A stretch of DNA of 64,000 bases, taken from contig NZ_CP027792.1 of assembly GCF_003013695.1 (NCBI RefSeq), positions 496,001-560,000 on the forward strand, written 5' to 3'. Below are positions 1-64,000 of this stretch, one piece after another; within the stretch, counting starts at the first letter, position 1, and every line of letters begins with the position of its first letter. The DNA comes from Pulveribacter suum (GTDB lineage: Bacteria; Pseudomonadota; Gammaproteobacteria; Burkholderiales; Burkholderiaceae_C). The translations under genes were made by a program, and so were the position numbers. The notes under the pieces are model-generated. The model had not been told where the DNA came from, made no database searches, and was given only the letters and a program-made list of their open reading frames with translations.

Positions 1-628
1 GCTGGTCGAGCGGCAGAGCTGGGACAAAGACCCGCTGCAGATCATCGACTGGGTGAACCTGTTCGCCCTGGCCGTGAACGAGGAAAACGCCGCCGGCGGG
101 CGCGTGGTGACGGCGCCCACCAACGGCGCGGCCGGCATCGTGCCGGCGGTGCTGCACTACTACTGGCGCTTCACGCCCGGCGCCAGCGAGGCGGGCGTGA
201 TCGACTTTCTGCTGACCGCTGGCGCCATCGGCATCCTGTACAAGGAAAACGCTTCCATCTCCGGCGCCGAGGTCGGCTGCCAGGGCGAGGTGGGCGTGGC
301 CTGCTCCATGGCCGCGGCCGGGCTGTGCGCCGTGCTGGGCGGCAGCCCTGAGCAGGTGGAGAACGCCGCCGAAATCGGCATGGAGCACCACCTGGGCCTG
401 ACCTGCGACCCGGTGGGCGGGCTGGTGCAGATCCCCTGCATCGAGAGGAACGCGCTGGCCTCCGTCAAGGCCATCAACGCTGCGCGCATGGCGCTGCACG
501 GCGATGGCACGCACCACGTGAGCCTGGACCAGGTCATCAAGACCATGCGCGAGACCGGCGCCGACATGCTGACCAAGTACAAGGAAACCTCGCGCGGCGG
601 CCTGGCGGTGAACATCGTCGAGTGCTGA
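1..628 (+). CDS. sdaA: L-serine dehydratase, C-terminal part (5' end outside window)
   Basis: The last 208 residues of a single-chain iron-sulfur L-serine ammonia-lyase, which deaminates L-serine to pyruvate and ammonia in the cytoplasm. The frame is open from base 2 and stops at 626-628. The family landmarks are clear: [15 protein letters not shown] followed by [48 protein letters not shown], and the tail [12 protein letters not shown]. The conserved cysteines in these blocks ligate the 4Fe-4S cluster in this family. The full enzyme is about 455-470 residues, so more than half is missing to the left. The annotated piece begins at the window edge; internal Met codons such as the one at 53 are not the start. 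Confidence is high for function. Confidence 0.95.
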
Positions 629-655
629 AGCAGCCTGCGGCATACTCTCCATTTG

Positions 656-700
656 ATAGCTGCTCGCGCTTGACTGGCGCGGGATGCAGGCCTTTTTCAT
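656..700 (+). repeat. Dispersed repeat family A, copy 1
   Basis: Reads ATAGCTGCTCGCGCTTG, a short spacer, then GCAGGCCTTTTTCAT. It is one of about 15 copies in the window of an element whose left arm is ATAGCTGCCAGCGCTTG and whose right arm is AAGCGCTGGAGCC plus a T run. This copy lies between the serine dehydratase stop and the Shine-Dalgarno sequence of the racemase gene. Confidence 0.75.
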
Positions 701-727
701 ACCAAAACCGAGAATCAGGAGACTTGC

Positions 728-1837
728 ATGAAAGTGCTGGACAGCGTGCGCGTGCTGGAGATTGGCGGCCTGGGGCCGGGCCCGTTTTGCGCCATGCACC
801 TGGCCGACCTGGGCGCCGACGTGATCTCCGTCGTGCGCCAGCCGTCCGGGCCGGCCATCACCTCCGACCTGCTCAACCGCGGCAAGCGCTCGGTCTTTGC
901 CGACCTGAAAAGCGAGGCCGGCCGGGCGCTGGTGCTGCAGCTGGTGGCGCAGGCCGACGTGCTGATCGAGGGCATGCGCCCGGGCGTCATGGAGCGCCTG
1001 GGCCTGGGCCCGGCCGAATGCCACGCGGCCAATCCGCGCCTGGTCTATGGCCGCATGACCGGCTGGGGCCAAGGCGGTCCGCTGGCCCAGCGCGCCGGGC
1101 ACGACACCAACTACGTGGCAGTCAGCGGCGCCCTGTGGGGCAGCGGCCCGGCGGACGCGCGCCCGGTCTCGCCCTTTGCCGTGCTGGGCGACATCGGCGG
1201 CGGCGCGCTGTACCTGATGACGGGGCTGCTGGCCGGCATCGTGCAGGCGCGCGACAGCGGGCGCGGCACGGTGGTGGACGCGGCCATCGTCGATGGCGCG
1301 GCGCACATGCTCAACCTGATGCTCAGCGCCCGCGCCACCGGCCTGGTGGGCGATGCGCGCGGGGCCAGCGTGCACGACAGCTCGCCCTTCTACGACACCT
1401 ACGTCTGCGCCGACGGCGGCCACATCACCCTCGGCGCGCTGGAGCCGCAGTTCTACGCCCTGCTGCTGGCCACGCTGGGGCTGGAAGGCGACGCCGACTT
1501 TGCCGGACACCAGTGGGACCGCGCCGCCTGGCCGCGCCGGCGCGCCCGCCTGGCCGCGCTCTTCCTGGCGCAGCCGCGCGCGCACTGGCAGGCGCTGCTG
1601 GAGCCCACGGACGCGTGCTTTGGCGCCGTGCTCAGCCCGCTGGAGGCGGCCGAGCACCCGCACCTGCGCGAGCGCGGGGTGTATGTGCAGCCGGCCGGCG
1701 GCCCGCTGCAGGCCGTGCCGGCGCCGCGCTTCGATGGGGCTGCCTATCCCGCGGCGCCGGCCTGCGCGGCCGGCGCGCACACGCAGCAGGTGCTTGAGCA
1801 GCTGGAAAGCGGCGGCAGCGCCTGGCGCCCGCGCTGA
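728..1837 (+). CDS. Alpha-methylacyl-CoA racemase (CaiB/BaiF family)
   Basis: A 369-residue CoA-transferase III family protein. It is most like alpha-methylacyl-CoA racemases, which epimerise the 2-methyl centre of branched acyl-CoAs so that beta-oxidation can proceed. The start follows AGGAG at a good distance. The N-terminus has the LGPGPFCAMHLADLGADVI motif. His125 (in GHDTNY), Asp155 (in GDIGGG) and Glu239 (in LEPQF) fall where the racemase catalytic His126/Asp156/Glu241 of the mycobacterial enzyme lie, which favours racemase over CoA-transferase. A second CaiB/BaiF gene and a thiolase-like gene nearby suggest one acyl-CoA degradation cluster. The substrate is unknown. Confidence 0.85.
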   Translation: MKVLDSVRVLEIGGLGPGPFCAMHLADLGADVISVVRQPSGPAITSDLLNRGKRSVFADLKSEAGRALVLQLVAQADVLIEGMRPGVMERLGLGPAECHAANPRLVYGRMTGWGQGGPLAQRAGHDTNYVAVSGALWGSGPADARPVSPFAVLGDIGGGALYLMTGLLAGIVQARDSGRGTVVDAAIVDGAAHMLNLMLSARATGLVGDARGASVHDSSPFYDTYVCADGGHITLGALEPQFYALLLATLGLEGDADFAGHQWDRAAWPRRRARLAALFLAQPRAHWQALLEPTDACFGAVLSPLEAAEHPHLRERGVYVQPAGGPLQAVPAPRFDGAAYPAAPACAAGAHTQQVLEQLESGGSAWRPR

Positions 1838-1847
1838 AGCCGCGGCG

Positions 1848-3104
1848 TCAGCGCCCCGCGCCCAGCAGCGGCGAGGCCGGCAGCCGCCGAAAGGCCAGCG
1901 AGGCCAGTGCCAGCCAGGCGGCGATCGCCAGCATCACGGCGCGGTAGGGCTCCCAGCCCTGCGCGCCGGCCCAGGCCGCCACGATGCCGGTGAACCACTG
2001 CATCAGCGCCACGCCCAGGAACATCGCCATGGTGAACAGCGACAGCGCCCGGCCCGTCAGCTCGGGCGGGTAGGAGGCGCGCACGTCCGCGTACTGCAGC
2101 ACGCCATAGCCCGACAGCAGCCCCATCAGCACGATGGTCGCTACGGCAGCGGCCACGCCGGGCAGCAGCGCCAGCGCCACGAAGAACGCCGCCATCAGCG
2201 TGCTGGCGCGGGCGATCCAGGCGCGGCGGCGGCGCACGCCCGGGTCCATGCGGCCGAAGGCCGCCGGGGTGAACAGGGCGATCAGTGACAGCACCAGCGC
2301 CACGTTGCCGCTGCCCACCAGCGTGAAACCGAAGCGCTCGATCAGCAGCGGACCCAGCCACAGCCCGCGCAGCGACAAAAACGCCGCGTAGCACGACATG
2401 CCCAGCACCAGGATGCCCCAGGTGTGCGGCACGGCCAGCAGCGCGCCCATGCGCGACAGGGCCTGCAGCCAGCCCTCGCGCTCGCCCGCGGCGCGGGCGG
2501 GGGCGTAGGCGGCGGGCGGCTCGTGCACCACGCGCCACACCAGCAGCCAGGCCGCCAGCGACAGGCCGGTGAGCACGCCGTAGCCCACGCGCCAGCCCCA
2601 GTGCTGCACCACCCAGGCCAGCGGCGTGCCGGTGAAGATCAGCCCCAGCCCGCCCACGCCCATGCTCATGCCCGAGAAGAAGGCAAAGCGCTCGGCCGGA
2701 AAGTGCCGCGCCACGAACAGCGTGGACGCAAGGAACGCCGGCGAGCAGCCCACGCCGATCAGCAGCTGCCCGGCCATCAGCCAGCCATAGCTGGGCGCCA
2801 GGGCTGACAGCGCGCTGCCGGCAATGGCCAGCGAGAAGGCGGCCAGCACCGTGCGGCGCAGGCCATAGACGTCCACGCCGATGCCCATGAGCAGCTGCGC
2901 CACGCCGAACGACAGCCCGAACAGCCCGGCAAAGGCGCCCAGCGCCTGGCCCGTCAGGCCGAAGTCGGCCTGCAGGCTGGGCGCCAGGATGGCGGTGACG
3001 GTGCGAAACGCCTGGCTCATGGCAAAGGCCGACAGCAGGGCCAGCAGCATCAGCGCCAGGCGGGGCGCGGGGGGGGAGGGCGTGGGAGGCGTGGAGGGCG
3101 ACAT
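1848..3104 (-). CDS. MFS transporter
   Basis: A 418-residue major facilitator superfamily protein with about 12 hydrophobic segments. A Pro-rich N-terminal tail precedes the first segment. The first half carries MGIGVDVYGLRRTVL, a version of the MFS loop 2-3 motif, and GMSMGVGGLGLIF resembles the segment-5 region. It is convergent with the racemase gene (10 bases between stops) and divergent from the DUF35-thiolase fusion (about 119 bases between starts). That placement suggests uptake of the compound degraded by the flanking acyl-CoA enzymes. The substrate cannot be told from sequence. Confidence 0.85.
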   Translation of the reverse strand: MSPSTPPTPSPPAPRLALMLLALLSAFAMSQAFRTVTAILAPSLQADFGLTGQALGAFAGLFGLSFGVAQLLMGIGVDVYGLRRTVLAAFSLAIAGSALSALAPSYGWLMAGQLLIGVGCSPAFLASTLFVARHFPAERFAFFSGMSMGVGGLGLIFTGTPLAWVVQHWGWRVGYGVLTGLSLAAWLLVWRVVHEPPAAYAPARAAGEREGWLQALSRMGALLAVPHTWGILVLGMSCYAAFLSLRGLWLGPLLIERFGFTLVGSGNVALVLSLIALFTPAAFGRMDPGVRRRRAWIARASTLMAAFFVALALLPGVAAAVATIVLMGLLSGYGVLQYADVRASYPPELTGRALSLFTMAMFLGVALMQWFTGIVAAWAGAQGWEPYRAVMLAIAAWLALASLAFRRLPASPLLGAGR

Positions 3105-3223
3105 GGTTGGCGCAGGCGCCCGGGCGGCGCGCGGGCATTGTGCGCGCGGGCCGCGCCTGCCGCTGGCGCCCGCTGTCGCGCAGGCGAATGGCGGGCGGGG
3201 CGCAAAGCAGGCATGCTCGGGCG

Positions 3224-4825
3224 ATGCAACCCACCGCCCAGGTCCACTACCAGGCCGAGCTGAACGCCGGCCGCTTTTGCCTGCAGCGCTGCGGCGCCTG
3301 CGCCCGGCATGTCTTTCCCCCGCGCGAGGTCTGCCCGCACTGCGCCGCCGCGGCGCTGCAGTGGCAGCCGGCCAGCGGCCTGGGCCGGGTGCATTCCAGC
3401 AGCACCATCGCCCGCAAGGCAGAGGCCGGCGGCGACTACAACGTCGCGCTGATCGACCTGGACGAGGGCCCGCGCATGATGAGCCGGGTGGAGGGCGCCG
3501 CGCCCGAGGACGTGCGCATCGGCCAGCGCGTGCGGGCCCGCATCGCTGCGCAGGAGGGCGGGCAGGCCCTGGTGCTGTTCGACCCTGCGCCCGAGCAGCC
3601 CTCGCCGGCGCTGCCGCTGCGCCAGCCGCCGGCCGTGCGGCTGGATGCGGCCGCCGTCAACCGCCCCTTGCGCGGGCGCGTGGCCATCGCCGGCGCCGCC
3701 ACCTATGGCTGCGGCGAGGCGCCGGGCCTGGACGACATGGCGCTGCTGGCCCGCGCCGCCCAGGCGGCGGTGGCGGACGCCGGCCTGACCATGCGCGACA
3801 TCGACGGCATCGCCACCTGCAGCATCAACGCCAGCATGTGGGCCATGCCGGTCATCGAGCACCTGGGCCTGAACCCGACCTACATCGACAGCACGCAGCT
3901 GGGCGGCAGCAGCTTCGTGGCCCACCTGCTGCCGGCGGTGCGGGCGCTGCAGGCGGGCCAGTGCAACGCCGTGCTGGTGTGCTACGGCAGTGCGCAGCGC
4001 ACGGCCACCTTTGGGCGGCGCGAGAGCATGGCGGCGCGCCGCTTCCTGGACCCGCACCCCTTCGAGCACCCCTACGAGCCGCCCCTGCCCGTGGCGGCCT
4101 ACGCCCTGGCCGCCGCGCGCCACATGCACGAATACGGCACCACGCGCGCGCAGCTGGCCGAGGTGGCCGTGGCCGCGCGCGCCTGGGCGCAGCTGAACCC
4201 CGAGGCCTTCCTGCGCGAGCCGCTCACGCTGGAGCAGGCGCTGGCCGCGCGCCCCGTCGCCAGCCCGCTCACCGTGCGCGACTGCTGCCTGGTCACCGAC
4301 GGCGCCGGCGCCATCGTGCTCACGCGCAGCGAGCGCGCCCGCGACCTGCCGCGCCCGCCGGTCTATGTGCTGGGCAGCGCCACGGCCGTGTGGCACCGGC
4401 AGATCTCGTGCATGCACCAGCTCACCCGCACCGCCGCCGTGCAGTCCGGCGCGCAGGCCTATGCCATGGCCGGCCTGGCGCCGGCCGACATGGACATGGC
4501 CCAGCTGTACGACGCCTTCACCATCAACACCCTCCTGTTCCTGGAGGACCTGGGCTTTTGCGCCAAGGGCGAGGGCGGCGCCTTCGTGCAGGGCGGCGCC
4601 ATCGCCCCGGGCGGGCGGCTGGCGGTCAACACCAATGGCGGCGGGCTGTCGTGCGTGCACCCGGGCATGTATGGCATCTTTGCCCTCGTCGAGGCCGTGC
4701 GCCAGCTGCGCGGCGAGGCCGGCGAGCGCCAGCTGGCGCGCCACCGCACGGCCGTGGTGCACGGCAATGGCGGCACCCTGTCCAGCCAGGCCACGGCCGT
4801 GCTGGGCACCCACGACGCGCTGTGA
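3224..4825 (+). CDS. Single-chain DUF35 (Zn-ribbon/OB-fold) plus SCP-x thiolase-like protein
   Basis: A 533-residue fusion. Residues 1-45 hold a rubredoxin-like zinc ribbon (C23-x2-C26 and C37-x2-C40), followed by an OB-fold to about residue 115, together a DUF35 protein. From about 150 to the end is an SCP2/SCP-x thiolase-like domain with QLGGSSF, NTNGGGLSCVHPG and a C-terminal HGNGG. In most genomes these are two adjacent genes. The usual nucleophilic Cys of true thiolases is not visible at the GGSS position. That resembles the Ltp2-type aldolases, which need a DUF35 partner (ChsH2) for retro-aldol cleavage of acyl-CoA intermediates. The start at 3224 places the ribbon at the normal distance from the N-terminus; an in-frame ATG at 3188 is possible. 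Aldolase activity is inference. Confidence 0.8.
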   Translation: MQPTAQVHYQAELNAGRFCLQRCGACARHVFPPREVCPHCAAAALQWQPASGLGRVHSSSTIARKAEAGGDYNVALIDLDEGPRMMSRVEGAAPEDVRIGQRVRARIAAQEGGQALVLFDPAPEQPSPALPLRQPPAVRLDAAAVNRPLRGRVAIAGAATYGCGEAPGLDDMALLARAAQAAVADAGLTMRDIDGIATCSINASMWAMPVIEHLGLNPTYIDSTQLGGSSFVAHLLPAVRALQAGQCNAVLVCYGSAQRTATFGRRESMAARRFLDPHPFEHPYEPPLPVAAYALAAARHMHEYGTTRAQLAEVAVAARAWAQLNPEAFLREPLTLEQALAARPVASPLTVRDCCLVTDGAGAIVLTRSERARDLPRPPVYVLGSATAVWHRQISCMHQLTRTAAVQSGAQAYAMAGLAPADMDMAQLYDAFTINTLLFLEDLGFCAKGEGGAFVQGGAIAPGGRLAVNTNGGGLSCVHPGMYGIFALVEAVRQLRGEAGERQLARHRTAVVHGNGGTLSSQATAVLGTHDAL

Positions 4826-4835
4826 GCTGTGCGCA

Positions 4836-4902
4836 AAAATAGGCATGAAATCAGCCTCCAGGCCAGTACCATCAAGCGCTGGCAGCTATCGAATACATAG
4901 CT
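4836..4902 (-). repeat. Dispersed repeat family A, copy 2
   Basis: Reverse-oriented copy: CAAGCGCTGGCAGCTAT is at 4873-4889, with the AGCCTCCAG arm to its left. It starts 11 bases after the stop of the DUF35-thiolase gene, in the space before the CoA-transferase gene. Confidence 0.75.
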
Positions 4903-4951
4903 TTCTCCTTCGCTGTCCGTCTCTTTCCCCTGTTTGAATGCCTGCCCTGAC

Positions 4952-6226
4952 ATGAATCCCACCCCTTCATCCCCCGCCGCTGGCGCGCTGGACGGCCTGC
5001 GCGTGCTCGACCTGTCGCGCGTGCTGGCTGGTCCCTGGTGCACGCAGAACCTGGCCGACCTGGGCGCGGACGTGGTCAAGATCGAAAAGCCCGGCGCCGG
5101 CGACGACACCCGCCACTGGGGCCCGCCCTTCTTCCCCGATGCCCAGGGCCAGCCCACGGACGAGGCCTGCTACTTCGCCGCCTGCAACCGCAACAAGCGC
5201 TCGGTCACCGTGGACATGGCCACTTCGCAAGGCCAGCAGCTCATCCGCCAGCTGGCCGAGGACAGCGACGTGGTGGTGGAGAACTTCAAGACCGGCGGCC
5301 TGGCCCGCTACGGGCTGGACTACGCCAGCCTGTCGGCCTTGAATCCGCGCCTGATCTACTGCTCGGTCACCGGCTTCGGCCACACCGGGCCGTATGCGCC
5401 GCGTGCCGGCTATGACCTGCTGGTGCAGGCCATGAGCGGGTTGATGAGCATCACCGGCCACGCCGACGGCGAGGCCGGTGGCGGGCCGCTGCGCGTGGGT
5501 GTGGCCGTCATCGACCTGTTCACCGGCATGTACGCCACCACCGCCATCCTGGCGGCCCTGCAGGCGCGCCAGCGCACCGGGCGCGGCCAGCACATCGACA
5601 TCGCCCTGCTGGACGTGGCCGTCGCCATGCTGGCCAACCAGGGCGCCAGCTTTTTGAACGCCGGCGCGGTGCCGCAGCGCCAGGGCAACTCGCACCCCAG
5701 CCTGGTGCCCTACCAGGACTTCCCCACGCAGGACGGGCGCATGCTGCTGGCCATCGGCAACGACGGGCAGTTCGCCCGCTTTTGCCAGGCTGCGGGCGTG
5801 CCCGCCTGGGCCGGGGACGCGCGCTTCGCCACCAACGCCGCCCGCGTGACGCACCGCCAGGCACTGGTGCCCCTGATCAGCGAAGTCACCCGCCAGCGCC
5901 CCACGGCCGAGTGGATCGCCCTGCTGGAAGACAAGGCCGTGCCCTGCGGCCCCATCAACGACATCGGCCAGGCGTTCGACGACGCCCAGGTCCGTGCCCG
6001 CGGCCTGCGCGTGCAGCAGCAGCGCTACGCGGGCGCCGAGCCGCCCGCCGGCCAGCAGGTCAACACCGTGGTCAGCACGGCCAGCCCCCTGCGCCTGTCA
6101 GGCACCCCCGTGCAACTGCGCCACGCCCCGCCGGCCCTGGGCCAGCACACAGAGGAAGTGCTGTACGAGCGGCTGGGACTGGATGCAGCGCGTATCGAGG
6201 CGCTGCGCGGCCAGGGCGTCATCTAG
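4952..6226 (+). CDS. CaiB/BaiF family CoA-transferase
   Basis: A 424-residue class III CoA-transferase, which moves CoA from one acyl-CoA to another acid. The fold markers RVLDLSRVLAGPWCTQNLADLGADVVKIEKP and GYDLLVQAMSG are present; the Asp of GYD corresponds to the catalytic aspartate of formyl-CoA transferase. The overall pattern is close to proteins annotated as formyl-CoA or succinyl-CoA:dicarboxylate CoA-transferases. A TTG lies 18 bases upstream in frame, but the ATG at 4952 starts the protein at the usual distance from the first beta strand. It follows the DUF35-thiolase gene on the same strand. Donor and acceptor cannot be assigned. Confidence 0.88.
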   Translation: MNPTPSSPAAGALDGLRVLDLSRVLAGPWCTQNLADLGADVVKIEKPGAGDDTRHWGPPFFPDAQGQPTDEACYFAACNRNKRSVTVDMATSQGQQLIRQLAEDSDVVVENFKTGGLARYGLDYASLSALNPRLIYCSVTGFGHTGPYAPRAGYDLLVQAMSGLMSITGHADGEAGGGPLRVGVAVIDLFTGMYATTAILAALQARQRTGRGQHIDIALLDVAVAMLANQGASFLNAGAVPQRQGNSHPSLVPYQDFPTQDGRMLLAIGNDGQFARFCQAAGVPAWAGDARFATNAARVTHRQALVPLISEVTRQRPTAEWIALLEDKAVPCGPINDIGQAFDDAQVRARGLRVQQQRYAGAEPPAGQQVNTVVSTASPLRLSGTPVQLRHAPPALGQHTEEVLYERLGLDAARIEALRGQGVI

Positions 6227-6318
6227 CCCATCCAGCAACACGGCGGCAGAAAACGGCCGCGCCAAAAAAGGACCACCGCGCCGGGAAACCGGCGCCCGCC
6301 AGGCCAGCGGACACCGCG

Positions 6319-6412
6319 CAAGGGCCGCCCCGCCGCGCTGGTGTCGTCCCCCTTCCCGTAGCGCGCAGCGCGTAGAGAGAAGGGGGAAGGCCCGCAGGGC
6401 CTCAGGGGGTTG
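6319..6412. repeat. Palindromic repeat family B, copy 1
   Basis: Contains CCCCCTTCCC and, further right, GAGAAGGGGGAAGG, which can pair as a hairpin. A shared tail, CTCAGGGGG, abuts the gdhA stop codon. The same arrangement with diverged loop sequence is at 53862-53951, and a partial tail is at 15520-15566. In all three cases it lies immediately 3' of a leftward gene. Confidence 0.7.
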
Positions 6413-7723
6413 TCACGGGTACAGTCCGCGCATCTCGCGCGCATGCAGGATGCGCTTGCACGCCACGATGAAGGTGGCGGTGCGCAGGGTCACCTGGTGC
6501 TGCTGCGCCACCTGCCACACGCCGGCAAAGGCCTCTTGCATGATGCGCACCAGGCGGGCGTTGATCTCGTCTTCGGTCCAGAAGAAGCTGGTGAAGTCCT
6601 GCACCCACTCGAAGTAGCTCACCGTCACGCCACCGGCGTTGGCGATCACGTCGGGCAGCACCAGTACGCCCTTGTCGTTCAGGATATCGTCGGCCTCAGG
6701 GGTGGTCGGACCGTTGGCGCCCTCGATGACCATCTTCGCCTGGATGCGGCCGGCGTTGTCCCGGTTGATCTGCCCTTCCAGCGCGGCGGGGATCAGGATG
6801 TCGCAGGCCACGCCCCAGAAGGCGTCGCCTTCCATCGCCTCGGCGCCGGCAAAGCCGGCCACGCCGCCGGTCTGCTCCACGTGGGCCAGCAGGGCGGACA
6901 CATCCAGGCCCCGGTCGTTGTAGATGGTGCCAGTGTGGTCCTGCACGGCCACCACCAGCGCGCCGGCCTCGGCAAACAGCCGCCCGGCCGTGCCGCCGAC
7001 GTTGCCAAAGCCCTGCACCGCTACCCGCGCGCCTTCGATGCGCATGCCGTTGTGCTTGGCCGCCTCCATGCCCACGGTGAAGACGCCGCGGCCGGTGGCC
7101 TCCATGCGCCCCAGCGAGCCGCCCAGGTCCACCGGCTTGCCGGTGACCACGCCGGTGGAGGTCTCGCCGACGTTCATGGAATAGGTGTCCATCATCCAGG
7201 CCATGATCTGGCCGTTGGTGTTCACGTCCGGCGCGGGGATGTCCTTGGTCGGGCCGATGATGATGCCGATCTCGCTGGTGTAGCGGCGCGTCAGGCGCTC
7301 GAGCTCGCCGCGCGAGAGCTTCTTCGGATCGACCCGGATGCCGCCCTTGGCCCCGCCGTAGGGCACGTTCACCGCCGCGTTCTTGATGCTCATCCAGGCC
7401 GACAGCGCCATGACCTCGGACAGCGTCACGTCCTGGTGGAAGCGCACGCCCCCCTTGCCGGGGCCGCGCGAGGTGTTGTGCTGCACGCGGTAGCCCTCGA
7501 AGTGGGCGATGGTGCCGTCGTCCATCTCGATGGGCACGTCCACGATCAGCGCGCGCTTGGGGCGCTTCAAGGTTTCCACCCAGCGCGCCAGGCTGCCCAG
7601 GTAGGGCGTGACGCGGTCCACCTGCTGCAGGTAGATGCCCCAGGGGCCCAGGTGGCTCGGGTCGAGATAGGAGGGCAGGGCGTGCCGGGGCGAGGCAGAG
7701 GTTTGTGAAGGGGCAGGGGACAT
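6413..7723 (-). CDS. gdhA: Glutamate dehydrogenase (Glu/Leu/Phe/Val dehydrogenase family)
   Basis: A 436-residue enzyme, normal for hexameric bacterial glutamate dehydrogenases. It interconverts glutamate with 2-oxoglutarate and ammonia. The substrate-binding region [13 protein letters not shown] and the catalytic-lysine motif [14 protein letters not shown] are intact, followed by [14 protein letters not shown] and the Rossmann motif [11 protein letters not shown]. The Glu/Leu/Phe/Val family signature and overall length favour an NAD-linked enzyme, but coenzyme preference cannot be settled here. The gene is monocistronic on the minus strand, with repeat B directly at its 3' end and divergent from the PACE pump gene. 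Confidence 0.94.
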
Positions 7724-7860
7724 GGGCAGGGGTTCCTGTGGGAATGCGAAAAAGGCAGGCGGGTCACTCTATGCCTGCCCCGGCGCGCTGTCCAACGCCG
7801 CCGTGTTTCGATGGCATGCGCGGCTTGCATGGCCCGGGCCGGGGCAGGGCTGGCCAGGGT

Positions 7861-7916
7861 TGCTCCTGAAATAGGAGCTGCCAGCGCAGGCAGAGCGGGC
7901 GCTGGACCCGGTTTTT
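7861..7916 (+). repeat. Dispersed repeat family A, copy 3
   Basis: Begins with a small hairpin, GCTCCTGAAATAGGAGC, then the family core GCTGCCAGCGC and GCGCTGGACC followed by TTTTT. It lies between the divergent gdhA and PACE genes. The same leading hairpin occurs in copy 4 downstream of metH. Confidence 0.7.
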
Positions 7917-7961
7917 CCTGTAGCCCTCCTGGGGAATACCCTTGTTCCTATACTGCCGGCC

Positions 7962-8465
7962 ATGCCTGCCTCCCCTCCTGCCACGCCCGCGCCCGCCCCG
8001 ACTGCTGCCACCGGGCTGCAGGGCCCCCGGCGCCGCGTGATCTTCGTGGCGCTGTACGAGCTCATCGCCATCGCCGCTTCCAGCCTGCTGTTCATCGCCA
8101 TCGGTCAGGAGGCTGCCGCCTCGGGCGTCATGTCGGTGGTGGCGTCCACGCTGGCCATCGTCTGGAACGTCACCTTCAACCACCTGTTCGAGCGCTGGGA
8201 GGCGCGCCAGCCGGTCAAGGGCCGCTCGGTACTGCGCCGCGTGGTGCACGCCATGGGCTTTGAGGGCGGGCTGGCGCTGATGCTCATCCCGCTGATGGCC
8301 TGGTGGTTCGGCGTCGGCTTGTGGGAGGCCACGCTGATGGAGGCCGGGCTGCTGGTGTTCTTCCTGATCTACACCTACGCCTTCAACTGGGGGTTCGACC
8401 GCGCCTTCGGCCTGCCCGCCTCGGCGCAGGCCGCTGCGGCCCCGGCCGCTACGAACGCCTGCTGA
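7962..8465 (+). CDS. PACE-family multidrug efflux transporter (AceI-like)
   Basis: A 167-residue protein made of two bacterial transmembrane pair domains with four hydrophobic helices. Family hallmarks are VALYELIAI (carrying the membrane glutamate matching Glu15 of AceI), [18 protein letters not shown] and [17 protein letters not shown] proteins export biguanides such as chlorhexidine and short-chain diamines using the proton gradient. About 30 Pro/Ala-rich residues precede the first helix. The last 17 bases overlap the 3' end of the convergent glycosylase gene. The physiological substrate is unknown. Confidence 0.9.
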
Positions 8466-9087
8466 TGCCGTCTGCCGGGAAGGGCCGGCTCAGGTAGCGC
8501 GAGCCCGCTTCGCCAAAGCGCCAGGGCACATCCGCCGCGCGGGTGATGCCGATGCGCGGGCCGGTGACCAGCGCCGGGGCCTCGCCCACGGCAGGCGCCA
8601 GCAGCGCAAAGGGCGGCGCGTCCAACGGCAGGTGGTTCAGGCTCAGGTCGATGCCCAGCGCCTGCGCCAGCCGCCCGGGGCCGGCGCACAGCAGCCGCTC
8701 GTCCTGCATGCCGCGGCGCGCGCGCATGGCGGCAAGCCCGTGCGTGGGCGCCAGCGCGCGGATCAACACCGCCGCGCCATCGCCCTCGCTGCCGCACACC
8801 AGGTTCAGGCACCAATGCACGCCGTAGGAGCGGTACACATAGGCCCGTCCCGGCGGGCCGAACATGGCCGCGTTGCGCGCCGTGGGGCCACGAAAGCTGT
8901 GCGAGGCCGGGTCGCTGCGGTCGTACGCCTCGGTCTCCACGATGCGGCCCCCCACGCCATCGACCAGCAGCGTCACGCCGATCAGCAGCGGGGCGAGTTC
9001 GTGCGCCGGCAGGGAAAAGTTCAGTGCGGCGGGCCGCAGCGCGGGGGGCGGCAGAATCATCAGAAGGGGAAGCGGACATGAGGCCAT
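8449..9087 (-). CDS. DNA-3-methyladenine glycosylase (AAG/MPG type)
   Basis: A 212-residue alkyladenine DNA glycosylase, which removes alkylated purines to start base-excision repair. Recognised by [10 protein letters not shown] (with the catalytic Glu), [36 protein letters not shown] and [11 protein letters not shown]. The start could instead be the ATG at 9060, nine codons in; neither has a good Shine-Dalgarno sequence. Its 3' end overlaps the PACE gene by 17 bases, and its 5' end is divergent from the metH riboswitch. Confidence 0.9.
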
Positions 9088-9171
9088 GCTAGGGCGACGC
9101 GGCGGCGCAGCCAGGGTCGCGCCGCCCTCGCGCGCGTAGGACGCTGCCAGCGTCCGCTCGGCATGCGGCGA

Positions 9172-9177
9172 TAGAAT
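9172..9177 (+). promoter_or_regulatory. Probable -10 element of the metH transcript
   Basis: TAGAAT lies 11 bases upstream of the first base of the riboswitch aptamer, a position that would put the transcript start at the aptamer edge. No convincing -35 is seen; a GGACGCT/AGCGTCC hairpin occupies 9139-9155. Confidence 0.4.
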
Positions 9178-9187
9178 CGCGGGCTTA

Positions 9188-9293
9188 CCCCAAGGAGCGT
9201 TGCAGCGGGCCGCAGCCCGTCAGGCTTGGGGCGCGTTCTTCTCTTTCGCAACGACGCTCACCTGTCCTCCAACCGTCTGCACAGGTGAGTCCG
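9188..9293 (+). promoter_or_regulatory. SAH riboswitch controlling metH
   Basis: The 5' leader matches the S-adenosylhomocysteine riboswitch. CCCCAAG (9188-9194) pairs with CTTGGGG (9225-9231) and encloses a GC hairpin. GAGCGTTGC pairs with GCAACGACGCTC downstream. Just after, CTCACCTG (9257-9264) is exactly complementary to CAGGTGAG (9282-9289), which carries the Shine-Dalgarno sequence of metH. The implied switch is that without SAH the ribosome site is sequestered, and with SAH the CTCACC strand is held in the aptamer and translation proceeds. Aptamer identity is from known family features; the RBS-masking helix is read directly. Confidence 0.85.
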
Positions 9294-12038
<2,745 letters not shown>

Positions 12039-12056
12039 GCGAACGGCCGGCCGGAT

Positions 12057-12111
12057 GCTCCTGAAAAAGGAGCTGCCAGCGCTTGTGGGATAAGCGCTGG
12101 AGCCCTTTTTC
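12057..12111 (+). terminator. Repeat family A, copy 4, probably acting as metH terminator
   Basis: A GCTCC/GGAGC hairpin is followed by CCAGCGCTT, a short loop, AAGCGCTGG, and AGCCCTTTTT. The long stem plus T tract 19 bases after the metH stop has the form of a Rho-independent terminator. It is also the clearest full copy of repeat family A. Confidence 0.7.
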
Positions 12112-12118
12112 GTTCACA

Positions 12119-13504
12119 TCACTGCTGCTGGCGCAGCTCCTGCTCGTAGGCGCGCTTGGCCTGCACGCCGGCAGGGGTGAAGTCCGTGAAGACGCCGTCG
12201 ATCCCCAGGCGGAAGTACGCCAGCATCTCCTGCACCGGGTCGCCCTTGAACACGCCGGCCAGGCGCGCGGGCTCGCTGCGGAAGGTGAAGCTGTGCACCA
12301 CCAGGCCCGCCTTGTGGGCGGCGGCGATGAGGCCCGTGTCCGCGAGCGTGTTCACGTCCTTCAGGCCCGCGCCCGCCTTGTACGGCACGACCGAGTGCGC
12401 CAGCACCTGCGGCTTCCAGGGGCCGATGCCGTCGGCGTAGGTCTTGATCTCGGCCAGGCCCGCCGGAGTCAGCATGTCGCCAAAGGTGCGCGCGTCGCCG
12501 GCCAGCGTCCACATGTAGGGCCTGCCGCTGATGAAGGTCCACTCGTCATCGGTGATATAGACCATGGAGCCGTCGCGATAGTCGATGTCGTTGCCGTCGA
12601 TCAGCTGCACGCCCTTGGCCTTCATGCCCACGCGGCGCAGGTATTTCAGGCTCTCGGGGTCGAAGCTCTGGATGTAGATGGGCGCATCCCTGGCGTTGAG
12701 CTTGTTCTTCTCCAGCAGCTTCATCACCGCATCTTCCAGCGGGCGCGAGCCGGGTGCGCCGCAGCCGTTGGCGATCGCCTGCTGGTTGTTCCAGTACGGG
12801 TTCTTGGTCTCGGCATAGACCGGAATGGTGCGGCCCAGCTCGCGGCCCTTGGCGGCGGCGATGTCGATCACGTCCTGCGCGCTGATGAGCGGCAGCTTGC
12901 CGTTCCACTCGGTGGGGCGGTCGGCGCGGTTGTCCAGCGTGGTGCCGCCCAGCCAGTCGCGCAGCTCCTGCAGGGTGAAGTCGCTGATGGACCAGTCGCC
13001 GGTGTGGTCCTCCCCATCGACCACCAGGGGCCCCAGCACCGACTTCGGATCCTGCGGGTCGATCTGGTCGCTCAGGTAGCGTGCTGGCCCATTGGCGGGC
13101 ACGGCCGGGTATTTGACCGGCACCCACACGCCGGGCGTGGTGCGCTTTCGGCGCGCCACCTCGGCGTGGGTCTTGGCCACCTCGGCCACGTTGGTGCTGT
13201 CGGACAGCCAGGCGTTGTGGCGCGCCACCAGCTGGCAGTCGCGCGTCAGGTGCATGTCCAGCTCCAGCATGTCGGCGCCGGCGTCGGCGGCCTTCTCGTA
13301 GGCCATGCGCGTTTGCTCGGGGTACAGGCCCGAGTAGCCCCGGTGCGCGATGACCTGGGGCGGCGAGCCGTCCAGGGTTTGATAGCGCACGCCGCTGTCA
13401 CCATCGCCGCCGCCGCAGGCGGCCAGCAGGGCGCAGCTGGCGAGCAGGACAAGCGGCGCGCGCAGCCGGGAAAGGGAAAGAGAGGTCGTCATGGTGGTGG
13501 GCAT
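12119..13504 (-). CDS. Glycerophosphodiester phosphodiesterase lipoprotein
   Basis: A 461-residue GlpQ-type phosphodiesterase that hydrolyses glycerophosphodiesters to glycerol-3-phosphate and an alcohol. The N-terminus is a lipoprotein signal with LLAAC ending at Cys30, so the enzyme should be anchored at the outer or inner membrane facing the periplasm. The catalytic signature is intact: VIAHRGYSGLYPEQT, then ELDMHLTRD and VARHNAWL, giving the HRG, ExD and second His expected. An in-frame ATG at 13492 is an alternative start. The gene is convergent with metH and stands alone. Confidence 0.9.
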   Translation of the reverse strand: MPTTMTTSLSLSRLRAPLVLLASCALLAACGGGDGDSGVRYQTLDGSPPQVIAHRGYSGLYPEQTRMAYEKAADAGADMLELDMHLTRDCQLVARHNAWLSDSTNVAEVAKTHAEVARRKRTTPGVWVPVKYPAVPANGPARYLSDQIDPQDPKSVLGPLVVDGEDHTGDWSISDFTLQELRDWLGGTTLDNRADRPTEWNGKLPLISAQDVIDIAAAKGRELGRTIPVYAETKNPYWNNQQAIANGCGAPGSRPLEDAVMKLLEKNKLNARDAPIYIQSFDPESLKYLRRVGMKAKGVQLIDGNDIDYRDGSMVYITDDEWTFISGRPYMWTLAGDARTFGDMLTPAGLAEIKTYADGIGPWKPQVLAHSVVPYKAGAGLKDVNTLADTGLIAAAHKAGLVVHSFTFRSEPARLAGVFKGDPVQEMLAYFRLGIDGVFTDFTPAGVQAKRAYEQELRQQQ

Positions 13505-13684
13505 GCCTTGTGTGAAGGGGAACAGCCTGTCATGGGCAGGCCGCCACACTAAGCGGCCCGTATGTCAGCAGCGTGTCATGCAAGGTGACGCCCGCCAATA
13601 TGCCCAGCCGGACACGCACCACTCGTATCCAATTGCAATGCACTTCCCGTGCCTGTCGCCGCTGGCCGGCAGCGGCGCCGGCGC

Positions 13685-14224
13685 TCAGGACTGCGGCGTG
13701 GTCCGCTGCGCCATCTCCAGCTGCATGGACACCATGTTCACCAGGGTATGCACGCTGGGGCGGCCGGTCTCGATGACGAAATGCGCCGCTTCGCGGTACA
13801 GCGGGTCGCGTGCCTGGTGCAGCTCGCGCAGGCGCCCCAGCGGGTCGTGCACCTGCAGCAGCGGCCGGGTGCGGTCATGGCGCAGGCGCCGCCACAGGTC
13901 CTCGGGTGTGGCGCGCAGGTAAAACACCTGGGCAAAGCTGCTGCGCAGCACGGCGCGGTTGGCTGCCCGCAGCACGGCGCCCCCGCCCGTGGACAGCACC
14001 ACGGGCCCGGGCTGGGCGGCCAGCTCGGCCAGCAGGGCCTGCTCGCGGTCGCGAAAGCTCTCCTCTCCGCATTCCTCGAAGTACTGGCGGATGCTGCTGC
14101 CCAGCACATCTTCCAGGCGCTGGTCCAGGTCGATGAAGGGCAGCTCGAGGCGGCGCGCCAGGTGGCGGCCTACGGTGGTTTTGCCCGAACCGGGCAGGCC
14201 GACGAGGGCGCAGCGCGTTTGCAT
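13685..14224 (-). CDS. aroK: Shikimate kinase
   Basis: A 179-residue kinase that phosphorylates shikimate in aromatic amino acid synthesis. It has the Walker A motif GLPGSGKTT, the substrate-binding [19 protein letters not shown], and the lid region HDRTRPLLQ with RDPLYREAA. It starts at the ATG at 14224, eight residues before the P-loop as usual. aroB normally follows aroK in proteobacteria but does not here; the next gene downstream is a convergently unrelated lipoprotein gene. It could be a second, isolated copy. Confidence 0.9.
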
Positions 14225-14367
14225 GGTGGAGAAGGCAAGCCAGACAGAAGGAAGGAAAGAGGCAGGGCGCGAAGCCGCGGCGCGGGCTGCCGAGTGTACG
14301 GACACCAGGCGCGGCCACGCGGCCTGTACTGACACCGCTGGTTGCAACCGTTGCCGACAATGCCGCC

Positions 14368-15426
14368 ATGCCCGCTTTTTTCGACGCGCTCAAGGCGCGT
14401 GTGCAGTCGCTGCTCCAGCCCTTTCATCCCTTCATCCGCGCCGCATCGCTGTGGTCGGACGCGGACGGGCCGCGCATGAGCGCCGCCATGTCGTTCTACG
14501 GCATGCTCAGCCTGGCGCCCCTGCTGCTGCTGCTGGTGGGCGTGCTGGGCTGGTGGTTTGACCGCGCCTACCTGGAAAGCAGCCTGGTCGCCCAGGTGCA
14601 AGGCGTTGTCGGCGAGCGCGTCGCTGATGTCGTGCGCGGCGCGCTGGAAAGCGCCAAGGAGCCGGCGCAGGGCCGCCTCGCCTCCATCGCGGCGCTGGTG
14701 CTGCTGGCTTCGGGTGCCACGGGGGTGTTCGTGGAGCTGCAATCGGCGCTGGAGCGCTTGTGGGCCACCGAGACGGCCAAGGACCCGGTCGGCGGCCGGC
14801 CGGCCTGGTGGCGGCTGGCCTCGCTGCGCCTGCGCGGGCTGGCCTATGTGCTGGCCATCGGCTTTTTGCTGCTGGTGTCGCTGGTGCTGTCCACCGCCAT
14901 CAAGGTGGTGGCCACATGGGCCGGCAACTGGCTGCCGTTCGACTCCGCGGGCGTGGTGCTCAACCTGATCAACGAGCTGGTGGCCTTCGTCGTCACGGTG
15001 CTGCTGTTCGTCGGGCTGATGCGCATGGGCGGCGGGCGCCATCCACCCATGGCCTGCCTGCTGTTCGGCGGCTTCGTGGGGGCGCTGCTGTTCACCGTGG
15101 GCAAGCAGGCGCTGGCGTTCTACCTGTCCACCGCGGCCGTGGTCTCGGCCTACGGCGCGGCCGGCTCGCTGGTGGTGCTGCTGATGTGGATCTACTTCTC
15201 GTCGGCCGTGCTGCTGTTTGCCGCCAGCAGCGCCCGCGCCCTGCATGAGCAGACCCGCCCCCTGGAGGCCGCCGCCGCCCGCCCGGCCTGCGCCGACGAC
15301 GGCGCTCCCGGCCCCCGCAAGCCGCCGCCCGCCCGGTTCGAGCAGCCCGCCGACTTCACCGAACTGGCCCGCATGGCCAGAGGCAAGCCACCGTCAGGCA
15401 GCACCGCTCCGCCAAAAAAAGCATAA
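14368..15426 (+). CDS. YihY/BrkB family inner-membrane protein
   Basis: A 352-residue polytopic protein of the YihY family (formerly called RNase BN or virulence factor BrkB). About six hydrophobic helices cover residues 30-290, with [28 protein letters not shown] near the start and [25 protein letters not shown] near the end, both family-typical. A hydrophilic Pro-rich tail of about 60 residues follows. The molecular role of the family is not settled. It is divergent from aroK. Confidence 0.85.
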
Positions 15427-15470
15427 AAAACGGCTGCAACGCCCGCCCATCAAGCGCCAGCAGCTATAAA
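15427..15470 (-). repeat. Dispersed repeat family A, copy 5
   Basis: Reverse copy reading CAAGCGCCAGCAGCTAT at its right end, directly after the brkB stop codon. A GCCGGTC/GACCGGC-like stem follows at about 15480. Confidence 0.65.
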
Positions 15471-15519
15471 AAAAGAAGCGCCGGTCAAAACCGGCTCCGC
15501 CCCTTGCCAGCAGACGCCG

Positions 15520-15566
15520 TGGATCCGGCTTCGCCGCTCCAGTGGCGTCAGCCGCTCAGGGGGATG
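15520..15566. repeat. Palindromic repeat family B, partial copy
   Basis: Ends in CAGCCGCTCAGGGGGATG immediately before the ferredoxin reductase stop codon. It is the same tail seen next to the gdhA and response-regulator stops. The CCCCCTTC/GAAGGGGG stem is missing. Confidence 0.5.
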
Positions 15567-16340
15567 TCACTTCTCCACAAACGCCCGCTCGATGACGAAG
15601 TCGCCCGGCCGCGTGGTGTTGCCTTCCTCGAAGTCGCGCTTTTCCAGCAGCTCCTTGAGCGAGGCCAGCATCTCCGGGCTGCCGCACAGCATGACGCGGT
15701 CTTCCAGCGGCGACAGCGGCGGCACGCCCAGGTCGGAAAACAGCTTGCCGCTTTCGATCAGGTCGCTGGTGCGGCCCTGGTTGCGAAACGCTTCGCGCGT
15801 CACGGTGGGGTAGTACTTGAGCTGCCTGCTGACCAGCTCGCCCAGGAACTCGTGCTGCGGCAGCTCCTGCGTGATGTAGTCGTGGTAGGCCAGCTCGCCC
15901 ACTTGGCGCACGCCGTGGATCAGGATGACCTCCTCGAACTTCTCATAGGTCTCCGGGTCGCGGATGACGCTCAGGAAGGGCGCCAGGCCGGTGCCGGTGG
16001 AGATCAGGTACAGGCGCTTGGCCGGCAGCAGATAGTCGATCAGCAGCGTGCCGGTGGGCTTCTTGCCCACGACGATGGTGTCGCCCACCTGGATGTGCTG
16101 CAGGCGCGAGGTCAGCGGGCCGTCCGGCACCTTGATCGACAGGAACTCCAGGTGCTCCTCGTAGTTGGCACTGACGATGCTGTAGGCGCGCAGGAGCGGC
16201 TTGCCGTCCACCTTCAGGCCGATCATGGTGAAGTGGCCGTTGGAGAACCGCAGCGCCGGATCGCGCGTGGTGGTGAAGGAAAACAGGCGGTCGGTCCAGT
16301 GGTGCACCGACAGGACACGTTCTTCGAGGAAAGCGCTCAT
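15567..16340 (-). CDS. fpr: Ferredoxin-NADP reductase
   Basis: A 257-residue FAD enzyme that exchanges electrons between NADPH and ferredoxin or flavodoxin. It has the FAD-binding LLRAYSIVSANYEEHLEF, the pyrophosphate-binding ISTGTGLAPFLSVI of the NADP domain, MLCGSPEM, and the C-terminal VIERAFVEK typical of bacterial subclass I Fpr. It starts at ATG 16340 (MSAFLEERV), even though the frame stays open upstream. Divergent from the ABC binding-protein gene with a 211-base gap. In this family of bacteria Fpr often responds to oxidative stress, but no regulator site was identified. Confidence 0.92.
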   Translation of the reverse strand: MSAFLEERVLSVHHWTDRLFSFTTTRDPALRFSNGHFTMIGLKVDGKPLLRAYSIVSANYEEHLEFLSIKVPDGPLTSRLQHIQVGDTIVVGKKPTGTLLIDYLLPAKRLYLISTGTGLAPFLSVIRDPETYEKFEEVILIHGVRQVGELAYHDYITQELPQHEFLGELVSRQLKYYPTVTREAFRNQGRTSDLIESGKLFSDLGVPPLSPLEDRVMLCGSPEMLASLKELLEKRDFEEGNTTRPGDFVIERAFVEK

Positions 16341-16551
16341 TGGAGGGTGGTGGGTCGAATGGCGGGGATGAGGCGAAGTGGCAAAGTGCCGCGGCGCCGA
16401 GTGTCGCCGCTTTGATATACGGCTTCGGCATAAGCCGAACGACAGGGGCGGGCCTGCCATCCGTACAAACCCGCGGATTGTGGAGCAAACGCGCGCGCCG
16501 GGTACATTGGCCACCCCTTGCACTGACCTGCGACAAAGGATCCGTCCCGCC

Positions 16552-17754
16552 ATGCCGATTCGTTTGCACTTTCTCGTCCCGGCCCTTGCCCTGTCCCTGC
16601 TCGCGCCAGCCGCCTTCGCCCAGGGCAGCTACAAGATCGGCGAGATCAACAGCTACAAGGCCCAGCCGGCCTTCCTGGAGCCCTACAAGAAGGGCATGGA
16701 GCTGGCGGTGGAACAGGTCAACGCCGCTGGCGGCGTGGCGGGGCGCACGCTGCAGCTGGTCACCCGCGACGACAACGGCAACCCGGCCGACGCCGTGCGC
16801 GCCGCCGAGGAGCTGCATGCGCGCGAGAAGATCGACGTGCTGATGGGCAGCTTCCTGTCGCACGTCGGCCTGGCGCTGACGGACTACGCGCAGCAGAAAA
16901 AGCGCTTCTTCCTGGCCGCCGAGCCGCTCACGGACAAGATCGTGTGGGGCGAAGGCAACCGCTACACCTTCCGCCTGCGGCCGTCGACCTACATGCAGGT
17001 GGCCATGCTGGTGCCCGAGGCGGCGCGGCTGAACAAGAAGCGCTGGGCCATCGTCTATCCCAACTACGAGTACGGCCAGTCGGCCGTGGCCACGTTCAAG
17101 CAGCTGATGGCCGCTGCCCAGCCGGGTGTGGAGTTCGTCGCCGAACAGGCCACGCCCCTGGGCAAGGTGGACGCCGGCAGCGTGGTGCAGGCGCTGGCAG
17201 ATGCGAAGCCAGACGCCATCTTCAACGTGCTGTTCGCCGCCGATCTGGCCAAGTTCGTGCGCGAGGGCAACACGCGCGGGCTGTTCGAGCAGCGCGCCGT
17301 GGTGAGCCTCTTGTCCGGCGAGCCCGAGTACCTGGACACGCTCAAGACCGAAACCCCCACCGGCTGGATCGTCACCGGCTACCCCTGGTACGCCATCAAG
17401 ACGCCCGAGCACCAGGCCTTCCTGGACGCCTACCAAAAGCGCTTCAAGGACTACCCGCGCGCCGGCTCGGTGGTGGGCTACAACGCCATCCTGTCGGTGG
17501 CCGCGGGCTTGAAGAAGGCCGGCAGCGCCGACACCGAAAAGCTCATCGCCGCCTTCCGCGGGTTGGAGGTGGCAACGCCCTTCGGCCCCATCACCTACCG
17601 CGCGCAGGACCACCAGTCCACCATGGGCGCCTACGTGGGCACGACGGCGCAGCACAGCGGCAAGGGCGTGATGGTTCGATTCCAGTACATGGACGGCGGC
17701 AAGTTCCAGCCTTCCGATGAGGAAGTGAAGAAGCTGCGCCCCGCGGCCCCCTGA
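16552..17754 (+). CDS. ABC transporter substrate-binding protein (branched-chain amino acid/amide type)
   Basis: A 400-residue periplasmic binding protein of the LivJ/AmiC-like type (Peripla_BP_6). The signal peptide ends at AFAQG around residue 24. The mature part has the typical opening YKIGEINSYK, KKGMELAVEQVNAAGGV and ARDDNGNPADAV-type pattern. A Shine-Dalgarno AAAGGA lies about 11 bases ahead of ATG 16552. It is the first gene of a three-gene importer; its TGA shares one base with the ATG of the permease gene. The ligand could be a branched amino acid, amide, urea or aromatic acid. Confidence 0.9.
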   Translation: MPIRLHFLVPALALSLLAPAAFAQGSYKIGEINSYKAQPAFLEPYKKGMELAVEQVNAAGGVAGRTLQLVTRDDNGNPADAVRAAEELHAREKIDVLMGSFLSHVGLALTDYAQQKKRFFLAAEPLTDKIVWGEGNRYTFRLRPSTYMQVAMLVPEAARLNKKRWAIVYPNYEYGQSAVATFKQLMAAAQPGVEFVAEQATPLGKVDAGSVVQALADAKPDAIFNVLFAADLAKFVREGNTRGLFEQRAVVSLLSGEPEYLDTLKTETPTGWIVTGYPWYAIKTPEHQAFLDAYQKRFKDYPRAGSVVGYNAILSVAAGLKKAGSADTEKLIAAFRGLEVATPFGPITYRAQDHQSTMGAYVGTTAQHSGKGVMVRFQYMDGGKFQPSDEEVKKLRPAAP

Positions 17755-19649
17755 TGGACTTCTCCGGCCTGCTGGCGCAGCTGCTCAACGGCCTGGCGGG
17801 CGCGTCCACACTGTTTCTGGTGGCGGCGGGCCTGTCGCTGATCTTCGGCGTCACGCGCATCGTCAACTTCGCCCACGGCTCGTTCTACATGCTGGGGCTG
17901 TTCGTGGCGTATTCGTGCGTCGAGCGGCTGTCGGGCTCCCTGGGTTTCTGGCCCGCGCTGGCCCTGGCGCCGCTGGCCGTGGGCCTGCTGGGCGCGGCGG
18001 TCGAGGTGGCGCTGCTGCGGCGGCTGTACCGCGCGCCGGAGCTGCTGCAGCTGCTGTCCACCTTCGCGCTGGTGCTGGTCATCAAGGATGCGGCGCTGTG
18101 GCTGTGGGGGCCCGAAGAACTCTTCGGCCCGCGCGCGCCGGGCCTGGAGGGCGCGGTGGACCTGCTGGGCCGGCGCTTCCCAGCCTACGACCTGTTTTTG
18201 ATCGCCGTCGGCCCCATCGTGCTGCTGCTGCTGTGGCTGCTGCTCACGCGCACGCGCTGGGGCACGCTGGTGCGCGCGGCCACGCAAGACCGCGAGATGC
18301 TGGGCGCCCTGGGCGTGAACCAGGCCTGGCTGTTCACGGGCGTGTTCGCCCTGGGCGCGCTGCTGGCCGGCCTGGGCGGCGCGCTGCAGCTGCCGCGCGA
18401 GCCCGCCAGCCTGGAGCTGGACATGCTGACCATCGGCGCTGCCTTCGTGGTGGTGGTGGTGGGCGGCATGGGTTCGCTGCCCGGGGCGTTCGTCGCCGCG
18501 CTGGTCATCGCGGAGCTGAAGGCCGTGTGCATCTGGCTGGGCGTGGTGCAGATCGGCCCGCTGCAGGTGGCCTTCCCCAAGCTCACGCTGGTGGTCGAAT
18601 TCCTGGTCATGGCGGTTGTCCTCGTCTGGCGCCCCTGGGGCCTGCTGGGCCGCCCCCAGGCCGCCGCGCGCACGCCGGGCGCGTCCGAGCAGCCGCTGCG
18701 CCCGGCCGGCCGTGCCGCCACGGCGGCGTGGTGGGCGCTGCTGGCGGCGCTGGCGCTGCTGCCACTGGCGGCAGGCCAGGGCAGCTACGCCACCGTGCTG
18801 CTGACCGACATGGCCATCGCCGCGCTGTTTGCCGCCAGCCTGCACTTCATCCTGGGGCCGGGCGGCATGCACTCCTTTGGCCATGCGGCCTACTTCGGCC
18901 TGGGGGCCTACGGCGCGGCGCTGCTGGTGCGCTGGGCGGGGGCGCCGTTCGGCGTGGTGCTGGTGCTGGCGCCGCTGCTGGCGGCAGCGGGCGCGCTGCT
19001 CTACGGCTGGTTTTGCGTGCGCCTGTCGGGCGTGTACCTGACCATGCTCACGCTGGCGTTTGCGCAGATCACCTGGGCCATCGCCTTTCAGTGGGACGGC
19101 GTGACGGGCGGCAGCAACGGCCTGACCGGCGTCTGGCCGCCCGAGGCGCTCGCGCAGGGCGCGGGCTTTTACTGGCTGACGCTGGCCGTCTGCGCGGCCG
19201 GGCTGTATGGGCTGCGGCGCATGCTGTTCGCGCCGCTGGGCTGGTCGCTGCGCGCCGCGCGCGACTCGGCCGCCCGGGCGCAGGCCATCGGCCTGGACGT
19301 GCGCGGCACGCAATGGGCGGCCTTCACCCTGGCGGGGCTGTTCGCCGGCCTGGCGGGCGCGCTGGCGGCGTATTCCAAGGGCGGCGTGGCGCCCGACGTG
19401 CTGGCGGTGGGCAAGTCGGTCGATGCCCTGGTCATGGTGCTGCTGGGCGGCATGCAGACGCTTGCCGGCCCCATCGTGGGCGCGGGCGCCTTCACCGGGC
19501 TGCACGACAGCGTGGCCCGCGGCACGGAATACTGGCGCGCGCTGCTGGGCGGCGCCATGCTGGCGCTGGTGCTGCTGTTTCCGCAAGGAATTTCGGGGTT
19601 TGCGCAGGCGTGGCAAGCGCGGGCAGCTATGAAAAGGGGAGCGCCATGA
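17754..19649 (+). CDS. Fused LivH-LivM type ABC permease
   Basis: A 631-residue inner-membrane protein containing both permease subunits of a branched-chain-amino-acid-type importer. Residues 1 to about 300 match LivH (GLSLIFGVTRIVNFAHGSFYMLG; VVVVVGGMGSLPGAFVAAL). A hydrophilic linker around 305-325 follows. The rest matches LivM (MHSFGHAAYFGLGAYGAALLV; VTGGSNGLTGVW; KGGVAPDVLAVGKSVDALVMVLLGGMQTLAGPIVGA). These are usually two genes. The start overlaps the binding-protein stop (TGATG) and the stop overlaps the next start (ATGA), so the three are translationally coupled. Its last residues are encoded by a repeat-A fragment. Confidence 0.92.
   Translation: MDFSGLLAQLLNGLAGASTLFLVAAGLSLIFGVTRIVNFAHGSFYMLGLFVAYSCVERLSGSLGFWPALALAPLAVGLLGAAVEVALLRRLYRAPELLQLLSTFALVLVIKDAALWLWGPEELFGPRAPGLEGAVDLLGRRFPAYDLFLIAVGPIVLLLLWLLLTRTRWGTLVRAATQDREMLGALGVNQAWLFTGVFALGALLAGLGGALQLPREPASLELDMLTIGAAFVVVVVGGMGSLPGAFVAALVIAELKAVCIWLGVVQIGPLQVAFPKLTLVVEFLVMAVVLVWRPWGLLGRPQAAARTPGASEQPLRPAGRAATAAWWALLAALALLPLAAGQGSYATVLLTDMAIAALFAASLHFILGPGGMHSFGHAAYFGLGAYGAALLVRWAGAPFGVVLVLAPLLAAAGALLYGWFCVRLSGVYLTMLTLAFAQITWAIAFQWDGVTGGSNGLTGVWPPEALAQGAGFYWLTLAVCAAGLYGLRRMLFAPLGWSLRAARDSAARAQAIGLDVRGTQWAAFTLAGLFAGLAGALAAYSKGGVAPDVLAVGKSVDALVMVLLGGMQTLAGPIVGAGAFTGLHDSVARGTEYWRALLGGAMLALVLLFPQGISGFAQAWQARAAMKRGAP
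19613..19635 (-). repeat. Repeat family A, truncated copy 6, inside the permease 3' end
   Basis: CAAGCGCGGGCAGCTATG matches the reverse arm of repeat A with one change and is translated as part of the C-terminal tail of LivHM. Only one arm is present. Confidence 0.5.
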
Positions 19650-21154
19650 CCCTGCTGCGCGTGGAGAACCTCGCCAAATCCTTTGGCGGCGTGCAGGCCG
19701 TGCAGGGCATCTCGTTCGCGCTGGCAGAGGGCGAGCTGCTGGCCCTCATCGGCCCCAACGGCGCGGGCAAGACCACCACCTTCAACATGGCCGGCGGCCA
19801 GCTCGCCCCCGACGCCGGCCGCGTGCTGCTGGGCGGGCGCGACATCACCGGCCTGCCGCCGCGCGCCATCTGGCGCCTGGGGGTGGGGCGCACCTTCCAG
19901 ATCGCGCAGACGCTGATGAGCTTTACCGTGCTGCAGAACGTGCAGATGGCGCTGCTCTCGGCGGACGGCCACGCCTGGCGCTGGTGGCGCCGCGCCGGCG
20001 CGCACCGCCCGCACCATGCCCTGGCGCTGCTGGCGCAGGTGGGCATGCAGGAGCAGGCCCAGCGCCCCTGCAGCGAACTGGCCTACGGCGACGTCAAGCG
20101 CGTGGAGCTGGCCATCGCCCTGGCGCACGCGCCGCGCCTGCTGCTGATGGACGAGCCCACCGCCGGCATGGCGCCGGCAGAGCGCGTGCAGCTGATGCAG
20201 CTGGTGCGCGGCATCGCGCGCGAGCGGCGCATGGGCGTGCTGTTCACCGAGCACAGCATGGACGTGGTCTTCGGCCAGGCCGACCGCGTGGCCGTGCTGG
20301 TGCGCGGCCAGCTGCTGGCCGAAGGCACGCCCGAGGCCATCCGCCAGGACGCGCGCGTGCAGGCGGCCTACCTGGGCAGCTCCGAAAACAATAGCTGCCA
20401 GCGCTTGCCAGACAAGGCTGAAGTGCCAAAAACACCCTTGCTCGCCGTGGAGGGCCTGAACGCCTGGTACGGCGCGGCCCACATCCTGCACGGCGTGTCG
20501 CTCAGCGTGGCGCGCGGCGAGGTGGTGGCCCTGATGGGGCGCAACGGCGCGGGCAAGTCCACCACGCTCAAGAGCATCGCTGGCCTGCTGGCGCGCACCG
20601 AGGGCCGCGTGGACTTCATGGGCCAGCCCCTGCGCGGCAAGCCCGCGCACCAGATCGCGCGCGCCGGGCTGGGCTACGTGCCGGAGGACCGGCGCATCTT
20701 CACCGACCTCACGGTGCTGCAAAACCTGGAGACCGGCCGCCAGCCGGCGCGCGCCTGGCCCGATGGGCAGGCCACGCCGCACTGGACGCCCGAGCGCCTG
20801 TTCACGCTGTTCCCCAACCTGGGCGAGATGCCGCACCGCCCGGGCGGGCGCATGAGCGGCGGCGAGCAGCAGATGCTCAGCGTCGCGCGCACCCTCATGG
20901 GCCAGCCGTATCTGGTGCTGCTGGACGAGCCCTCCGAGGGCGTGGCCCCCGTCATCGTCGAGCAGATGGCGCGTGCCATCCGCGCGCTGAAAAGCCAAGG
21001 CGTGGGCATCCTGCTGTGCGAGCAGAACCTGCTGCTTGCCGAAGCCGTGGCCGACCGCGCCTGCGTGCTGGAAAAGGGCCGCATCGTGCACGAGGCGCCC
21101 ATGGCCCAGCTGGCAGGCGACGCGCAAGCGCGGCGGCAGTACCTGGGCGTGTGA
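19646..21154 (+). CDS. Fused LivG-LivF type ABC ATPase
   Basis: A 502-residue protein with two complete ATP-binding domains. The LivG-like half (1-246) has Walker A GPNGAGKT at 36-43, ELAYGDVKRVELAIAL in the signature position and LLMDEPTAGMAP. The LivF-like half (from about 265) has GRNGAGKST near residue 298, MSGGEQQMLSVAR and LLDEPSEGVAP. The connecting residues 247-264 are encoded by a copy of dispersed repeat A, so two formerly separate genes appear to be joined through the repeat. It starts by ATGA overlap with the permease gene. Together with the two preceding genes it makes a complete importer. Confidence 0.92.
   Translation: MTLLRVENLAKSFGGVQAVQGISFALAEGELLALIGPNGAGKTTTFNMAGGQLAPDAGRVLLGGRDITGLPPRAIWRLGVGRTFQIAQTLMSFTVLQNVQMALLSADGHAWRWWRRAGAHRPHHALALLAQVGMQEQAQRPCSELAYGDVKRVELAIALAHAPRLLLMDEPTAGMAPAERVQLMQLVRGIARERRMGVLFTEHSMDVVFGQADRVAVLVRGQLLAEGTPEAIRQDARVQAAYLGSSENNSCQRLPDKAEVPKTPLLAVEGLNAWYGAAHILHGVSLSVARGEVVALMGRNGAGKSTTLKSIAGLLARTEGRVDFMGQPLRGKPAHQIARAGLGYVPEDRRIFTDLTVLQNLETGRQPARAWPDGQATPHWTPERLFTLFPNLGEMPHRPGGRMSGGEQQMLSVARTLMGQPYLVLLDEPSEGVAPVIVEQMARAIRALKSQGVGILLCEQNLLLAEAVADRACVLEKGRIVHEAPMAQLAGDAQARRQYLGV
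20384..20437 (+). repeat. Repeat family A, copy 7, in frame between LivG and LivF domains
   Basis: ATAGCTGCCAGCGCTTG is an exact match to the left arm of the family, followed by a degenerate right half. It contains no stop in the reading frame and encodes the linker SENNSCQRLPDKAEV. The preceding codons (AAYLGS) are where LivG proteins normally end, and TPLLAVEGL afterwards is a normal LivF beginning. Confidence 0.85.
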
Positions 21155-21169
21155 AGGCTTGGGATCATT

Positions 21170-21182
21170 AACCAACTAGGTT
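21170..21182. promoter_or_regulatory. MqsA-type operator ahead of mqsRA
   Basis: AACCAACTAGGTT fits the AACCT-N3-AGGTT palindrome bound by MqsA in E. coli with one mismatch in the left arm. It lies 16 bases after the LivGF stop codon and directly upstream of the mqsR frame, where autoregulation would act. Confidence 0.7.
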
Positions 21183-21194
21183 AGTATTGAGGCC

Positions 21195-21497
21195 CTGGAG
21201 AAGGGCACGCCGCATTGCAGGCTGGCCACGGTGAAGGCGCTGGTGCAGGACGGCCGGGTGCGCGCGACCGCCAGTGCCTACGACGGCGTCTGGGAACTGG
21301 GCATTGAAGACCTGGCGGGCATGTGCGCGGTGGTGCTGGCGCTGCAACCTGCAGACTTCTACAAGAGCATGACGACCCACGCCGACCCCCGCATCTGGCA
21401 GGACGTGTACCGCCCCCGTAGCGCAGCCGGCAGCAGCGTGTACCTCAAGCTCACCGTCATCGACGATGTGCTGATCGTTTCGTTCAAGGAGCTGTGA
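21195..21497 (+). CDS. mqsR: MqsR-family mRNA interferase toxin (start codon unusual)
   Basis: About 100 residues if read from CTG 21195, against 98 in E. coli MqsR. MqsR is a RelE-like ribonuclease that cleaves mRNA at GCU. The stretch EKGTPHCRLATVKALV aligns with the E. coli N-terminus, but the codon in the Met position is CTG, and no ATG exists between the upstream stop (21177) and that point. The remaining choices are ATT 21186, which has AGG five bases ahead, CTG 21195, or GTG 21231, which removes the first 12 residues. The active-site residues are all kept: Lys57, Gln69 (WQDVYRP), Tyr83 and Lys98. AAGGAG near its end serves the antitoxin gene. Confidence 0.85.
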   Translation: MEKGTPHCRLATVKALVQDGRVRATASAYDGVWELGIEDLAGMCAVVLALQPADFYKSMTTHADPRIWQDVYRPRSAAGSSVYLKLTVIDDVLIVSFKEL

Positions 21498-21499
21498 CC

Positions 21500-21901
21500 A
21501 TGAAATGCCCTGTCTGCGGTGCCGCCGAACTGGTCCGCGAAACGCGAGACCTGCCCTACACCTACAAGGGTGAGAGCACCACCATCGTCGCCGTGGCAGG
21601 CGACTGGTGCCCGGTCTGCGCCGAGGTGGTGCTGGAGCGCGACAGCGGCGACCGTTACGCCCAAAGCACGGCAGCGTTTCGTCGCCAGGTCAACGCAGCC
21701 GCCATCGACCCCGGCTACATCGCTCAGGTGCGCAAGAAGCTATCTCTGGACCAGCGCCAGGCGGCCGAGCTGTTCGGCGGCGGGGTGAATGCCTTCTCGC
21801 GCTACGAGACCGGCAAGACGCGCCCGCCGCTGGCGCTGGTGCAGCTGCTGCGGCTGCTGGACCGCCACCCGCACCTGTTGCAGGAGATGACGGCAGTCTG
21901 A
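21500..21901 (+). CDS. mqsA: MqsA-family antitoxin and repressor
   Basis: A 133-residue two-domain antitoxin. The N-terminal zinc domain has Cys3, Cys6, Cys37 and Cys40 exactly as in E. coli MqsA and binds the toxin. The C-terminal half is a helix-turn-helix (LSLDQRQAAELFGGGVNAFSRYETGKTRPP) that binds the AACCT/AGGTT operator. ATG 21500 has AAGGAG eight bases ahead and begins two bases after the mqsR stop. The toxin-first order is typical of this system. It should neutralise MqsR and repress the pair. Confidence 0.93.
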   Translation: MKCPVCGAAELVRETRDLPYTYKGESTTIVAVAGDWCPVCAEVVLERDSGDRYAQSTAAFRRQVNAAAIDPGYIAQVRKKLSLDQRQAAELFGGGVNAFSRYETGKTRPPLALVQLLRLLDRHPHLLQEMTAV

Positions 21902-21941
21902 AAGCTGGGCGCCGCGCCGCTCGCCCGGCGCGCGTTCAGGC

Positions 21942-23657
21942 TCAGAAGCTCTCCCAGTCGTCTTCCGTGCCCCGCGCCGCGGCAGGGGCGGCGGGCGCGG
22001 CCGCCAGGGCCTTGCGCGCCGGCGCCGGCCGTGCCGCCGCGGGCAGGGGCGCACGCGCCGGGGCGGGCATGGCCGCTGGCGCCGGGGCAGCGGCAGCGCG
22101 CAGGGGCGCCGCGGCAGCGCCTTCCACGCGGAAGACGCTGACGGCCGCCGCCAGCTGCGCGGCCTGCGCCTTCAGCGCACCGGTGGCGGCGGTCGATTCC
22201 TCCACCAGCGCGGCGTTTTGCTGCGTCACCTGGTCCATCTGCGTGACGGCCTGGTGCACCTGCTCGATGCCGCCGCTTTGCTCCTGGCTGGCGGCAGTGA
22301 TCTCGGCCACCAGGTCGCTCACGCGCTGCACGCTGTCCACGACGGCCTGCATGGTGCGGCCGGCCTCGCCCACCTGGTGCGAGCCCTGCGCCACGCGCTC
22401 CACCGAGTCCTGGATCAGCCCCTTGATGTCCTTGGCGGCGGCGGCCGAGCGCTGGGCCAGCTGGCGCACCTCGCCGGCCACCACGGCAAAGCCGCGGCCC
22501 TGCTCGCCGGCGCGCGCCGCTTCCACTGCGGCGTTCAGCGCCAGGATGTTGGTCTGAAAAGCGATGCCGTCGATCACGCCGATGATGTCGGAGATGCGGC
22601 GGCTGGCTTCGTTGATGGCGTCCATGGTCTGCACCACGCCGGCCACCACTTCGCCGCCCTGCACGGCGGTCTGCGCGGCGCTGGTGGCCAGCTGGTTGGC
22701 CTGGCGCGCGTTGTCCGCGTTCTGGCGCACGGTGCCGGTGAGCTGCTCCATCGAGGCCGCCGTCTGCTGCAGGCTGCTGGCCTGCTCCTCGGTGCGGGCC
22801 GACAGGTCCTGGTTGCCCGCGTCGATCTGGCTGGACGCCGTGGCGATGCCTTCGGCGCCGGTGCGAACGCGCGCCACCACCTGCGACAGGCTGGCGTTCA
22901 TGTCGTGCAGCGCCTGCAGCAGCTGGCCGGTCTCGTCCTGCGCATGCACCTGCACGCGGCTGGTCAGGTCGTTGGCGGCCACGGCGCGCGCCACCTGCAC
23001 GGCCTGGGCCAGCGGGCGGGTGATGCCGCGCGTGAGCCACCAGGCGCACAGTGCGCCCGCCGCCAGTGCCAGCAGCCCCAGCGCGATCAGCCAGCGGCGG
23101 CTTTGCGCATAGGTGGCCTCGATGCCCTGGGCGGTGGCGTCGATGCGCGCGCGCTGCATGTCCAGCAGGCGCTGGATGACGTTGACATAGGCCTCGGTGG
23201 CGGGCTGCACCGTCTCCATCAGCAGGCGCTCGGCCTCTTCGGCACGGCCCTCGCCCTTCATCTTCACGGCCTGGTCGCGCGTGCCCAGGTACTGCTTGCG
23301 CGCCTGCTGGATCTCGGCCCACAGTGCCTTTTCCTCGGGGCTGACCAGCAGCGCCTCGATGCGCTTTTGCAGCTCGGCCGCCTCGCGCGTGGTCATGGCC
23401 GTGTCCGCCGCGAAGAACTGGGCCAGCGACGGGTCCGAGCTCTTCACGATGGCGCTGGTGCGCCGCGCCGCCGCGTACACGTAGCGGTACCAGTCGCTGA
23501 TCATGCGCTCCATGGCCAGCGGCTGCTGCGTCATGTCGTGGGTGGCCTGGGCCACGGTCTGCAGCCGCCACACGCCGACGGCGGTGATCAGGGTCAGGAG
23601 CAGCAGGACAAGGGCAAAGCCGCCGGCCAGGCGGGTGCCGATTTTGAGGTTCTTCAT
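21942..23657 (-). CDS. Methyl-accepting chemotaxis protein
   Basis: A 571-residue chemoreceptor. A transmembrane helix near residues 8-30, a periplasmic helical sensor of about 155 residues, a second transmembrane helix near 190-210 ([20 protein letters not shown]), a HAMP domain, and the cytoplasmic signalling hairpin with [41 protein letters not shown]. The last residues are DWESF after an Ala/Pro-rich flexible tail, matching the CheR/CheB-tethering pentapeptide type (NWETF-like), so it may be a high-abundance receptor that helps methylate others. The ligand is unknown. Convergent with mqsA, 40 bases apart. Confidence 0.92.
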
Positions 23658-23802
23658 GGGGAGGTCAGGTGAAAGGCGGCAGCGTGCGGCAGTGCACGGC
23701 CATGCACGCATGACCTGTTATCGGCACAGCTGCGCCATTGCTTGAGCGCCGCGGCCCCGCCCGCCCGGCAGCAGACGGGGCGGGGCCTCGACCGCAGGGT
23801 TC

Positions 23803-23852
23803 GTGAAAACCGACTCCAGGGCTTGCCAGGCAAGCGCCGGCAGCTATCAAAT
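23803..23852 (-). repeat. Dispersed repeat family A, copy 8
   Basis: Reverse copy with GACTCCAGGGCTTGCC then CAAGCGCCGGCAGCTAT, five bases from the comM stop codon. On the comM strand it lies directly after the gene. Confidence 0.7.
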
Positions 23853-23857
23853 TTGCA

Positions 23858-25399
23858 TCAGATGCCAGCGCGGCCCAGCGCCCGGCGGTACTGCACCGCC
23901 TCGGCCACGTGGGCCGTGGCGACCGCATCGCTGCCGGCCAGGTCGGCGATGGTGCGCGCCACCTTCAGCGCCCGGTGCGTGCCACGCGCCGACCAGCCCA
24001 GGCGCGCCGCGGCGTTCTGCAGGAACTGCGCGGCGCCGTCCTGCAGCGCCAGGTGGGCGTCGATCTCCTGGCCCTGCAGCGCCTGGTTGGGCTTGCCCTG
24101 GCGCGCCAGCGCCCGCTGCCGGGCGGCGGCGACGCGCTCGCGCACGGCGTGGCTGGACTCGCCGGGCGGGGCGTGCAGCAGTTCCTGCGCGGGCAGGGCG
24201 GGCACCTCCACGTGCAGGTCGATGCGGTCCAGCAGCGGGCCGCTCAGCTTGCCCTGGTAGCGCGCCACCTGGTCGGGCGTGCAGCGGCAGGCGCGCTGGG
24301 CGCTGCCCGCGAAGCCGCAGGGGCAGGGGTTCATGGCGGCGATGAGCTGAAAGCGCGCAGGAAACTCGGCGCGCTGCCCGGCGCGGGCGATGATGATGCG
24401 GCCGGTCTCCAGCGGCTCGCGCAGCGCCTCCAGGGCGCTGCGGGCGAACTCGGGGAACTCGTCCAGGTACAGAACGCCCTCGTGGGCCAGCGAGATCTCG
24501 CCCGGGCGCGGCGGCGAACCGCCGCCCACCAGGGCCACGGCGCTGCTGGTGTGGTGCGGGCTGGCCGTGGCGCGCTGCATCCACTGCGCCGGGGTGAAGC
24601 GGCCGGCCAGGCTGGCGATGGCCGCGCTCTCCAGCGCCGCCTGTACGTCCATGGGCGGCAGCAGCCCGGCAAAGCGCTGGGCCAGCATGGACTTGCCCGA
24701 GCCCGGCGGGCCGACCAGCAACAGGCCATGGCCACCGGCAGCGGCGATCTCCAGCGCCCGCTTGGGCGCGGCCTGTCCCTTCACGTCGGCCAGGTCGGGC
24801 CCGGGCGGGGACGCGGGCGGCGGCGCGGGCTGCATGCGCTGCCAGCCGTCGCCGTCGTCCGCAGCGTCCTGGCCGCCGCGCGCGGGCAGGAACTGGCGCA
24901 CCACGTCCAGCAGGTGGCGCGCACCGTAGATGCCGGTGCCGGGCACCAGCGCGGCCTCCTGGGCGCTGCCCAGCGGCAGCACCATGCGCGCCGGGCGCTC
25001 CTGGGCGCGCAGCGCCAGGGCCGTGGCCAGCGCGCCGCGCACCGGGCGCAGCTCGCCCGACAGCGACAGCTCGCCGGCGAACTCCCAGCCAGCGAGCTGC
25101 TGCGCGTCGATCTGGCCGCTGGCCGCCAGCAGGCCCAGGGCGATGGGCAGGTCGAAGCGGCCCGAATCCTTGGGCAGGTCGGCCGGCGCCAGGTTGACGG
25201 TGATTTTCTTGTTCGAGGGAAATTCCAGCCCCGCGTTCTGCAGCGCCGAGCGCACGCGTTCGCGCGCCTCCTTCACCTCGACCTCCGCGAGACCCACCAG
25301 CGTGAAGCTGGGCAGGCCCCCGGCCAGGTGGACCTCGACGGTGACGGCGGGCGCCGCCAGGCCCAGCAGGGCGCGGCTTTGCACCAGGGCAAGGCTCAT
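23858..25399 (-). CDS. comM: YifB/ComM family Mg-chelatase-like AAA+ ATPase
   Basis: A 513-residue helicase-like AAA+ protein. The N-terminal ChlI-like domain covers about 1-170 (GLPSFTLVGLAEVEVKEARERVRSA; TVNLAPADLPKDSGRFDLPIALG). The AAA+ core has Walker A GPPGSGKS and LAHEGVLYLDEFPEF, followed by the MNPCPCG zinc-like motif and the C-terminal helical domain ending QYRRALG. In naturally competent bacteria ComM drives branch migration of incoming DNA during recombination. Start ATG 25399 gives the standard N-terminus MSLALVQSRALLG. Divergent from glnK. Confidence 0.93.
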   Translation of the reverse strand: MSLALVQSRALLGLAAPAVTVEVHLAGGLPSFTLVGLAEVEVKEARERVRSALQNAGLEFPSNKKITVNLAPADLPKDSGRFDLPIALGLLAASGQIDAQQLAGWEFAGELSLSGELRPVRGALATALALRAQERPARMVLPLGSAQEAALVPGTGIYGARHLLDVVRQFLPARGGQDAADDGDGWQRMQPAPPPASPPGPDLADVKGQAAPKRALEIAAAGGHGLLLVGPPGSGKSMLAQRFAGLLPPMDVQAALESAAIASLAGRFTPAQWMQRATASPHHTSSAVALVGGGSPPRPGEISLAHEGVLYLDEFPEFARSALEALREPLETGRIIIARAGQRAEFPARFQLIAAMNPCPCGFAGSAQRACRCTPDQVARYQGKLSGPLLDRIDLHVEVPALPAQELLHAPPGESSHAVRERVAAARQRALARQGKPNQALQGQEIDAHLALQDGAAQFLQNAAARLGWSARGTHRALKVARTIADLAGSDAVATAHVAEAVQYRRALGRAGI

Positions 25400-25430
25400 T
25401 GGGTGGTTCTCCCTCGTTTGGTGCGCCGCG

Positions 25431-25447
25431 TGCACGCATGTGGTGCG
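25431..25447. promoter_or_regulatory. Candidate NtrC binding site upstream of glnK
   Basis: TGCACGCATGTGGTGCG resembles the NtrC palindrome TGCACY-N5-GGTGCA, with five of six bases in each arm. It is centred about 60 bases upstream of the sigma-54 promoter, a normal activator distance. Confidence 0.5.
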
Positions 25448-25459
25448 GCGGGCCGTTGA

Positions 25460-25888
<429 letters not shown>

Positions 25889-25905
25889 GCGGGAGCAACG
25901 CCGTG

Positions 25906-27210
25906 ATGATGAAAACGCACCTGTTTCGCGCCCCCTGCCTCCTGGCGCTGCTGGTCGCCAGCATCCCCGCGCTGGCCCAGGCGCCCGCCGCGCCGCGCAT
26001 CGACACGGGCGACACCGCCTGGATGCTGACCTCCACGCTGCTGGTCATCCTGATGGCCCTGCCCGGCCTGGCGCTGTTCTACGGCGGCCTGGGCCGTGCC
26101 AAGAACATGCTGTCGGTGCTGATGCAGGTGTTCGTGGTCTTCGCGCTGGTCTCGCTGCTGTGGGCGCTGTACGGCTACAGCCTGGCGTTCTCGGGCGGGG
26201 GGCGCTTCGTCGGCGACTTCGCCAAGGTGTTCTTGCGGGGCGTGAACATGCAGACCTTCGGCGCCCTGCCGACCATCCCCGAGTACGTGTTCCTGTCGTT
26301 CCAGGGCACGTTCGCGGCCATCACGGTGGCGCTGGTCGTGGGCGCGTTCGCCGAGCGCATGCGCTTCGCCGCCGTGCTGGTGTTTGCGCTGCTGTGGTTC
26401 ACCTTCAGCTACGTGCCCATGGCGCACATCGTCTGGGGCGGCGGCCTGCTGGGCGCTGACGGCGCACTGGACTTCGCGGGCGGCACCGTGGTGCACATCA
26501 ATGCCGGCATCGCCGGGCTGGTGGGTGCCTACATGGTGGGCAAGCGCATCGGCTACGGCCGCGAAGCCTTCACGCCCCACTCGCTCACGCTGACCATGGT
26601 GGGCGCGTCGCTGCTGTGGGTGGGCTGGTTCGGCTTCAACGCCGGCTCGGCCGGCGCGGCCAACGCCGCCGCGGGCCTGGCCTTCGTGAACACGGTGCTG
26701 GCCACCTCCGCGGCCACGCTGTCGTGGATCGCCGGCGAGGCGCTGCACAAGGGCAAGGCGTCCATGCTGGGCGCGGCCTCGGGCGCCGTGGCGGGCCTGG
26801 TGGCCGTCACGCCGGCGGCGGGCTTCGTGGGGCCCATGGGCGCCATCGCCATTGGCCTGATCGCCGGCCTGGCGTGCCTGTGGGGCGTGGGGGGCCTCAA
26901 GCGCATGCTGGGCGCCGACGACGCGTTCGACGTGTTCGGTGTGCACGGCGTGGGGGGCATCGTGGGCGCCCTGCTGACCGGGGTGTTTGCCGCACCCGCC
27001 CTCGGCGGCACGCAGGGCGGGGACTTCGCCATGGGCGCGCAGCTGTGGATCCAGGCCAAGAGCGTGCTGTTCACCGTCGGGTGGTCGGGCGTGGCGTCGT
27101 TTGCCGCCTACAAGGTGGCCGACCTGCTCGTGGGCCTGCGCGTGTCCGAGGAGGCCGAGCGCGAGGGCCTGGACCTGAGCAGCCACGGTGAGCGCGCCTA
27201 CCACCACTGA
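25906..27210 (+). CDS. amtB: Ammonium transporter
   Basis: A 434-residue Amt channel with a cleavable signal ending ALAQAPAAP and about 11 membrane helices. Family features include FYGGLGRAKNMLSVL, GAFAERMRF and both pore histidines, in VVHINAGIAGLVGA and FGVHGVGGIVGA. It moves ammonium or ammonia inward and is blocked by GlnK. A GTG and two ATGs are adjacent at 25903-25911; 25906 has GGGAG at a good distance. Co-transcribed with glnK. Confidence 0.95.
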   Translation: MMKTHLFRAPCLLALLVASIPALAQAPAAPRIDTGDTAWMLTSTLLVILMALPGLALFYGGLGRAKNMLSVLMQVFVVFALVSLLWALYGYSLAFSGGGRFVGDFAKVFLRGVNMQTFGALPTIPEYVFLSFQGTFAAITVALVVGAFAERMRFAAVLVFALLWFTFSYVPMAHIVWGGGLLGADGALDFAGGTVVHINAGIAGLVGAYMVGKRIGYGREAFTPHSLTLTMVGASLLWVGWFGFNAGSAGAANAAAGLAFVNTVLATSAATLSWIAGEALHKGKASMLGAASGAVAGLVAVTPAAGFVGPMGAIAIGLIAGLACLWGVGGLKRMLGADDAFDVFGVHGVGGIVGALLTGVFAAPALGGTQGGDFAMGAQLWIQAKSVLFTVGWSGVASFAAYKVADLLVGLRVSEEAEREGLDLSSHGERAYHH

Positions 27211-27229
27211 CCACCCGCACAATGGCCCG

Positions 27230-28141
27230 ATGAGCACGCAATGGACCCCTCTGGCTGCTGATGCCGCCCCCGCCCGGCTGGGCGAATCTCCCTTCTGGCA
27301 CCCGCAGGAGCAGCGCCTGTACTGGGTGGACATCGCCGGGCGCGCCTTGCTGCGCGCGGCCCTGGACGGTGGTGCGCCCGAGCGCTGGGCCCTGCCCAGC
27401 GAGCCCGGCTGCATCGCCCCCGCGCGCCGCGCCGGCCAGCCAGCTGGCCTGGTGGTGGCGCTGCGCGACCGCATCTGCCACGCGCCCGAGTGGGGCGGGC
27501 CGCTGACCGAGCTGGCGCGCCTGCCCATCGACCCGGCCACCCAGCGCGCCAACGACGGCAAGTGCGACGCGCTGGGGCGGCTGTGGGTGGGGACCATCCA
27601 CGAGCCAGCCAGCGGAGCGCGCCAGCCCGTGTCTGCGCTGTACTGCGTGGACCTGCGCGCGGGCGCCGCGCCGCGCCGCATCTGGGGCGGCGTGACCACC
27701 TCCAACGGCCTGGCCTGGTCGCCCAATGGGCGCACTCTGTACTTCGCCGACACGCCCACCCACGCTGTCCGCGCCTGGGACTGCGACGCCCGCCGCGAGC
27801 CCGTGGGCGCGCCGCGCCTGGTGCACCAGTTCGCGCCGCGGCAGGAAGGCGTGCCCTACGGCGGCCGCCCGGACGGCGCCTGCGTCGATGCCGAGGGCGC
27901 CTACTGGTGCGCGCTGTACGAGGGCGCGCGCCTGCTGCGCCTGTCGCCCGAAGGCCGCGTGCTGGCCGAGCTGCCGTTGCCCGCGCAGTGCCCCACCATG
28001 CCCTGCCTGGGCGGGCCGGACGGGCGCACGCTGTTTGCCACCACGGCGCAGGCAGCGGACACCCGCGCGCTGGCCGGCCAGGTGCTGCACACGCGCGTGG
28101 ACGTGCCGGGCCTGCCCGTGGACTGGTGCGATCTGCCCTGA
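27230..28141 (+). CDS. SMP-30/gluconolactonase/LRE family protein
   Basis: A 303-residue six-bladed beta-propeller hydrolase related to regucalcin and sugar lactonases, which open aldonolactones using one divalent metal. Metal and active-site motifs are present: LGESPFWHPQEQRLYWVDI (Glu ligand), RANDGKCDALGRLWVGTI (Asn), TTSNGLAWSPNGRTLYFADT (Asn) and GRPDGACVDAEGAYW (Asp). It starts 19 bases after amtB on the same strand but is unrelated to nitrogen control. No sugar catabolic genes adjoin it, so the substrate cannot be assigned. Confidence 0.88.
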   Translation: MSTQWTPLAADAAPARLGESPFWHPQEQRLYWVDIAGRALLRAALDGGAPERWALPSEPGCIAPARRAGQPAGLVVALRDRICHAPEWGGPLTELARLPIDPATQRANDGKCDALGRLWVGTIHEPASGARQPVSALYCVDLRAGAAPRRIWGGVTTSNGLAWSPNGRTLYFADTPTHAVRAWDCDARREPVGAPRLVHQFAPRQEGVPYGGRPDGACVDAEGAYWCALYEGARLLRLSPEGRVLAELPLPAQCPTMPCLGGPDGRTLFATTAQAADTRALAGQVLHTRVDVPGLPVDWCDLP

Positions 28142-28243
28142 GCTGATCTGAGCGCCCCGTGCGCTGGCGTCACGCCGGGCGTTCAAAAAAATCAAAAGCC
28201 GCGCGCGGCGCCGCGGCCGGGGCGGGGCGTACCATCGCCGGCC

Positions 28244-29353
28244 ATGGACGCAGCCCTTGCCCAGATCTCGGAGCGCGTGCGCGACGCCGCCGCACGCCAC
28301 GCCCCCTTGCGCATCGCCGGTGCCGGCACAAAAGCCTTCCACCCCGACAGCCGCGCCGACCGCGACGCGCCGGCGCTGGACATGCGCGCGCTGGCCGGCG
28401 TCGTCAGCTACGAGCCCAGCGAGCTGGTCATCACCGCGCGCGCCGGCACGCCACTGGCCGAGGTGGAGGAGCTGCTGGCCGCGCACGGCCAGTGCCTGGC
28501 CTTCGAGCCGCCGCGTTTTGCCGCCGGCGGCACGGTGGGCGGCATGGTGGCGGCCGGCCTGTCGGGCCCGGCGCGCGCCAGCGCGGGCGCGGTGCGCGAC
28601 TTCGTGCTGGGCGTGCAGGTCATCAACGGCCGCGGCGAGCTGCTGCGCTTTGGCGGCCAGGTCATGAAGAACGTGGCCGGCTACGACGTCTCGCGCCTGA
28701 TGGCCGGCAGCTGGGGCCGGCTGGCCGCCATCACCGAGGTCAGCCTGAAGGTGCTGCCCTTCGCCCCGGCCGAGGCCACGCTGCGCTTCGATTGCAGCCA
28801 GGCCGACGCGCTGGCGCGCCTGAACGCCTGGGGCGGCCAGCCGCTGCCTTTGAACGCCAGCTGCTGGGTGGAGGATGGCGGCACCGGCCAGCTGTACGTG
28901 CGCCTGCGCGGCGCCCGCGCCGCTGTCGAAGCGGCCTGCCGCAGCATGGGCGGCGAGCTGCAGAGCGACCCCGGGGTGCCGCAGGACTGGCAGGACTGCC
29001 GCGACCAGCGCCTGCCCTGGTTTGCCCGGCGCGCGCCGCAGCGGGCGCTGTGGCGCCTGTCGCTGCCGCAGACCGCGCCGGTGCTGGCGCTGCCCCAGGG
29101 CGTGGCTGCCCCGCTGGTGGAGTGGCACGGCGCGCTGCGCTGGGTGCAGGCTGCGCCCGGGCACGGGCCCGCACTGGCGGCGCTGGCCCGCGAGGCAGGG
29201 GGAAGTGCTAGCCTTTTCATAGCTGCTGGCGCAGGCGGGGTGGGCGCTGCAGGCCTTTTTGACCTTGAAGACCCGGCGCTGGCCGCGATCCACCGGCGGC
29301 TCGCCCAGGCCTTCGACCCGGCCGGAGTCTTCGGCGCCGGCGGCGGCGGATGA
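28244..29353 (+). CDS. glcE: Glycolate oxidase FAD-binding subunit GlcE
   Basis: A 369-residue FAD-binding (PCMH type) subunit of glycolate oxidase, which oxidises glycolate to glyoxylate at the membrane. FAD-binding features are LRIAGAGTK, YEPSELVITARAGTPLAEVEELLA, FAAGGTVGGMVAAGLSGPAR and VMKNVAGYDVSRLMAGSWGRLAAITE. Residues of about 324-341 (SLFIAAGAGGVGAAGLF) are encoded by a copy of dispersed repeat A, so this stretch has no counterpart in a normal GlcE, where a conserved beta strand would be. It ends IHRRLAQAFDPAGVFG, which is family-typical. glcD, normally upstream, is absent here; the DUF1275 gene and glcF follow. Confidence 0.9.
   Translation: MDAALAQISERVRDAAARHAPLRIAGAGTKAFHPDSRADRDAPALDMRALAGVVSYEPSELVITARAGTPLAEVEELLAAHGQCLAFEPPRFAAGGTVGGMVAAGLSGPARASAGAVRDFVLGVQVINGRGELLRFGGQVMKNVAGYDVSRLMAGSWGRLAAITEVSLKVLPFAPAEATLRFDCSQADALARLNAWGGQPLPLNASCWVEDGGTGQLYVRLRGARAAVEAACRSMGGELQSDPGVPQDWQDCRDQRLPWFARRAPQRALWRLSLPQTAPVLALPQGVAAPLVEWHGALRWVQAAPGHGPALAALAREAGGSASLFIAAGAGGVGAAGLFDLEDPALAAIHRRLAQAFDPAGVFGAGGGG
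29215..29264 (+). repeat. Repeat family A, copy 9, inside the glcE coding sequence
   Basis: CATAGCTGCTGGCGCAGG followed by GCGCTGCAGGCCTTTTTG has the same layout as copy 1 at 656-700, including the GCAGGCCTTTTT end. The reading frame stays open through it. Confidence 0.75.
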
Positions 29354-29356
29354 GCC

Positions 29357-30169
29357 ATGCGCGTGCTGCGCCACCTCACGACGCGCCACCGCACGCTGGC
29401 CACCAACCGCACGCTGGGGCTGATGCTGGCCTTCAACGCCGGGGCGATGAACGCGGGCGGCTTCATGGCGGTGCACATGTACACCTCGCACATGACGGGC
29501 TTTCTGGCCACGCTGGCCGACAGCCTGGTGATCGGCGAGTTCGCGCTGGTGCTGGGGGCCATGGGCGCGCTGTGGGCCTTCATGTCGGGCGCCGGCACCA
29601 CGGCCATCTTGGTCAACTGGGCGCGCCAGCAGCGTCTGGAAGGCACCTGGGCGCTGCCGCTGCTGCTCGAAGCCGTGCTGATGCTGCTGTTCGGGCTGCT
29701 GGGCGCGGCGCTGCAGCAGTGGCCCACGCCGTTCGCCGTGCCGCTGGCGGTGCTGCTGCTGGCCTTCATGATGGGGCTGCAAAACGCCGTGGTCACCAAG
29801 ATGAGCTCGGCGCAGATCCGCACCACCCACATGACGGGCGTGGTCACCGACCTCGGCATGGAGCTGGGCAAGATGCTGTACTGGAACCGGCGCGGCACGC
29901 CCCGCGCCGCTGCCGTGCGGGCCAACCGCGAGCGCACGCGGCTGTTTGCCAGCTTGCTGGGGCTGTTTCTGGCCGGCGGCGTGGTGGGCGCGGCGGGCTT
30001 CCAGCACGTGGGCTTCGTGTGGGTGGTGCCGCAGGCCGCGCTGCTGCTGGCGCTGTCGCTGCCGCCCGTGCTGGCCGACCTGCAGCGCCTGGCGCGGCGC
30101 CGCGCCGCGCGGCCCGGCGATGGATCCGACACTGATTTGAGCGACGACACACCATGCAGACCACGCTAG
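29357..30169 (+). CDS. YoaK family (DUF1275) membrane protein
   Basis: A 270-residue membrane protein of the YoaK/DUF1275 family. It has about six hydrophobic helices, with the family motifs LAFNAGAMNAGGFMAV, YTSHMTGFLATLADS and the repeat-like RTTHMTGVVTDLGMELGK. The function of the family is not established. It lies between glcE (3-base gap) and glcF (16-base overlap), so it is co-transcribed with glycolate oxidase. A role in glycolate uptake or folding of the membrane-bound oxidase is possible but is inference. Confidence 0.88.
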   Translation: MRVLRHLTTRHRTLATNRTLGLMLAFNAGAMNAGGFMAVHMYTSHMTGFLATLADSLVIGEFALVLGAMGALWAFMSGAGTTAILVNWARQQRLEGTWALPLLLEAVLMLLFGLLGAALQQWPTPFAVPLAVLLLAFMMGLQNAVVTKMSSAQIRTTHMTGVVTDLGMELGKMLYWNRRGTPRAAAVRANRERTRLFASLLGLFLAGGVVGAAGFQHVGFVWVVPQAALLLALSLPPVLADLQRLARRRAARPGDGSDTDLSDDTPCRPR

Positions 30170-31419
30170 CTCCCCAATACGCCGGCACGCCCGAAGGGCA
30201 GGAGGCCGAGGCCATCCTGCGCAAGTGCGTGCACTGCGGCTTTTGCACCGCCACCTGCCCCACCTACCAGCTGCTGGGCGACGAGCTCGATGGGCCGCGC
30301 GGGCGCATCTACCTCATCAAGCAGGTGCTGGAGGGCCACGAGCCCACGCGCAAGACGCAGCTGCACCTGGACCGCTGCCTGACCTGCCGCAACTGCGAGA
30401 GCACCTGCCCCAGCGGCGTTCAGTACGGCCACCTGGTGGACATCGGCCGCAAGATCGTCGACGAAAAAGTGCCGCGCCCACTGGCCGAGCGCGCCACCCG
30501 CTGGGCGCTCAAGGAAGGCCTGCCCTCGCCGCTGTTCGGCCCGGCCATGAAGGTGGGCCAGGCCGTGCGCGGCCTGCTGCCGCAGGTGCTGCGCGAGAAG
30601 GTGCCACCGGCTAGCTCGCCCGAGCAGCGCGCGCGGCCCTGGCCCACGCGCCACCACGCCCGCCGCGTGCTGATGCTGGCCGGCTGCGTGCAGCCTGCCA
30701 TGGCGCCCAATATCAACGCCGCCACGGCCCGGGTGCTGGACGCCGCCGGCATCGAGTGCGTGATCGCGCGCGAGGCCGGCTGCTGCGGGGCTGTCCGGTT
30801 CCACCTGAACGACCAGGACGGCGGCCTGGCGCAGATGCGCGCCAACATCGACGCCTGGTGGCCCTACGTGGAGCGGGGCGAGGTGGAATGCCTGGTCATC
30901 AACGCCTCGGGCTGCGGCGTTACCGTCAAGGAATATGGCCACCTGCTGCGCGGCGACGCGCAGTACGCCGAGCGCGCCGCGCGCATCAGCCAGCTGGCGC
31001 GCGACGTGTCCGAACTGCTGCCCGAGCTGGTGACGCATTTGAAGGGCCGCGTGCGCCCGCCGTCGGCGCCGCTGGCCTACCACCCGCCGTGCACGCTGCA
31101 GCACGGCCAGAAGCTGCGCGGCGGCGTCGAGCAGGGGCTGGCGGCCCTGGGCTTCGAGCTGCGCCTGGCGCGCGTCGAGGCGCACCTGTGCTGCGGCTCG
31201 GCCGGCACCTACTCGGTGCTGCACCCCGAGCTGTCGCACCAGCTGCGCGAGCGCAAGCTGGGCGCCCTGGGCGAGGTCTTCGCCGACCAGCCGCCCGCTG
31301 CCATCTTGTCGGGCAACGTGGGCTGCATCCAGCACCTGCAGGGCGGCACGGCCACGCCCGTGCGCCACTGGATCGAAGTGCTGGACGACGCCCTGGCCGG
31401 CCCCGGCACGCCCGCCTGA
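30154..31419 (+). CDS. glcF: Glycolate oxidase iron-sulfur subunit GlcF
   Basis: A 421-residue electron-transfer subunit. It has two 4Fe-4S motifs, CVHCGFCTATCP (near 25-36) and CLTCRNCESTCP (near 73-84), then two CCG domains (EAGCCGAVRFHLN and CTLQHGQKL...LCCGSAGTYS). It passes electrons from the flavin subunits to quinone. The 5' end overlaps the DUF1275 gene by 16 bases. A terminator-like hairpin follows at 31475. Confidence 0.95.
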   Translation: MQTTLAPQYAGTPEGQEAEAILRKCVHCGFCTATCPTYQLLGDELDGPRGRIYLIKQVLEGHEPTRKTQLHLDRCLTCRNCESTCPSGVQYGHLVDIGRKIVDEKVPRPLAERATRWALKEGLPSPLFGPAMKVGQAVRGLLPQVLREKVPPASSPEQRARPWPTRHHARRVLMLAGCVQPAMAPNINAATARVLDAAGIECVIAREAGCCGAVRFHLNDQDGGLAQMRANIDAWWPYVERGEVECLVINASGCGVTVKEYGHLLRGDAQYAERAARISQLARDVSELLPELVTHLKGRVRPPSAPLAYHPPCTLQHGQKLRGGVEQGLAALGFELRLARVEAHLCCGSAGTYSVLHPELSHQLRERKLGALGEVFADQPPAAILSGNVGCIQHLQGGTATPVRHWIEVLDDALAGPGTPA

Positions 31420-31474
31420 GCGGCCCGGCCCGCCGCCGCCGGGTGCTGGCATGATGGCGGGTTTCGTCCGCTTT

Positions 31475-31501
31475 GCCGCATCTGCGCTGCGGCGCTTTTT
31501 C
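31475..31501 (+). terminator. Rho-independent terminator after glcF
   Basis: GCCGCA and TGCGGC form a six-pair stem around a short loop, followed by GCTTTTTC. It sits 55 bases after glcF and nine bases before proQ, so the proQ transcript must start at or after it, or read through it. Confidence 0.6.
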
Positions 31502-31509
31502 TTGCAGCC

Positions 31510-32319
31510 ATGACCGATCCCGTAAACGCCCCCCCCGCCCCTGAAGCCTCCCCCGCACCCGCGCCGCAAGAAGGCCCGCAGCGGCCCGCCCGGCGGGGCC
31601 GCCGCGGCGCAGGCGCGCCCGGCGCGCAGCAGCAGCAAGGCGGCGCTGCGGCGCCGCGGCGCACCCACCCGCTGCTGGAGCAGCTGGCCCAGTGGCACCC
31701 GCAGCTGTTCGGCGCGCAGCCGCTGCCGCTCAAGCGCGGCATCTTCCACGACCTGCTGGCGGCCCACGAGGAGATCGACAAGGACGCGCTCAAGCTGGCG
31801 CTGGCGATTCACACGCGCTCCACGCGCTACCTGAATGTGGTGGCCAACGGCCAGCAGCGCCACGACCTGTCGGGCCAGCCGGTGGAGGCCATGGCGCCGG
31901 AACACGTGCACCACGCCCTGCTGGAGGTGTTTCGCCGGCGCAAGCCGCGCGATGGCGAGGACCTGACCTCCAAGCTGCGCCGACGCATTGCTCTGGCCTA
32001 TGAGGCCAGTGGCCTGACGCGGGGCGCCTACGACACGCTGGTGCGCGGGCGCGACGAGGCGGCCAACGCCCTGCTGGACGAGGCCTTTGCCGAAGTCGCC
32101 GAGCGTGATGCCCGGGCCGAAGCGCTGCTGCGCGCTTTTGAGGCCAGCAGCGCCACGCCCGAGCACTTTGCCGACATGTACGGCATGGACCGCCGCCAGG
32201 TCACGCAGCAGCTGGCGCGCGCCCGCCGCCTGCGCGAGGCGGCTGCGCCACAACCCGAAGGCCATGCATCCGCGGCCGATGAGCCGCCCGCCGACGCGCC
32301 GCCCGCCGACGCGCAGTAG
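31510..32319 (+). CDS. proQ: ProQ/FinO family RNA chaperone
   Basis: A 269-residue protein with a ProQ/FinO RNA-binding domain at about 55-160: HPLLEQLAQWHPQLFG, LPLKRGIFHDLLAA, LKLALAIHTRSTRYLNVVANGQQRHDLSG. The N-terminal 50 residues are Pro/Arg/Ala/Gln-rich and likely disordered; the C-terminal tail repeats PPADA. ProQ proteins bind structured sRNAs and mRNA 3' ends. A Lys/Arg-poor C-terminal extension of about 100 residues distinguishes it from E. coli ProQ. Confidence 0.88.
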   Translation: MTDPVNAPPAPEASPAPAPQEGPQRPARRGRRGAGAPGAQQQQGGAAAPRRTHPLLEQLAQWHPQLFGAQPLPLKRGIFHDLLAAHEEIDKDALKLALAIHTRSTRYLNVVANGQQRHDLSGQPVEAMAPEHVHHALLEVFRRRKPRDGEDLTSKLRRRIALAYEASGLTRGAYDTLVRGRDEAANALLDEAFAEVAERDARAEALLRAFEASSATPEHFADMYGMDRRQVTQQLARARRLREAAAPQPEGHASAADEPPADAPPADAQ

Positions 32320-32354
32320 CCCGTCAGGCTCCTGACGAGCCGGGAGGGCCTGGC

Positions 32355-32927
32355 CTACTTGCTGCCCAAGCCGGTCACCGACGTTTGCGGCTGACCGCTG
32401 GCGGCGCCCGCGTTGTTCGGGTTGCCGGCGGCCGTGCCTTCAGCGCCCGGCGTGCCCGAGCGGGTGCCGCTGGTGCTGGGGCTGCTCGTGCCGGCCGTGC
32501 TGCCGCCGTTGCTTCCCGCCGCGGGGCCGGAGGCGCCGGCATCGCCCGTGCCGGGCCCCATCGGGGACGGCGCACTGGTGCTGATGCCTGCCGGGTTGAC
32601 GGCGGCGCGCTCGCCCTGCGTGGGAGCGGGCACGGGTGTGGGGTCACCCTGCGCGGGGCTGCGGTTGCCCTCCGAAGGCGTGGCGGGATCCGAGGGCAGG
32701 GCAGGCGGTTGCGAGGCCGGCAGTGCAGACGCCGCCGCGCCCGCTGCGGGCGCCGTGGTGGCAGCCGGCGCGCTGGCGCCGGGCAGGTCGCGCAGCGGCG
32801 GCTGGTTGGTGCTGGGCGGGGTGCGATCGTTGCGGTCGCAGCCGACCAGGGCCGCCGCGCCGGCGACGGCCAGGGCGAGAGTCAGGTGGGAGCAGGCGCG
32901 AAGGCCGCGGAAGGACGCGAGGGACAT
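32355..32927 (-). CDS. Low-complexity lipoprotein
   Basis: A 190-residue predicted lipoprotein. AAALVGC ends the signal near residue 31, then the chain is almost wholly Pro, Ala, Ser, Thr, Gly and Asn, with runs such as GTSSPSTSGTRSGTPGAEG. No fold is recognisable, so it is probably a flexible envelope-attached protein. ATG 32927 has AGGAG five bases upstream, better than the TTG at 32942. Convergent with proQ, 35 bases apart. Low complexity makes homology assignments unreliable. Confidence 0.7.
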   Translation of the reverse strand: MSLASFRGLRACSHLTLALAVAGAAALVGCDRNDRTPPSTNQPPLRDLPGASAPAATTAPAAGAAASALPASQPPALPSDPATPSEGNRSPAQGDPTPVPAPTQGERAAVNPAGISTSAPSPMGPGTGDAGASGPAAGSNGGSTAGTSSPSTSGTRSGTPGAEGTAAGNPNNAGAASGQPQTSVTGLGSK

Positions 32928-33058
32928 GGGCGCTCCTGTCAAAGAATGCGAGAGGTGCCGCCATCGTGGTGTCGGCGCGCGCAGGCGCCGGCGCGCGCTT
33001 GGCGCCGCGCAGCGTCAGGCCAGGGCGCCAGGGCCTGTAGGCCGCGCCGCTGGCGCTG

Positions 33059-33928
33059 CTAGCGCCGCCAGGCCGCTGCCAGGGCCGCGCCGATGACCAG
33101 CGCGCCGCCCAGCAGCGTGCGCAGCGTGGGCTCGGCAGCGCCGGCCAGCATGGACGAGCCGCTGGCAAACACCACCTCCGACAGCATGACCACCGCCGTG
33201 GTGCCGGCCGCCAGGCGCGCCGCGCCGTACTGCAGCGCCCAGTTGCCGGCCAGCAGCAGCAGCGCCAGCGCGGCGGCCACGCCGGCCCAGGCGATGTCGA
33301 ATGGCGGGAAGGCCGGCACCCGCCCCAGTGCGTGGCCGGCCGCGGCGGTGGCCAGCGCCATCAGCAGGCAGCCGCTGAACATGGCCAGCATGCGTGCCTG
33401 GCCGGGCACGGCCTGCAGCCGGCGCAGCAGCACATTGGTCAGCGCGAACATGAAGCCGCCCAGCAGGGCCAGCGCGTCCGCCAGGCCCAGGGCGGTGCCC
33501 AGGCGGTCCGCGCTGCCGGCCGGCCACAGCACCAGCAGCACCCCGGCGAAGGCCAGGGCCAGCCGCGCCAGCGCCGCGCCCGTAGGCCGCTCGCCCAGGA
33601 TGCGCCAGGCCAGCAGCACGGCCCAGGCGGGCATCAGATAGAACAGCAAGATGACGCGCACCACGTCGCCGATGGAGATCGCCCAGTTGAAGGCCACGTT
33701 GTTCAACCCCGAGCTGAGGGCCAGCAGGGCCAGCGCCGGCACGGCGCGCATCTGGCGCCACAGGCCGGGGCGTAGCACGCTGAAGCCCAGCACGATGGCG
33801 GCATACATCAGCGCCGTGGCCCACAGCGGGTGCAGGCCGGCGCCCAGCATCTGCCGAAACGGCCACCAGGCCAGCCCCCAGATCAGGGCGTTGGACAGCA
33901 GGGCCAGTACGGGCAGGGGAGAATGCAT
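33059..33928 (-). CDS. EamA/DMT family transporter
   Basis: A 289-residue drug/metabolite transporter with ten hydrophobic helices arranged as two EamA repeats (first ending near FAGVLLVLWPAG, second near GALVIGAALAAAW). The GERPT and MLSEVVFASGSSMLAG motifs occupy the usual spots. Substrate is unknown. It follows lplT on the same strand with a copy of repeat A filling the 70-base gap. Confidence 0.85.
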   Translation of the reverse strand: MHSPLPVLALLSNALIWGLAWWPFRQMLGAGLHPLWATALMYAAIVLGFSVLRPGLWRQMRAVPALALLALSSGLNNVAFNWAISIGDVVRVILLFYLMPAWAVLLAWRILGERPTGAALARLALAFAGVLLVLWPAGSADRLGTALGLADALALLGGFMFALTNVLLRRLQAVPGQARMLAMFSGCLLMALATAAAGHALGRVPAFPPFDIAWAGVAAALALLLLAGNWALQYGAARLAAGTTAVVMLSEVVFASGSSMLAGAAEPTLRTLLGGALVIGAALAAAWRR

Positions 33929-33930
33929 GC

Positions 33931-33983
33931 AAAAAACGGCTCCGGCGCTTGCAGGGCAAGCGCTGGCAGCTATCAAATCAGGA
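33931..33983 (-). repeat. Dispersed repeat family A, copy 10
   Basis: A full reverse copy: AACGGCTCCGGCGCTTGC, a short loop, then CAAGCGCTGGCAGCTATC. It begins three bases upstream of the EamA start codon, so it would form the 5' end of that message. Confidence 0.8.
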
Positions 33984-33997
33984 GGTGCCCCGGCGAC

Positions 33998-35275
33998 TCA
34001 GTGATGGTCGCTGCGGGCGATCTTCAGCAGCTGCTCCATCTCCTGGGCGTGGCAGCGCGTGTTGTAGCGGTGCCAGCGCCCGATCAGCCACATGACCACG
34101 GCCACCAGCAGGCCGAAGATGGAGATCGCGCCGAAGGCCGACAGGCCGAACTTGGTGGACAGGCTGTAGAACGCCCCCATGCCGAGGATGGCCGCCTGCT
34201 CGTTGAAGTTCTGCACGGCGATGGAGCGGCCCGCGCCCATCAGGTTGTGGCCGCGGTGCTGCAGCAGCGCGTTCATCGGCACGACCAGGAAACCCCCCAG
34301 CCCGCCCAGGATGATGAGAAAGGGGATGGCCAGCCAGATGCTGTGGATGACGTTCATCAGCATCACGAACACGCCCATGGCGATGCCCAGCGGGATGACG
34401 CGGGTGGCGGTGTCCAGGCGCATGCGCATCGAGGCCAGCACCGCGCCGACGGCCGTGCCGATGGCCACCACGCCCACCAGGGCCGAGGCCTGCGTCACGC
34501 CGTAGCCCAAGGCGGCGGCGCTCCAGGCCAGCACGATGTAGCGCAGGTTGCCCGACACGCCCCAGAACAGGGTGGTGGTGGACAGCGAGATCTGCCCCAG
34601 CCGGTCGCGCCACAGGCGGCTGTTGCAGGTCCAGAAGTCGGGCAGCAGCGCCAGCGGGTTGCGCGGCATGGGGCGCATCTCCACGCCGGTGTGGGGAATG
34701 CGCAGGTTGAACCACGCGGCCAGGCCGTAGATGGGCACCAGCGCCATGATGGCCGCCTCGGCGGGCAAGGTGATGCCGAAATCCAGCAGCGGAAAGTCCA
34801 GCCCCAGCAGCAGGCTAGAGAGGTGCGGCGCCACCAGCTGGCCGCCCAGCAGCACGCCCAGGATGATGGAGGCGATGGTCAGCCCCTCGATCCAGCCGTT
34901 GGCCTGCACCAGCTGGGACGCCGGCAGCAGCTCGGTCAGGATGCCGTACTTGGCCGGCGAATACGCGGCCGCGCCCAGGCCGACCACGGCGTAGGCCAGC
35001 AGCGGGTGCGAGCCGTAGAGCATCATCAGGCAGCCCACCATCTTGATGGCGTTGCTCAGCAGCATGACGCGGCCCTTGGGCTGGGAGTCGGCGAACGCGC
35101 CGACGAAGGGCGCCAGCACCACGTAGAACAGCGCGAACATGGGCACCAGGGCGGCGCGCTGCCACTCGGCAGCGCCGCCAGTGCGCAGCAGTTCCACCGC
35201 GGTCACGAACAGGGCATTGTCGGCCAGCGAGCTGAAAAACTGCGCCGACATGATGGTGTAGAAACCGCGCTTCAT
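33998..35275 (-). CDS. lplT: Lysophospholipid transporter LplT-like MFS protein
   Basis: A 425-residue MFS protein with about 12 helices. Its N-terminus MKRGFYTIMSAQFFSSLADNALFV and ADSQPKGRVMLLSNAIKMVG, AAYSPAKYGILTELLP and PMNALLQHRGHNLMGAGRSIAVQNFNEQAAIL blocks match LplT. LplT flips lysophospholipids into the cytoplasm for re-acylation by Aas; no aas gene is in this window. The start at 35275 gives the standard LplT N-terminus. It is divergent from alr with a 141-base gap. Confidence 0.9.
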   Translation of the reverse strand: MKRGFYTIMSAQFFSSLADNALFVTAVELLRTGGAAEWQRAALVPMFALFYVVLAPFVGAFADSQPKGRVMLLSNAIKMVGCLMMLYGSHPLLAYAVVGLGAAAYSPAKYGILTELLPASQLVQANGWIEGLTIASIILGVLLGGQLVAPHLSSLLLGLDFPLLDFGITLPAEAAIMALVPIYGLAAWFNLRIPHTGVEMRPMPRNPLALLPDFWTCNSRLWRDRLGQISLSTTTLFWGVSGNLRYIVLAWSAAALGYGVTQASALVGVVAIGTAVGAVLASMRMRLDTATRVIPLGIAMGVFVMLMNVIHSIWLAIPFLIILGGLGGFLVVPMNALLQHRGHNLMGAGRSIAVQNFNEQAAILGMGAFYSLSTKFGLSAFGAISIFGLLVAVVMWLIGRWHRYNTRCHAQEMEQLLKIARSDHH

Positions 35276-35416
35276 CGGGGGGGCGAGAAAACCATCAGCC
35301 GCGCTGATGGTTATTGAAAAGTCCAAACACTCCGGGGAGCGACGGGCGGTTATAGCACGCAGGCCCCAGGGGCCGATGCCAGAATGGGACGCGTTTTCCC
35401 CTCTGTACGAGCTGCC

Positions 35417-36517
35417 ATGCCGCGCCCCATCCAAGCCACCATCCACCCTGCAGCGCTGCGCGCCAACCTGGAGCGCGCCCGCCGCGCCGCGCCGGACGCG
35501 CGCCTGTGGGCCGTGGTCAAGGCCAATGCCTACGGGCACGGCATCGAGCGCGTCTGGAGCGCCGTGCGCGCGGCCGACGGCATTGCCCTGCTGGACCTGG
35601 ACGAGGCCGAGCGCGTGCGCGCGCTGGGTTGGCGCGGCCCCCTCTTGCTGCTGGAAGGCGTGTTCGAGCCGCGCGACCTGGAGCTGTGTTCGCGCCTGTC
35701 GCTGTGGCACACGGTGCACTGCGACGCGCAGATCGACTGGCTGTCGGCGCACAAGACGCACGCGCCGCACCGCGTCTTTCTGAAGATGAACTCGGGCATG
35801 AACCGCCTGGGCTTTGCGCCCGGGCGCTTTCGCGCCGCTTTTGCGCGCCTGTCGGCCCTGCCGCAGGTGGACGAGATCTCGCTGATGACGCATTTCTCCG
35901 ACGCCGACGGCCCGCGCGGCATCAGCCACCAGCTGGCTGCCTTCCAGGGCGCCACCGAGGACCTGCCGGGCGAGCGCAGCATCTGCAACAGCGCTGCCCT
36001 GTTGCGCCACGGCCTGCAGGCCGAGGTGCGCCTGGACTGGGTGCGCGCCGGCATCGCCCTGTACGGCGGCGCGCCCGACCATCCCGAGCGCACGGCAGGC
36101 GACTGGGGCCTGCAGCCCGCCATGACGCTGGCCTCACGCCTGATCGGCGTGCAGCAACTGGGCGAAGGCGACACCGTGGGCTACGGCTCGCGCTTTGCCG
36201 CGCCCGCACCCATGCGCATTGGCGTGGTGGCTTGCGGCTATGCCGACGGCTACCCGCGCCACGCGCCCACCGGCACGCCGGTGCTGGTGGATGGCGTGCG
36301 CACCCGCGTGGTGGGCCGCGTCAGCATGGACATGCTGGCCGTGGACCTGGCGCCCGTGCCCGGCGCCGCCATCGGCAGCGAGGTGACGCTGTGGGGCCGC
36401 GGCCCTGGTGGCGCCGTGCTGCCCATCGACGAAGTGGCCGAGGCGGCCGGCACCATCGGCTACGAGCTGATGTGCGCGCTGGCCCCGCGCGTGCCGGTGG
36501 TCACGGACGAGGCCTGA
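35417..36517 (+). CDS. alr: Alanine racemase
   Basis: A 366-residue PLP enzyme that makes D-alanine for peptidoglycan. The PLP lysine lies in [11 protein letters not shown] near residue 35. The second-strand motif [10 protein letters not shown] and the catalytic-tyrosine region [10 protein letters not shown] are present, followed by [11 protein letters not shown]. The size is that of a DadX-like protein. The lplT-alr neighbourhood is common in Comamonadaceae. It is followed 17 bases later by an unknown membrane protein. Confidence 0.94.
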
Positions 36518-36534
36518 GGCCAGGCCGAGCCGCC

Positions 36535-37371
36535 GTGAGCCGCCGCGCCGCGCCCGCACGCAAGGCCGCCTCCGGCTGGGGCCGGGTGCACGCGCCGCAG
36601 CGCGCGCTGGCGACCAGCCTCGCGCGCCGCCACAGCCTGCGCCTGCACGGCTGGATCATCGGCAGCTTCATGCTGGCCCTCATGTGGAGCGTCTCGCGCC
36701 TGCTGATGGCGCTGGGCATGCAGTCGCTGGCGCTGCGCTACCTGGCCACGCTGGGCGTGGGCTACCTGGCCTATCTGCTGGTGCTGCGCCTGTGGGCCGG
36801 CTGGCTGGTGCGCAGCCCCAAGCGGCGCAAGGACGAAGGCAGCAGCTGGGTGGATGGCGGCCTGCCTTCGGTGGATGGCCGCAGCGGCGGCGCCAGCAGC
36901 TCCTGGAGCAGCGGGGGCGGCGGGCGCTTTGCCGGCGGCGGTGCCAGCGGCGACTTTGGCGGCAGCGCCGAGGCGGGCACCGGCCTTTTCGACGGCAGCC
37001 TGGGCGACGCCGCCAGCGGCGCGCTGGACGCAGCCGCCGGCGCCGACGAGGGCGCGGTGGTGGTCGTGCCGGTGCTGGCGATCTTCGTGCTGGGCGCGGC
37101 GCTGCTGGCGGGCGCCGGCGCCCTGGCCTGGCTGTACTTTAGCTCCGAGGTGCTGCTGGCCGTGGCGGTGGAGCTGGCGTTCTCGGTGGCCGCCGCGCGC
37201 GCCCTGATGGGCGCCGAGCGCGCCGGCTGGCTGGGCGCCGCCGTGCGCCTGACCTGGAAGCCGCTGCTGGCGGCCACCGTCTGCGCCGCGCTGCTGGGCG
37301 CGGCCGTGCAGTACGCCCTGCCCGAGGCGCAGTCGCTGCCGCACGCGGTGCGCCTGCTGCGCGGGCGCTGA
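36535..37371 (+). CDS. Unrecognised membrane protein downstream of alr
   Basis: A 278-residue protein, reading from a GTG start. Two hydrophobic stretches lie at about 40-95. A Ser/Gly-rich low-complexity linker of about 60 residues follows (SGGASSSWSSGGGGRFAGGG), then two or three C-terminal helices. The Gly/Ser linker between membrane blocks resembles TPM-domain or similar envelope proteins only superficially; I do not recognise a family. The frame is open far upstream through alr, but the GTG at 36535 is the first start after the alr stop. Confidence 0.65.
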   Translation: MSRRAAPARKAASGWGRVHAPQRALATSLARRHSLRLHGWIIGSFMLALMWSVSRLLMALGMQSLALRYLATLGVGYLAYLLVLRLWAGWLVRSPKRRKDEGSSWVDGGLPSVDGRSGGASSSWSSGGGGRFAGGGASGDFGGSAEAGTGLFDGSLGDAASGALDAAAGADEGAVVVVPVLAIFVLGAALLAGAGALAWLYFSSEVLLAVAVELAFSVAAARALMGAERAGWLGAAVRLTWKPLLAATVCAALLGAAVQYALPEAQSLPHAVRLLRGR

Positions 37372-37421
37372 CCGGCGCGGTAAGCACCGCTAAAACCATT
37401 TTCGCAAAATAGTCTTTCCCT

Positions 37422-37435
37422 TTGTTGCACGTCAA
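37422..37435. promoter_or_regulatory. Possible FNR/ANR box ahead of the cytochrome c peroxidase gene
   Basis: TTGTTGCACGTCAA matches TTGAT-N4-ATCAA with two substitutions. It lies 84 bases upstream of the start codon. Cytochrome c peroxidase genes in other proteobacteria are induced by FNR/ANR at low oxygen. Confidence 0.4.
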
Positions 37436-37518
37436 AGGGTGTCCAAGGGTATTCCCGAAGAATGGGGCCAGCGCTGCCAAACCAGTGCTGCAACACAACG
37501 ATACGAGTGGAGTGCCCC

Positions 37519-38538
37519 ATGCTGAACAAGAACCCGTCCCGCGTCCCCCTCATGCGCTTCGTGCTGGGCGCTGTCTCCGTTGCTGCGCTGCTGGCCGGCG
37601 CACCCGCGCGCGCCGCCGAGCCGGTGCAGCCCATCGAACTGCCCAAGGCCGTGAACCCCGCGCAGGCGGAGCTGGGCAAGAAGCTGTGGTTCGACCCGCG
37701 CCTGTCGCGCTCGGGCTTCATCTCGTGCAACTCCTGCCACAACCTGAGCATGGGCGGGTCTGACAACCTGAAGACCTCCATCGGCCACAACTGGCAAAAG
37801 GGCCCGATCAACTCGCCCACGGTGCTCAATTCCAGCCTGAACATGGCCCAGTTCTGGGACGGGCGCGCCGAGGACCTGCGCGAGCAGGCCGGCGGCCCCA
37901 TCGCCAACCCGGGCGAGATGGCCTTCACGCACGAGCTGGCGGTGGACATGCTGCGCTCGATCCCGCAGTACGTGGCCGAGTTCAAGCAGGTCTTCGGCAG
38001 CGACAAGCTGTCCATTGCCGAGGTCACCACGGCCATTGCCGCGTTCGAGGAGACGCTGATTACGCCGAACGCACGCTTCGACCAGTGGCTCAAGGGCGAC
38101 ATGAAGGCCATCAACGACCAGGAGCTGCGCGGGTATCAGCTGTTCAAGAGCGCCGGCTGCGTCGCCTGCCACAACGGCCCCAACCTGGGCGGCACGTCGT
38201 TCCAGAAGATGGGCCTCATCGAGCCCTACCAGACCGACAACCCGGCCGAGGGGCGCTATGCGGTCACCAAGAACGACGCCGAGCGCTTCAACTTCAAGGT
38301 GCCGACGCTGCGCAACGTGGAGCTGACCTACCCCTACTTCCATGACGGCGCCGCCGACACGCTGGCGCGGGCGGTGGACACCATGGGCCGCATTCAGCTG
38401 GGCAAGACCTTCAGTACCCAGGAGAACGCCGACATCGTCGCCTTCCTGAAGACACTGACTGGCGAGCAGCCCCGGGTCGTGCTGCCCATCTTGCCGCCGT
38501 CCAGCGACACGACCCAGCGCCCGCGGCCCTTCGACTGA
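37519..38538 (+). CDS. Di-heme cytochrome c peroxidase
   Basis: A 339-residue periplasmic enzyme that reduces hydrogen peroxide with electrons from cytochrome c. The signal peptide is cut after APARAAE near residue 34. The two heme c sites are CNSCH (near residue 75) and CVACH (near 215). The surrounding blocks GKKLWFDPRLSRSGFISC, SPTVLNS, FWDGRAEDLREQAGGP and VPTLRNVELTYPYFHDG are typical of bacterial MauG/CcpA-type peroxidases. A low-complexity tail follows. A good terminator lies downstream. Confidence 0.95.
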   Translation: MLNKNPSRVPLMRFVLGAVSVAALLAGAPARAAEPVQPIELPKAVNPAQAELGKKLWFDPRLSRSGFISCNSCHNLSMGGSDNLKTSIGHNWQKGPINSPTVLNSSLNMAQFWDGRAEDLREQAGGPIANPGEMAFTHELAVDMLRSIPQYVAEFKQVFGSDKLSIAEVTTAIAAFEETLITPNARFDQWLKGDMKAINDQELRGYQLFKSAGCVACHNGPNLGGTSFQKMGLIEPYQTDNPAEGRYAVTKNDAERFNFKVPTLRNVELTYPYFHDGAADTLARAVDTMGRIQLGKTFSTQENADIVAFLKTLTGEQPRVVLPILPPSSDTTQRPRPFD

Positions 38539-38607
38539 AAGCGCAGGAGACAAGCCGCGCCCCCCTTTGAATGACCCATGAAAGCCGGCCGCGCCCGCGG
38601 TCTTCCA

Positions 38608-38641
38608 GGCCGGTGCCCTGCTCAGGGCATCGGCCTTTTTT
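38608..38641 (+). terminator. Rho-independent terminator after the peroxidase gene
   Basis: GGCCGGTGCCCT and AGGGCATCGGCC form a 12-pair stem with one mismatch around GCTC, followed by six T. Confidence 0.9.
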
Positions 38642-38654
38642 GCTGTTTGCTGCA

Positions 38655-38703
38655 TAAATAATAGCTGCTTGCGCTTGCCTGCATTGGGTTTGAGCCTGGT
38701 TTC
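38655..38703 (+). repeat. Dispersed repeat family A, copy 11
   Basis: AATAGCTGCTTGCGCTTG, a spacer, then GGGTTTGAGCCTGGTTT. It lies 14 bases after the terminator of the peroxidase gene. Confidence 0.65.
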
Positions 38704-38727
38704 GCTGCAAACACCGGTGGCGACCCG

Positions 38728-38892
38728 TCAGACCCCAGCGGCGGGCGGCGGCGTGGCCGAAGGCGCGGGCACGGGCGGGGCCGTGGGCTTGAGCGGCCGG
38801 TCGGCCGGGCGCGGGTCGCAGGCCGCCAGGGCCAGCGCCGCCGCACCCGCCAGCAGCGCGGCGGCCAGTCTGCGAGGGGCGAAAGAGGGCAT
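38728..38892 (-). CDS. 54-residue small lipoprotein
   Basis: A short leftward gene: a 24-residue signal with positively charged start (MPSFAPRRLAAALL), lipobox ALAAC with Cys25, then 29 residues rich in Pro and Ala (DPRPADRPLKPTAPPVPAP). The Arg-rich start, hydrophobic core and lipobox in the correct order make it credible despite the length. It lacks the GLKGPL motif of LptM. It occupies the gap between the peroxidase terminator and radA. Function unknown. Confidence 0.6.
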   Translation of the reverse strand: MPSFAPRRLAAALLAGAAALALAACDPRPADRPLKPTAPPVPAPSATPPPAAGV

Positions 38893-39010
38893 GGTCGGAC
38901 AGGGCAAAAGGGCTTGGGGCCATGGTAAGGGCGCAGCCGCCGGGGCGCGGGTAGGATGGGGCCGACAGCCCCGCGCACCCTCTCGCTCCCCGCTCCCCGC
39001 TCCTCATTTC

Positions 39011-40393
39011 ATGGCCAAGGAAAAAACCCTCTATACCTGCACCGAGTGCGCCGCCACCAGCCCGCGCTGGCTGGGCAAATGCCCTGGCTGCGGGGCCTGG
39101 AACACGCTGATCGAGACCGTCCCCGAGGCGGCAGGCGCCGGCAAGAACCGGCTGAGCACGCCGCAGTACGCCGGGCTGGCGCAGGCCCAGGCGGTGGCGC
39201 CGCTGTCCAGCATCGAGGCCACCGAGGTGGTGCGCACGCCCACCGGGCTGGAGGAGCTGGACCGCGTGCTCGGCGGCGGCATGGTCGAGGGCGGCGTGGT
39301 GCTGATCGGCGGCGACCCGGGCATCGGCAAGTCCACGCTGCTTCTGCAGGCGCTGGATGCGCTGCAGCGCGCCCACCTGCCCACGCTGTACGTGACGGGC
39401 GAGGAAAGCGGCGCCCAGGTGGCGCTGCGCTCGCGTCGGCTGGGGCTGGAGGGCAGCCAGGTCAACGTGCTGGCCGAGATCCAGCTGGAAAAAATCCTGG
39501 CCACGGTGCAGGCCACGCAGCCGGCGGTGTGCGTGATCGACTCCATCCAGACCATGTACTCCGACCAGCTGACCAGCGCGCCGGGCTCGGTGGCGCAGGT
39601 GCGCGAGTGCGCGGCGCACCTGACGCGCCTGGCCAAGGCCACGGGCATCGCCATCGTCTTGGTGGGCCACGTGACCAAGGAAGGGGCGCTGGCTGGCCCG
39701 CGCGTGCTGGAGCACATGGTGGACACGGTGCTGTATTTCGAGGGCGACACGCACAGCGCCTTTCGCCTGGTGCGGGCCATCAAGAACCGCTTTGGCGCCG
39801 TCAACGAGATCGGCGTGTTCGCCATGACCGAAAAGGGCCTCAAGGGCGTGGCCAACCCCAGCGCCATCTTCCTGTCGCAGCACAGCGAACCCGTGCCCGG
39901 CAGCTGCGTGCTGGTCACGCTGGAGGGCACGCGGCCCATGCTGGTGGAAATCCAGGCGCTGGTGGACGGAGGCGGGCCCAGCCCGCGCCGGCTGTCCGTG
40001 GGCCTGGAGCGCGACCGCCTGGCCATGCTGCTGGCGGTGCTGCATCGCCACGCGGGCATTGCCTCGTCCGACCAGGACGTGTTCGTCAACGCCGTGGGCG
40101 GCGTGCGCATCAGCGAGCCGGCGGCCGACCTGGCGGTGCTGCTGGCCATCACCTCGTCCTTGCGGGCGCGCGCACTGCCCAAGGGCTTCATCGCCTTCGG
40201 TGAGGTGGGCCTGGCCGGCGAGGTGCGCCCGGCCCCGCGCGGGCAGGAGCGGCTGAAGGAGGCCGCGAAACTGGGCTTCACCGTGGCCGTGGTCCCCAAG
40301 GCCAATGCGCCCAAGAAGCCCATTGCCGGCCTGACCATCCACGCCGTGGAGCGTGTGGAAGAGGCCATGCAGGTGGTGCGCGAACTGGCCTGA
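39011..40393 (+). CDS. radA: DNA repair protein RadA
   Basis: A 460-residue branch-migration helicase of the RecA superfamily. The N-terminal C4 zinc finger is CTECAATSPRWLGKCPGCG. Walker A is GGDPGIGKST near residue 100, with the RadA-specific KNRFG motif near residue 257. The Lon-like C-terminal domain contains GEVGLAGEVRP. RadA processes recombination intermediates. ATG 39011 puts the zinc finger ten residues from the start. Confidence 0.96.
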   Translation: MAKEKTLYTCTECAATSPRWLGKCPGCGAWNTLIETVPEAAGAGKNRLSTPQYAGLAQAQAVAPLSSIEATEVVRTPTGLEELDRVLGGGMVEGGVVLIGGDPGIGKSTLLLQALDALQRAHLPTLYVTGEESGAQVALRSRRLGLEGSQVNVLAEIQLEKILATVQATQPAVCVIDSIQTMYSDQLTSAPGSVAQVRECAAHLTRLAKATGIAIVLVGHVTKEGALAGPRVLEHMVDTVLYFEGDTHSAFRLVRAIKNRFGAVNEIGVFAMTEKGLKGVANPSAIFLSQHSEPVPGSCVLVTLEGTRPMLVEIQALVDGGGPSPRRLSVGLERDRLAMLLAVLHRHAGIASSDQDVFVNAVGGVRISEPAADLAVLLAITSSLRARALPKGFIAFGEVGLAGEVRPAPRGQERLKEAAKLGFTVAVVPKANAPKKPIAGLTIHAVERVEEAMQVVRELA

Positions 40394-40461
40394 GGGCCAA
40401 AGGCAGGACGGGCCGCGCCTACGCAGCAGCCACAGCGCGCAGCCGCCTGGCAGCGGGGACA

Positions 40462-40875
40462 ATGTGCGCCATGAATCTGCGCAACGTCGCCATTCCCCTG
40501 GCTCTTGCCGCGGTGCTGCTGGCCGGCTGGCGCGCCGGGGGCCTGCAGGGCCTGTCGGTGGCCGGCGGGGGCATCCTGATGTGGGGCCTGCTGCACTTCA
40601 CGCGGCTGATGAACGTGATGCAAAAGGCCTCCAGGAACCCCATCGGCCACGTAGGCAGCGCCGTGATGCTCAACGCCAGGCTCAAAGCCGGCGTCAACCT
40701 GATGCACGTGGTGGCCATCACGCGCTCACTGGGCCAGCAGCTGTCGGTGGAGGGCGGCGAGCCCGAGATCTACCGCTGGACGGATGCCGGCGGCTCGCAG
40801 GTCACCTGCGAATTCATGCACGGGCGGCTGGCGCATTGGCAGCTGCAGCGGCCCGCGGCAGCGGACGGAACGTAA
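40462..40875 (+). CDS. Conserved small membrane-anchored protein
   Basis: A protein of 134-137 residues, depending on whether ATG 40462 or 40471 is used. One N-terminal hydrophobic region runs from about 10 to 50, followed by a soluble part with HFTRLMNVMQKASRNPIGHVGSAVMLNARLKAG and EIYRWTDAGGSQVTCEF. Proteins at this radA-ilvE position in Comamonadaceae are often labelled glycerate kinase, but nothing in this sequence supports kinase activity. Function unknown. Confidence 0.75.
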   Translation: MCAMNLRNVAIPLALAAVLLAGWRAGGLQGLSVAGGGILMWGLLHFTRLMNVMQKASRNPIGHVGSAVMLNARLKAGVNLMHVVAITRSLGQQLSVEGGEPEIYRWTDAGGSQVTCEFMHGRLAHWQLQRPAAADGT

Positions 40876-40939
40876 AATTGCCGGTTTCGCGGGCCCCGCG
40901 CGGCCCCGCGTTCTCTTTTCCGAGTGTCAAAGGATTCCC

Positions 40940-41878
40940 ATGAGCCCCGTAGTACCTTCGCTGTCCGACCGTGACGGCAAGATCTGGATGGATGGCCAGA
41001 TGGTGGACTGGCGCGACGCCAAGATTCACGTGCTGACCCACACGCTGCACTACGGCTGCGGCGCCTTCGAGGGCGTGCGCGCCTACGAAACCGCCGACGG
41101 CACGGCCATCTTTCGCCTGCAGGAGCACACCCAGCGCCTGTTCAACAGCGCCAAGATCCTGCGCATGCCCATGCCGTTCTCGCAGGAAGAGATCAACGAG
41201 GCCCAGCGCGCCGTGGTGCGCGAGAACAACCTGCAGTCGTGCTACCTGCGCCCGCTGGTGTGGATCGGCTCGGAAAAGCTGGGCGTGTCGCCCAAGGGCA
41301 ACCGCATCCACGTCATGGTGGCGGCCTGGGCCTGGGGCGCCTACCTGGGCGAGGAAGGCATGAAGCGCGGCATCCGTGTCAAGACCAGCAGCTACACCCG
41401 CCACCACGTCAACATCACCATGACGCAGGCCAAGACGGTGAGCAACTACACCAACTCCATCCTGGCCAACATGGAAGCGCTGGACGACGGCTATGACGAG
41501 GCGCTGCTGCTGGACGCCTCGGGCTTCGTGTCCGAAGGCGCGGGCGAGAACATCTTCGTCGTCAAGGACGGGCGCATCTACACACCCGACCTGTCGGCTG
41601 GCGCCCTGAACGGCATCACCCGCAACACGGTGCTGCACATCGCTCAGGACCTGGGCCTGGAGCTGGTGCAAAAGCGCATCACGCGCGACGAGGTCTATAT
41701 CGCCGACGAGGCCTTCTTCACGGGCACGGCGGCCGAGGTCACGCCGATCCGCGAACTCGACCGCATCCAGATCGGCTCCGGCAGCCGCGGCCCCATCACC
41801 GAGAAGGTGCAAAGCGCCTTCTTCGACATCGTGGGTGGCCGCAATCCCAAGTACGCCCAGTGGCTCACCAAGGTCTGA
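40940..41878 (+). CDS. ilvE: Branched-chain amino acid aminotransferase
   Basis: A 312-residue fold-IV PLP enzyme for the last step of leucine, isoleucine and valine synthesis. Markers are LHYGCGAFEGVRAY, the PLP-lysine region TMTQAKTVSNYTNSILANMEA, DGYDEALLLDASGFVSEGAGENIFVVKDG and the C-terminal FFTGTAAEVTPIRELD. ATG 40940 gives the normal N-terminus. A tiny zinc-finger gene follows five bases later. Confidence 0.95.
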   Translation: MSPVVPSLSDRDGKIWMDGQMVDWRDAKIHVLTHTLHYGCGAFEGVRAYETADGTAIFRLQEHTQRLFNSAKILRMPMPFSQEEINEAQRAVVRENNLQSCYLRPLVWIGSEKLGVSPKGNRIHVMVAAWAWGAYLGEEGMKRGIRVKTSSYTRHHVNITMTQAKTVSNYTNSILANMEALDDGYDEALLLDASGFVSEGAGENIFVVKDGRIYTPDLSAGALNGITRNTVLHIAQDLGLELVQKRITRDEVYIADEAFFTGTAAEVTPIRELDRIQIGSGSRGPITEKVQSAFFDIVGGRNPKYAQWLTKV

Positions 41879-41883
41879 ACGCC

Positions 41884-42093
41884 ATGACGCAAGACGCTGT
41901 CGTTGAACTGCTGGCCCGCGACCTGCTGCGCGGCAGCGGTGTGTACTGTCCCAATCCCAACGCGGACATGAAGCTGTGGAACACCCACCCGCGTATCTAC
42001 CTTGACGTGGCGCACACGGGCGAGGCCAAGTGCCCGTACTGCGGCACGGTGTACCGGCTCAAGGCCGGCGAGGTGGTGTCTGGCGGGCATTGA
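41884..42093 (+). CDS. Zinc-finger (CHCC) domain protein
   Basis: A 69-residue protein with a single zf-CHCC domain of the type in mitochondrial complex I subunit NDUFS6. Zinc ligands are in VYCPNP, HPRIYLDV and CPYCG; the C-terminal half is GTVYRLKAGEVV. Its location just after ilvE is common in betaproteobacteria. It may bind zinc and assist iron-sulfur enzymes, but bacterial function is not established. Confidence 0.85.
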   Translation: MTQDAVVELLARDLLRGSGVYCPNPNADMKLWNTHPRIYLDVAHTGEAKCPYCGTVYRLKAGEVVSGGH

Positions 42094-42114
42094 GGGCCAG
42101 GTGCAGCGGCTCCA

Positions 42115-44619
42115 ATGCGTGCACCCCTGAAAGTGGCATTGGCTGTACCTACTCCTGTCGCAGGGAACGGGCTAAAGGAGCGCCTGGCAAAAGTCACCAG
42201 CATGGATGTGGCGGTGGCGGCATTGCTGATGGGGTCCTGGGTCCTGCCTTCCGGGTATTCGTGGGGCGCGGGCATGCTCGTGTTGATGGGCCTGTGGGGC
42301 CTGCCGCGCTGGCTGCGCGCCGCAGCGCCCATGCCCATGCCGATGCGCTGGTGGCTGGCCGCTGTGGCTTTGATGGCGGCTGGCTGGAGCATCCACCTGA
42401 TCGACCACGGGCAGTGGCAATGGAAGACGCTCGGGCTGGACCGCGTCCTCAAGTACCTGGCTGCGCTGATAGCCATCGTGGCCTTCTGCCAGCGCCGACC
42501 CTCCTGGCAGGCCGTCACCTGGGGCTGCGCGATCGGAGGCATGGCGACCGGGCTGTTTGCCCTGTGGCAAGTGGCCCTGCAGCATCTCTCGCGTGCCGAG
42601 GGCTACACCAATGCCATCCAGTTTGGCAATCTGGCCCTGCTGATGGCGGTGTGGTGCACTGCCCTGGGGTTGGCTGGCGCGCGCAAGGGGTGGGGTACCT
42701 TCCTGTGCGGCATGGGCTCCTTGGGCGGCATGCTGGCCAGCCTGCTCTCGGGCAGCCGTGGCGGCTGGGTCACACTGCCATTCCTGCTGCTGTTCTTGCT
42801 GTGGTTTCTACACCCCCGGCGCAGCACGCTCTCCGTATCAAGGAGAGGGTGGCACGCACTGGCTGCGGTTTCTCTGCTCAGCGTGTCGGTTTTTGCCCTT
42901 CCCATCGTGCATGAGCGGATGCAGCTGGGTTTGCAGGAATGGATCGATGCCGACAGCAGGCTGGCCAGCACGTCCGTGGGGTTTCGGCGCGCTGTATGGC
43001 GCTACGCCTGGCAGCAGGGCCAAAGCGCCCCCCTGACAGGGGTGGGGCAGCTGGACTTCAAGGAACATATGTCCGCAGCCATCAAGCAGGGACGGCTGCC
43101 GCCGGAAGCAGTGTCGTTCAACCATGCGCACAACGAATGGCTGGACATGTTCGCCAAGCGTGGCTGGCTTGGCGTGTTGTGCCTGCTGGCCTTTTTCGCT
43201 GTGCCTGCCCTTGCTTTCTGGCAGATGCTCAGACAGGCAGATGCCCATCTGCGGGTCAAGCTTGTGCCTCACGACGAGCAGGCCTGGCGATGGGTGCGCA
43301 CGGCAGCGGTGTGCGGCCTGCTCACAGTGCTCGGCTTCCTGGGATTTGGCCTCACGCAGGTCATGTTTGCGCACAACAATGGCAATGTGATGTATTTGAT
43401 GGCGGTCACGCTATGGCTCGCACTGGCCACCTATGGGAGACCAGCCATGTCAGGAAGGCCGGCGCAAGGGAACACCGGCAGCAACGGCGCTGACAAACAA
43501 GGCAGCCCTGGGACCGCCATGGATGGCCCGGGAACTGCTGCTGCGCCGCTGCGGGTAATGCATTTCGTCTCTGGAGGATTCTCCGGAGCCACGCAGGTGG
43601 CCATCGACCTTTGCGCACCGCATCCGGGCCAGCAGAGCCTGCTGGTGCTGCGACGCCGCTCGATGGACATCACGGACCGGCTGGAGAAGCTGGCGGCGCA
43701 AGGCATTGAAGTGCGTACTGTCTCGCGCTGGTCGCATTGGGTGACCGAGCGGCAGGTTGCGCAGCTGTGCCGGGAGTGGCGGCCTGACGTGTTTGTGGCC
43801 CATGGCTTCAGCGAGCACCTGTGGGGCCGTTACGGGGCACTAAGGGCTGGCGTATCTCGCATGCTCCATATAGAGCACAACACCCGCGAGCGCTATACGG
43901 CGCGCCGCCTGCGTCAATCGCTGGAGCTCGCGCGCGTGACCGAACGCATCGTGGGGGTGTCGCAGGCCGTGCGTGACGTGCTGGTGGCACGGGGGCATCC
44001 GGCGGAAAAGTGCGCCGCCATCCTGAACGGAATTGACCTGAGCCGCTGGCAGGGCGGGCTGCCCTGGGAGCAGCGCGAGGACGCCATCGTCATGCCGGCG
44101 CGCTTTGCGCAACAAAAAGACCACTTCACCCTGATCCGCGCGGCGGCCATGCTGCGCGAGCAGGGCCTGCAGCCTGCGGTGTACCTGGCCGGAGAGGGCA
44201 AGTCGAGCTGGCGCAAAAGAGCGCAAAGGCTGGCGATGTCGCTGGGAGTGGCCGATCAGGTGCGTTTTCTGGGGCATGTCAGCGATCTGCCTGCGCTATG
44301 TGGCCGCGTGAAGCTGGCAGTGCTTTCCACCCACTATGAAGGCCTCGGGCTCGGCTTGATCGAAGCCATGGCCTGCGGGTGCTGCGGCATCGGCACGGAT
44401 GTGGAGGGGGTGCAAGAAATCATCACCAACGGCGAGACCGGATACCTGGTGCCACACGAAGACGCTCGGGCACTGGCCCTGCAGTTGGGGCACCTGCTGC
44501 GCCATCCGGATGAAGCACTGGCAATTGCCGTACGAGGCCAAAACCACGTGCGTGCCACTTTCGACCGCCAGCGGATGACCCAGCAATACCTGGAGCTCCT
44601 GCGCACGCCCGCAGGCTGA
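42115..44619 (+). CDS. Fusion of an O-antigen ligase-like protein and a GT4 glycosyltransferase
   Basis: An 834-residue protein. Residues 30-430 are a polytopic Wzy_C/O-antigen-ligase type domain with about ten helices; SGSRGGWVTLPFLLLFLLWFL and FNHAHNEWLDMFAKRGWLGV mark the conserved periplasmic loop. A Gly/Ser-rich linker of about 40 residues follows. From about residue 480 is a GT-B glycosyltransferase of family 4: VSGGFSGATQVAIDL, AHGFSEHLWGRYG, VMPARFAQQKDHFTLIRA and THYEGLGLGLIEAMACG. No other LPS or polysaccharide gene is close. It starts 21 bases after the zinc-finger gene. The sugar substrate is unknown. Confidence 0.85.
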   Translation: MRAPLKVALAVPTPVAGNGLKERLAKVTSMDVAVAALLMGSWVLPSGYSWGAGMLVLMGLWGLPRWLRAAAPMPMPMRWWLAAVALMAAGWSIHLIDHGQWQWKTLGLDRVLKYLAALIAIVAFCQRRPSWQAVTWGCAIGGMATGLFALWQVALQHLSRAEGYTNAIQFGNLALLMAVWCTALGLAGARKGWGTFLCGMGSLGGMLASLLSGSRGGWVTLPFLLLFLLWFLHPRRSTLSVSRRGWHALAAVSLLSVSVFALPIVHERMQLGLQEWIDADSRLASTSVGFRRAVWRYAWQQGQSAPLTGVGQLDFKEHMSAAIKQGRLPPEAVSFNHAHNEWLDMFAKRGWLGVLCLLAFFAVPALAFWQMLRQADAHLRVKLVPHDEQAWRWVRTAAVCGLLTVLGFLGFGLTQVMFAHNNGNVMYLMAVTLWLALATYGRPAMSGRPAQGNTGSNGADKQGSPGTAMDGPGTAAAPLRVMHFVSGGFSGATQVAIDLCAPHPGQQSLLVLRRRSMDITDRLEKLAAQGIEVRTVSRWSHWVTERQVAQLCREWRPDVFVAHGFSEHLWGRYGALRAGVSRMLHIEHNTRERYTARRLRQSLELARVTERIVGVSQAVRDVLVARGHPAEKCAAILNGIDLSRWQGGLPWEQREDAIVMPARFAQQKDHFTLIRAAAMLREQGLQPAVYLAGEGKSSWRKRAQRLAMSLGVADQVRFLGHVSDLPALCGRVKLAVLSTHYEGLGLGLIEAMACGCCGIGTDVEGVQEIITNGETGYLVPHEDARALALQLGHLLRHPDEALAIAVRGQNHVRATFDRQRMTQQYLELLRTPAG

Positions 44620-44711
44620 CAGGGGCAACACCGAAGCGCTTTTGCTTTCCGGCTGCCATGGTCAGAGGCGGGCGCTCTACTGGGTGTGGCTGCTGACCTC
44701 CTTGTGCCAGG

Positions 44712-45794
44712 TCAGGGGTTTTGAGCAAGTAGCGCGGCGCGTGCGCGCTCCCACTCCCCAGCCAGCACTTGCACCAGCTGCCCGGCCGGCAGCGCCCGTG
44801 CCAGCGCCACGCCCTGGCCGGCCCACAGCGCCAGGTGGTCGGCCCGGTCCTGGGCCGCCGCGGCGCGGCGCAGCGCGCCGGTCAGGGCGTTCTGCACGGG
44901 ATAGGCGGGGAGGTCTGCCTCGTGCGGGTCCAGCCGCTCCATCATGGTGTTGACGATGCCGCGCGCCGGCCGGCCGGAGTAGGCGCGGGTGATGCGCGTG
45001 TCGCTGCCTTCGGCCTGCGCCATGGCCGCGCGCTGGGCGGCGCCGATGGCCGACTCCGGGCAGGCCAGGAAGGCCGTGCCCATCTGCACCGCCTGCGCGC
45101 CCAGCGCCTGGGCGGCGGTGATGCCGCGCCCGTCCATGATGCCGCCGGCGGCGATCACGGGAATGGTGAGTGCGTCCACACAGGCCGGCACCAGGGCCAT
45201 GGTGCCGATCTGGCTGCTGCTTCCCAGGTCCAGGAAGCTGCCGCGGTGCCCGCCGCCCTCCATGCCCGAGGCGCAGACCGCATCCGCCCCGACCTCGGCC
45301 CAGGCGCGCGCCTCGGCCACCGTGGTGGCGGTGCCGATGACGAAGCTGCCGGCCTCACGTTTCACGCGCGCTACCTGCGCCGCCGTCAGCAGCCCGAAGG
45401 TGAAGCTGGCCACGGCCGGGCGCTCGGCGATCAAGGCCTCGAACTGGGCATCGAAATCCTCGCACCAGCGGGTGGGCGGCTCGGGCGCGGCCAGGCCCAG
45501 GTCGGCGTACAGCGGCGCCAGCCGTGCGATGGCGGCCTGCACCGTGGCCGCATCGGGCGAGGGCGCCCGCAGCACGAACAAATTCATGCCGAAAGGCCGG
45601 CCGGTGGCGGCGCGCACGGCGGCGGCCGCCTCGTGCATGGCCTGCGGCGAGCGCATGCCGCAGCCCAGCATGCCCAGCCCGCCGGCCTCGGACACGGCCG
45701 CCGCCAGCTGCGGCCTGTCGGAGCCGGTCATGGGCCCCTGGATGATGGGCAGGTCGATGGACAGGCGTTCAAGCAGGGTATTGGCAGCGGCCAT
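44712..45794 (-). CDS. Nitronate monooxygenase family FMN protein
   Basis: A 360-residue TIM-barrel FMN enzyme of the nitronate monooxygenase / FabK-like family. The start ERLSIDLPIIQGPMTG and blocks GGLGMLGCG, FGMNLF, GADAVCASGMEGGGHRGSF, IPVIAAGGIMDGRGITAAQALGAQAVQMGTAFL are diagnostic. It oxidises alkyl nitronates, such as propionate 3-nitronate, to carbonyl compounds and nitrite, or is an enoyl-ACP reductase relative; the GHRGSF motif favours nitronate monooxygenase. ATG 45794 has AGGAG upstream. The LysR gene lies 20 bases upstream on the same strand, suggesting one unit. Confidence 0.88.
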   Translation of the reverse strand: MAAANTLLERLSIDLPIIQGPMTGSDRPQLAAAVSEAGGLGMLGCGMRSPQAMHEAAAAVRAATGRPFGMNLFVLRAPSPDAATVQAAIARLAPLYADLGLAAPEPPTRWCEDFDAQFEALIAERPAVASFTFGLLTAAQVARVKREAGSFVIGTATTVAEARAWAEVGADAVCASGMEGGGHRGSFLDLGSSSQIGTMALVPACVDALTIPVIAAGGIMDGRGITAAQALGAQAVQMGTAFLACPESAIGAAQRAAMAQAEGSDTRITRAYSGRPARGIVNTMMERLDPHEADLPAYPVQNALTGALRRAAAAQDRADHLALWAGQGVALARALPAGQLVQVLAGEWERARAALLAQNP

Positions 45795-45814
45795 TGGCGG
45801 GCTCCTAAGAGTTT

Positions 45815-46705
45815 TCAGGAAAGGGAAGAGGAAGGCGAGGTCGGCGCATGCGGGCGCAGCGCCTGCAGCAGCGCGGCCAGCGCCGGCGTGTCGTAGCCGG
45901 GGCGGTGCACCAGCATGGTCGGGCACTCGCCCAGGTCCAGCCATTGCAAAGGCGGCGGCGTGCGCAGCAGCTCGCGGATCGAGTGCGGCAGCACGCCGGC
46001 GCAGCGCCCGGCGGCCACGCAGGCCAGGATGGTGGCGTAGGAGGCCAGCTCCAGCACACGCGGCGCGCGGCCCAGTGCGCGCTGCATCCAGTCCTCGCCG
46101 ATGCGCCGGTAGGTGCAGCCGCGGGCAAAGGCGGCCAGTGTGTCCAGCTGCAGCTGACCCGGCCCGGTCACGGGCGGGTGACCCGCGGGCAAGGCCAGCA
46201 GCAGCCGTTCGGTGAAGACCTGCGTGCGCGCCAGGGGCACTTCGACGTCTTCCAGGCCGGGCGGGGGCCAGGCCAGCAGGGCGCAGTCCAGGCGGTGGGC
46301 CAGCACGTCGTCGGCCAGCGGGCGCGAGGAGCCGGTGCGCAGCTCCAGCACCAGCTGCGGCCACTGGGCGTGCAGCTGTGCCAGAGGGCCGGGCAGGCGG
46401 GCGGCGGCGGTGCTTTCCATGGCGCCCAGGCGCAGGCGGCCGCTGGGCTGGTCCGAACATACGGCCTGGCGCGCTTCTTCCGCCAGCGCGAGCAGCCGCT
46501 CGGCATAGCCGGCCAGGCGCTGGCCGGCGGGCGTCAGTGCCATGCCGCGGCCCTCGCGCACGAACAGCTGGCAACCCAGCGATTCCTCCAGTTGCTGCAC
46601 GCGCGTGGTGACGTTGGACTGCGCGCGCTGCAGCCGCTCGGCGGCGCGGGTGGCGCTACCTTCCTGGGCCACGGCGGCAAAGATCTCCAGCGCGATCAGG
46701 TCCAT
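45815..46705 (-). CDS. LysR-family transcriptional regulator
   Basis: A 296-residue LysR regulator. The winged-helix domain (residues 1-60) is ALEIFAAVAQEGSATRAAERLQRAQSNVTTRVQQLEESLGCQLFVREGRGMALT, in which AERLQRAQSNVTTRV is the recognition helix region. The rest is a two-lobe effector domain. The order LysR to nitronate monooxygenase on the minus strand, with a divergent MFS gene, suggests that it regulates all three. The 52-base divergent gap has TTATGAGATGATTA with T-N11-A form. Confidence 0.9.
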   Translation of the reverse strand: MDLIALEIFAAVAQEGSATRAAERLQRAQSNVTTRVQQLEESLGCQLFVREGRGMALTPAGQRLAGYAERLLALAEEARQAVCSDQPSGRLRLGAMESTAAARLPGPLAQLHAQWPQLVLELRTGSSRPLADDVLAHRLDCALLAWPPPGLEDVEVPLARTQVFTERLLLALPAGHPPVTGPGQLQLDTLAAFARGCTYRRIGEDWMQRALGRAPRVLELASYATILACVAAGRCAGVLPHSIRELLRTPPPLQWLDLGECPTMLVHRPGYDTPALAALLQALRPHAPTSPSSSLS

Positions 46706-46757
46706 GGGTTGAATCTTCTTATGAGATGATTATTCGGTCAATCGATCTTAGAACAGT

Positions 46758-48002
46758 ATGGAAGCTGCGACCACCGAGGGAACGTCGTTTCGCCACCAGC
46801 CGCGTGCCGTGGCGCTGGCCGGGTTGCTGTCCCTGGCGGTGGCCATGGGCGTGGGGCGCTTCGCCTTCACGCCGCTGCTGCCCATGATGCTGGCCGACGG
46901 CGTGGTCACCCTGGCCGGCGGAAGCTGGCTGGCCACGGCCAACTACATCGGCTACCTCGTCGGCGCGCTGGCGTGCATGGCGCTGCCCTGGGTGGCGCGC
47001 GGGTGGTACGGCCGCTGGCACCCGGCGCGGCTGGCGCGCGCGGGCCTGGCGGCCACGGTGCTGCTCACCGTGGCCATGGCGCTGCCGCTGCCGGCCACTT
47101 GGCCGCTGCTGCGTTTCGCCGCGGGCGTGGCCAGCGCCTTCGTGCTGCTCAACATCTCCTCGTGGTGCATGGTGCGGCTGAGCGTGCTGGGCCAGCCGGC
47201 GCTGAGCGCGCTGATCTTCTGCGGGCCGGGCGTGGGCATTGCGCTGACCGGCTTCATGACCAGCGCCATGGTCGCGGCGCACTGGCGCGCGGCGGCGGGC
47301 TGGGCGGCGTTCGCGTTGCTGGCGGCGCTGCTGTGCGCCCTGGTGCTGCCGGTGGTGCAGGGACGCGCGGCGCAGGCTTCCAATCTACAGGCGGGCGCGG
47401 CCGAAGGGGCGCCCGCGCCGCCGGCCAGCGCTACGGCGCGCACGCTGCACGCCATCGCCTACGGCTTCGCCGGCCTGGGCTACATCGTCACAGCCACCTT
47501 CCTGCCCGTGATCGCCCGCGGCGCGCTGCCGCCGGGATCGCCCTGGCCTGACCTGTTTTGGCCCATCTTCGGCGTGGCCGCGACGCTGGGCGCGGTGCTG
47601 GGCACGCGCGTGCGCGCCGCGTGGGACCGCCGCTGGCTGCTCGCGGCGTGCTACGCCATGCAGGCCGCGGGCATCGCACTGGGGCTGCACTGGCCCACGC
47701 CGGCGGGCTTCGCGCTGGGCAGCGCGCTGCTGGGCCTGCCGTTCACGGTGATCACGTTCTTCGGCTTCCAGGAGGCGCGGCGCCTGTGGCCAGCGGCGGT
47801 GGACAGCTTCGCCGGCCTGATCACGGCCACCTTCGGCCTGGGGCAGATCGCAGGCCCGCCCCTGGCGGCCGCGCTGGTCGCCGCCAGTGGCCAGGCCAGC
47901 GGCTTTGCGCGCGCATTGGCTGCGGCCGCTGCGGTGCTGGTGACGGGCGCTGCCATGTATGCGTTTTCGGCCTGGCGCTGGCCGCAGGGGTCCGTGGCCT
48001 GA
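46758..48002 (+). CDS. YbfB/YjiJ family MFS transporter
   Basis: A 414-residue MFS protein of the YbfB/YjiJ type with 12 hydrophobic segments. Family markers are SLAVAMGVGRFAFTPLLPMML and ANYIGYLVGALA near the start, SSWCMVRL and FCGPGVGIALTGFMTS in the middle. It is divergent from the LysR gene; the transported compound is unknown. Its stop is the left edge of the AT-richer island. Confidence 0.88.
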   Translation: MEAATTEGTSFRHQPRAVALAGLLSLAVAMGVGRFAFTPLLPMMLADGVVTLAGGSWLATANYIGYLVGALACMALPWVARGWYGRWHPARLARAGLAATVLLTVAMALPLPATWPLLRFAAGVASAFVLLNISSWCMVRLSVLGQPALSALIFCGPGVGIALTGFMTSAMVAAHWRAAAGWAAFALLAALLCALVLPVVQGRAAQASNLQAGAAEGAPAPPASATARTLHAIAYGFAGLGYIVTATFLPVIARGALPPGSPWPDLFWPIFGVAATLGAVLGTRVRAAWDRRWLLAACYAMQAAGIALGLHWPTPAGFALGSALLGLPFTVITFFGFQEARRLWPAAVDSFAGLITATFGLGQIAGPPLAAALVAASGQASGFARALAAAAAVLVTGAAMYAFSAWRWPQGSVA

Positions 48003-48205
48003 GCAAAAAAATTCGAACTCAAAAGAATTGGAATCTGACCCCAATTTTCCTGCAATTTTCCTAGCCGGGTTAGCTTGATGGTGCTTGAAAAAACTGTTAT
48101 ATCCAAATCAAGCAGTAAAAATCTAGTATGCGCGTATGCTAGTGAAATGATAGCTGTCCGCGTAGACTCACCAACGGCTAATGGCACGCTAAAATAAACC
48201 GACAT
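48003..48205 (-). other. AT-rich left flank of the cassette array, with a REP-like palindrome and a broken reading frame
   Basis: Immediately after the MFS gene base composition drops. AATTGGAATCTGACCCCAATT at 48025-48045 is an inverted repeat of the kind seen beside REP-associated transposases. A leftward frame opens at ATG 48205 (MSVYFSVPLAVGESTRTAI...) and runs through that palindrome into the antisense of the MFS gene. Only its first 45-50 residues lie in low-GC DNA, so it is probably the truncated start of a cassette gene. I do not recognise the peptide. Confidence 0.45.
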
Positions 48206-48235
48206 GGTATTAGGCCGTAAATACTACTGCCTAAG

Positions 48236-48838
48236 TTAGGCGTCGGACTTTACCAATGCTGTGGCAAGTATCTTCAGTTGCGCGTTCATCTTTTCGAGCT
48301 GCTCCAAGTATGGGCTTTTGATCATAGCCACCTTCGCAAATGGTTGAAGGTCGATCGGGTTAATTTCCGTGACTTGGCGGTTGGCAAACTCATAGCGTGC
48401 AGAAATGTTGAACGTGAGCGGGCAACGATCCTTATGGCTGAAGACTGTGTGGCCCACACCAAGAATGAAAGTGATCTCGCATCTTGGCGGTACAGAGGCG
48501 ATGGGTTGTGAGAAGGCAGTGTAGTTGCGTAAGTTGTGGGTCTCAGATTCTTCGGCGTTGAAGTAGAAATCCTGATCTAGCGTTAAGATGACATTCCTAG
48601 CGCTTGATGTGCCCGAATTGCGAACTCTGAGAAGCAATACTGAGTGCTCTTCCGCTGTCATCGGCGCTATCTCGATATACGGGCGAGTGGACGACTCGTG
48701 CTGAGCCCTCATGATGTCAGCCGATTCCCGATTCGCTCGGGCGATCTTTAGAGTAATGATGGCAACCAGCGCAGAAACAAGAACTGAACAGCCGCCGATA
48801 ATAGCAATAGCTAGATTGATGCTGTCAGCGGTGGTCAT
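48236..48838 (-). CDS. Cassette gene 4: membrane-anchored protein with a beta-rich domain
   Basis: A 200-residue protein. A single N-terminal membrane helix (residues 8-34, LAIAIIGGCSVLVSALVAIITL) is followed by a short charged helix and a soluble domain of about 140 residues with alternating hydrophobic strands (YIEIAPMTAEEHSVLLLRVRNSG, ARNVILTLD, CEITFILGVGHTVF, CPLTFNISARYEF). The pattern suggests an immunoglobulin-like beta sandwich; I do not recognise a family. ATG 48838 has AAGG upstream. The stop TAA is part of GCCTAAC, a canonical R'' box. It follows attC-1 in the direction of transcription. Confidence 0.8.
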   Translation of the reverse strand: MTTADSINLAIAIIGGCSVLVSALVAIITLKIARANRESADIMRAQHESSTRPYIEIAPMTAEEHSVLLLRVRNSGTSSARNVILTLDQDFYFNAEESETHNLRNYTAFSQPIASVPPRCEITFILGVGHTVFSHKDRCPLTFNISARYEFANRQVTEINPIDLQPFAKVAMIKSPYLEQLEKMNAQLKILATALVKSDA

Positions 48839-48858
48839 CGAATAACCTTGTTTACGAC

Positions 48859-48918
48859 GGCTGGCGCTTGAGTTAAGCCGCGCCGCGAAGCGGCGTTGCC
48901 TTGGACGAACTGTTGGAC
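48859..48918 (-). other. attC site 1, aadA-like, with a degenerate R' box
   Basis: On the minus strand: R'' GTCCAAC, then a near-perfect stem whose centre GCCGCTTCGCGGCGCGGC matches, from memory, the core of the aadA-type 59-base element, then TTAACTCAAGC. The final R' box reads GCCAGCC instead of GTTAGGC-type GTTRRRY, which should block recombination. It follows cassette gene 3 and precedes cassette gene 4. Confidence 0.8.
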
Positions 48919-49064
48919 CGAGGCTCTGCACCGAAATCGATGAGCGGCGGAAGTTTGACCAGTCCCGATTGAAATATGGCAAGGGCGGCGATGACTACCG
49001 TTAGCCAGACCATCCTTCTTTGGGTGGCAATGGACTCGGCGTGACGGCGGCTTTGTAACTGCAT
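48873..49064 (-). CDS. Cassette gene 3: 63-residue membrane peptide
   Basis: A 63-residue protein with one membrane helix (MVWLTVVIAALAIFQSGLV, residues 18-36) after a charged start. GGGGGA precedes ATG 49064. The coding region continues through the attC: the last ten residues (KATPLRGAA) are read from the attC stem and the stop lies inside it. That is common for true cassette genes and supports the boundary. Function unknown. Confidence 0.6.
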   Translation of the reverse strand: MQLQSRRHAESIATQRRMVWLTVVIAALAIFQSGLVKLPPLIDFGAEPRSNSSSKATPLRGAA

Positions 49065-49079
49065 AGATCCCCCATTGGT

Positions 49080-49137
49080 GGCTAACGCTGCCCCTCAGCC
49101 GACGCCGAAGGCGGTCGGCTGCAGCGGCTTGTTAAAG
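49080..49137 (-). other. attC site 2
   Basis: On the minus strand R'' is CTTTAAC and R' is GTTAGCC. The inner stem CAGCCGACCGCC/GGCGTCGGCTG flanks a TTC loop. The 26-base stem core differs from attC-3 at a single loop base. Outer arms differ. Confidence 0.75.
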
Positions 49138-49192
49138 CTGTGCAACGAGAGGGGAGATTTTGAGTTCCAACAAGCAGCAAAATACGCGAACC

Positions 49193-49558
49193 TTATTTCG
49201 AGATCAGCATGCTTAGGTGGGCAGAAAGTGCCAACATCTGCTGCTCATGCTCTGCAGCGGGCACTCGGCCCGGATTGGAGATGTTTGCGCGGATGGTCTC
49301 CAAGACAGCATTCGCCGCTTGTAGTTTTGCGAGACTCGCCTTCCCTTCGATGACCTGCGGCGTCGAATCCAAAATTCCTGTGGCGGACTCGATCATTTTT
49401 CGCTGCGAACCCTCTACGGATTCCTTAATTTGCGCAAGCAGACGGTCCGCGCGGTCTGCATCTTTCTTAGCCGAGGCGGCAAACCACACTGAAATGATAA
49501 CGGACCCAAGTGGAATCAGCCAATCCTTGAGAAGCGCGAGAAGAGAAGCCTCGTTCAT
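49193..49558 (-). CDS. Cassette gene 2: membrane helix plus coiled-coil protein
   Basis: A 121-residue protein. Residues 8-28 (LLKDWLIPLGSVIISVWFAASA) form one membrane helix. The rest is a long polar helical stretch (KKDADRADRLLAQIKESVEGSQRKMIESATGIL; LAKLQAANAVLETIRANI) likely to be a coiled coil. ATG 49558 has GAGGGA at a good distance, better than ATG 49567. attC-2 lies 55 bases beyond its stop. No family recognised; structurally it resembles a small sensor or scaffold. Confidence 0.75.
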   Translation of the reverse strand: MNEASLLALLKDWLIPLGSVIISVWFAASAKKDADRADRLLAQIKESVEGSQRKMIESATGILDSTPQVIEGKASLAKLQAANAVLETIRANISNPGRVPAAEHEQQMLALSAHLSMLISK

Positions 49559-49584
49559 GCAGCACATCCCTCAGTAGAGAAAAG

Positions 49585-49642
49585 TTTTAACGCCCTGAAT
49601 TCAGCCGACGCCGTAGGCGGTCGGCTGCGATAAATGTTAGGT
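49585..49642 (-). other. attC site 3
   Basis: On the minus strand R'' is ACCTAAC, overlapping the stop of cassette gene 1, and R' is GTTAAAA. The stem CAGCCGACCGCC/GGCGTCGGCTG is identical to attC-2 apart from one loop base. The bases between R'' and the stem (ATTTATCG) differ from attC-2. Confidence 0.8.
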
Positions 49643-49903
49643 GTTTTTTGAAAACCAAATTTCTAAAAATCTTTTCTCACTTGCTTTAAACCAAAGCCAT
49701 GCAAGAGTCCATATGGCTCCGGAAATGAAGCTCAGTACTGCAAACACAAACCATTGGTTGATTGACTTATCTGTGTTTTTATCGTTCATAAGAAAGACTA
49801 GTTCTTTAAACGGTTCTGCTAGGCCGGCTGCGATAAAAAATAAGAAGCCAGCAGCTAACATTGTGCTTAGGAAGCAGATGAATAATGAAGTTGTTTTTTT
49901 CAT
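49637..49903 (-). CDS. Cassette gene 1: 88-residue two-helix membrane protein
   Basis: An 88-residue protein in AT-rich DNA, with two hydrophobic segments (residues 5-29, SLFICFLSTMLAAGFLFFIAAGL, and 50-72, WFVFAVLSFISGAIWTLAWLWF) linked by a polar loop (MNDKNTDKSINQ). Its stop codon TAA is within the R'' box of attC-3. Codon usage differs sharply from the chromosome, in line with foreign origin. Family unknown; small two-helix proteins may be holin- or immunity-like. Confidence 0.75.
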   Translation of the reverse strand: MKKTTSLFICFLSTMLAAGFLFFIAAGLAEPFKELVFLMNDKNTDKSINQWFVFAVLSFISGAIWTLAWLWFKASEKRFLEIWFSKNT

Positions 49904-50265
49904 AATGCTTTCAATAGCTAACTAGATCTAGACAACAAAACAACGCGCGACTTGAGTCTTCCAATCTCCGGCCGCTCGCTTCTCCTACCTCTCATCTGCT
50001 ACCCCTGCCGCCTTTTACGCAAACCTAACGATTTGCGGTAGAACCTTCGTTTGTGAGGCGTTGCAATTTTGCGAACCACCACTTGCGAGCCACACAAACC
50101 CCTGTGCTTGAGTACCAGTGATAAGTGCTCCCAAGGTGCCGCTTGGAAGTCGATGCGTTTCTCTTTGTATCACAGCACAGCCATAAGAAACCCAGCGTGA
50201 AGCTGCCGCCACGCTGTTGCCCGCCCCTGTATCCTGCTCCGACCCCTCAACCTCCAAAGGCCGGC
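49904..50265. other. 362-base non-coding right flank of the cassette array
   Basis: The left part is AT-rich and holds GCTAACTAG (49917-49925). At 50019-50038 CGCAAA and TTTGCG flank ACCTAAC, which on the minus strand is GTTAGGT, a perfect GTTRRRY box; this could be an attI or attC remnant. No integrase gene, no full attC stem and no convincing promoter were found. From about 50130 on, composition returns to that of the chromosome ahead of the symporter gene. Confidence 0.4.
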
Positions 50266-51723
50266 ATGAACCCGTCAGCCCCCACCCCCAGCCCACTCTT
50301 CACCGGCCCCTTCTTCGAAAACTTCCTCGTCCTCACCCGCTGGCAGACGCTGGTCTGGGTGGCGCTGCTGCTGTTGGCCTTCTGGTGGCTGGCGCGGCTG
50401 AAAAAAGCCGGCAAGAGCTTTTCGCTGCGCATGATGGCCGCCCTCGGCCTGGGCCTGCTGCTCGGCCTGTCGCTGCAAGGGCTGGAGGGCATGCCGCCGG
50501 AGGCCAGCGCCGCGCTGCGTGAATCGGCCACGTGGTATGGCCTGTTCGGGCGCGGCTTCGTGGCGTTGATCCGCATGCTGGTCATCCCGCTGGTGTTCGT
50601 CTCCATCGTCAAGGTGGTGCTCGACCATTCGGGCGAGGAGTACCTGTCGAAGGTGGCGGTGCGCGGCATCTTCTGGCTGCTGGCGACGACGGCCATTGCG
50701 GCGCTGGTGGGCATTGCGCTGGCCAATGCGTTTGGCCTCGGGCAGGGCACGGTGTACCAGGCGGGCAAGGCGGCGCTGCGCGAGCAGACCACCCTGGTCA
50801 ATATCCTGGTCAACCAGATCCCGGCCAACATCGTCTCGGCCATGAACGGCAACAACGTGGTCGGGTTGGTCATCTTCTCCGCCCTGCTGGGCGTGGGCGC
50901 GCAGCGGGCGGCGGCGCGCTTTCCGGCGCCGGTGGCGGCATTCCGCGGCTTCATCGACGGGCTGCACGCGGTGGTCATGAGCGTGACGACCATGGTCATC
51001 CGCCTGCTGCCCTACGGCGTGACAGCGCTGATGGGCGGCACCCTCATGAGCAACGGCGTGCCGGCCATCCTGGACGTATCGGGCTTCATCGTGGCGATTT
51101 ACGTGGCATCGGTGGCGATGGTGGCGGTGCACCTGCTGCTGGTGGCAGCCAACGGGCTGTCGCCGTTCACCTACCTCGCCAAATCGCGCGAGACGCTGGT
51201 CATGGGGTTTTCCAGCCGCTCGTCGCTGGGCACGCTGCCGCTCACCATCGCCACCCTGACCGGGCGCATGGGCGTGTCGGCCGGCTCGGCCAATCTGGTC
51301 GGGTCGCTGGGCGCCACCATGGGCATGAATGGCTGCGCGGGTTTCTTCCCGGCCATGCTGGTGGTGATGGTGGGGCACATGGTGGGGCTGGAGCTGAATT
51401 TGCAGTTCTACCTGATGACGCTGATCGTGGTCATCGTCGGCTCCATCGGCGTGGCGGGCATTCCAGGCACCGCCACCATCGCCGCCACCATCGCCGCCAC
51501 CATCGCGCTGTCGGGCATGGGGCTGGGCGAGCATTTCGCGCTGATCGGCATGGTGCTGGCCATCGACCCGATCATCGACATGGCGCGCACGCTGACCAAC
51601 GTCTCGGGCTCCATGACGGCGGCGCTGATCACCGACAAGCAGGTGGGCAGCTTCGACCGGCAGGTGTACGCCGACCCCGGGGCGCAGGTCAACGCGTCGG
51701 GGCTGGAGCTGGATGCGCTGTAG
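50266..51723 (+). CDS. Dicarboxylate/amino acid:cation symporter, TcyP-like
   Basis: A 485-residue DAACS symporter with about eight membrane helices and two re-entrant loops. FSSRSSLGTLPLTI, GATMGMNGCAGFFPAMLVVMVGHMVG and IIDMARTLTNVSGSMTAALIT line up with the E. coli cystine symporter TcyP (YdjN) more closely than with GltP. It therefore probably imports L-cystine or a related amino acid with sodium or protons. AAAGG precedes ATG 50266. It stands directly beside the cassette array. Confidence 0.85.
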   Translation: MNPSAPTPSPLFTGPFFENFLVLTRWQTLVWVALLLLAFWWLARLKKAGKSFSLRMMAALGLGLLLGLSLQGLEGMPPEASAALRESATWYGLFGRGFVALIRMLVIPLVFVSIVKVVLDHSGEEYLSKVAVRGIFWLLATTAIAALVGIALANAFGLGQGTVYQAGKAALREQTTLVNILVNQIPANIVSAMNGNNVVGLVIFSALLGVGAQRAAARFPAPVAAFRGFIDGLHAVVMSVTTMVIRLLPYGVTALMGGTLMSNGVPAILDVSGFIVAIYVASVAMVAVHLLLVAANGLSPFTYLAKSRETLVMGFSSRSSLGTLPLTIATLTGRMGVSAGSANLVGSLGATMGMNGCAGFFPAMLVVMVGHMVGLELNLQFYLMTLIVVIVGSIGVAGIPGTATIAATIAATIALSGMGLGEHFALIGMVLAIDPIIDMARTLTNVSGSMTAALITDKQVGSFDRQVYADPGAQVNASGLELDAL

Positions 51724-51798
51724 CAGGCGGCAGGCGCGCTGCAGCGCACCTGCCTACCAGCCTGCAAGCGTGGCGGCGGGCGGCCCGTACAGCGCGCG

Positions 51799-52524
51799 TC
51801 AGCTCTGCGGGCCGTCCAGGCGCGCGCCCCAGTCCTCCACCTGGCCGCTGTCCAGCCGGCGCTGAAAAAGCCGCTGCCAGTTGGGCGGCAGCGGCAGCGC
51901 CAGCAGCTGGCGCAGCAGCTCTGGCGTGCAGTCGCCGCCGGCGATCGCCTGCATGATGCGCGCCAGCGGCCAATCGGGATGCGGGCGCGCGGCGAGCCGG
52001 ACGGCATCGCCGGCCCGCACCGTGCCGCCCTGCAGCACGCGCAGGTACCAACCGGTGCGCAAGCTTTGCTGCACGCGCAGCGCCATGGCCGGCACGCCGA
52101 AGCGGTCGTTCAGCTTCCAGCACGGCTGGCGGCCCTGGCTGACCTCCAGCCGCGTGCTGCCCACCTGCCACTGGTCGCCCAGGCAGACGCTGCCCTCGGC
52201 GATGTCCTGCACGCTGAAGTTCTCGCCAAACGCGCCGGGCTGGCGCAGCAGCCCGATCGCCCGCGGCTGCGCCGCAAGTTCTTCGCGCCAGGGCGCGTAC
52301 TGTTCCCAGGCGTAGCAGTGCACCGCCTTCAGCGGTCCGCCGTGTACCCGCAAATCCCCCTGCTCGTCGCCCACCAGGCCCGTCGGGCCGACCTCCACCG
52401 GCCCGCCGCGCGGCTGCTTGTCGATGGCGCTGGCGCTGCCCGCGCGGGTATAGGGACGTGCCCTGCCGGTGAGGACGGCACGCAGGCTGCCGATGACCGG
52501 GCCTGGAGTGGTGAGGGGCGTCAT
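51799..52524 (-). CDS. MOSC domain protein (YiiM-like)
   Basis: A 241-residue MOSC protein with a C-terminal 3-alpha domain. The MOSC core has GPTGLVGDEQGDLRVHGGPLKAVHCYAWEQYAPW, GAFGENFSVQDI and VSQGRQPCWKLNDRFG with the conserved Cys proposed to bind molybdenum-cofactor sulfur. YiiM-type proteins reduce N-hydroxylated compounds such as 6-hydroxylaminopurine using Moco. Its start overlaps the histidine kinase stop by four bases (ATGA), so it is translated with the kinase. Confidence 0.88.
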   Translation of the reverse strand: MTPLTTPGPVIGSLRAVLTGRARPYTRAGSASAIDKQPRGGPVEVGPTGLVGDEQGDLRVHGGPLKAVHCYAWEQYAPWREELAAQPRAIGLLRQPGAFGENFSVQDIAEGSVCLGDQWQVGSTRLEVSQGRQPCWKLNDRFGVPAMALRVQQSLRTGWYLRVLQGGTVRAGDAVRLAARPHPDWPLARIMQAIAGGDCTPELLRQLLALPLPPNWQRLFQRRLDSGQVEDWGARLDGPQS

Positions 52525-53771
52525 GCCGGCGATGATGCCGCATCGCCGCTGCCGTGCGCCGGCAGGCGCAGCACAAAGCAGGCGCCCTGGCGGCCGTCGG
52601 GGCGGCCCTCGCAGTGCACGGTGGCGCCGTGGCGCTCGGCGATCGAGCGCACCAGCGCCAGCCCCAGGCCCACGCCCCCGCTGCGCTCGCTGGCGCCCGG
52701 CAGGCGGTAAAAGGGCTCGAAGATGCGCTCGCGCTGCTGCGGGGGCACGCCCGGCCCCAGGTCACACACGCGTAGCACGCTGACCTCGCCCTGGCGCTGC
52801 AGCGACAGGGTGACCTCCCCCTGGCTGTAGCGACGCGCGTTCTCCAGCAGGTTGCGCAGCACGCGGCGCAGCAGCCGGGCGTCGCCCAGCACCTCCAGCG
52901 GGGCAGCGCCTTCGGCGCTCAGCTCGGCGTCCACGCGCACGCATTCCTCGGCCGCCAGGCCCAGCAGGTCCACGTTCTCGAGGTGCACCATGTCGCTGGC
53001 GCCGGCGTCCAGGCGGCTGGCCAGCAGGATCTCGTCCACCAGCTGGTCCAGCTCGGCGATGTTGCGCTCGATCTCGGCACGCGCAGCCGGCGGCGGGGCC
53101 TGGCCCTGCAGCAGCTCCAGCCCCATGCGGATGCGCGTGAGCGGCGAGCGCAGCTCGTGCGAGGCATTGGCCAGCAGCGACTTGTGCGACTGCACCAGCG
53201 CCTGGATGCGCGCCGCCGCGGCGTTGAACTGGCGCGCCAGTTGCGCCACCTCGTCGTGGCCCTGCTCGGGCACGCGCACCGACAGGTCGCCCTCGCCAAA
53301 GCGCTGCACGCTGCGCTCGAGCTGCTCCAGCCGCTGCAGCAGGCGCCGGATGATGGGAAACACGCCCACCGTGACGGCAATGCCCACCAGCGCCAGGATC
53401 CAGACGAAGCCGTAAGGCGGGCGCAGCCAGAAGGCAGCGCCGTGGCGGTCGCGGTTGCCGCCGGCGCTGCCGCGCTGGCGCGGCCCCAGGCGCAGGCTGT
53501 AGCCCTGGCCGTCCTCGGCCTGCACGTCCAGCTGCAGCCCGGTGTCGGGCTCGACCGGCACGCGCGTGGCCAGGCCCTGCAGCAGCACCTGCCCCGTGGG
53601 CGAGAGCAGCTGCAGCTCGCGCGGCGGCTGGCTGGCCAGGCTCTGCGCGTTGTGCTCGGCCGCCACGCGCCAGGCGTAGCCAATGACCAGGGCAAACACC
53701 AGCACCCCGCCCACCACGGCCAGCCAGATGCGCAGGTACAGCCGGCGCGAAAACGGGCTCAGGATCGACAC
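52521..53771 (-). CDS. Two-component sensor histidine kinase
   Basis: A 416-residue membrane kinase. Two membrane helices (about 12-34 and 120-145) enclose a periplasmic sensor of about 85 residues. HAMP domain follows, then the phospho-His region LLANASHELRSPLTRIRMGLELL, the N box LRNLLENARRYS, and G boxes DLGPGVPP and GGVGLGLALVRSIAERHG. The response regulator gene lies upstream with a 186-base gap containing repeat B. The short sensor resembles RstB/EnvZ-class kinases; the signal is unknown. Confidence 0.93.
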   Translation of the reverse strand: MSILSPFSRRLYLRIWLAVVGGVLVFALVIGYAWRVAAEHNAQSLASQPPRELQLLSPTGQVLLQGLATRVPVEPDTGLQLDVQAEDGQGYSLRLGPRQRGSAGGNRDRHGAAFWLRPPYGFVWILALVGIAVTVGVFPIIRRLLQRLEQLERSVQRFGEGDLSVRVPEQGHDEVAQLARQFNAAAARIQALVQSHKSLLANASHELRSPLTRIRMGLELLQGQAPPPAARAEIERNIAELDQLVDEILLASRLDAGASDMVHLENVDLLGLAAEECVRVDAELSAEGAAPLEVLGDARLLRRVLRNLLENARRYSQGEVTLSLQRQGEVSVLRVCDLGPGVPPQQRERIFEPFYRLPGASERSGGVGLGLALVRSIAERHGATVHCEGRPDGRQGACFVLRLPAHGSGDAASSPA

Positions 53772-53861
53772 GACGCACTCACCTCCACTTTCCTGCCTTT
53801 TTCATATCCCACCACTGGCGCACCCGATGCCCCTGGCGCAACCCATGCTAGGGCCGCCGTG

Positions 53862-53951
53862 CAAGGGCCGCCCCGCAGCACGGGCGGCGTCCCCCTTCCC
53901 GCACGCGGAGCGGGCGAGAGAAGGGGGAAGCGGCGCAGCCGCTCAGGGGGA
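53862..53951. repeat. Palindromic repeat family B, copy 2
   Basis: Has GCAAGGGCCGCCCCGC at the left, CCCCCTTCCC pairing with GAGAAGGGGGAAG, and the CTCAGGGGG tail next to the response-regulator stop. It lies between the response regulator and kinase genes of one operon, so it would form a stem in the operon message. Confidence 0.75.
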
Positions 53952-53957
53952 TGCTTC

Positions 53958-54677
53958 TCAATCTTGCTGCCGCGCAAACACATAGCCCACCCCGCGCACC
54001 GTCAAGATGCGCTTGGGGTTCTTGGGGTCGGCCTCGATGGCCGCGCGGATGCGTCCCATGTGCACGTCGATGGAGCGGTCGAACGCCTCCAGCTCGCGCC
54101 CGCGCACGGCCTCCATGATCTGCTCGCGCGTGAGCACGCGGCCGGCGCGCTCGGCCATGGTGACCAGCAGGTCGAACTGGTAGGAAGTCAGCTCCGCCGC
54201 CTGGCCGGCCACGCTCACCGTGCGTGCGTCGCGATCGATCTCCAGCTGGCCGAAGCGCATGACGTTGGCCGCAGGCTGGCTGCCGGCCTCGCGCCGGCGC
54301 AAGAGCGCGCGGATGCGCGCCAGCAGCTCGCGCGGCTCGAACGGCTTGGGCAGGTAGTCGTCGGCGCCGATTTCCAGGCCGATGACCCGGTCCATGGGGT
54401 CGCCCTTGGCGGTGAGCATCAGCACCGGGATGCGCGCCGCCGCGCCGGGCAGGGCGCGGATGCGCCGGCATACCTCCAGGCCGTCGATGCCGGGCAGCAT
54501 CAGGTCCAGGATGACCAGGTCGGGCGGCGGCGCGCCGCCCTCGGGGCCTTGCAGGTGCGCCAGGCCGCTCTCGCCGTCGGCCATGTGCGCCACGCGCAGG
54601 CCCGACTGGGCCAGGTATTCGCTGACCATCTGCGCCAGGCGCAGGTCGTCTTCGATCATCAGAAGCTGCGAACTCAT
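53958..54677 (-). CDS. OmpR-family response regulator
   Basis: A 239-residue regulator. The receiver domain has acidic EDD near residue 10, the phospho-Asp in LVILDLMLPGIDG, Thr in MLTAKG and Lys in YLPKPFEPRELLARI. The winged-helix output domain contains LTSYQFDLLVTMAERAGRVLTREQIMEAV and RSIDVHMGRIRAAIEADPKNPKRILTVRGVGYVF. ATG 54677 has AGAGGA nine bases ahead; ATG 54686 is less well placed. Target genes are unknown; the kinase and MOSC genes follow on the same strand. Confidence 0.94.
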   Translation of the reverse strand: MSSQLLMIEDDLRLAQMVSEYLAQSGLRVAHMADGESGLAHLQGPEGGAPPPDLVILDLMLPGIDGLEVCRRIRALPGAAARIPVLMLTAKGDPMDRVIGLEIGADDYLPKPFEPRELLARIRALLRRREAGSQPAANVMRFGQLEIDRDARTVSVAGQAAELTSYQFDLLVTMAERAGRVLTREQIMEAVRGRELEAFDRSIDVHMGRIRAAIEADPKNPKRILTVRGVGYVFARQQD

Positions 54678-54755
54678 GCGGGCCATCCTCTGCTGCGGCT
54701 GTCTCGCCAGGGTGTCGGTCACGTAAAGCCGCGGTAAACCAACCGCGGCGCTATT

Positions 54756-54802
54756 AAATACATAGCTTCCAGCGCTTGACTGTCAAGGGCTGGAAGCCTT
54801 TT
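54756..54802 (+). repeat. Repeat family A, copy 12, overlapping the ampG 3' end
   Basis: CATAGCTTCCAGCGCTTG, a short loop, then AAGGGCTGGAAGCCTTTTCC. The palindrome plus T run is terminator-like for rightward transcription. Its right half encodes the last residues (KASSP) and stop codon of the leftward AmpG-like gene. Confidence 0.75.
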
Positions 54803-56123
54803 CCATCTGATGTGCCGCCAGGGCCACCAGCACCAGCACCGGCAGGCCCAGCAGCGCCGTGCCGGTAAAGAAGCGGGCGTAGCCCCAGGCGTCCACGAAC
54901 TGCCCGGAAAAGCCCGCCAGCCATTTGGGCAGCAGCACCATGATGGAGCTGAACAGCGCGTACTGCGTGGCCGAGTACTGCACGTTGGTCAGCCCCGACA
55001 GGTAGGCGATGAACGCCGCCGAGGCAATGCCCCCGGCCAGGTTGTCGGCCGACACCACGGCCACCAGCGCCCGCACGTCGTGCCCGTGCCCGGCCAGCCA
55101 GGCGAACAGCAAGTTGCTGGCGGCGCTGAGCACGGCGCCCAGCATCAGCACGCGCATGACGCCCAGGCGCATGGACAGCACGCCGCCCACGAACGCCCCC
55201 ACCAGCGTCATCACCACGCCGTAGATCTTGGTGACGGCGGCCACCTCGTCCTTGGTGTAGCCCATGTCCACGTAGAACGGGTTGGCCATGATGCCCATGA
55301 CCACGTCGCTGATGCGGTAGGTGGCGATCAGCGCCAGGATCAGCGCCGCCTGCCAGCGGTAGCGGGCGATGAAGTCGGCAAACGGCGCCACCACCGCGCC
55401 GCGCAGCCAGTCGGCCAGGCCGCGCGCGGGCGCCAGCGGGCGCGGCGCCGGCTCGGGCGACAACGCCACGGTCAGCATGCCCAGCAGCATGGACGCAGCC
55501 ATGGCCAGGTAGGCCACACGCCAGGCGCCGGCCTGGTAGCCGGGGCCGCCTGCGACTTCGGCGCGCGCGGCCAGCCACAGCACGCCGGCGCCGGCCCAGA
55601 TCATGGCCAGCCGGTAGCCCGTCTGGTAGGTGGCGGCCAGGGCGGCCTGGCGATCGGCATCGGCCGACTCGATGCGAAAGGCGTCCAGCGCAATGTCCTG
55701 CGTGGCCGAGCCGAAGGCCACCACCAGCGCCCAGCCCACGAGGGCACCCAGCTGCGTGCGCGGGTCCACCAGCGCCATGCCGGCCAGGCCCACGGCCACC
55801 GCCAGCTGCGCCACCAGCAGCCAGCTGCGCCGCCGGCCCAGGCGGCGGGTCAGCAGCGGCAGCGCCAGCCGGTCCACCAGCGGCGCCCAGGCCCACTTGA
55901 AGGCATAGGCCAGCGCCACCCACGACAGGTAGCCGATGGTGGTGCGGGCGATGCCCGCCTCGCGCAGGCGAAACGACAGCGTGCCCAGCACCAGCAGCAG
56001 CGGCAGCCCGGCGGAAAAGCCCAGCGCCAGCATGCGCAGGCTGGCCGGCTCCAGATAGACGCGCCAAGCCTGCAGCCAGGACGAGCGGGGCGCGGCGGGC
56101 GGGGCAGGGCGGTCGGCAGGCAT
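54783..56123 (-). CDS. ampG: AmpG-like MFS muropeptide transporter
   Basis: A 446-residue MFS permease of the AmpG type, which imports GlcNAc-anhydroMurNAc peptides for cell-wall recycling. Features: ALGFSAGLPLLLVLGTLSFRLREAGI, YAFKWAWAPLVDRL, FGSATQDIALDAFRIES, YKTGYR-like YQTGYRLAMIWAGAG, and NLAGGIASAAFIAYLSGLTN. ATG 56123 starts the protein about 30 residues before the first helix; the frame is open further upstream. The C-terminal residues come from repeat A. Divergent from an AraC-type regulator gene. Confidence 0.88.
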   Translation of the reverse strand: MPADRPAPPAAPRSSWLQAWRVYLEPASLRMLALGFSAGLPLLLVLGTLSFRLREAGIARTTIGYLSWVALAYAFKWAWAPLVDRLALPLLTRRLGRRRSWLLVAQLAVAVGLAGMALVDPRTQLGALVGWALVVAFGSATQDIALDAFRIESADADRQAALAATYQTGYRLAMIWAGAGVLWLAARAEVAGGPGYQAGAWRVAYLAMAASMLLGMLTVALSPEPAPRPLAPARGLADWLRGAVVAPFADFIARYRWQAALILALIATYRISDVVMGIMANPFYVDMGYTKDEVAAVTKIYGVVMTLVGAFVGGVLSMRLGVMRVLMLGAVLSAASNLLFAWLAGHGHDVRALVAVVSADNLAGGIASAAFIAYLSGLTNVQYSATQYALFSSIMVLLPKWLAGFSGQFVDAWGYARFFTGTALLGLPVLVLVALAAHQMEKASSP

Positions 56124-56241
56124 CAAGGGCAGGCGGGCAGGACGGAAAGGATGGCGGCGCGGGAGCCGCCGCGGCCGGGCAGAAGGCCCGGCCATGGCGG
56201 GGCATTATCCGCACGCCCCGCCGCGGGTAGCATCGCCTCCC

Positions 56242-57006
56242 ATGCCCGGCTCCGCGCTGCCCTCGCGCCCCCTCGCCTCCGTGCGCCGCTATGGCGGCGA
56301 GCACGTGGCGCACGCGCACGACCACGCCCAGCTGCTGTATGCCCTGCAGGGGCGCATGGAGCTGGAGGTGGGCGGGCGCGCCGCCTTCGTGGACACCGCC
56401 TGTGGCCTGGTCGTGCCCGCCGGCACGGTGCACGGCTTTCTGGCCCGCCCGGGCACCCGCATCTTCGTGATCGACGCGCCGCCCGGACCCGCGCTGCAGC
56501 GGGCGCGCCGCTTTGCCGTGCCCGCGGCGGCGCAGGCCCTGGCGCGCACGGCCGGCGCGGCGCTGGAGCTGTCCGGCCCTGGCGCTGGCGCGGCGCTGCA
56601 CGCCGCGGCCGCCTGCCTGCCGCTGCTGCTGGACACCCCGCGCGTGCTGGCCCGCCGCCCGCTGGACGAAGCCCTGCTGCAGGCCGCCGTGGACCGCGCC
56701 CTGCGCGAGCCCTGGCCCACCGCGCGCATGGCCTGCCTGTTTCACCTCAGCGCGGCGCGCTTTCACGCGCGCTGGCTGGAGCTGACGGGCCACACGCCGC
56801 AGGACTGGCTGCGCGCACGCCGCCTGGACGCAGCCGAGCGCCTGTTGGCACGCGGCCGGCCGCTGGCGGCCGCGGCGCTGGCCACCGGCTACGCCAGCGC
56901 CAGCGCGCTGGCCTACGCGCTGCGGCGCGAGCGCGGTGTGGGCGCACGCGCGCTGCGCGCCGGGGTGCCGCCGCCTTTGCAAGCAAAAAACACCGCAAAC
57001 CCTTGA
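56242..57006 (+). CDS. AraC-family regulator with N-terminal cupin
   Basis: A 254-residue regulator. The N-terminal cupin (about 15-85) has HAHDHAQLLYALQGRMELEVGG and VVPAGTVHGF. The C-terminal AraC domain is HLSAARFHARWLELTGHTPQDWLRARRLDAAERLLARGRPLAAAALATGYASASALAYALRRERG, shorter than normal at the first helix-turn-helix. Its last eight residues (QAKNTANP) come from a repeat A copy. Divergent from ampG (118 bases between starts), so it may regulate ampG, itself, or the EamA gene downstream. Confidence 0.85.
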   Translation: MPGSALPSRPLASVRRYGGEHVAHAHDHAQLLYALQGRMELEVGGRAAFVDTACGLVVPAGTVHGFLARPGTRIFVIDAPPGPALQRARRFAVPAAAQALARTAGAALELSGPGAGAALHAAAACLPLLLDTPRVLARRPLDEALLQAAVDRALREPWPTARMACLFHLSAARFHARWLELTGHTPQDWLRARRLDAAERLLARGRPLAAAALATGYASASALAYALRRERGVGARALRAGVPPPLQAKNTANP

Positions 57007-57040
57007 CAGGCAAGCGCTGGCGGCTACTCATTCAATAGCT
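56985..57040 (-). repeat. Repeat family A, copy 13, overlapping the AraC gene 3' end
   Basis: AAAAAACACCGCAAACCCTTGACAGG then CAAGCGCTGGCGGCTAC. The left half supplies the C-terminal codons and stop of the AraC-type gene. Confidence 0.7.
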
Positions 57041-57105
57041 AACCGAAGCGGCTCCTCGCGCGTTTCTCGACATCGGCGCAGGCCTGCGGCAGGCACCATG
57101 CGGCC

Positions 57106-58050
57106 ATGCACCACCACCACCCTTGCACCGCCACCTCGCCGCAGGCCGGCATCGCCCTGGTCAGCCTGGCGGCGCTGCTGTGGGGCACCACCGGCACGGC
57201 CCAGCAGCTGGGCGCAGGGGGGCTGTCGCCCTTTTGGGTGGGCGCCGCGCAGCTGGCGGTTGCCAGTGCCTTCTTCGCCTGCGCGCAGGCGCTGGGGCGC
57301 TGGCGCGGCCGGCCCCGCCCCGGCGGCCCGGCGCGGGGCGGCCCCGGCGCGCCGCCGCGGGTGCCGCTGGCCTGGCTGGCGCTGGCCTCGGCCGGCATTG
57401 GCGGCTACAGCATCGCCTTCTACGCCGGCGTGCGCCTGGCCGGCGTGGGCGTGGGCACGGCGGTGGCCATTGGCAGCAGCCCGGTCTGGGCCGGCCTCAT
57501 CCAGGCCGTGGTGCAGCGCGCCCCGCCGCCCGTGCGGTGGTGGCTGGGCGTGGGCGTCAGTGTGGCCGGTGGCGCGCTGATGGCGCTGGCGCGCGGCGGC
57601 GGCGCCGCGGCGCCGGCGTGGGCCGGGCTGGGCCTGTGCCTGCTGGCCGGGCTGGCCTACGCCGCCTACGCGCTGGTCAACAAGCGCCTGGTGGCCCGCG
57701 CGCCGGCCGGCTGGGTCAACCTGCGCGTGTTCAGCGGGGCGGCGCTGCTGGCGCTGCCGGCGGCGGCGCTGCTGGCGGGCGTGCCGCGCTTCAGCGCGCC
57801 GGCGCTGGCGCTGGTGCTGTACCTGGGGGTGGTGGTGTCGGGCCTGGCCTATGTCGCGTTTTCCGGCGGGCTGCGGCACATCGGCGGCGCCACGGCCGTG
57901 ACGCTCACCCTGATCGAGCCGGCCGCTGCCTTCGCCCTGGCGCTGCTGGTGCTGGGCGAGCGACCGCCCGCGCCCGCCTACTGGGGCCTGGCCGCGCTGC
58001 TGGCGGGGCTGGGGCTGGTCATCCGGGCCGAGCTGCGCGGCGCGCGCTGA
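57106..58050 (+). CDS. EamA/DMT family transporter
   Basis: A 314-residue transporter with ten hydrophobic helices in two EamA repeats (GIALVSLAALLWGTTGTAQQL at the start; AGLAYAAYALVNKRLV begins the second). The conserved GERPPAPAYWGLAALLAGL ending is typical. A His-rich start (MHHHHP) is natural here. The AraC-type gene upstream may control it. Substrate unknown. Confidence 0.88.
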   Translation: MHHHHPCTATSPQAGIALVSLAALLWGTTGTAQQLGAGGLSPFWVGAAQLAVASAFFACAQALGRWRGRPRPGGPARGGPGAPPRVPLAWLALASAGIGGYSIAFYAGVRLAGVGVGTAVAIGSSPVWAGLIQAVVQRAPPPVRWWLGVGVSVAGGALMALARGGGAAAPAWAGLGLCLLAGLAYAAYALVNKRLVARAPAGWVNLRVFSGAALLALPAAALLAGVPRFSAPALALVLYLGVVVSGLAYVAFSGGLRHIGGATAVTLTLIEPAAAFALALLVLGERPPAPAYWGLAALLAGLGLVIRAELRGAR

Positions 58051-58183
58051 GCCGGGCCGTTGCTTGCAATTGCTGGCCAATGGTTACCGCCCGGCGGTCA
58101 ACGCCCGGCTCCCGCCCGCCGTTGCCTGACAGGGCGGCTTGCGGCGCGCCCCGCGCCCCGCCGTATGAGACGAGGAACTGTGC

Positions 58184-58507
58184 ATGAACCACAAGAACAA
58201 CTGCAAGGCATGGGCGCTGGCCGCCGTGCTCTGTCTGGCCAGCGCCGGTTCGCTGGCCCAGGTGAACGTCCACGTGGACCTGGGGCTGCCCGCACCGGCG
58301 CCGGTGTATGTGCCGCCGCCGGTGCATGTCCTGCCGCGGCCGGTGTATGTGGCGCCGCCCGTGGCCGTGGTGCCGCAGCCGGTGTACGCCCCGCCCCCGC
58401 ACGGCAGCAAGGAATGGCACAAGTGGCACAAGCGCCAGATGAAGGAGCAGCGCAAGGCGGAAAAGCGCGCCCACAAGCGCTGGCACCGTGATCGGGACGA
58501 CGATTGA
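58184..58507 (+). CDS. Secreted Pro/Val-rich protein with a basic tail
   Basis: A 107-residue exported protein. Signal peptide cut after AGSLAQ near residue 26. The middle repeats Pro-Val-Tyr units (PVYVPPPVHV, RPVYVAPPVAV, QPVYAPPP). The C-terminal 35 residues are strongly basic with alternating Trp, His and Lys (KEWHKWHKRQMKEQRKAEKRAHKRW). Proteins of this type are frequent but uncharacterised in Comamonadaceae. GAGGAAC precedes ATG 58184. Confidence 0.8.
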   Translation: MNHKNNCKAWALAAVLCLASAGSLAQVNVHVDLGLPAPAPVYVPPPVHVLPRPVYVAPPVAVVPQPVYAPPPHGSKEWHKWHKRQMKEQRKAEKRAHKRWHRDRDDD

Positions 58508-58611
58508 GGCGCCAGGCGCGCGCGCTGCCCCTGGGGGCGCCGCCTGAACGACAGCCGGGTGCGCAGCGCGCTGACACGCCGGGCCCTTGCGGCGTGACTA
58601 GACTGCCGCCC

Positions 58612-59487
58612 ATGCTTTTTCGCTCCTCCAACGCGTCCCCCGATGCCGGGCCTTCCAGCTGCCGCTGCTGCGCTTTGCGTGCGGGGCCCTGGCCGGGGCG
58701 CCGTGGCTTCATGCTGGCCGGGCTGGCTGCTGCCGCCACGCCGGCGCTGGCGCAGGTGGATGTGGGCGGCGCCTCGCGCATGCGCAGCCTGGTGCCGGCC
58801 GAGACGCTGGAGGGCTCGGCCACGCAGCAATACCACCAGCTGCTGGAGCAGGCCCGTGCCAAGCGCGCGCTGGCGCCCGAGGGCCATCCCCAGCTGCAGC
58901 GCCTGCGCACCATCGCCCAGCGCATCATTCCCTACGCGGCGCAGTGGAACCCGCGCGCGCGCGATTGGCGCTGGGAGGTCAACCTGATTGGCAGCAAGCA
59001 GATCAACGCCTTTTGCATGCCGGGCGGCAAGATCGCCTTCTATACCGGCATCCTGGAGCAGCTGAAGCTGACCGATGACGAGGTGGCCATGGTCATGGGC
59101 CACGAGATGGCGCACGCCCTGCGCGAGCACGCCCGCTCGCGCATCGCCAAGAGCCAAGCCACCAGCATCGGCCTGTCGTTGGGCGCCCAGCTGCTGGGCC
59201 TGGGCGATATGGGCAACGCCGCAGCCAACCTGGGCACGCAGCTGCTGACGCTGAAGTTCAGCCGCGGCGACGAGACCGAGGCCGATCTGGTCGGCCTGGA
59301 GCTGGCCGCCCGCGCCGGCTATGACCCGCAGGCCGCGGTGAGCCTGTGGCGCAAGATGGGCGAGGCTACCGGCTCGGGCGGGGTCGGTTTCCTGTCCACC
59401 CACCCCACCGGACCGGACCGCATCCGCGAGCTGGAGCAGAACGTGCCGCGCGTGCGGGGGCTGTACGAACAGGCGCGCAGGCGCTGA
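58612..59487 (+). CDS. M48 family metallopeptidase
   Basis: A 291-residue zinc peptidase of the M48 (HtpX/BepA-like) family. The catalytic motif HEMAH lies in VMGHEMAHALREHARS and the third ligand is the Glu in DETEADLVGLELAARAGYDP. RRGFMLAGLAAAATPALA near residues 30-48 is a twin-arginine-like signal, so export by Tat is possible. The C-terminus FLSTHPTGPDRIRELEQ is typical of the soluble YggG/LoiP-like branch. It probably takes part in outer-membrane protein quality control. Confidence 0.9.
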   Translation: MLFRSSNASPDAGPSSCRCCALRAGPWPGRRGFMLAGLAAAATPALAQVDVGGASRMRSLVPAETLEGSATQQYHQLLEQARAKRALAPEGHPQLQRLRTIAQRIIPYAAQWNPRARDWRWEVNLIGSKQINAFCMPGGKIAFYTGILEQLKLTDDEVAMVMGHEMAHALREHARSRIAKSQATSIGLSLGAQLLGLGDMGNAAANLGTQLLTLKFSRGDETEADLVGLELAARAGYDPQAAVSLWRKMGEATGSGGVGFLSTHPTGPDRIRELEQNVPRVRGLYEQARRR

Positions 59488-59491
59488 GCGC

Positions 59492-59546
59492 TATCAAAAA
59501 GCATAGCTGCCAGCGCTTGCCCCATGCGGCTTTGAGGCTGATTTGA
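59492..59546 (+). repeat. Dispersed repeat family A, copy 14
   Basis: CATAGCTGCCAGCGCTTG is an exact match to the left arm, followed by a degenerate right arm (GGCTTTGAGGCTGATTTG). It fills the space between the convergent peptidase and MBL-fold genes. Confidence 0.75.
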
Positions 59547-59549
59547 CCT

Positions 59550-60188
59550 TCAGGTGCCGCCCACGAAGGGGTTGCTGCGCCGCTCCTGCCCGAAAGTGCT
59601 CTCCGGCCCGTGGCCGGGAATGAACACCGTGTCGTCGCCCATGGGCCACAGGCGCCCTGTGATGCTGTCGATCAGCTGCTGGTGGTTGCCCTGGGGGAAG
59701 TCGGTGCGGCCGATGCTGCCGGCGAACAGCACGTCGCCGACGAACGCGCGCTTCGCTTGAGGCGCGTGGAACACCACGTGGCCGGGCGTGTGGCCCGGGC
59801 AGTGGCGCACGTGCAGGGTTTCCTGGCCAATGCTTACTGTGTCACCGTCGTGCAGCCAGCGCGTGGGCACGAAGGCCTGAGCCGGCGGAAAGCCGAACAT
59901 GGCGCTTTGCTGCGGCAGGCCGTCGATCCAGAACTGATCGCCTTCGTGCGGGCCGATGATGGGCAGCTGCAGCCGCTCGGCCAGCTCGCCGGCGCCGCCG
60001 GCGTGGTCGATGTGCGCGTGCGTCAGCCAGATGGCCTTGAGCGACAGTCCCAGGCGCTGCACGGCGGCCAGCAGCCGGTCCAGGTCGCCGCCGGGGTCGA
60101 TGACGGCGGCGTCCATGGTCTGGTCGCACCAGACGAGCGAGCAGTTCTGCTGGAAGGCCGTGACGGGGAGGGTCTGGTAGTGCAGCAT
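59550..60188 (-). CDS. Metallo-beta-lactamase fold hydrolase (glyoxalase II-like)
   Basis: A 212-residue MBL-fold hydrolase. The metal motif is LTHAHIDHAGGAGELAE (HxHxDH), with further ligands in HCPGHTPGHVVFH, FVGDVLFAGSIGRTDFP and IPGHGPESTFGQE. This matches the YcbL-type glyoxalase II branch, which hydrolyses glutathione thioesters. ATG 60188 lies one base after the xth stop, so the two are co-transcribed on the minus strand. Confidence 0.9.
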   Translation of the reverse strand: MLHYQTLPVTAFQQNCSLVWCDQTMDAAVIDPGGDLDRLLAAVQRLGLSLKAIWLTHAHIDHAGGAGELAERLQLPIIGPHEGDQFWIDGLPQQSAMFGFPPAQAFVPTRWLHDGDTVSIGQETLHVRHCPGHTPGHVVFHAPQAKRAFVGDVLFAGSIGRTDFPQGNHQQLIDSITGRLWPMGDDTVFIPGHGPESTFGQERRSNPFVGGT

Positions 60189-60189
60189 G

Positions 60190-61005
60190 TCAGAAAGTGA
60201 GGTCGTAGCCGATGGTGATGGGCGCGTGGTCGCTGAACTTCTCGCCCTTGTAGATGTGCTCGGTGCGCGCCAGGGCGGCCAGGGCCGGCGTGGCCAGGTG
60301 GTAGTCCAGGCGCCAGCCCACGTTGTTGGCATAGGCCTGGCCGCGGTTGCTCCACCAGGTGTAGCAGGCGTCGGTGGTGTCGGGCTGCAGGTGCCGGTAC
60401 ACGTCCACCAGGCCGCCGCCTGCGTCGCTTGCGTGTAACAACTTTGTCATCCAGGCGCGCTCTTCGGGCAGAAAGCCGCTGTTTTTCTGGTTGCTGCGCC
60501 AGTTCTTCAGGTCGGCTTGGCTGTGGGCGATGTTGATGTCGCCGCACAGGATGAACTCGCGCTCGGCTTTGAGGCCCATCAGGTGCGGATGGAAATTGGC
60601 CAGGAAGCGGTACTTGGCCAGCTGGCGCTCCTCGCCCGAGGAGCCGCTGGGAAAGTAGGCACTGATGAGCGACAGGCGGCGCGCAGGCGTATCGAAGCGC
60701 AGCTCCACATAGCGGCCCTCGGGGTCGAACTCGTTGCAGCCGTAGCCCACGCGCACGTCGCTGGGCTCGTGCCGGGTGTAGATGCCCACGCCCGAATAGC
60801 CCTTCTTGGCGGCGAAGTGAAAGTGCCCCTTCAGGCCTGCCAGCTCCTCGAAGCGGCCGGCGATGTCAGGCGCTTGGGCCTTGAGCTCCTGCACGCAAAT
60901 ACAATCCGGCGCCTGCCGGGCGATCCAGGCCTCCACCCCTTTGGATGTGGCCGAACGGATGCCGTTGAGATTGAGGCTGGTGATTTTGAACAGGGAAGCA
61001 TCCAT
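60190..61005 (-). CDS. xth: Exodeoxyribonuclease III
   Basis: A 271-residue AP endonuclease/3'-exonuclease of the ExoIII family. [27 protein letters not shown] (Glu metal ligand), [35 protein letters not shown] (Asp/Asn catalytic) and the final [13 protein letters not shown] are all present. ATG 61005 shares two bases with the pyrE start on the other strand; a GTG at 61026 would extend the overlap. Confidence 0.93.
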
Positions 61006-61726
61006 GGTGAACGAAGGCGCTGCCACAGGCGGCCAGCAGGCAAGTCAGGGAGAAGGAGCCGCGGCGCTGGCGCAGGAGTTCGTGCGCTTCGCCGTCGAGG
61101 CCGGCGTGCTGCGCTTTGGCGAATTCAAAACCAAGGCGGGGCGCATGAGCCCCTACTTCTTCAACGCCGGGCTGTTTGACGACGGCGCCAAGCTGGGGCG
61201 CCTCGCGCAATTCTATGCACAGGCCCTGGTGGCCAGCGGCATCGGGTTCGACATGGTCTTCGGCCCCGCCTACAAGGGCATCCCGCTGGCTGCCACGGTG
61301 GCCGTGGAGCTAGCGCGGCTGGGCCGCAGCGTGCCCTTTGCCTACAACCGCAAGGAGGTCAAGGACCACGGCGAGGGCGGCACGCTGGTGGGCGCGCCGC
61401 TGGCCGGGCGGGTGCTGATCATCGACGACGTGATGAGCGCCGGCACGGCGGCGCGCGAGTCCATCGCGCTGATCCGCGCCGCCGGCGCCACGCCGCACGC
61501 CATGGCCATTGCCCTGGACCGCCAGGAGATGGCCACCGAGGGCGGGCAGGACGTGCCGCACAGCGCCGTGCAGTACGTGCGCGGCACGCTGGGGCTGCAG
61601 GTCTGCACTATCGCCAAGCTGGCAGACTTATTGCAATATCTATCGGCCAGCGGCGCCGACGCGCAGATGCGCGAACACCACGCGCGCGTGCTGGCCTATC
61701 GTCAGCGCTACGGCGTGGACGATTGA
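61004..61726 (+). CDS. pyrE: Orotate phosphoribosyltransferase
   Basis: A 240-residue enzyme joining orotate to PRPP in pyrimidine synthesis. KFGEFTLKSGR-like [52 protein letters not shown] and the PRPP-binding [13 protein letters not shown] are conserved. AGGGAAG six bases ahead supports ATG 61004; GTG 61007 is the only near alternative. About 20 extra N-terminal residues precede the E. coli-type start. It is divergent from xth with overlapping start codons. Confidence 0.95.
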
Positions 61727-61779
61727 TGGCAGTGACGTGACACCGGCCCGTGCGGGCCACAGCACCGGGAGCAGGATTG

Positions 61780-62493
61780 TTGAAGCACCACAGCGCACGA
61801 CGATTTCAGGGACTCAGACAGGCCCTGGCCACCGCCGGCCTGCTGCTGCTGGCGGCCGCGCCGGTCGGCGCGCAGGAGCGCAAGGGCCCGCAGGAGGTGT
61901 ACACCTGCATCGACAAAAATGGCCGGCGCCTGACCGCAGACCGTCCCATCGCCGAGTGCGTTGACCGCGAGCAGCGTGTGCTGGACCTCACCGGCACCGA
62001 GCGCCGCCGCATGGGCCCCACCCTGACCGAGCACGAGCGCACAGCGGCGGAGGAGCAGCGCAAGAAGGCGGCGCAGGAGCGCATCCGCGTGGCCGAGGAG
62101 CGCCGGCGCGAGCGCGTGCTGCTGGCGCGCTACCCCGACGAGGCCACGCACCAGGTCGAGCGCGTGCAGGCGCAGGAGCAGGTGGACGAGGTCATCGCCG
62201 TGGCGCACAAGCGCATCGCCGAGCTGGGCGGGCGCCGCAAGCAGCTGGGCGTGGAGCTGCAGTTCTACCAGGGCGACCTGGCCAAGGCCCCGGCGAAGCT
62301 GCAGCGCCAGTTCGCCGAGAACGACCAGGAAGTGGGCGAGCAGCAGCGCTTCATCGCCGCGCAGGAGCAGGAAAAGCGCCGCATCGACCAGCGCTTTGAT
62401 GCCGAGCTGGCCCAGCTGCGCCAGCTGTGGGCCGCGCAGCGCGCCGCCGCCGAGCAGTGGAGCCAGCCGCCTGCGGCCAGCAGCAGCAAGTAG
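61780..62493 (+). CDS. DUF4124-domain exported protein
   Basis: A 237-residue protein beginning with TTG 61780 after GGGAGCAGGA; GTG 61750 would add ten residues. A signal peptide ends near APVGAQ. A short DUF4124-type segment (EVYTCIDKNGRRLTADRPIAECVDREQRV) follows, and then a long charged helical region rich in Glu, Arg and Gln (about residues 80-220) likely to be coiled coil. Found widely in betaproteobacteria; role unknown. Convergent with gatB across a strong terminator. Confidence 0.8.
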   Translation: MKHHSARRFQGLRQALATAGLLLLAAAPVGAQERKGPQEVYTCIDKNGRRLTADRPIAECVDREQRVLDLTGTERRRMGPTLTEHERTAAEEQRKKAAQERIRVAEERRRERVLLARYPDEATHQVERVQAQEQVDEVIAVAHKRIAELGGRRKQLGVELQFYQGDLAKAPAKLQRQFAENDQEVGEQQRFIAAQEQEKRRIDQRFDAELAQLRQLWAAQRAAAEQWSQPPAASSSK

Positions 62494-62513
62494 GAAAAGC
62501 CGCCCCGCCCATG

Positions 62514-62541
62514 AACAAAGCAGCCCGCGGGCTGCTTTGTT
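62514..62541. terminator. Bidirectional terminator hairpin
   Basis: AACAAAGCAGCCCG and CGGGCTGCTTTGTT form a perfect 14-pair palindrome, with a T-rich flank on the right and A/T bases in the stem ends giving T tracts on either strand. It lies between the convergent DUF4124 and gatB genes. Confidence 0.85.
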
Positions 62542-62559
62542 ATTCCTGTTTGCTATTTT

Positions 62560-62613
62560 TTTAGTAGCTGCCTGCGCTTGACTGGAAAGGGTTGGAGCCG
62601 TATTTGGCTCCTA
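62560..62613 (+). repeat. Dispersed repeat family A, copy 15
   Basis: TTAGTAGCTGCCTGCGCTTG then GGGTTGGAGCCGTATTTGGCTCC, ending four bases before the gatB stop codon. GGAGCC and GGCTCC can form a small extra stem. Confidence 0.7.
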
Positions 62614-62617
62614 ATCT

Positions 62618-64000
62618 TCAACCCAGCCGGTTCTTGAGCAGCGTGTGGACCTGCTGCGGGTTGGCCTTGCCCTTGGAGGCCTTCATGATCTGGCCGACCA
62701 GGGCGTTGAAGGCCTTGTCCTTGCCGGCGCGGTACTGCTCCACGTTGCCCGGGTTGGCGGCCAGCACTTCATCGACGATGGCCTCCAGGGCGCCCGTGTC
62801 GTTCATCTGCCTGAGGCCCTTGGCCTCGATCAGCGCATCCACCTCCTGGCCTTCGCCGGCCCAGAGGGCGTCGAACACCTGGCGCGCGGCATTGTGGCTG
62901 ATGGTGCCGTCGTGGATGCGGGCGATCAGCGCGGCCAGCTGGGTGCTGCTCACCCGGGCCTGCTCCATGCCGATTTCTTCGGCATTCAGCCGGCGCGAGA
63001 TCTCGCCCATGACCCAGTTGCTGGCCAGCTTGGGCTGGCCGCAGGCGCGCGCGGCGTCCTCAAAGTAGGCCGCCATGGCCTGGCTTTGCGTGAGCGTGGT
63101 GGCGTCGTACTCGGGCAGGCCGTATTGCTGCACGAAGCGCGCGGCCATGGCGCGCGGCAGCTCGGGCATGCCGGCCTTGACCCGCTCGACCCATTCGGGC
63201 GCAACGATCAGCGGCGGCAGGTCCGGGTCGGGGAAGTAGCGGTAGTCGGCCGCGTCTTCCTTGGTGCGCATGGCGCGGGTCTCGCCGGTGTCGGGGTCGA
63301 ACAGCACGGTGGCTTGTTGAATCGCGTGGCCGTCCTCGATCTGCTCGATCTGCCAGCGGATCTCGTAGTCGATGGCCTGCTGCATGGACCTGAAGGAGTT
63401 CAGGTTCTTGATCTCGCGGCGGGTGCCCAGGGGCGCCCCCGGCTTGCGCACCGAGACGTTGGCGTCGCAGCGGAACGACCCTTCCTGCATGTTGCCGTCG
63501 CAGATGCCGATCCAGGTCACCAGCTTGTGCAGCTCCTTGGCATAGGCCACGGCCTCCTCGGTGGAGCGCATGTCCGGCTCGGTCACGATCTCCAGCAGCG
63601 CCGTGCCGGCGCGGTTCAGGTCGATGCCCGACTGGCCGATGAAGTCCTCGTGCAGCGACTTGCCGGCGTCTTCCTCCAGGTGGGCGCGCACCAGGCGCAC
63701 CGTCTTCTTTTCCTCGCCCAGCAGGAAGGACACCTCGCCGCCCTGCACCACGGGAATCTCGAACTGGCTGATCTGGTAGCCCTTGGGCAGGTCGGGGTAG
63801 AAATAGTTCTTGCGCGCAAAGATGCTCTCGGGCGCGATGTGGCTGCCCAGCGCCAGCCCTAAGCGGATGGCGAGCTCCACCGCCTTTTTGTTCATCACCG
63901 GCAGCGTGCCGGGCAGCGCCAGGTCCACGGCGCTGGCCTGGGTGTTGGGCTCGGCGCCGAAGGCGGTGCTGGCGCGGCTGAAGATCTTGCTGTTCGTGGC
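62618..64000 (-). CDS. gatB: Asp-tRNA(Asn)/Glu-tRNA(Gln) amidotransferase subunit B (5' end outside window)
   Basis: 460 residues of GatB are visible; the first 20-30 lie beyond the right edge. The frame is open to base 64000, so the GTG at 63928 is not the start. GatB carries the kinase/tRNA-binding part of the transamidosome. Seen are [87 protein letters not shown], the [12 protein letters not shown] block, and the C-terminal YqeY-like domain ending [14 protein letters not shown]. gatA and gatC should lie to the right. Confidence 0.97.

Follow-up and report, generated by a model that had tools for sequence, protein, structure and literature searches.

An integrase-less cassette array with an attI-like edge in Pulveribacter suum: a proposed satellite integron, probably served in trans in the past

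How did four small genes, separated by three attC sites, come to lie on the chromosome of Pulveribacter suum without an integrase gene at their side? The array belongs to a 64,000-nucleotide stretch of DNA (C1:496001-560000), hereafter the window. It is formally a CALIN, as a first-pass annotation had proposed, since it has at least two attC sites and the only integrase gene of TIGR02249 level lies about 0.58 Mb off, the contig being taken as circular. According to the passages of PMC9024848 that deal with them, CALINs have at least two attC sites with no integrase nearby, are proposed to be degraded integrons, and roughly equal complete integrons in number (2961 versus 2760). The definition given in these passages ignores attI, whereas the window locus, which has the same attC sites and the same lack of a nearby integrase, also has an attI and a leader, and sites of this kind are found repeatedly in the family. 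We propose that the locus is, very probably, an integron platform with its own landing site; with less assurance, we favour the reading that it is a satellite integron (attI and array, no integrase), formerly served in trans and now probably frozen.

The attC sites and their cassettes

The integron background used here comprises the G/TT crossover, the names of the R and L boxes, and the roles of attI and of the cassette promoter. The features of the array and its left neighbour are as follows.

46758..48002, plus strand: MFS transporter gene (YbfB type), left neighbour (Pfam MFS_4, E 4e-68)
48229..48241, minus strand: left end of the array, an R''-like GCCTAAC palindrome with the stop of the 200-aa ORF
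48236..48838, minus strand: cassette ORF of 200 aa, no family found
48859-48918, minus strand: attC 1 (covariance model, 31.6 bits, E 3.9e-6), probably inactive, R' core GTT changed to GCC
48873..49064, minus strand: small cassette ORF of 63 aa, stop inside attC 1
49080-49137, minus strand: attC 2 (covariance model, 37.6 bits, E 9.3e-8)
49193..49567, minus strand: cassette ORF of 124 aa (121 from an internal ATG)
49585-49642, minus strand: attC 3 (covariance model, 37.4 bits, E 1e-7)
49637..49903, minus strand: attI-proximal cassette ORF of 88 aa that terminates within the attC 3 R'' box

All three sites pointed out in the first pass were retrieved, in a single orientation, by a covariance model whose 31 training attC sites all lie outside the window (E 9e-8, 1e-7 and 4e-6); at E<=10 there were just two further matches, of 10.7 bits (opposite strand of 49080-49137) and 9.2 bits. 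The near-identity of the stems of attC 2 and attC 3 was borne out (one different base in 28), as was the drop in GC content, which is 0.49 in the two kilobases of the array versus 0.64-0.76 in the two neighbouring kilobases on each side. Three minus-strand ORFs end in attC-like sequence, where the first pass had noted two: the stop at 49637 lies within the attC 3 R'' box, the one at 48873 inside attC 1, and the one at 48236 in the R''-like box at the left end of the array; the 124-aa ORF has its stop (49193) outside its attC. The expected folding held for two sites (z -3.3/-3.4 and -2.7/-2.7 against shuffles), with none of 200 shuffles folding as well as attC 2 on either strand, and was less clear for attC 1, which folds not clearly better than its shuffles (z -0.95 and -1.74 for the two strands). 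Because of this unclear fold, and because its R' box reads GCC in place of the GTT kept by the other two sites, attC 1 is probably worn out. In the 19 listed matches that cover this site, many plasmids, some annotated at aadB, carry sequence 84-91% identical to it, and attC 3 has one plasmid match, at 90.9%, among the matches listed. The left-most cassette has no recognisable or complete attC (best score 7.7 bits with filters off).

None of the cassette ORFs falls in a Pfam or NCBIfam family at the cut-offs. Apart from itself, the 200-aa ORF has 18 relatives, of which one belongs to Undibacterium parvum and the rest sit on contigs no longer than about 15 kb; the 124-aa ORF retrieved 38 proteins, one of them 98% identical and one in Vibrio parahaemolyticus; the 88-aa ORF has four relatives, one in Acidovorax sp. 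In the arrays compared, the window cassettes did not recur beyond attC-sized matches. A sigma-70 scan of 48000-50300 yielded fewer sites than shuffled sequence (one versus a mean of 2.0).

The integrase-proximal edge of the array

The feature reaches further right, to about 50.2 kb, where the following elements precede the next gene.

49918..49933, plus strand: attI core, CTAACTAGATCTAGAC, whose counterpart is CTAACTAGAATTAGAC in most intI-bearing sites of the genus
49918..50042, plus strand: attI with its leader, ending where the start codon of the lost intI would lie
50043..50210, plus strand: possible decayed intI 5' end, collinear with indels
50266..51723, plus strand: SDF (dicarboxylate) symporter gene, right neighbour (Pfam SDF, E 2e-86)

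First, the attI-leader model R2, trained on seven intI-bearing sites with the window site unseen, matches 49918-50042 with 14.5 bits (E 0.114 over the whole genome), and an nhmmer profile, from whose training the window site was likewise absent, has its best match of the window at the same place (E 0.099, starting at model position 1); by score alone, with E about 0.1 in both searches, the window attI-leader is weak. Second, all three R2 matches at E<=5 in this genome lie beside an attC cluster. Third, local alignment of the window region scores 71 against the attI-intI region of the home integron (maximum of 300 shuffles, 66) and 70 against that of the genus member G001 (300 shuffles, maximum 61); counted against the satellite reading, the scores for G008 (56, with shuffles reaching 59) and G014 (42, with shuffles reaching 57) leave two of the four alignments inside the shuffle range. 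Fourth, the core-to-leader spacing is home-like. Further right, a CGTTTC..TTGTATCACA stretch in 50043..50210 resembles the intI codons RRFILYHN, and a TTGTATCAC piece follows two other stubs of the genus; neither tblastn nor an intI DNA profile found an intI remnant there. Together, these sequence comparisons indicate that the right edge is, in the expected place and orientation, a degenerate attI with the leader found ahead of intI in related genomes, followed by a possible decayed intI 5' end. As compared with a complete integron, the locus thus has an attI, degenerate, at the integrase-proximal end (49918-50042), and no functional intI was found beside the array by tblastn or with the DNA profile downstream of attI. 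We dropped the idea that this edge is merely the upstream region of the symporter gene, since the alignments to home and G001 beat their shuffles and R2 matches there.

The edge bears directly on the out-of-place integration suggested in the first pass. In such an event, free cassettes would have been integrated by the integrase at a chance position flanked by the MFS and symporter genes, as an attG-type insertion. The locus is indeed separate and far from the home integron, attG insertions are mentioned in the literature, and they resemble the window array in placing cassettes without an integrase elsewhere on the chromosome; however, attG sites belong to neither the attI nor the attC type, as stated in the parts of PMC12444791 that concern them, whereas the window border is attI-like, with an intI leader and home-like spacing. 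Furthermore, the sister species has an orthologous, decayed stub. An out-of-place origin is therefore unsupported and very improbable, and insertion at an attG site was discarded in view of the attI-like border. The other origin suggested earlier, an array cut off from a sedentary integron, comes nearer; a separate platform that lost its own intI in place describes the locus better. Such a platform would have kept its attI, leader and cassettes while losing its own integrase gene.

The home integron and the sister species

In agreement with the first pass, no intact intI lies in the window. The single match in the genome over the TIGR02249 integron-integrase cut-off (C1:3319596-3320558) is about 0.58 Mb from the window if the single contig is circular. 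This home integrase gene has two internal stops, whereas the copy of G001 is intact, and the master integrase of the other genus members is 91-93% identical to that of G001. The master integrase gene adjoins a gene that we take to be fabF-like. The home integrase is now truncated before the catalytic tyrosine, so the window array is probably no longer refreshed and now frozen. The home sedentary chromosomal integron resembles the window locus in its type of attI core, its leader and its spacing, and its attC sites are found by the same model; it differs from it by its (broken) intI frame and its 11 attC matches, against three attC and no intI in the window. Bit scores favour home over satellite attC, since the model R1 was trained on nine home attC of this genome. 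The window cassettes gave no HSP against the home array. Another array of the genome (C1:654350-654993) has two attC and no R2 match.

As for a satellite, the window has attI and array, and the integrase gene, with its two internal stops, stands elsewhere. We consider it somewhat probable that the window site was served in trans, an integrase elsewhere in the genome acting on the window attI; we infer that the master integrase would have refilled this site. A cassette may have moved to the window attI after intI was lost: the sister species has a different adjacent ORF, but no window cassette is common to the home array, and clear cases come only from other genomes. The sister stub, which is more decayed, aligns to the window stub with a score of 96 (maximum of 500 shuffles, 49); it never scored above shuffles against four intI-bearing sites, and neither a recognisable core, nor an R2 or nhmmer match, nor an attC was found there. 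The locus of G002 is without array, attI region and symporter. The DNA of the MFS transporter is matched in all five genus genomes, and that of the symporter over more than 51 bases only in G000 and G001 within the genus. Some of the differences in cassette content from one species to another could stem from losses out of an older and longer array.

Two other histories of the platform have to be weighed. According to the first, which we regard as unlikely, though the least so of the alternatives, the locus is only a fossil, i.e. an ordinary integron that lost its intI long ago, with cassettes dating from the time of the cis integrase and no trans action. The degenerate attI, the attC deprived of its GTT, the broken home integrase and the lack of a cassette common to the home array all fit this view; against it, the orthologous stub of the sister species adjoins a different ORF, and cassettes have entered other attI sites of the family that lack intI. 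According to the second, the array and its attI were copied from home by homologous recombination or a transposon, and the locus never was an independent platform. The home type of attI and leader is consistent with a copy, and the 2008 survey PMC2426708, as far as its relevant passage goes, ascribes many pseudo-integrons to intragenomic duplication; however, no home-like stretch beyond attC size is left in the array. Moreover, another platform of this kind, at mmsB, occurs in two genera and platforms can therefore be old. A copy is thus highly improbable, and we retain a platform of its own, probably served in trans.

attI platforms across the family

The gene name mmsB is our own reading of the sequence, as an assumption. 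At this platform, G000 and G004 have the stub in common, as well as 152 bp at the distal end (72%), with no match of cassette length, and decayed versions are visible in G001 and G003. Five genus genomes contain 11 R2 matches at E<=5, namely five home sites, all belonging to the training set of the model, and six others, each 267-429 bp from an attC.

In the family, we counted 59 attI-leader sites in 32 of 299 genomes, 15 of which have two or more. Leaving out five of the 59 (homes of G000-G003 and G014) and adding two sites of G004, we classified 56 sites by hand as having a full intI (13), a partial or broken one (16), or none (27), the last class being defined by the absence of a tblastn match at E<=1e-3. 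G147:2730651 was counted as full, though its intI is about 1.1 kb off, and G157, with one in-frame TAG, as partial; the intI of G155 is cut by the contig end, and for four sites out of the 56 (G161:C15, G300:1051218, G248:703689 and G311:1075791) the match is confined to the leader end of the model. The intI DNA profile, applied to 24 of the 27 intI-less sites as well, revealed a remnant at G244:247851 (E 7.8e-7) and weak matches in G085 (E 0.0023 and 0.022) and G195 (E 0.18). An attC on the expected strand was found within 3 kb of all 13 full, 13 of the 16 partial or broken, and 22 of the 27 intI-less sites; this tally omits one weak plus-strand row (L227, 754-811) and five rows of L184, and the four rows on the unexpected strand belong to L209, where two sites face each other. 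Counted against trans service, nine of the 27 intI-less sites belong to genomes in which no integrase exceeds the cut-off. The score of the window site in this survey is circular because the model used, R3, was trained on satellites including it.

Between orthologous satellites, conservation is 0.82-1.00 in the leader and 0.50-0.63 in the spacer (shuffled, 0.48-0.49); in home sites it is 0.86-0.96 and 0.68-0.90, respectively. This leader conservation is suggestive only, because the models that retrieved the sites need a leader and because of the decayed mmsB versions in G001 and G003. We do not claim that satellites have a defined end at the start codon of intI, since the models were built to stop at the ATG and pieces of intI persist in some satellites. 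We suggest, at slightly better than even confidence, that the Comamonadaceae have distributed integrons, in which one integrase gene would serve several intI-less chromosomal attI platforms, and that the window array is one of these, left isolated when the master integrase was lost. The attI core and the leader would be kept while the spacer between them drifts, therefore yielding several independent arrays per genome with one cassette pool.

Among the open-access literature matches listed, we found no paper on intI-less attI platforms. Among the closest known systems are the Xanthomonas chromosomal integrons, for which the passages of PMC12444791 on this subject describe, as in the window, the loss of intI and CALINs at conserved loci, and state that CALINs are mobilisable in trans by a functional IntI; unlike the present case, these passages report neither attI at the CALINs nor a cassette common to home and CALIN. 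In the present family, attI platforms recur per genome, and identities bounded by cassette ends are seen. If many CALINs carry an unrecognised attI, they would be extra landing sites and not just debris, and one integrase could feed several arrays.

Similar integrase-less platforms in related bacteria appear to have been refilled by an integrase elsewhere in the genome. In the closed genome of G244, the first cassettes of the intI-less attI at mmsB and of the integron with intI are identical over 297 bp, and the block is bounded at GTT crossovers, while the attI and leader of the two loci share 79 identities in 135 columns. In G248, home and satellite are 98.3% identical over 653 bp, the right end being GTTAG and the left end lying inside an attC. 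Counted against trans service, stretches of at least 150 bp common to a satellite and its own home array were found in four of 18 satellites and three of nine genomes, at most 3 kb of most arrays being compared, and part of this sharing is a repeated non-coding cassette family. Gene conversion, instead of integrase action, is an improbable source of the G244 and G248 identities. The mutual resemblance of attC sites and of non-coding cassettes would supply the homology, and the G248 block does begin inside an attC; in G244, however, only seven identical bases precede the block, which ends at the GTT of an attC. Finally, the cassette at position 1 of the G248 satellite is 99.6% identical, over 278 bp with GTTAG at both ends, to an inner cassette of a G244 satellite.

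attC sites of the window and the other arrays of the genome

The first-pass annotation had placed three attC-like sites, in one orientation, between small leftward genes at 48235-49930. A covariance model of attC (R1), trained on 31 sites from the home integron (the one at the intI gene) of this genome, G000, and from five relatives, the window sites being excluded, matched all three at these places on the minus strand, with scores of 37.6, 37.4 and 31.6 bits, everything else in the 64-kb window reaching at most 10.7 bits. With filters off, R1 found no further attC over 47950-50300, and the left end of the array presented only an R''-like palindrome (7.7 bits). The attC at 48859-48918 has an R' box lacking GTT and a fold that is not clearly better than those of shuffled sequences. 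When 48003-50265 was compared with plasmids by blastn, 2901 records matched, none of them across most of the query; among the 20 matches listed, all attC-sized, 19 fell at 48859-48918 (84-91%; some of these carry an aadB annotation) and a single one at the third attC (90.9%). These matches provide independent support for the identity of the sites as attC. The GC content of the array is 0.49, against 0.64-0.76 in the surroundings. The cassette ORFs have no Pfam or NCBIfam matches at the cut-offs, and the relatives of three of them lie mostly on short contigs.

G000 is a single contig of 3.36 Mb, with the window at C1:496001-560000. Of the named relatives found, Oryzisolibacter propanilivorax (Comamonadaceae) is the closest; its DNA is identical to that of the genus member G001 over the two stretches compared. 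The window indeed lacks an intact integrase gene, as initially noticed. The only G000 gene over the integron-integrase cut-off lies at C1:3319596-3320558 and carries two in-frame stops. Its translation meets the first stop at ...TVQ*LLGHADVSTTMIYTHVL, where G001 has no stop and reads through; the tyrosine just after this stop is presumably a catalytic residue. The remaining integrase-model matches (at most 80.5 bits) look like XerC/XerD relatives. In the whole genome R1 gave 20 matches (E<=1), grouped in four clusters.

attC arrays of G000 (R1 matches)
Home array: 11 attC
C1:2143003-2144778: four attC
Window array: three attC
C1:654350-654993 (locus L137, 5351-5994), without intI: two attC

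The attC scores are 20-57 bits in the satellites (arrays without their own intI) and 22.9-80.8 bits in the home array, nine sites of which were in the training set. The attC pair at C1:654350-654993 adjoins sequence that resembles non-coding cassettes from the home array. Cassettes of one family, about 250-320 bp long and with no obvious ORF, are found repeatedly, both inside single arrays and in arrays of different genera (loci L086, L093, L097, L137, L152 and others). A motif around TTGGAATCTGACCCCAATTTT (window 48016-48055), perhaps a REP-like repeat, has near-identical short copies at C1:1021422-1021452 (97%) and C1:652046-652076 (94%), one of which is separated by about 2 kb from a different attC pair. 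An SAH riboswitch (RF01057, 9186-9266, 57.6 bits) is the only feature of the window to pass the Rfam gathering thresholds.

A candidate attI and leader at the right edge of the array

Genus members, and some of the relatives, have a common core, CTAACTAGAATTAGAC, 5' of intI; a leader, ATTTAGGCAAACCTAAAAATTTGCGGATG, follows about 80 bases on. Their counterparts in the window are as follows:

49918, core, CTAACTAGATCTAGAC
ending at 50041, leader, TTTTACGCAAACCTAACGATTTGCGGTAG

Their spacing is home-like, and their orientation is that expected for a leftward-pointing array. In local alignments with attI-intI regions, the window scored 71 against the G000 home and 70 against G001, in each case higher than any of 300 shuffles (maxima 66 and 61), but fell inside the shuffle range against the relatives G008 (56, maximum 59) and G014 (42, maximum 57). 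With an nhmmer profile made from the starts of eight attI-intI regions, the best match of the window was this right edge (E 0.099, beginning at model position 1); the G000 mmsB array, an intI-less attI array beside a gene read as mmsB, gave E 1.5e-9. R2, a sequence-only attI-leader model of seven intI-bearing sites, was run on the five genus genomes (E<=5) and returned 11 matches, namely the five home sites, all in its training set, and six others, each 267-429 bp from an attC. The array at C1:654350-654993 had no attI match in this search.

R2 matches other than home sites
G000 window: E 0.114
G000 mmsB: E 1.5e-7
G004 mmsB: E 0.0026
G004:2106354: E 2.6e-8
G003:2744632: E 2.9e-5
G003:114746, beside a truncated intI: E 1.6e-5

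The window attI is marginal by score alone but convincing by virtue of where it lies.

attI-leader sites in the family and cassettes common to several arrays

A broader model (R3), built from 11 sites including satellites and the window, was run on 299 family genomes with the stricter filters of a search of that size (E<=0.01). It gave 59 matches in 32 of the 299 genomes, 15 of which have two or more, with a maximum of five. We classified 56 sites (54 of the R3 set and two of G004) by tblastn and integrase-profile matches: 3' of the leader, intI is full at 13, partial or broken at 16 and missing at 27. An attC occurs within 3 kb, on the expected strand, at 13/13, 13/16 and 22/27 of these sites, respectively. 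An intI DNA profile, applied to 24 of the 27 intI-less sites, detected one remnant (G244:247851, E 7.8e-7), with three more sites giving weaker signals. An integron integrase was matched at E<=1e-28 in 27 of 33 genomes and over the cut-off in 22; genomes with an integrase over the cut-off hold 18 of the 27 intI-less sites, including two in G000 with its broken gene, and the other nine sites are in genomes without one.

Long intI-less arrays
G248:2179956: 9 attC in 3 kb
G244:3773239: 8 attC
G161:C19: 8 attC

The genome G085 has five attI-leader sites, two of them facing each other on contig C8, but lacks any integron-integrase match at E<=1e-28. Between orthologous intI-less sites, leader identity is 0.82-1.00 and spacer identity 0.50-0.63, near the shuffled value (0.48-0.49); between home sites, spacer identity is 0.68-0.90. 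This suggests that the leader is under selection, perhaps as a cassette promoter, although the search models themselves are biased towards sites with a good leader.

We propose that integron platforms occupy several chromosomal places in the family, that they have often lost their own intI while retaining attI and leader, and that cassettes can be inserted at these intI-less attI sites in trans, by an integrase encoded elsewhere. In G000 the master integrase is now broken, and the window attI may have been refilled in trans. The cassettes bear on this proposal as follows. First, in G244 (one contig), the first cassette (297 bp) of the intI-less mmsB attI (C1:681096-681214) is identical at every base to that of the intI-bearing integron (attI C1:2552579-2552698), the cassette being present in three copies within the extracted stretch. 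The identity starts 7 bases before the core end and stops at the attC GTT, and the attI and leader differ between satellite and home (79 identities in 135 columns). Second, the G248 satellite begins with a cassette that matches an inner cassette of a G244 satellite (99.6% over 278 bp, GTTAG at both ends), and a 653-bp stretch is common to the G248 home and satellite arrays (98.3%), with GTTAG at the right end and the left end within an attC. Such features are what an integrase would be expected to leave when it inserts cassettes at intI-less platforms or exchanges cassettes with them. Third, the pattern does not hold everywhere: with up to 3 kb of most arrays compared, four of 18 satellites, in three of nine genomes, have at least 150 bp in common with the home array of their own genome; the window satellite has nothing in common with its home array in this comparison.

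Two genera have the mmsB platform (G000, G004, G244; flank identity 80-88%); G001 and G003 seem to retain decayed versions, and none was observed in G002. The G000 and G004 mmsB arrays have in common the stub (the remnant of attI and leader where intI was lost) and 152 bp at the distal end (72%), with no cassette-length match, though both lack intI there.

CALINs (attC clusters without integrase), intI decay and in-trans mobilisation are already described in passages of earlier reports (PMC12444791, PMC2426708, PMC9024848). Searches of an open-access library brought up no description of attI platforms that lack intI. According to a passage of the IntegronFinder 2.0 paper, attI sites other than those of class 1 have been poorly described and are therefore not detected (PMC9024848), which would explain how such platforms could be overlooked.

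Probable loss of intI and orthologous loci in the genus

Past the leader, 50043-50210 has a weak collinear resemblance to the 5' end of intI, clearest at CGTTTC..TTGTATCACA, and the TTGTATCAC piece also lies behind the stubs G003:2744632 and G004:2106354. We regard this stretch as only a possible decayed intI 5' end, because neither tblastn nor the intI DNA profile detects a remnant in the window.

Window 49905-50157 aligns with 5606-5890 of L006, the sister-species locus, with a score of 96 (best of 500 shuffles, 49), and on this alignment the sister-species region is orthologous to the window stub. In the latter species the core is not recognisable, R2 gives no match to the stub, and its alignments with four intI-bearing sites are all within the shuffle range. 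The place of the array is taken there by IS-like pieces and a single minus-strand ORF (262 aa, low GC), with no attC (R1); the ORFs of L006 3317-4690, part of this place, were read as IS-type transposase pieces. In G002, only a few bases separate the MFS gene, which borders the window array on the left, from the gene located beyond the symporter in the window. In G003 and G004, other sequence follows the MFS gene (760 and 1432 bases, respectively), and the symporter has no DNA matches beyond short pieces. G003 also has a second, truncated intI (C1:113948-114866, locus L252) that is broadly of the same type, with 72% identity to the G001 intI over 262 aa, and accompanied by a leader and one attC, as if caught at an intermediate stage of intI loss.
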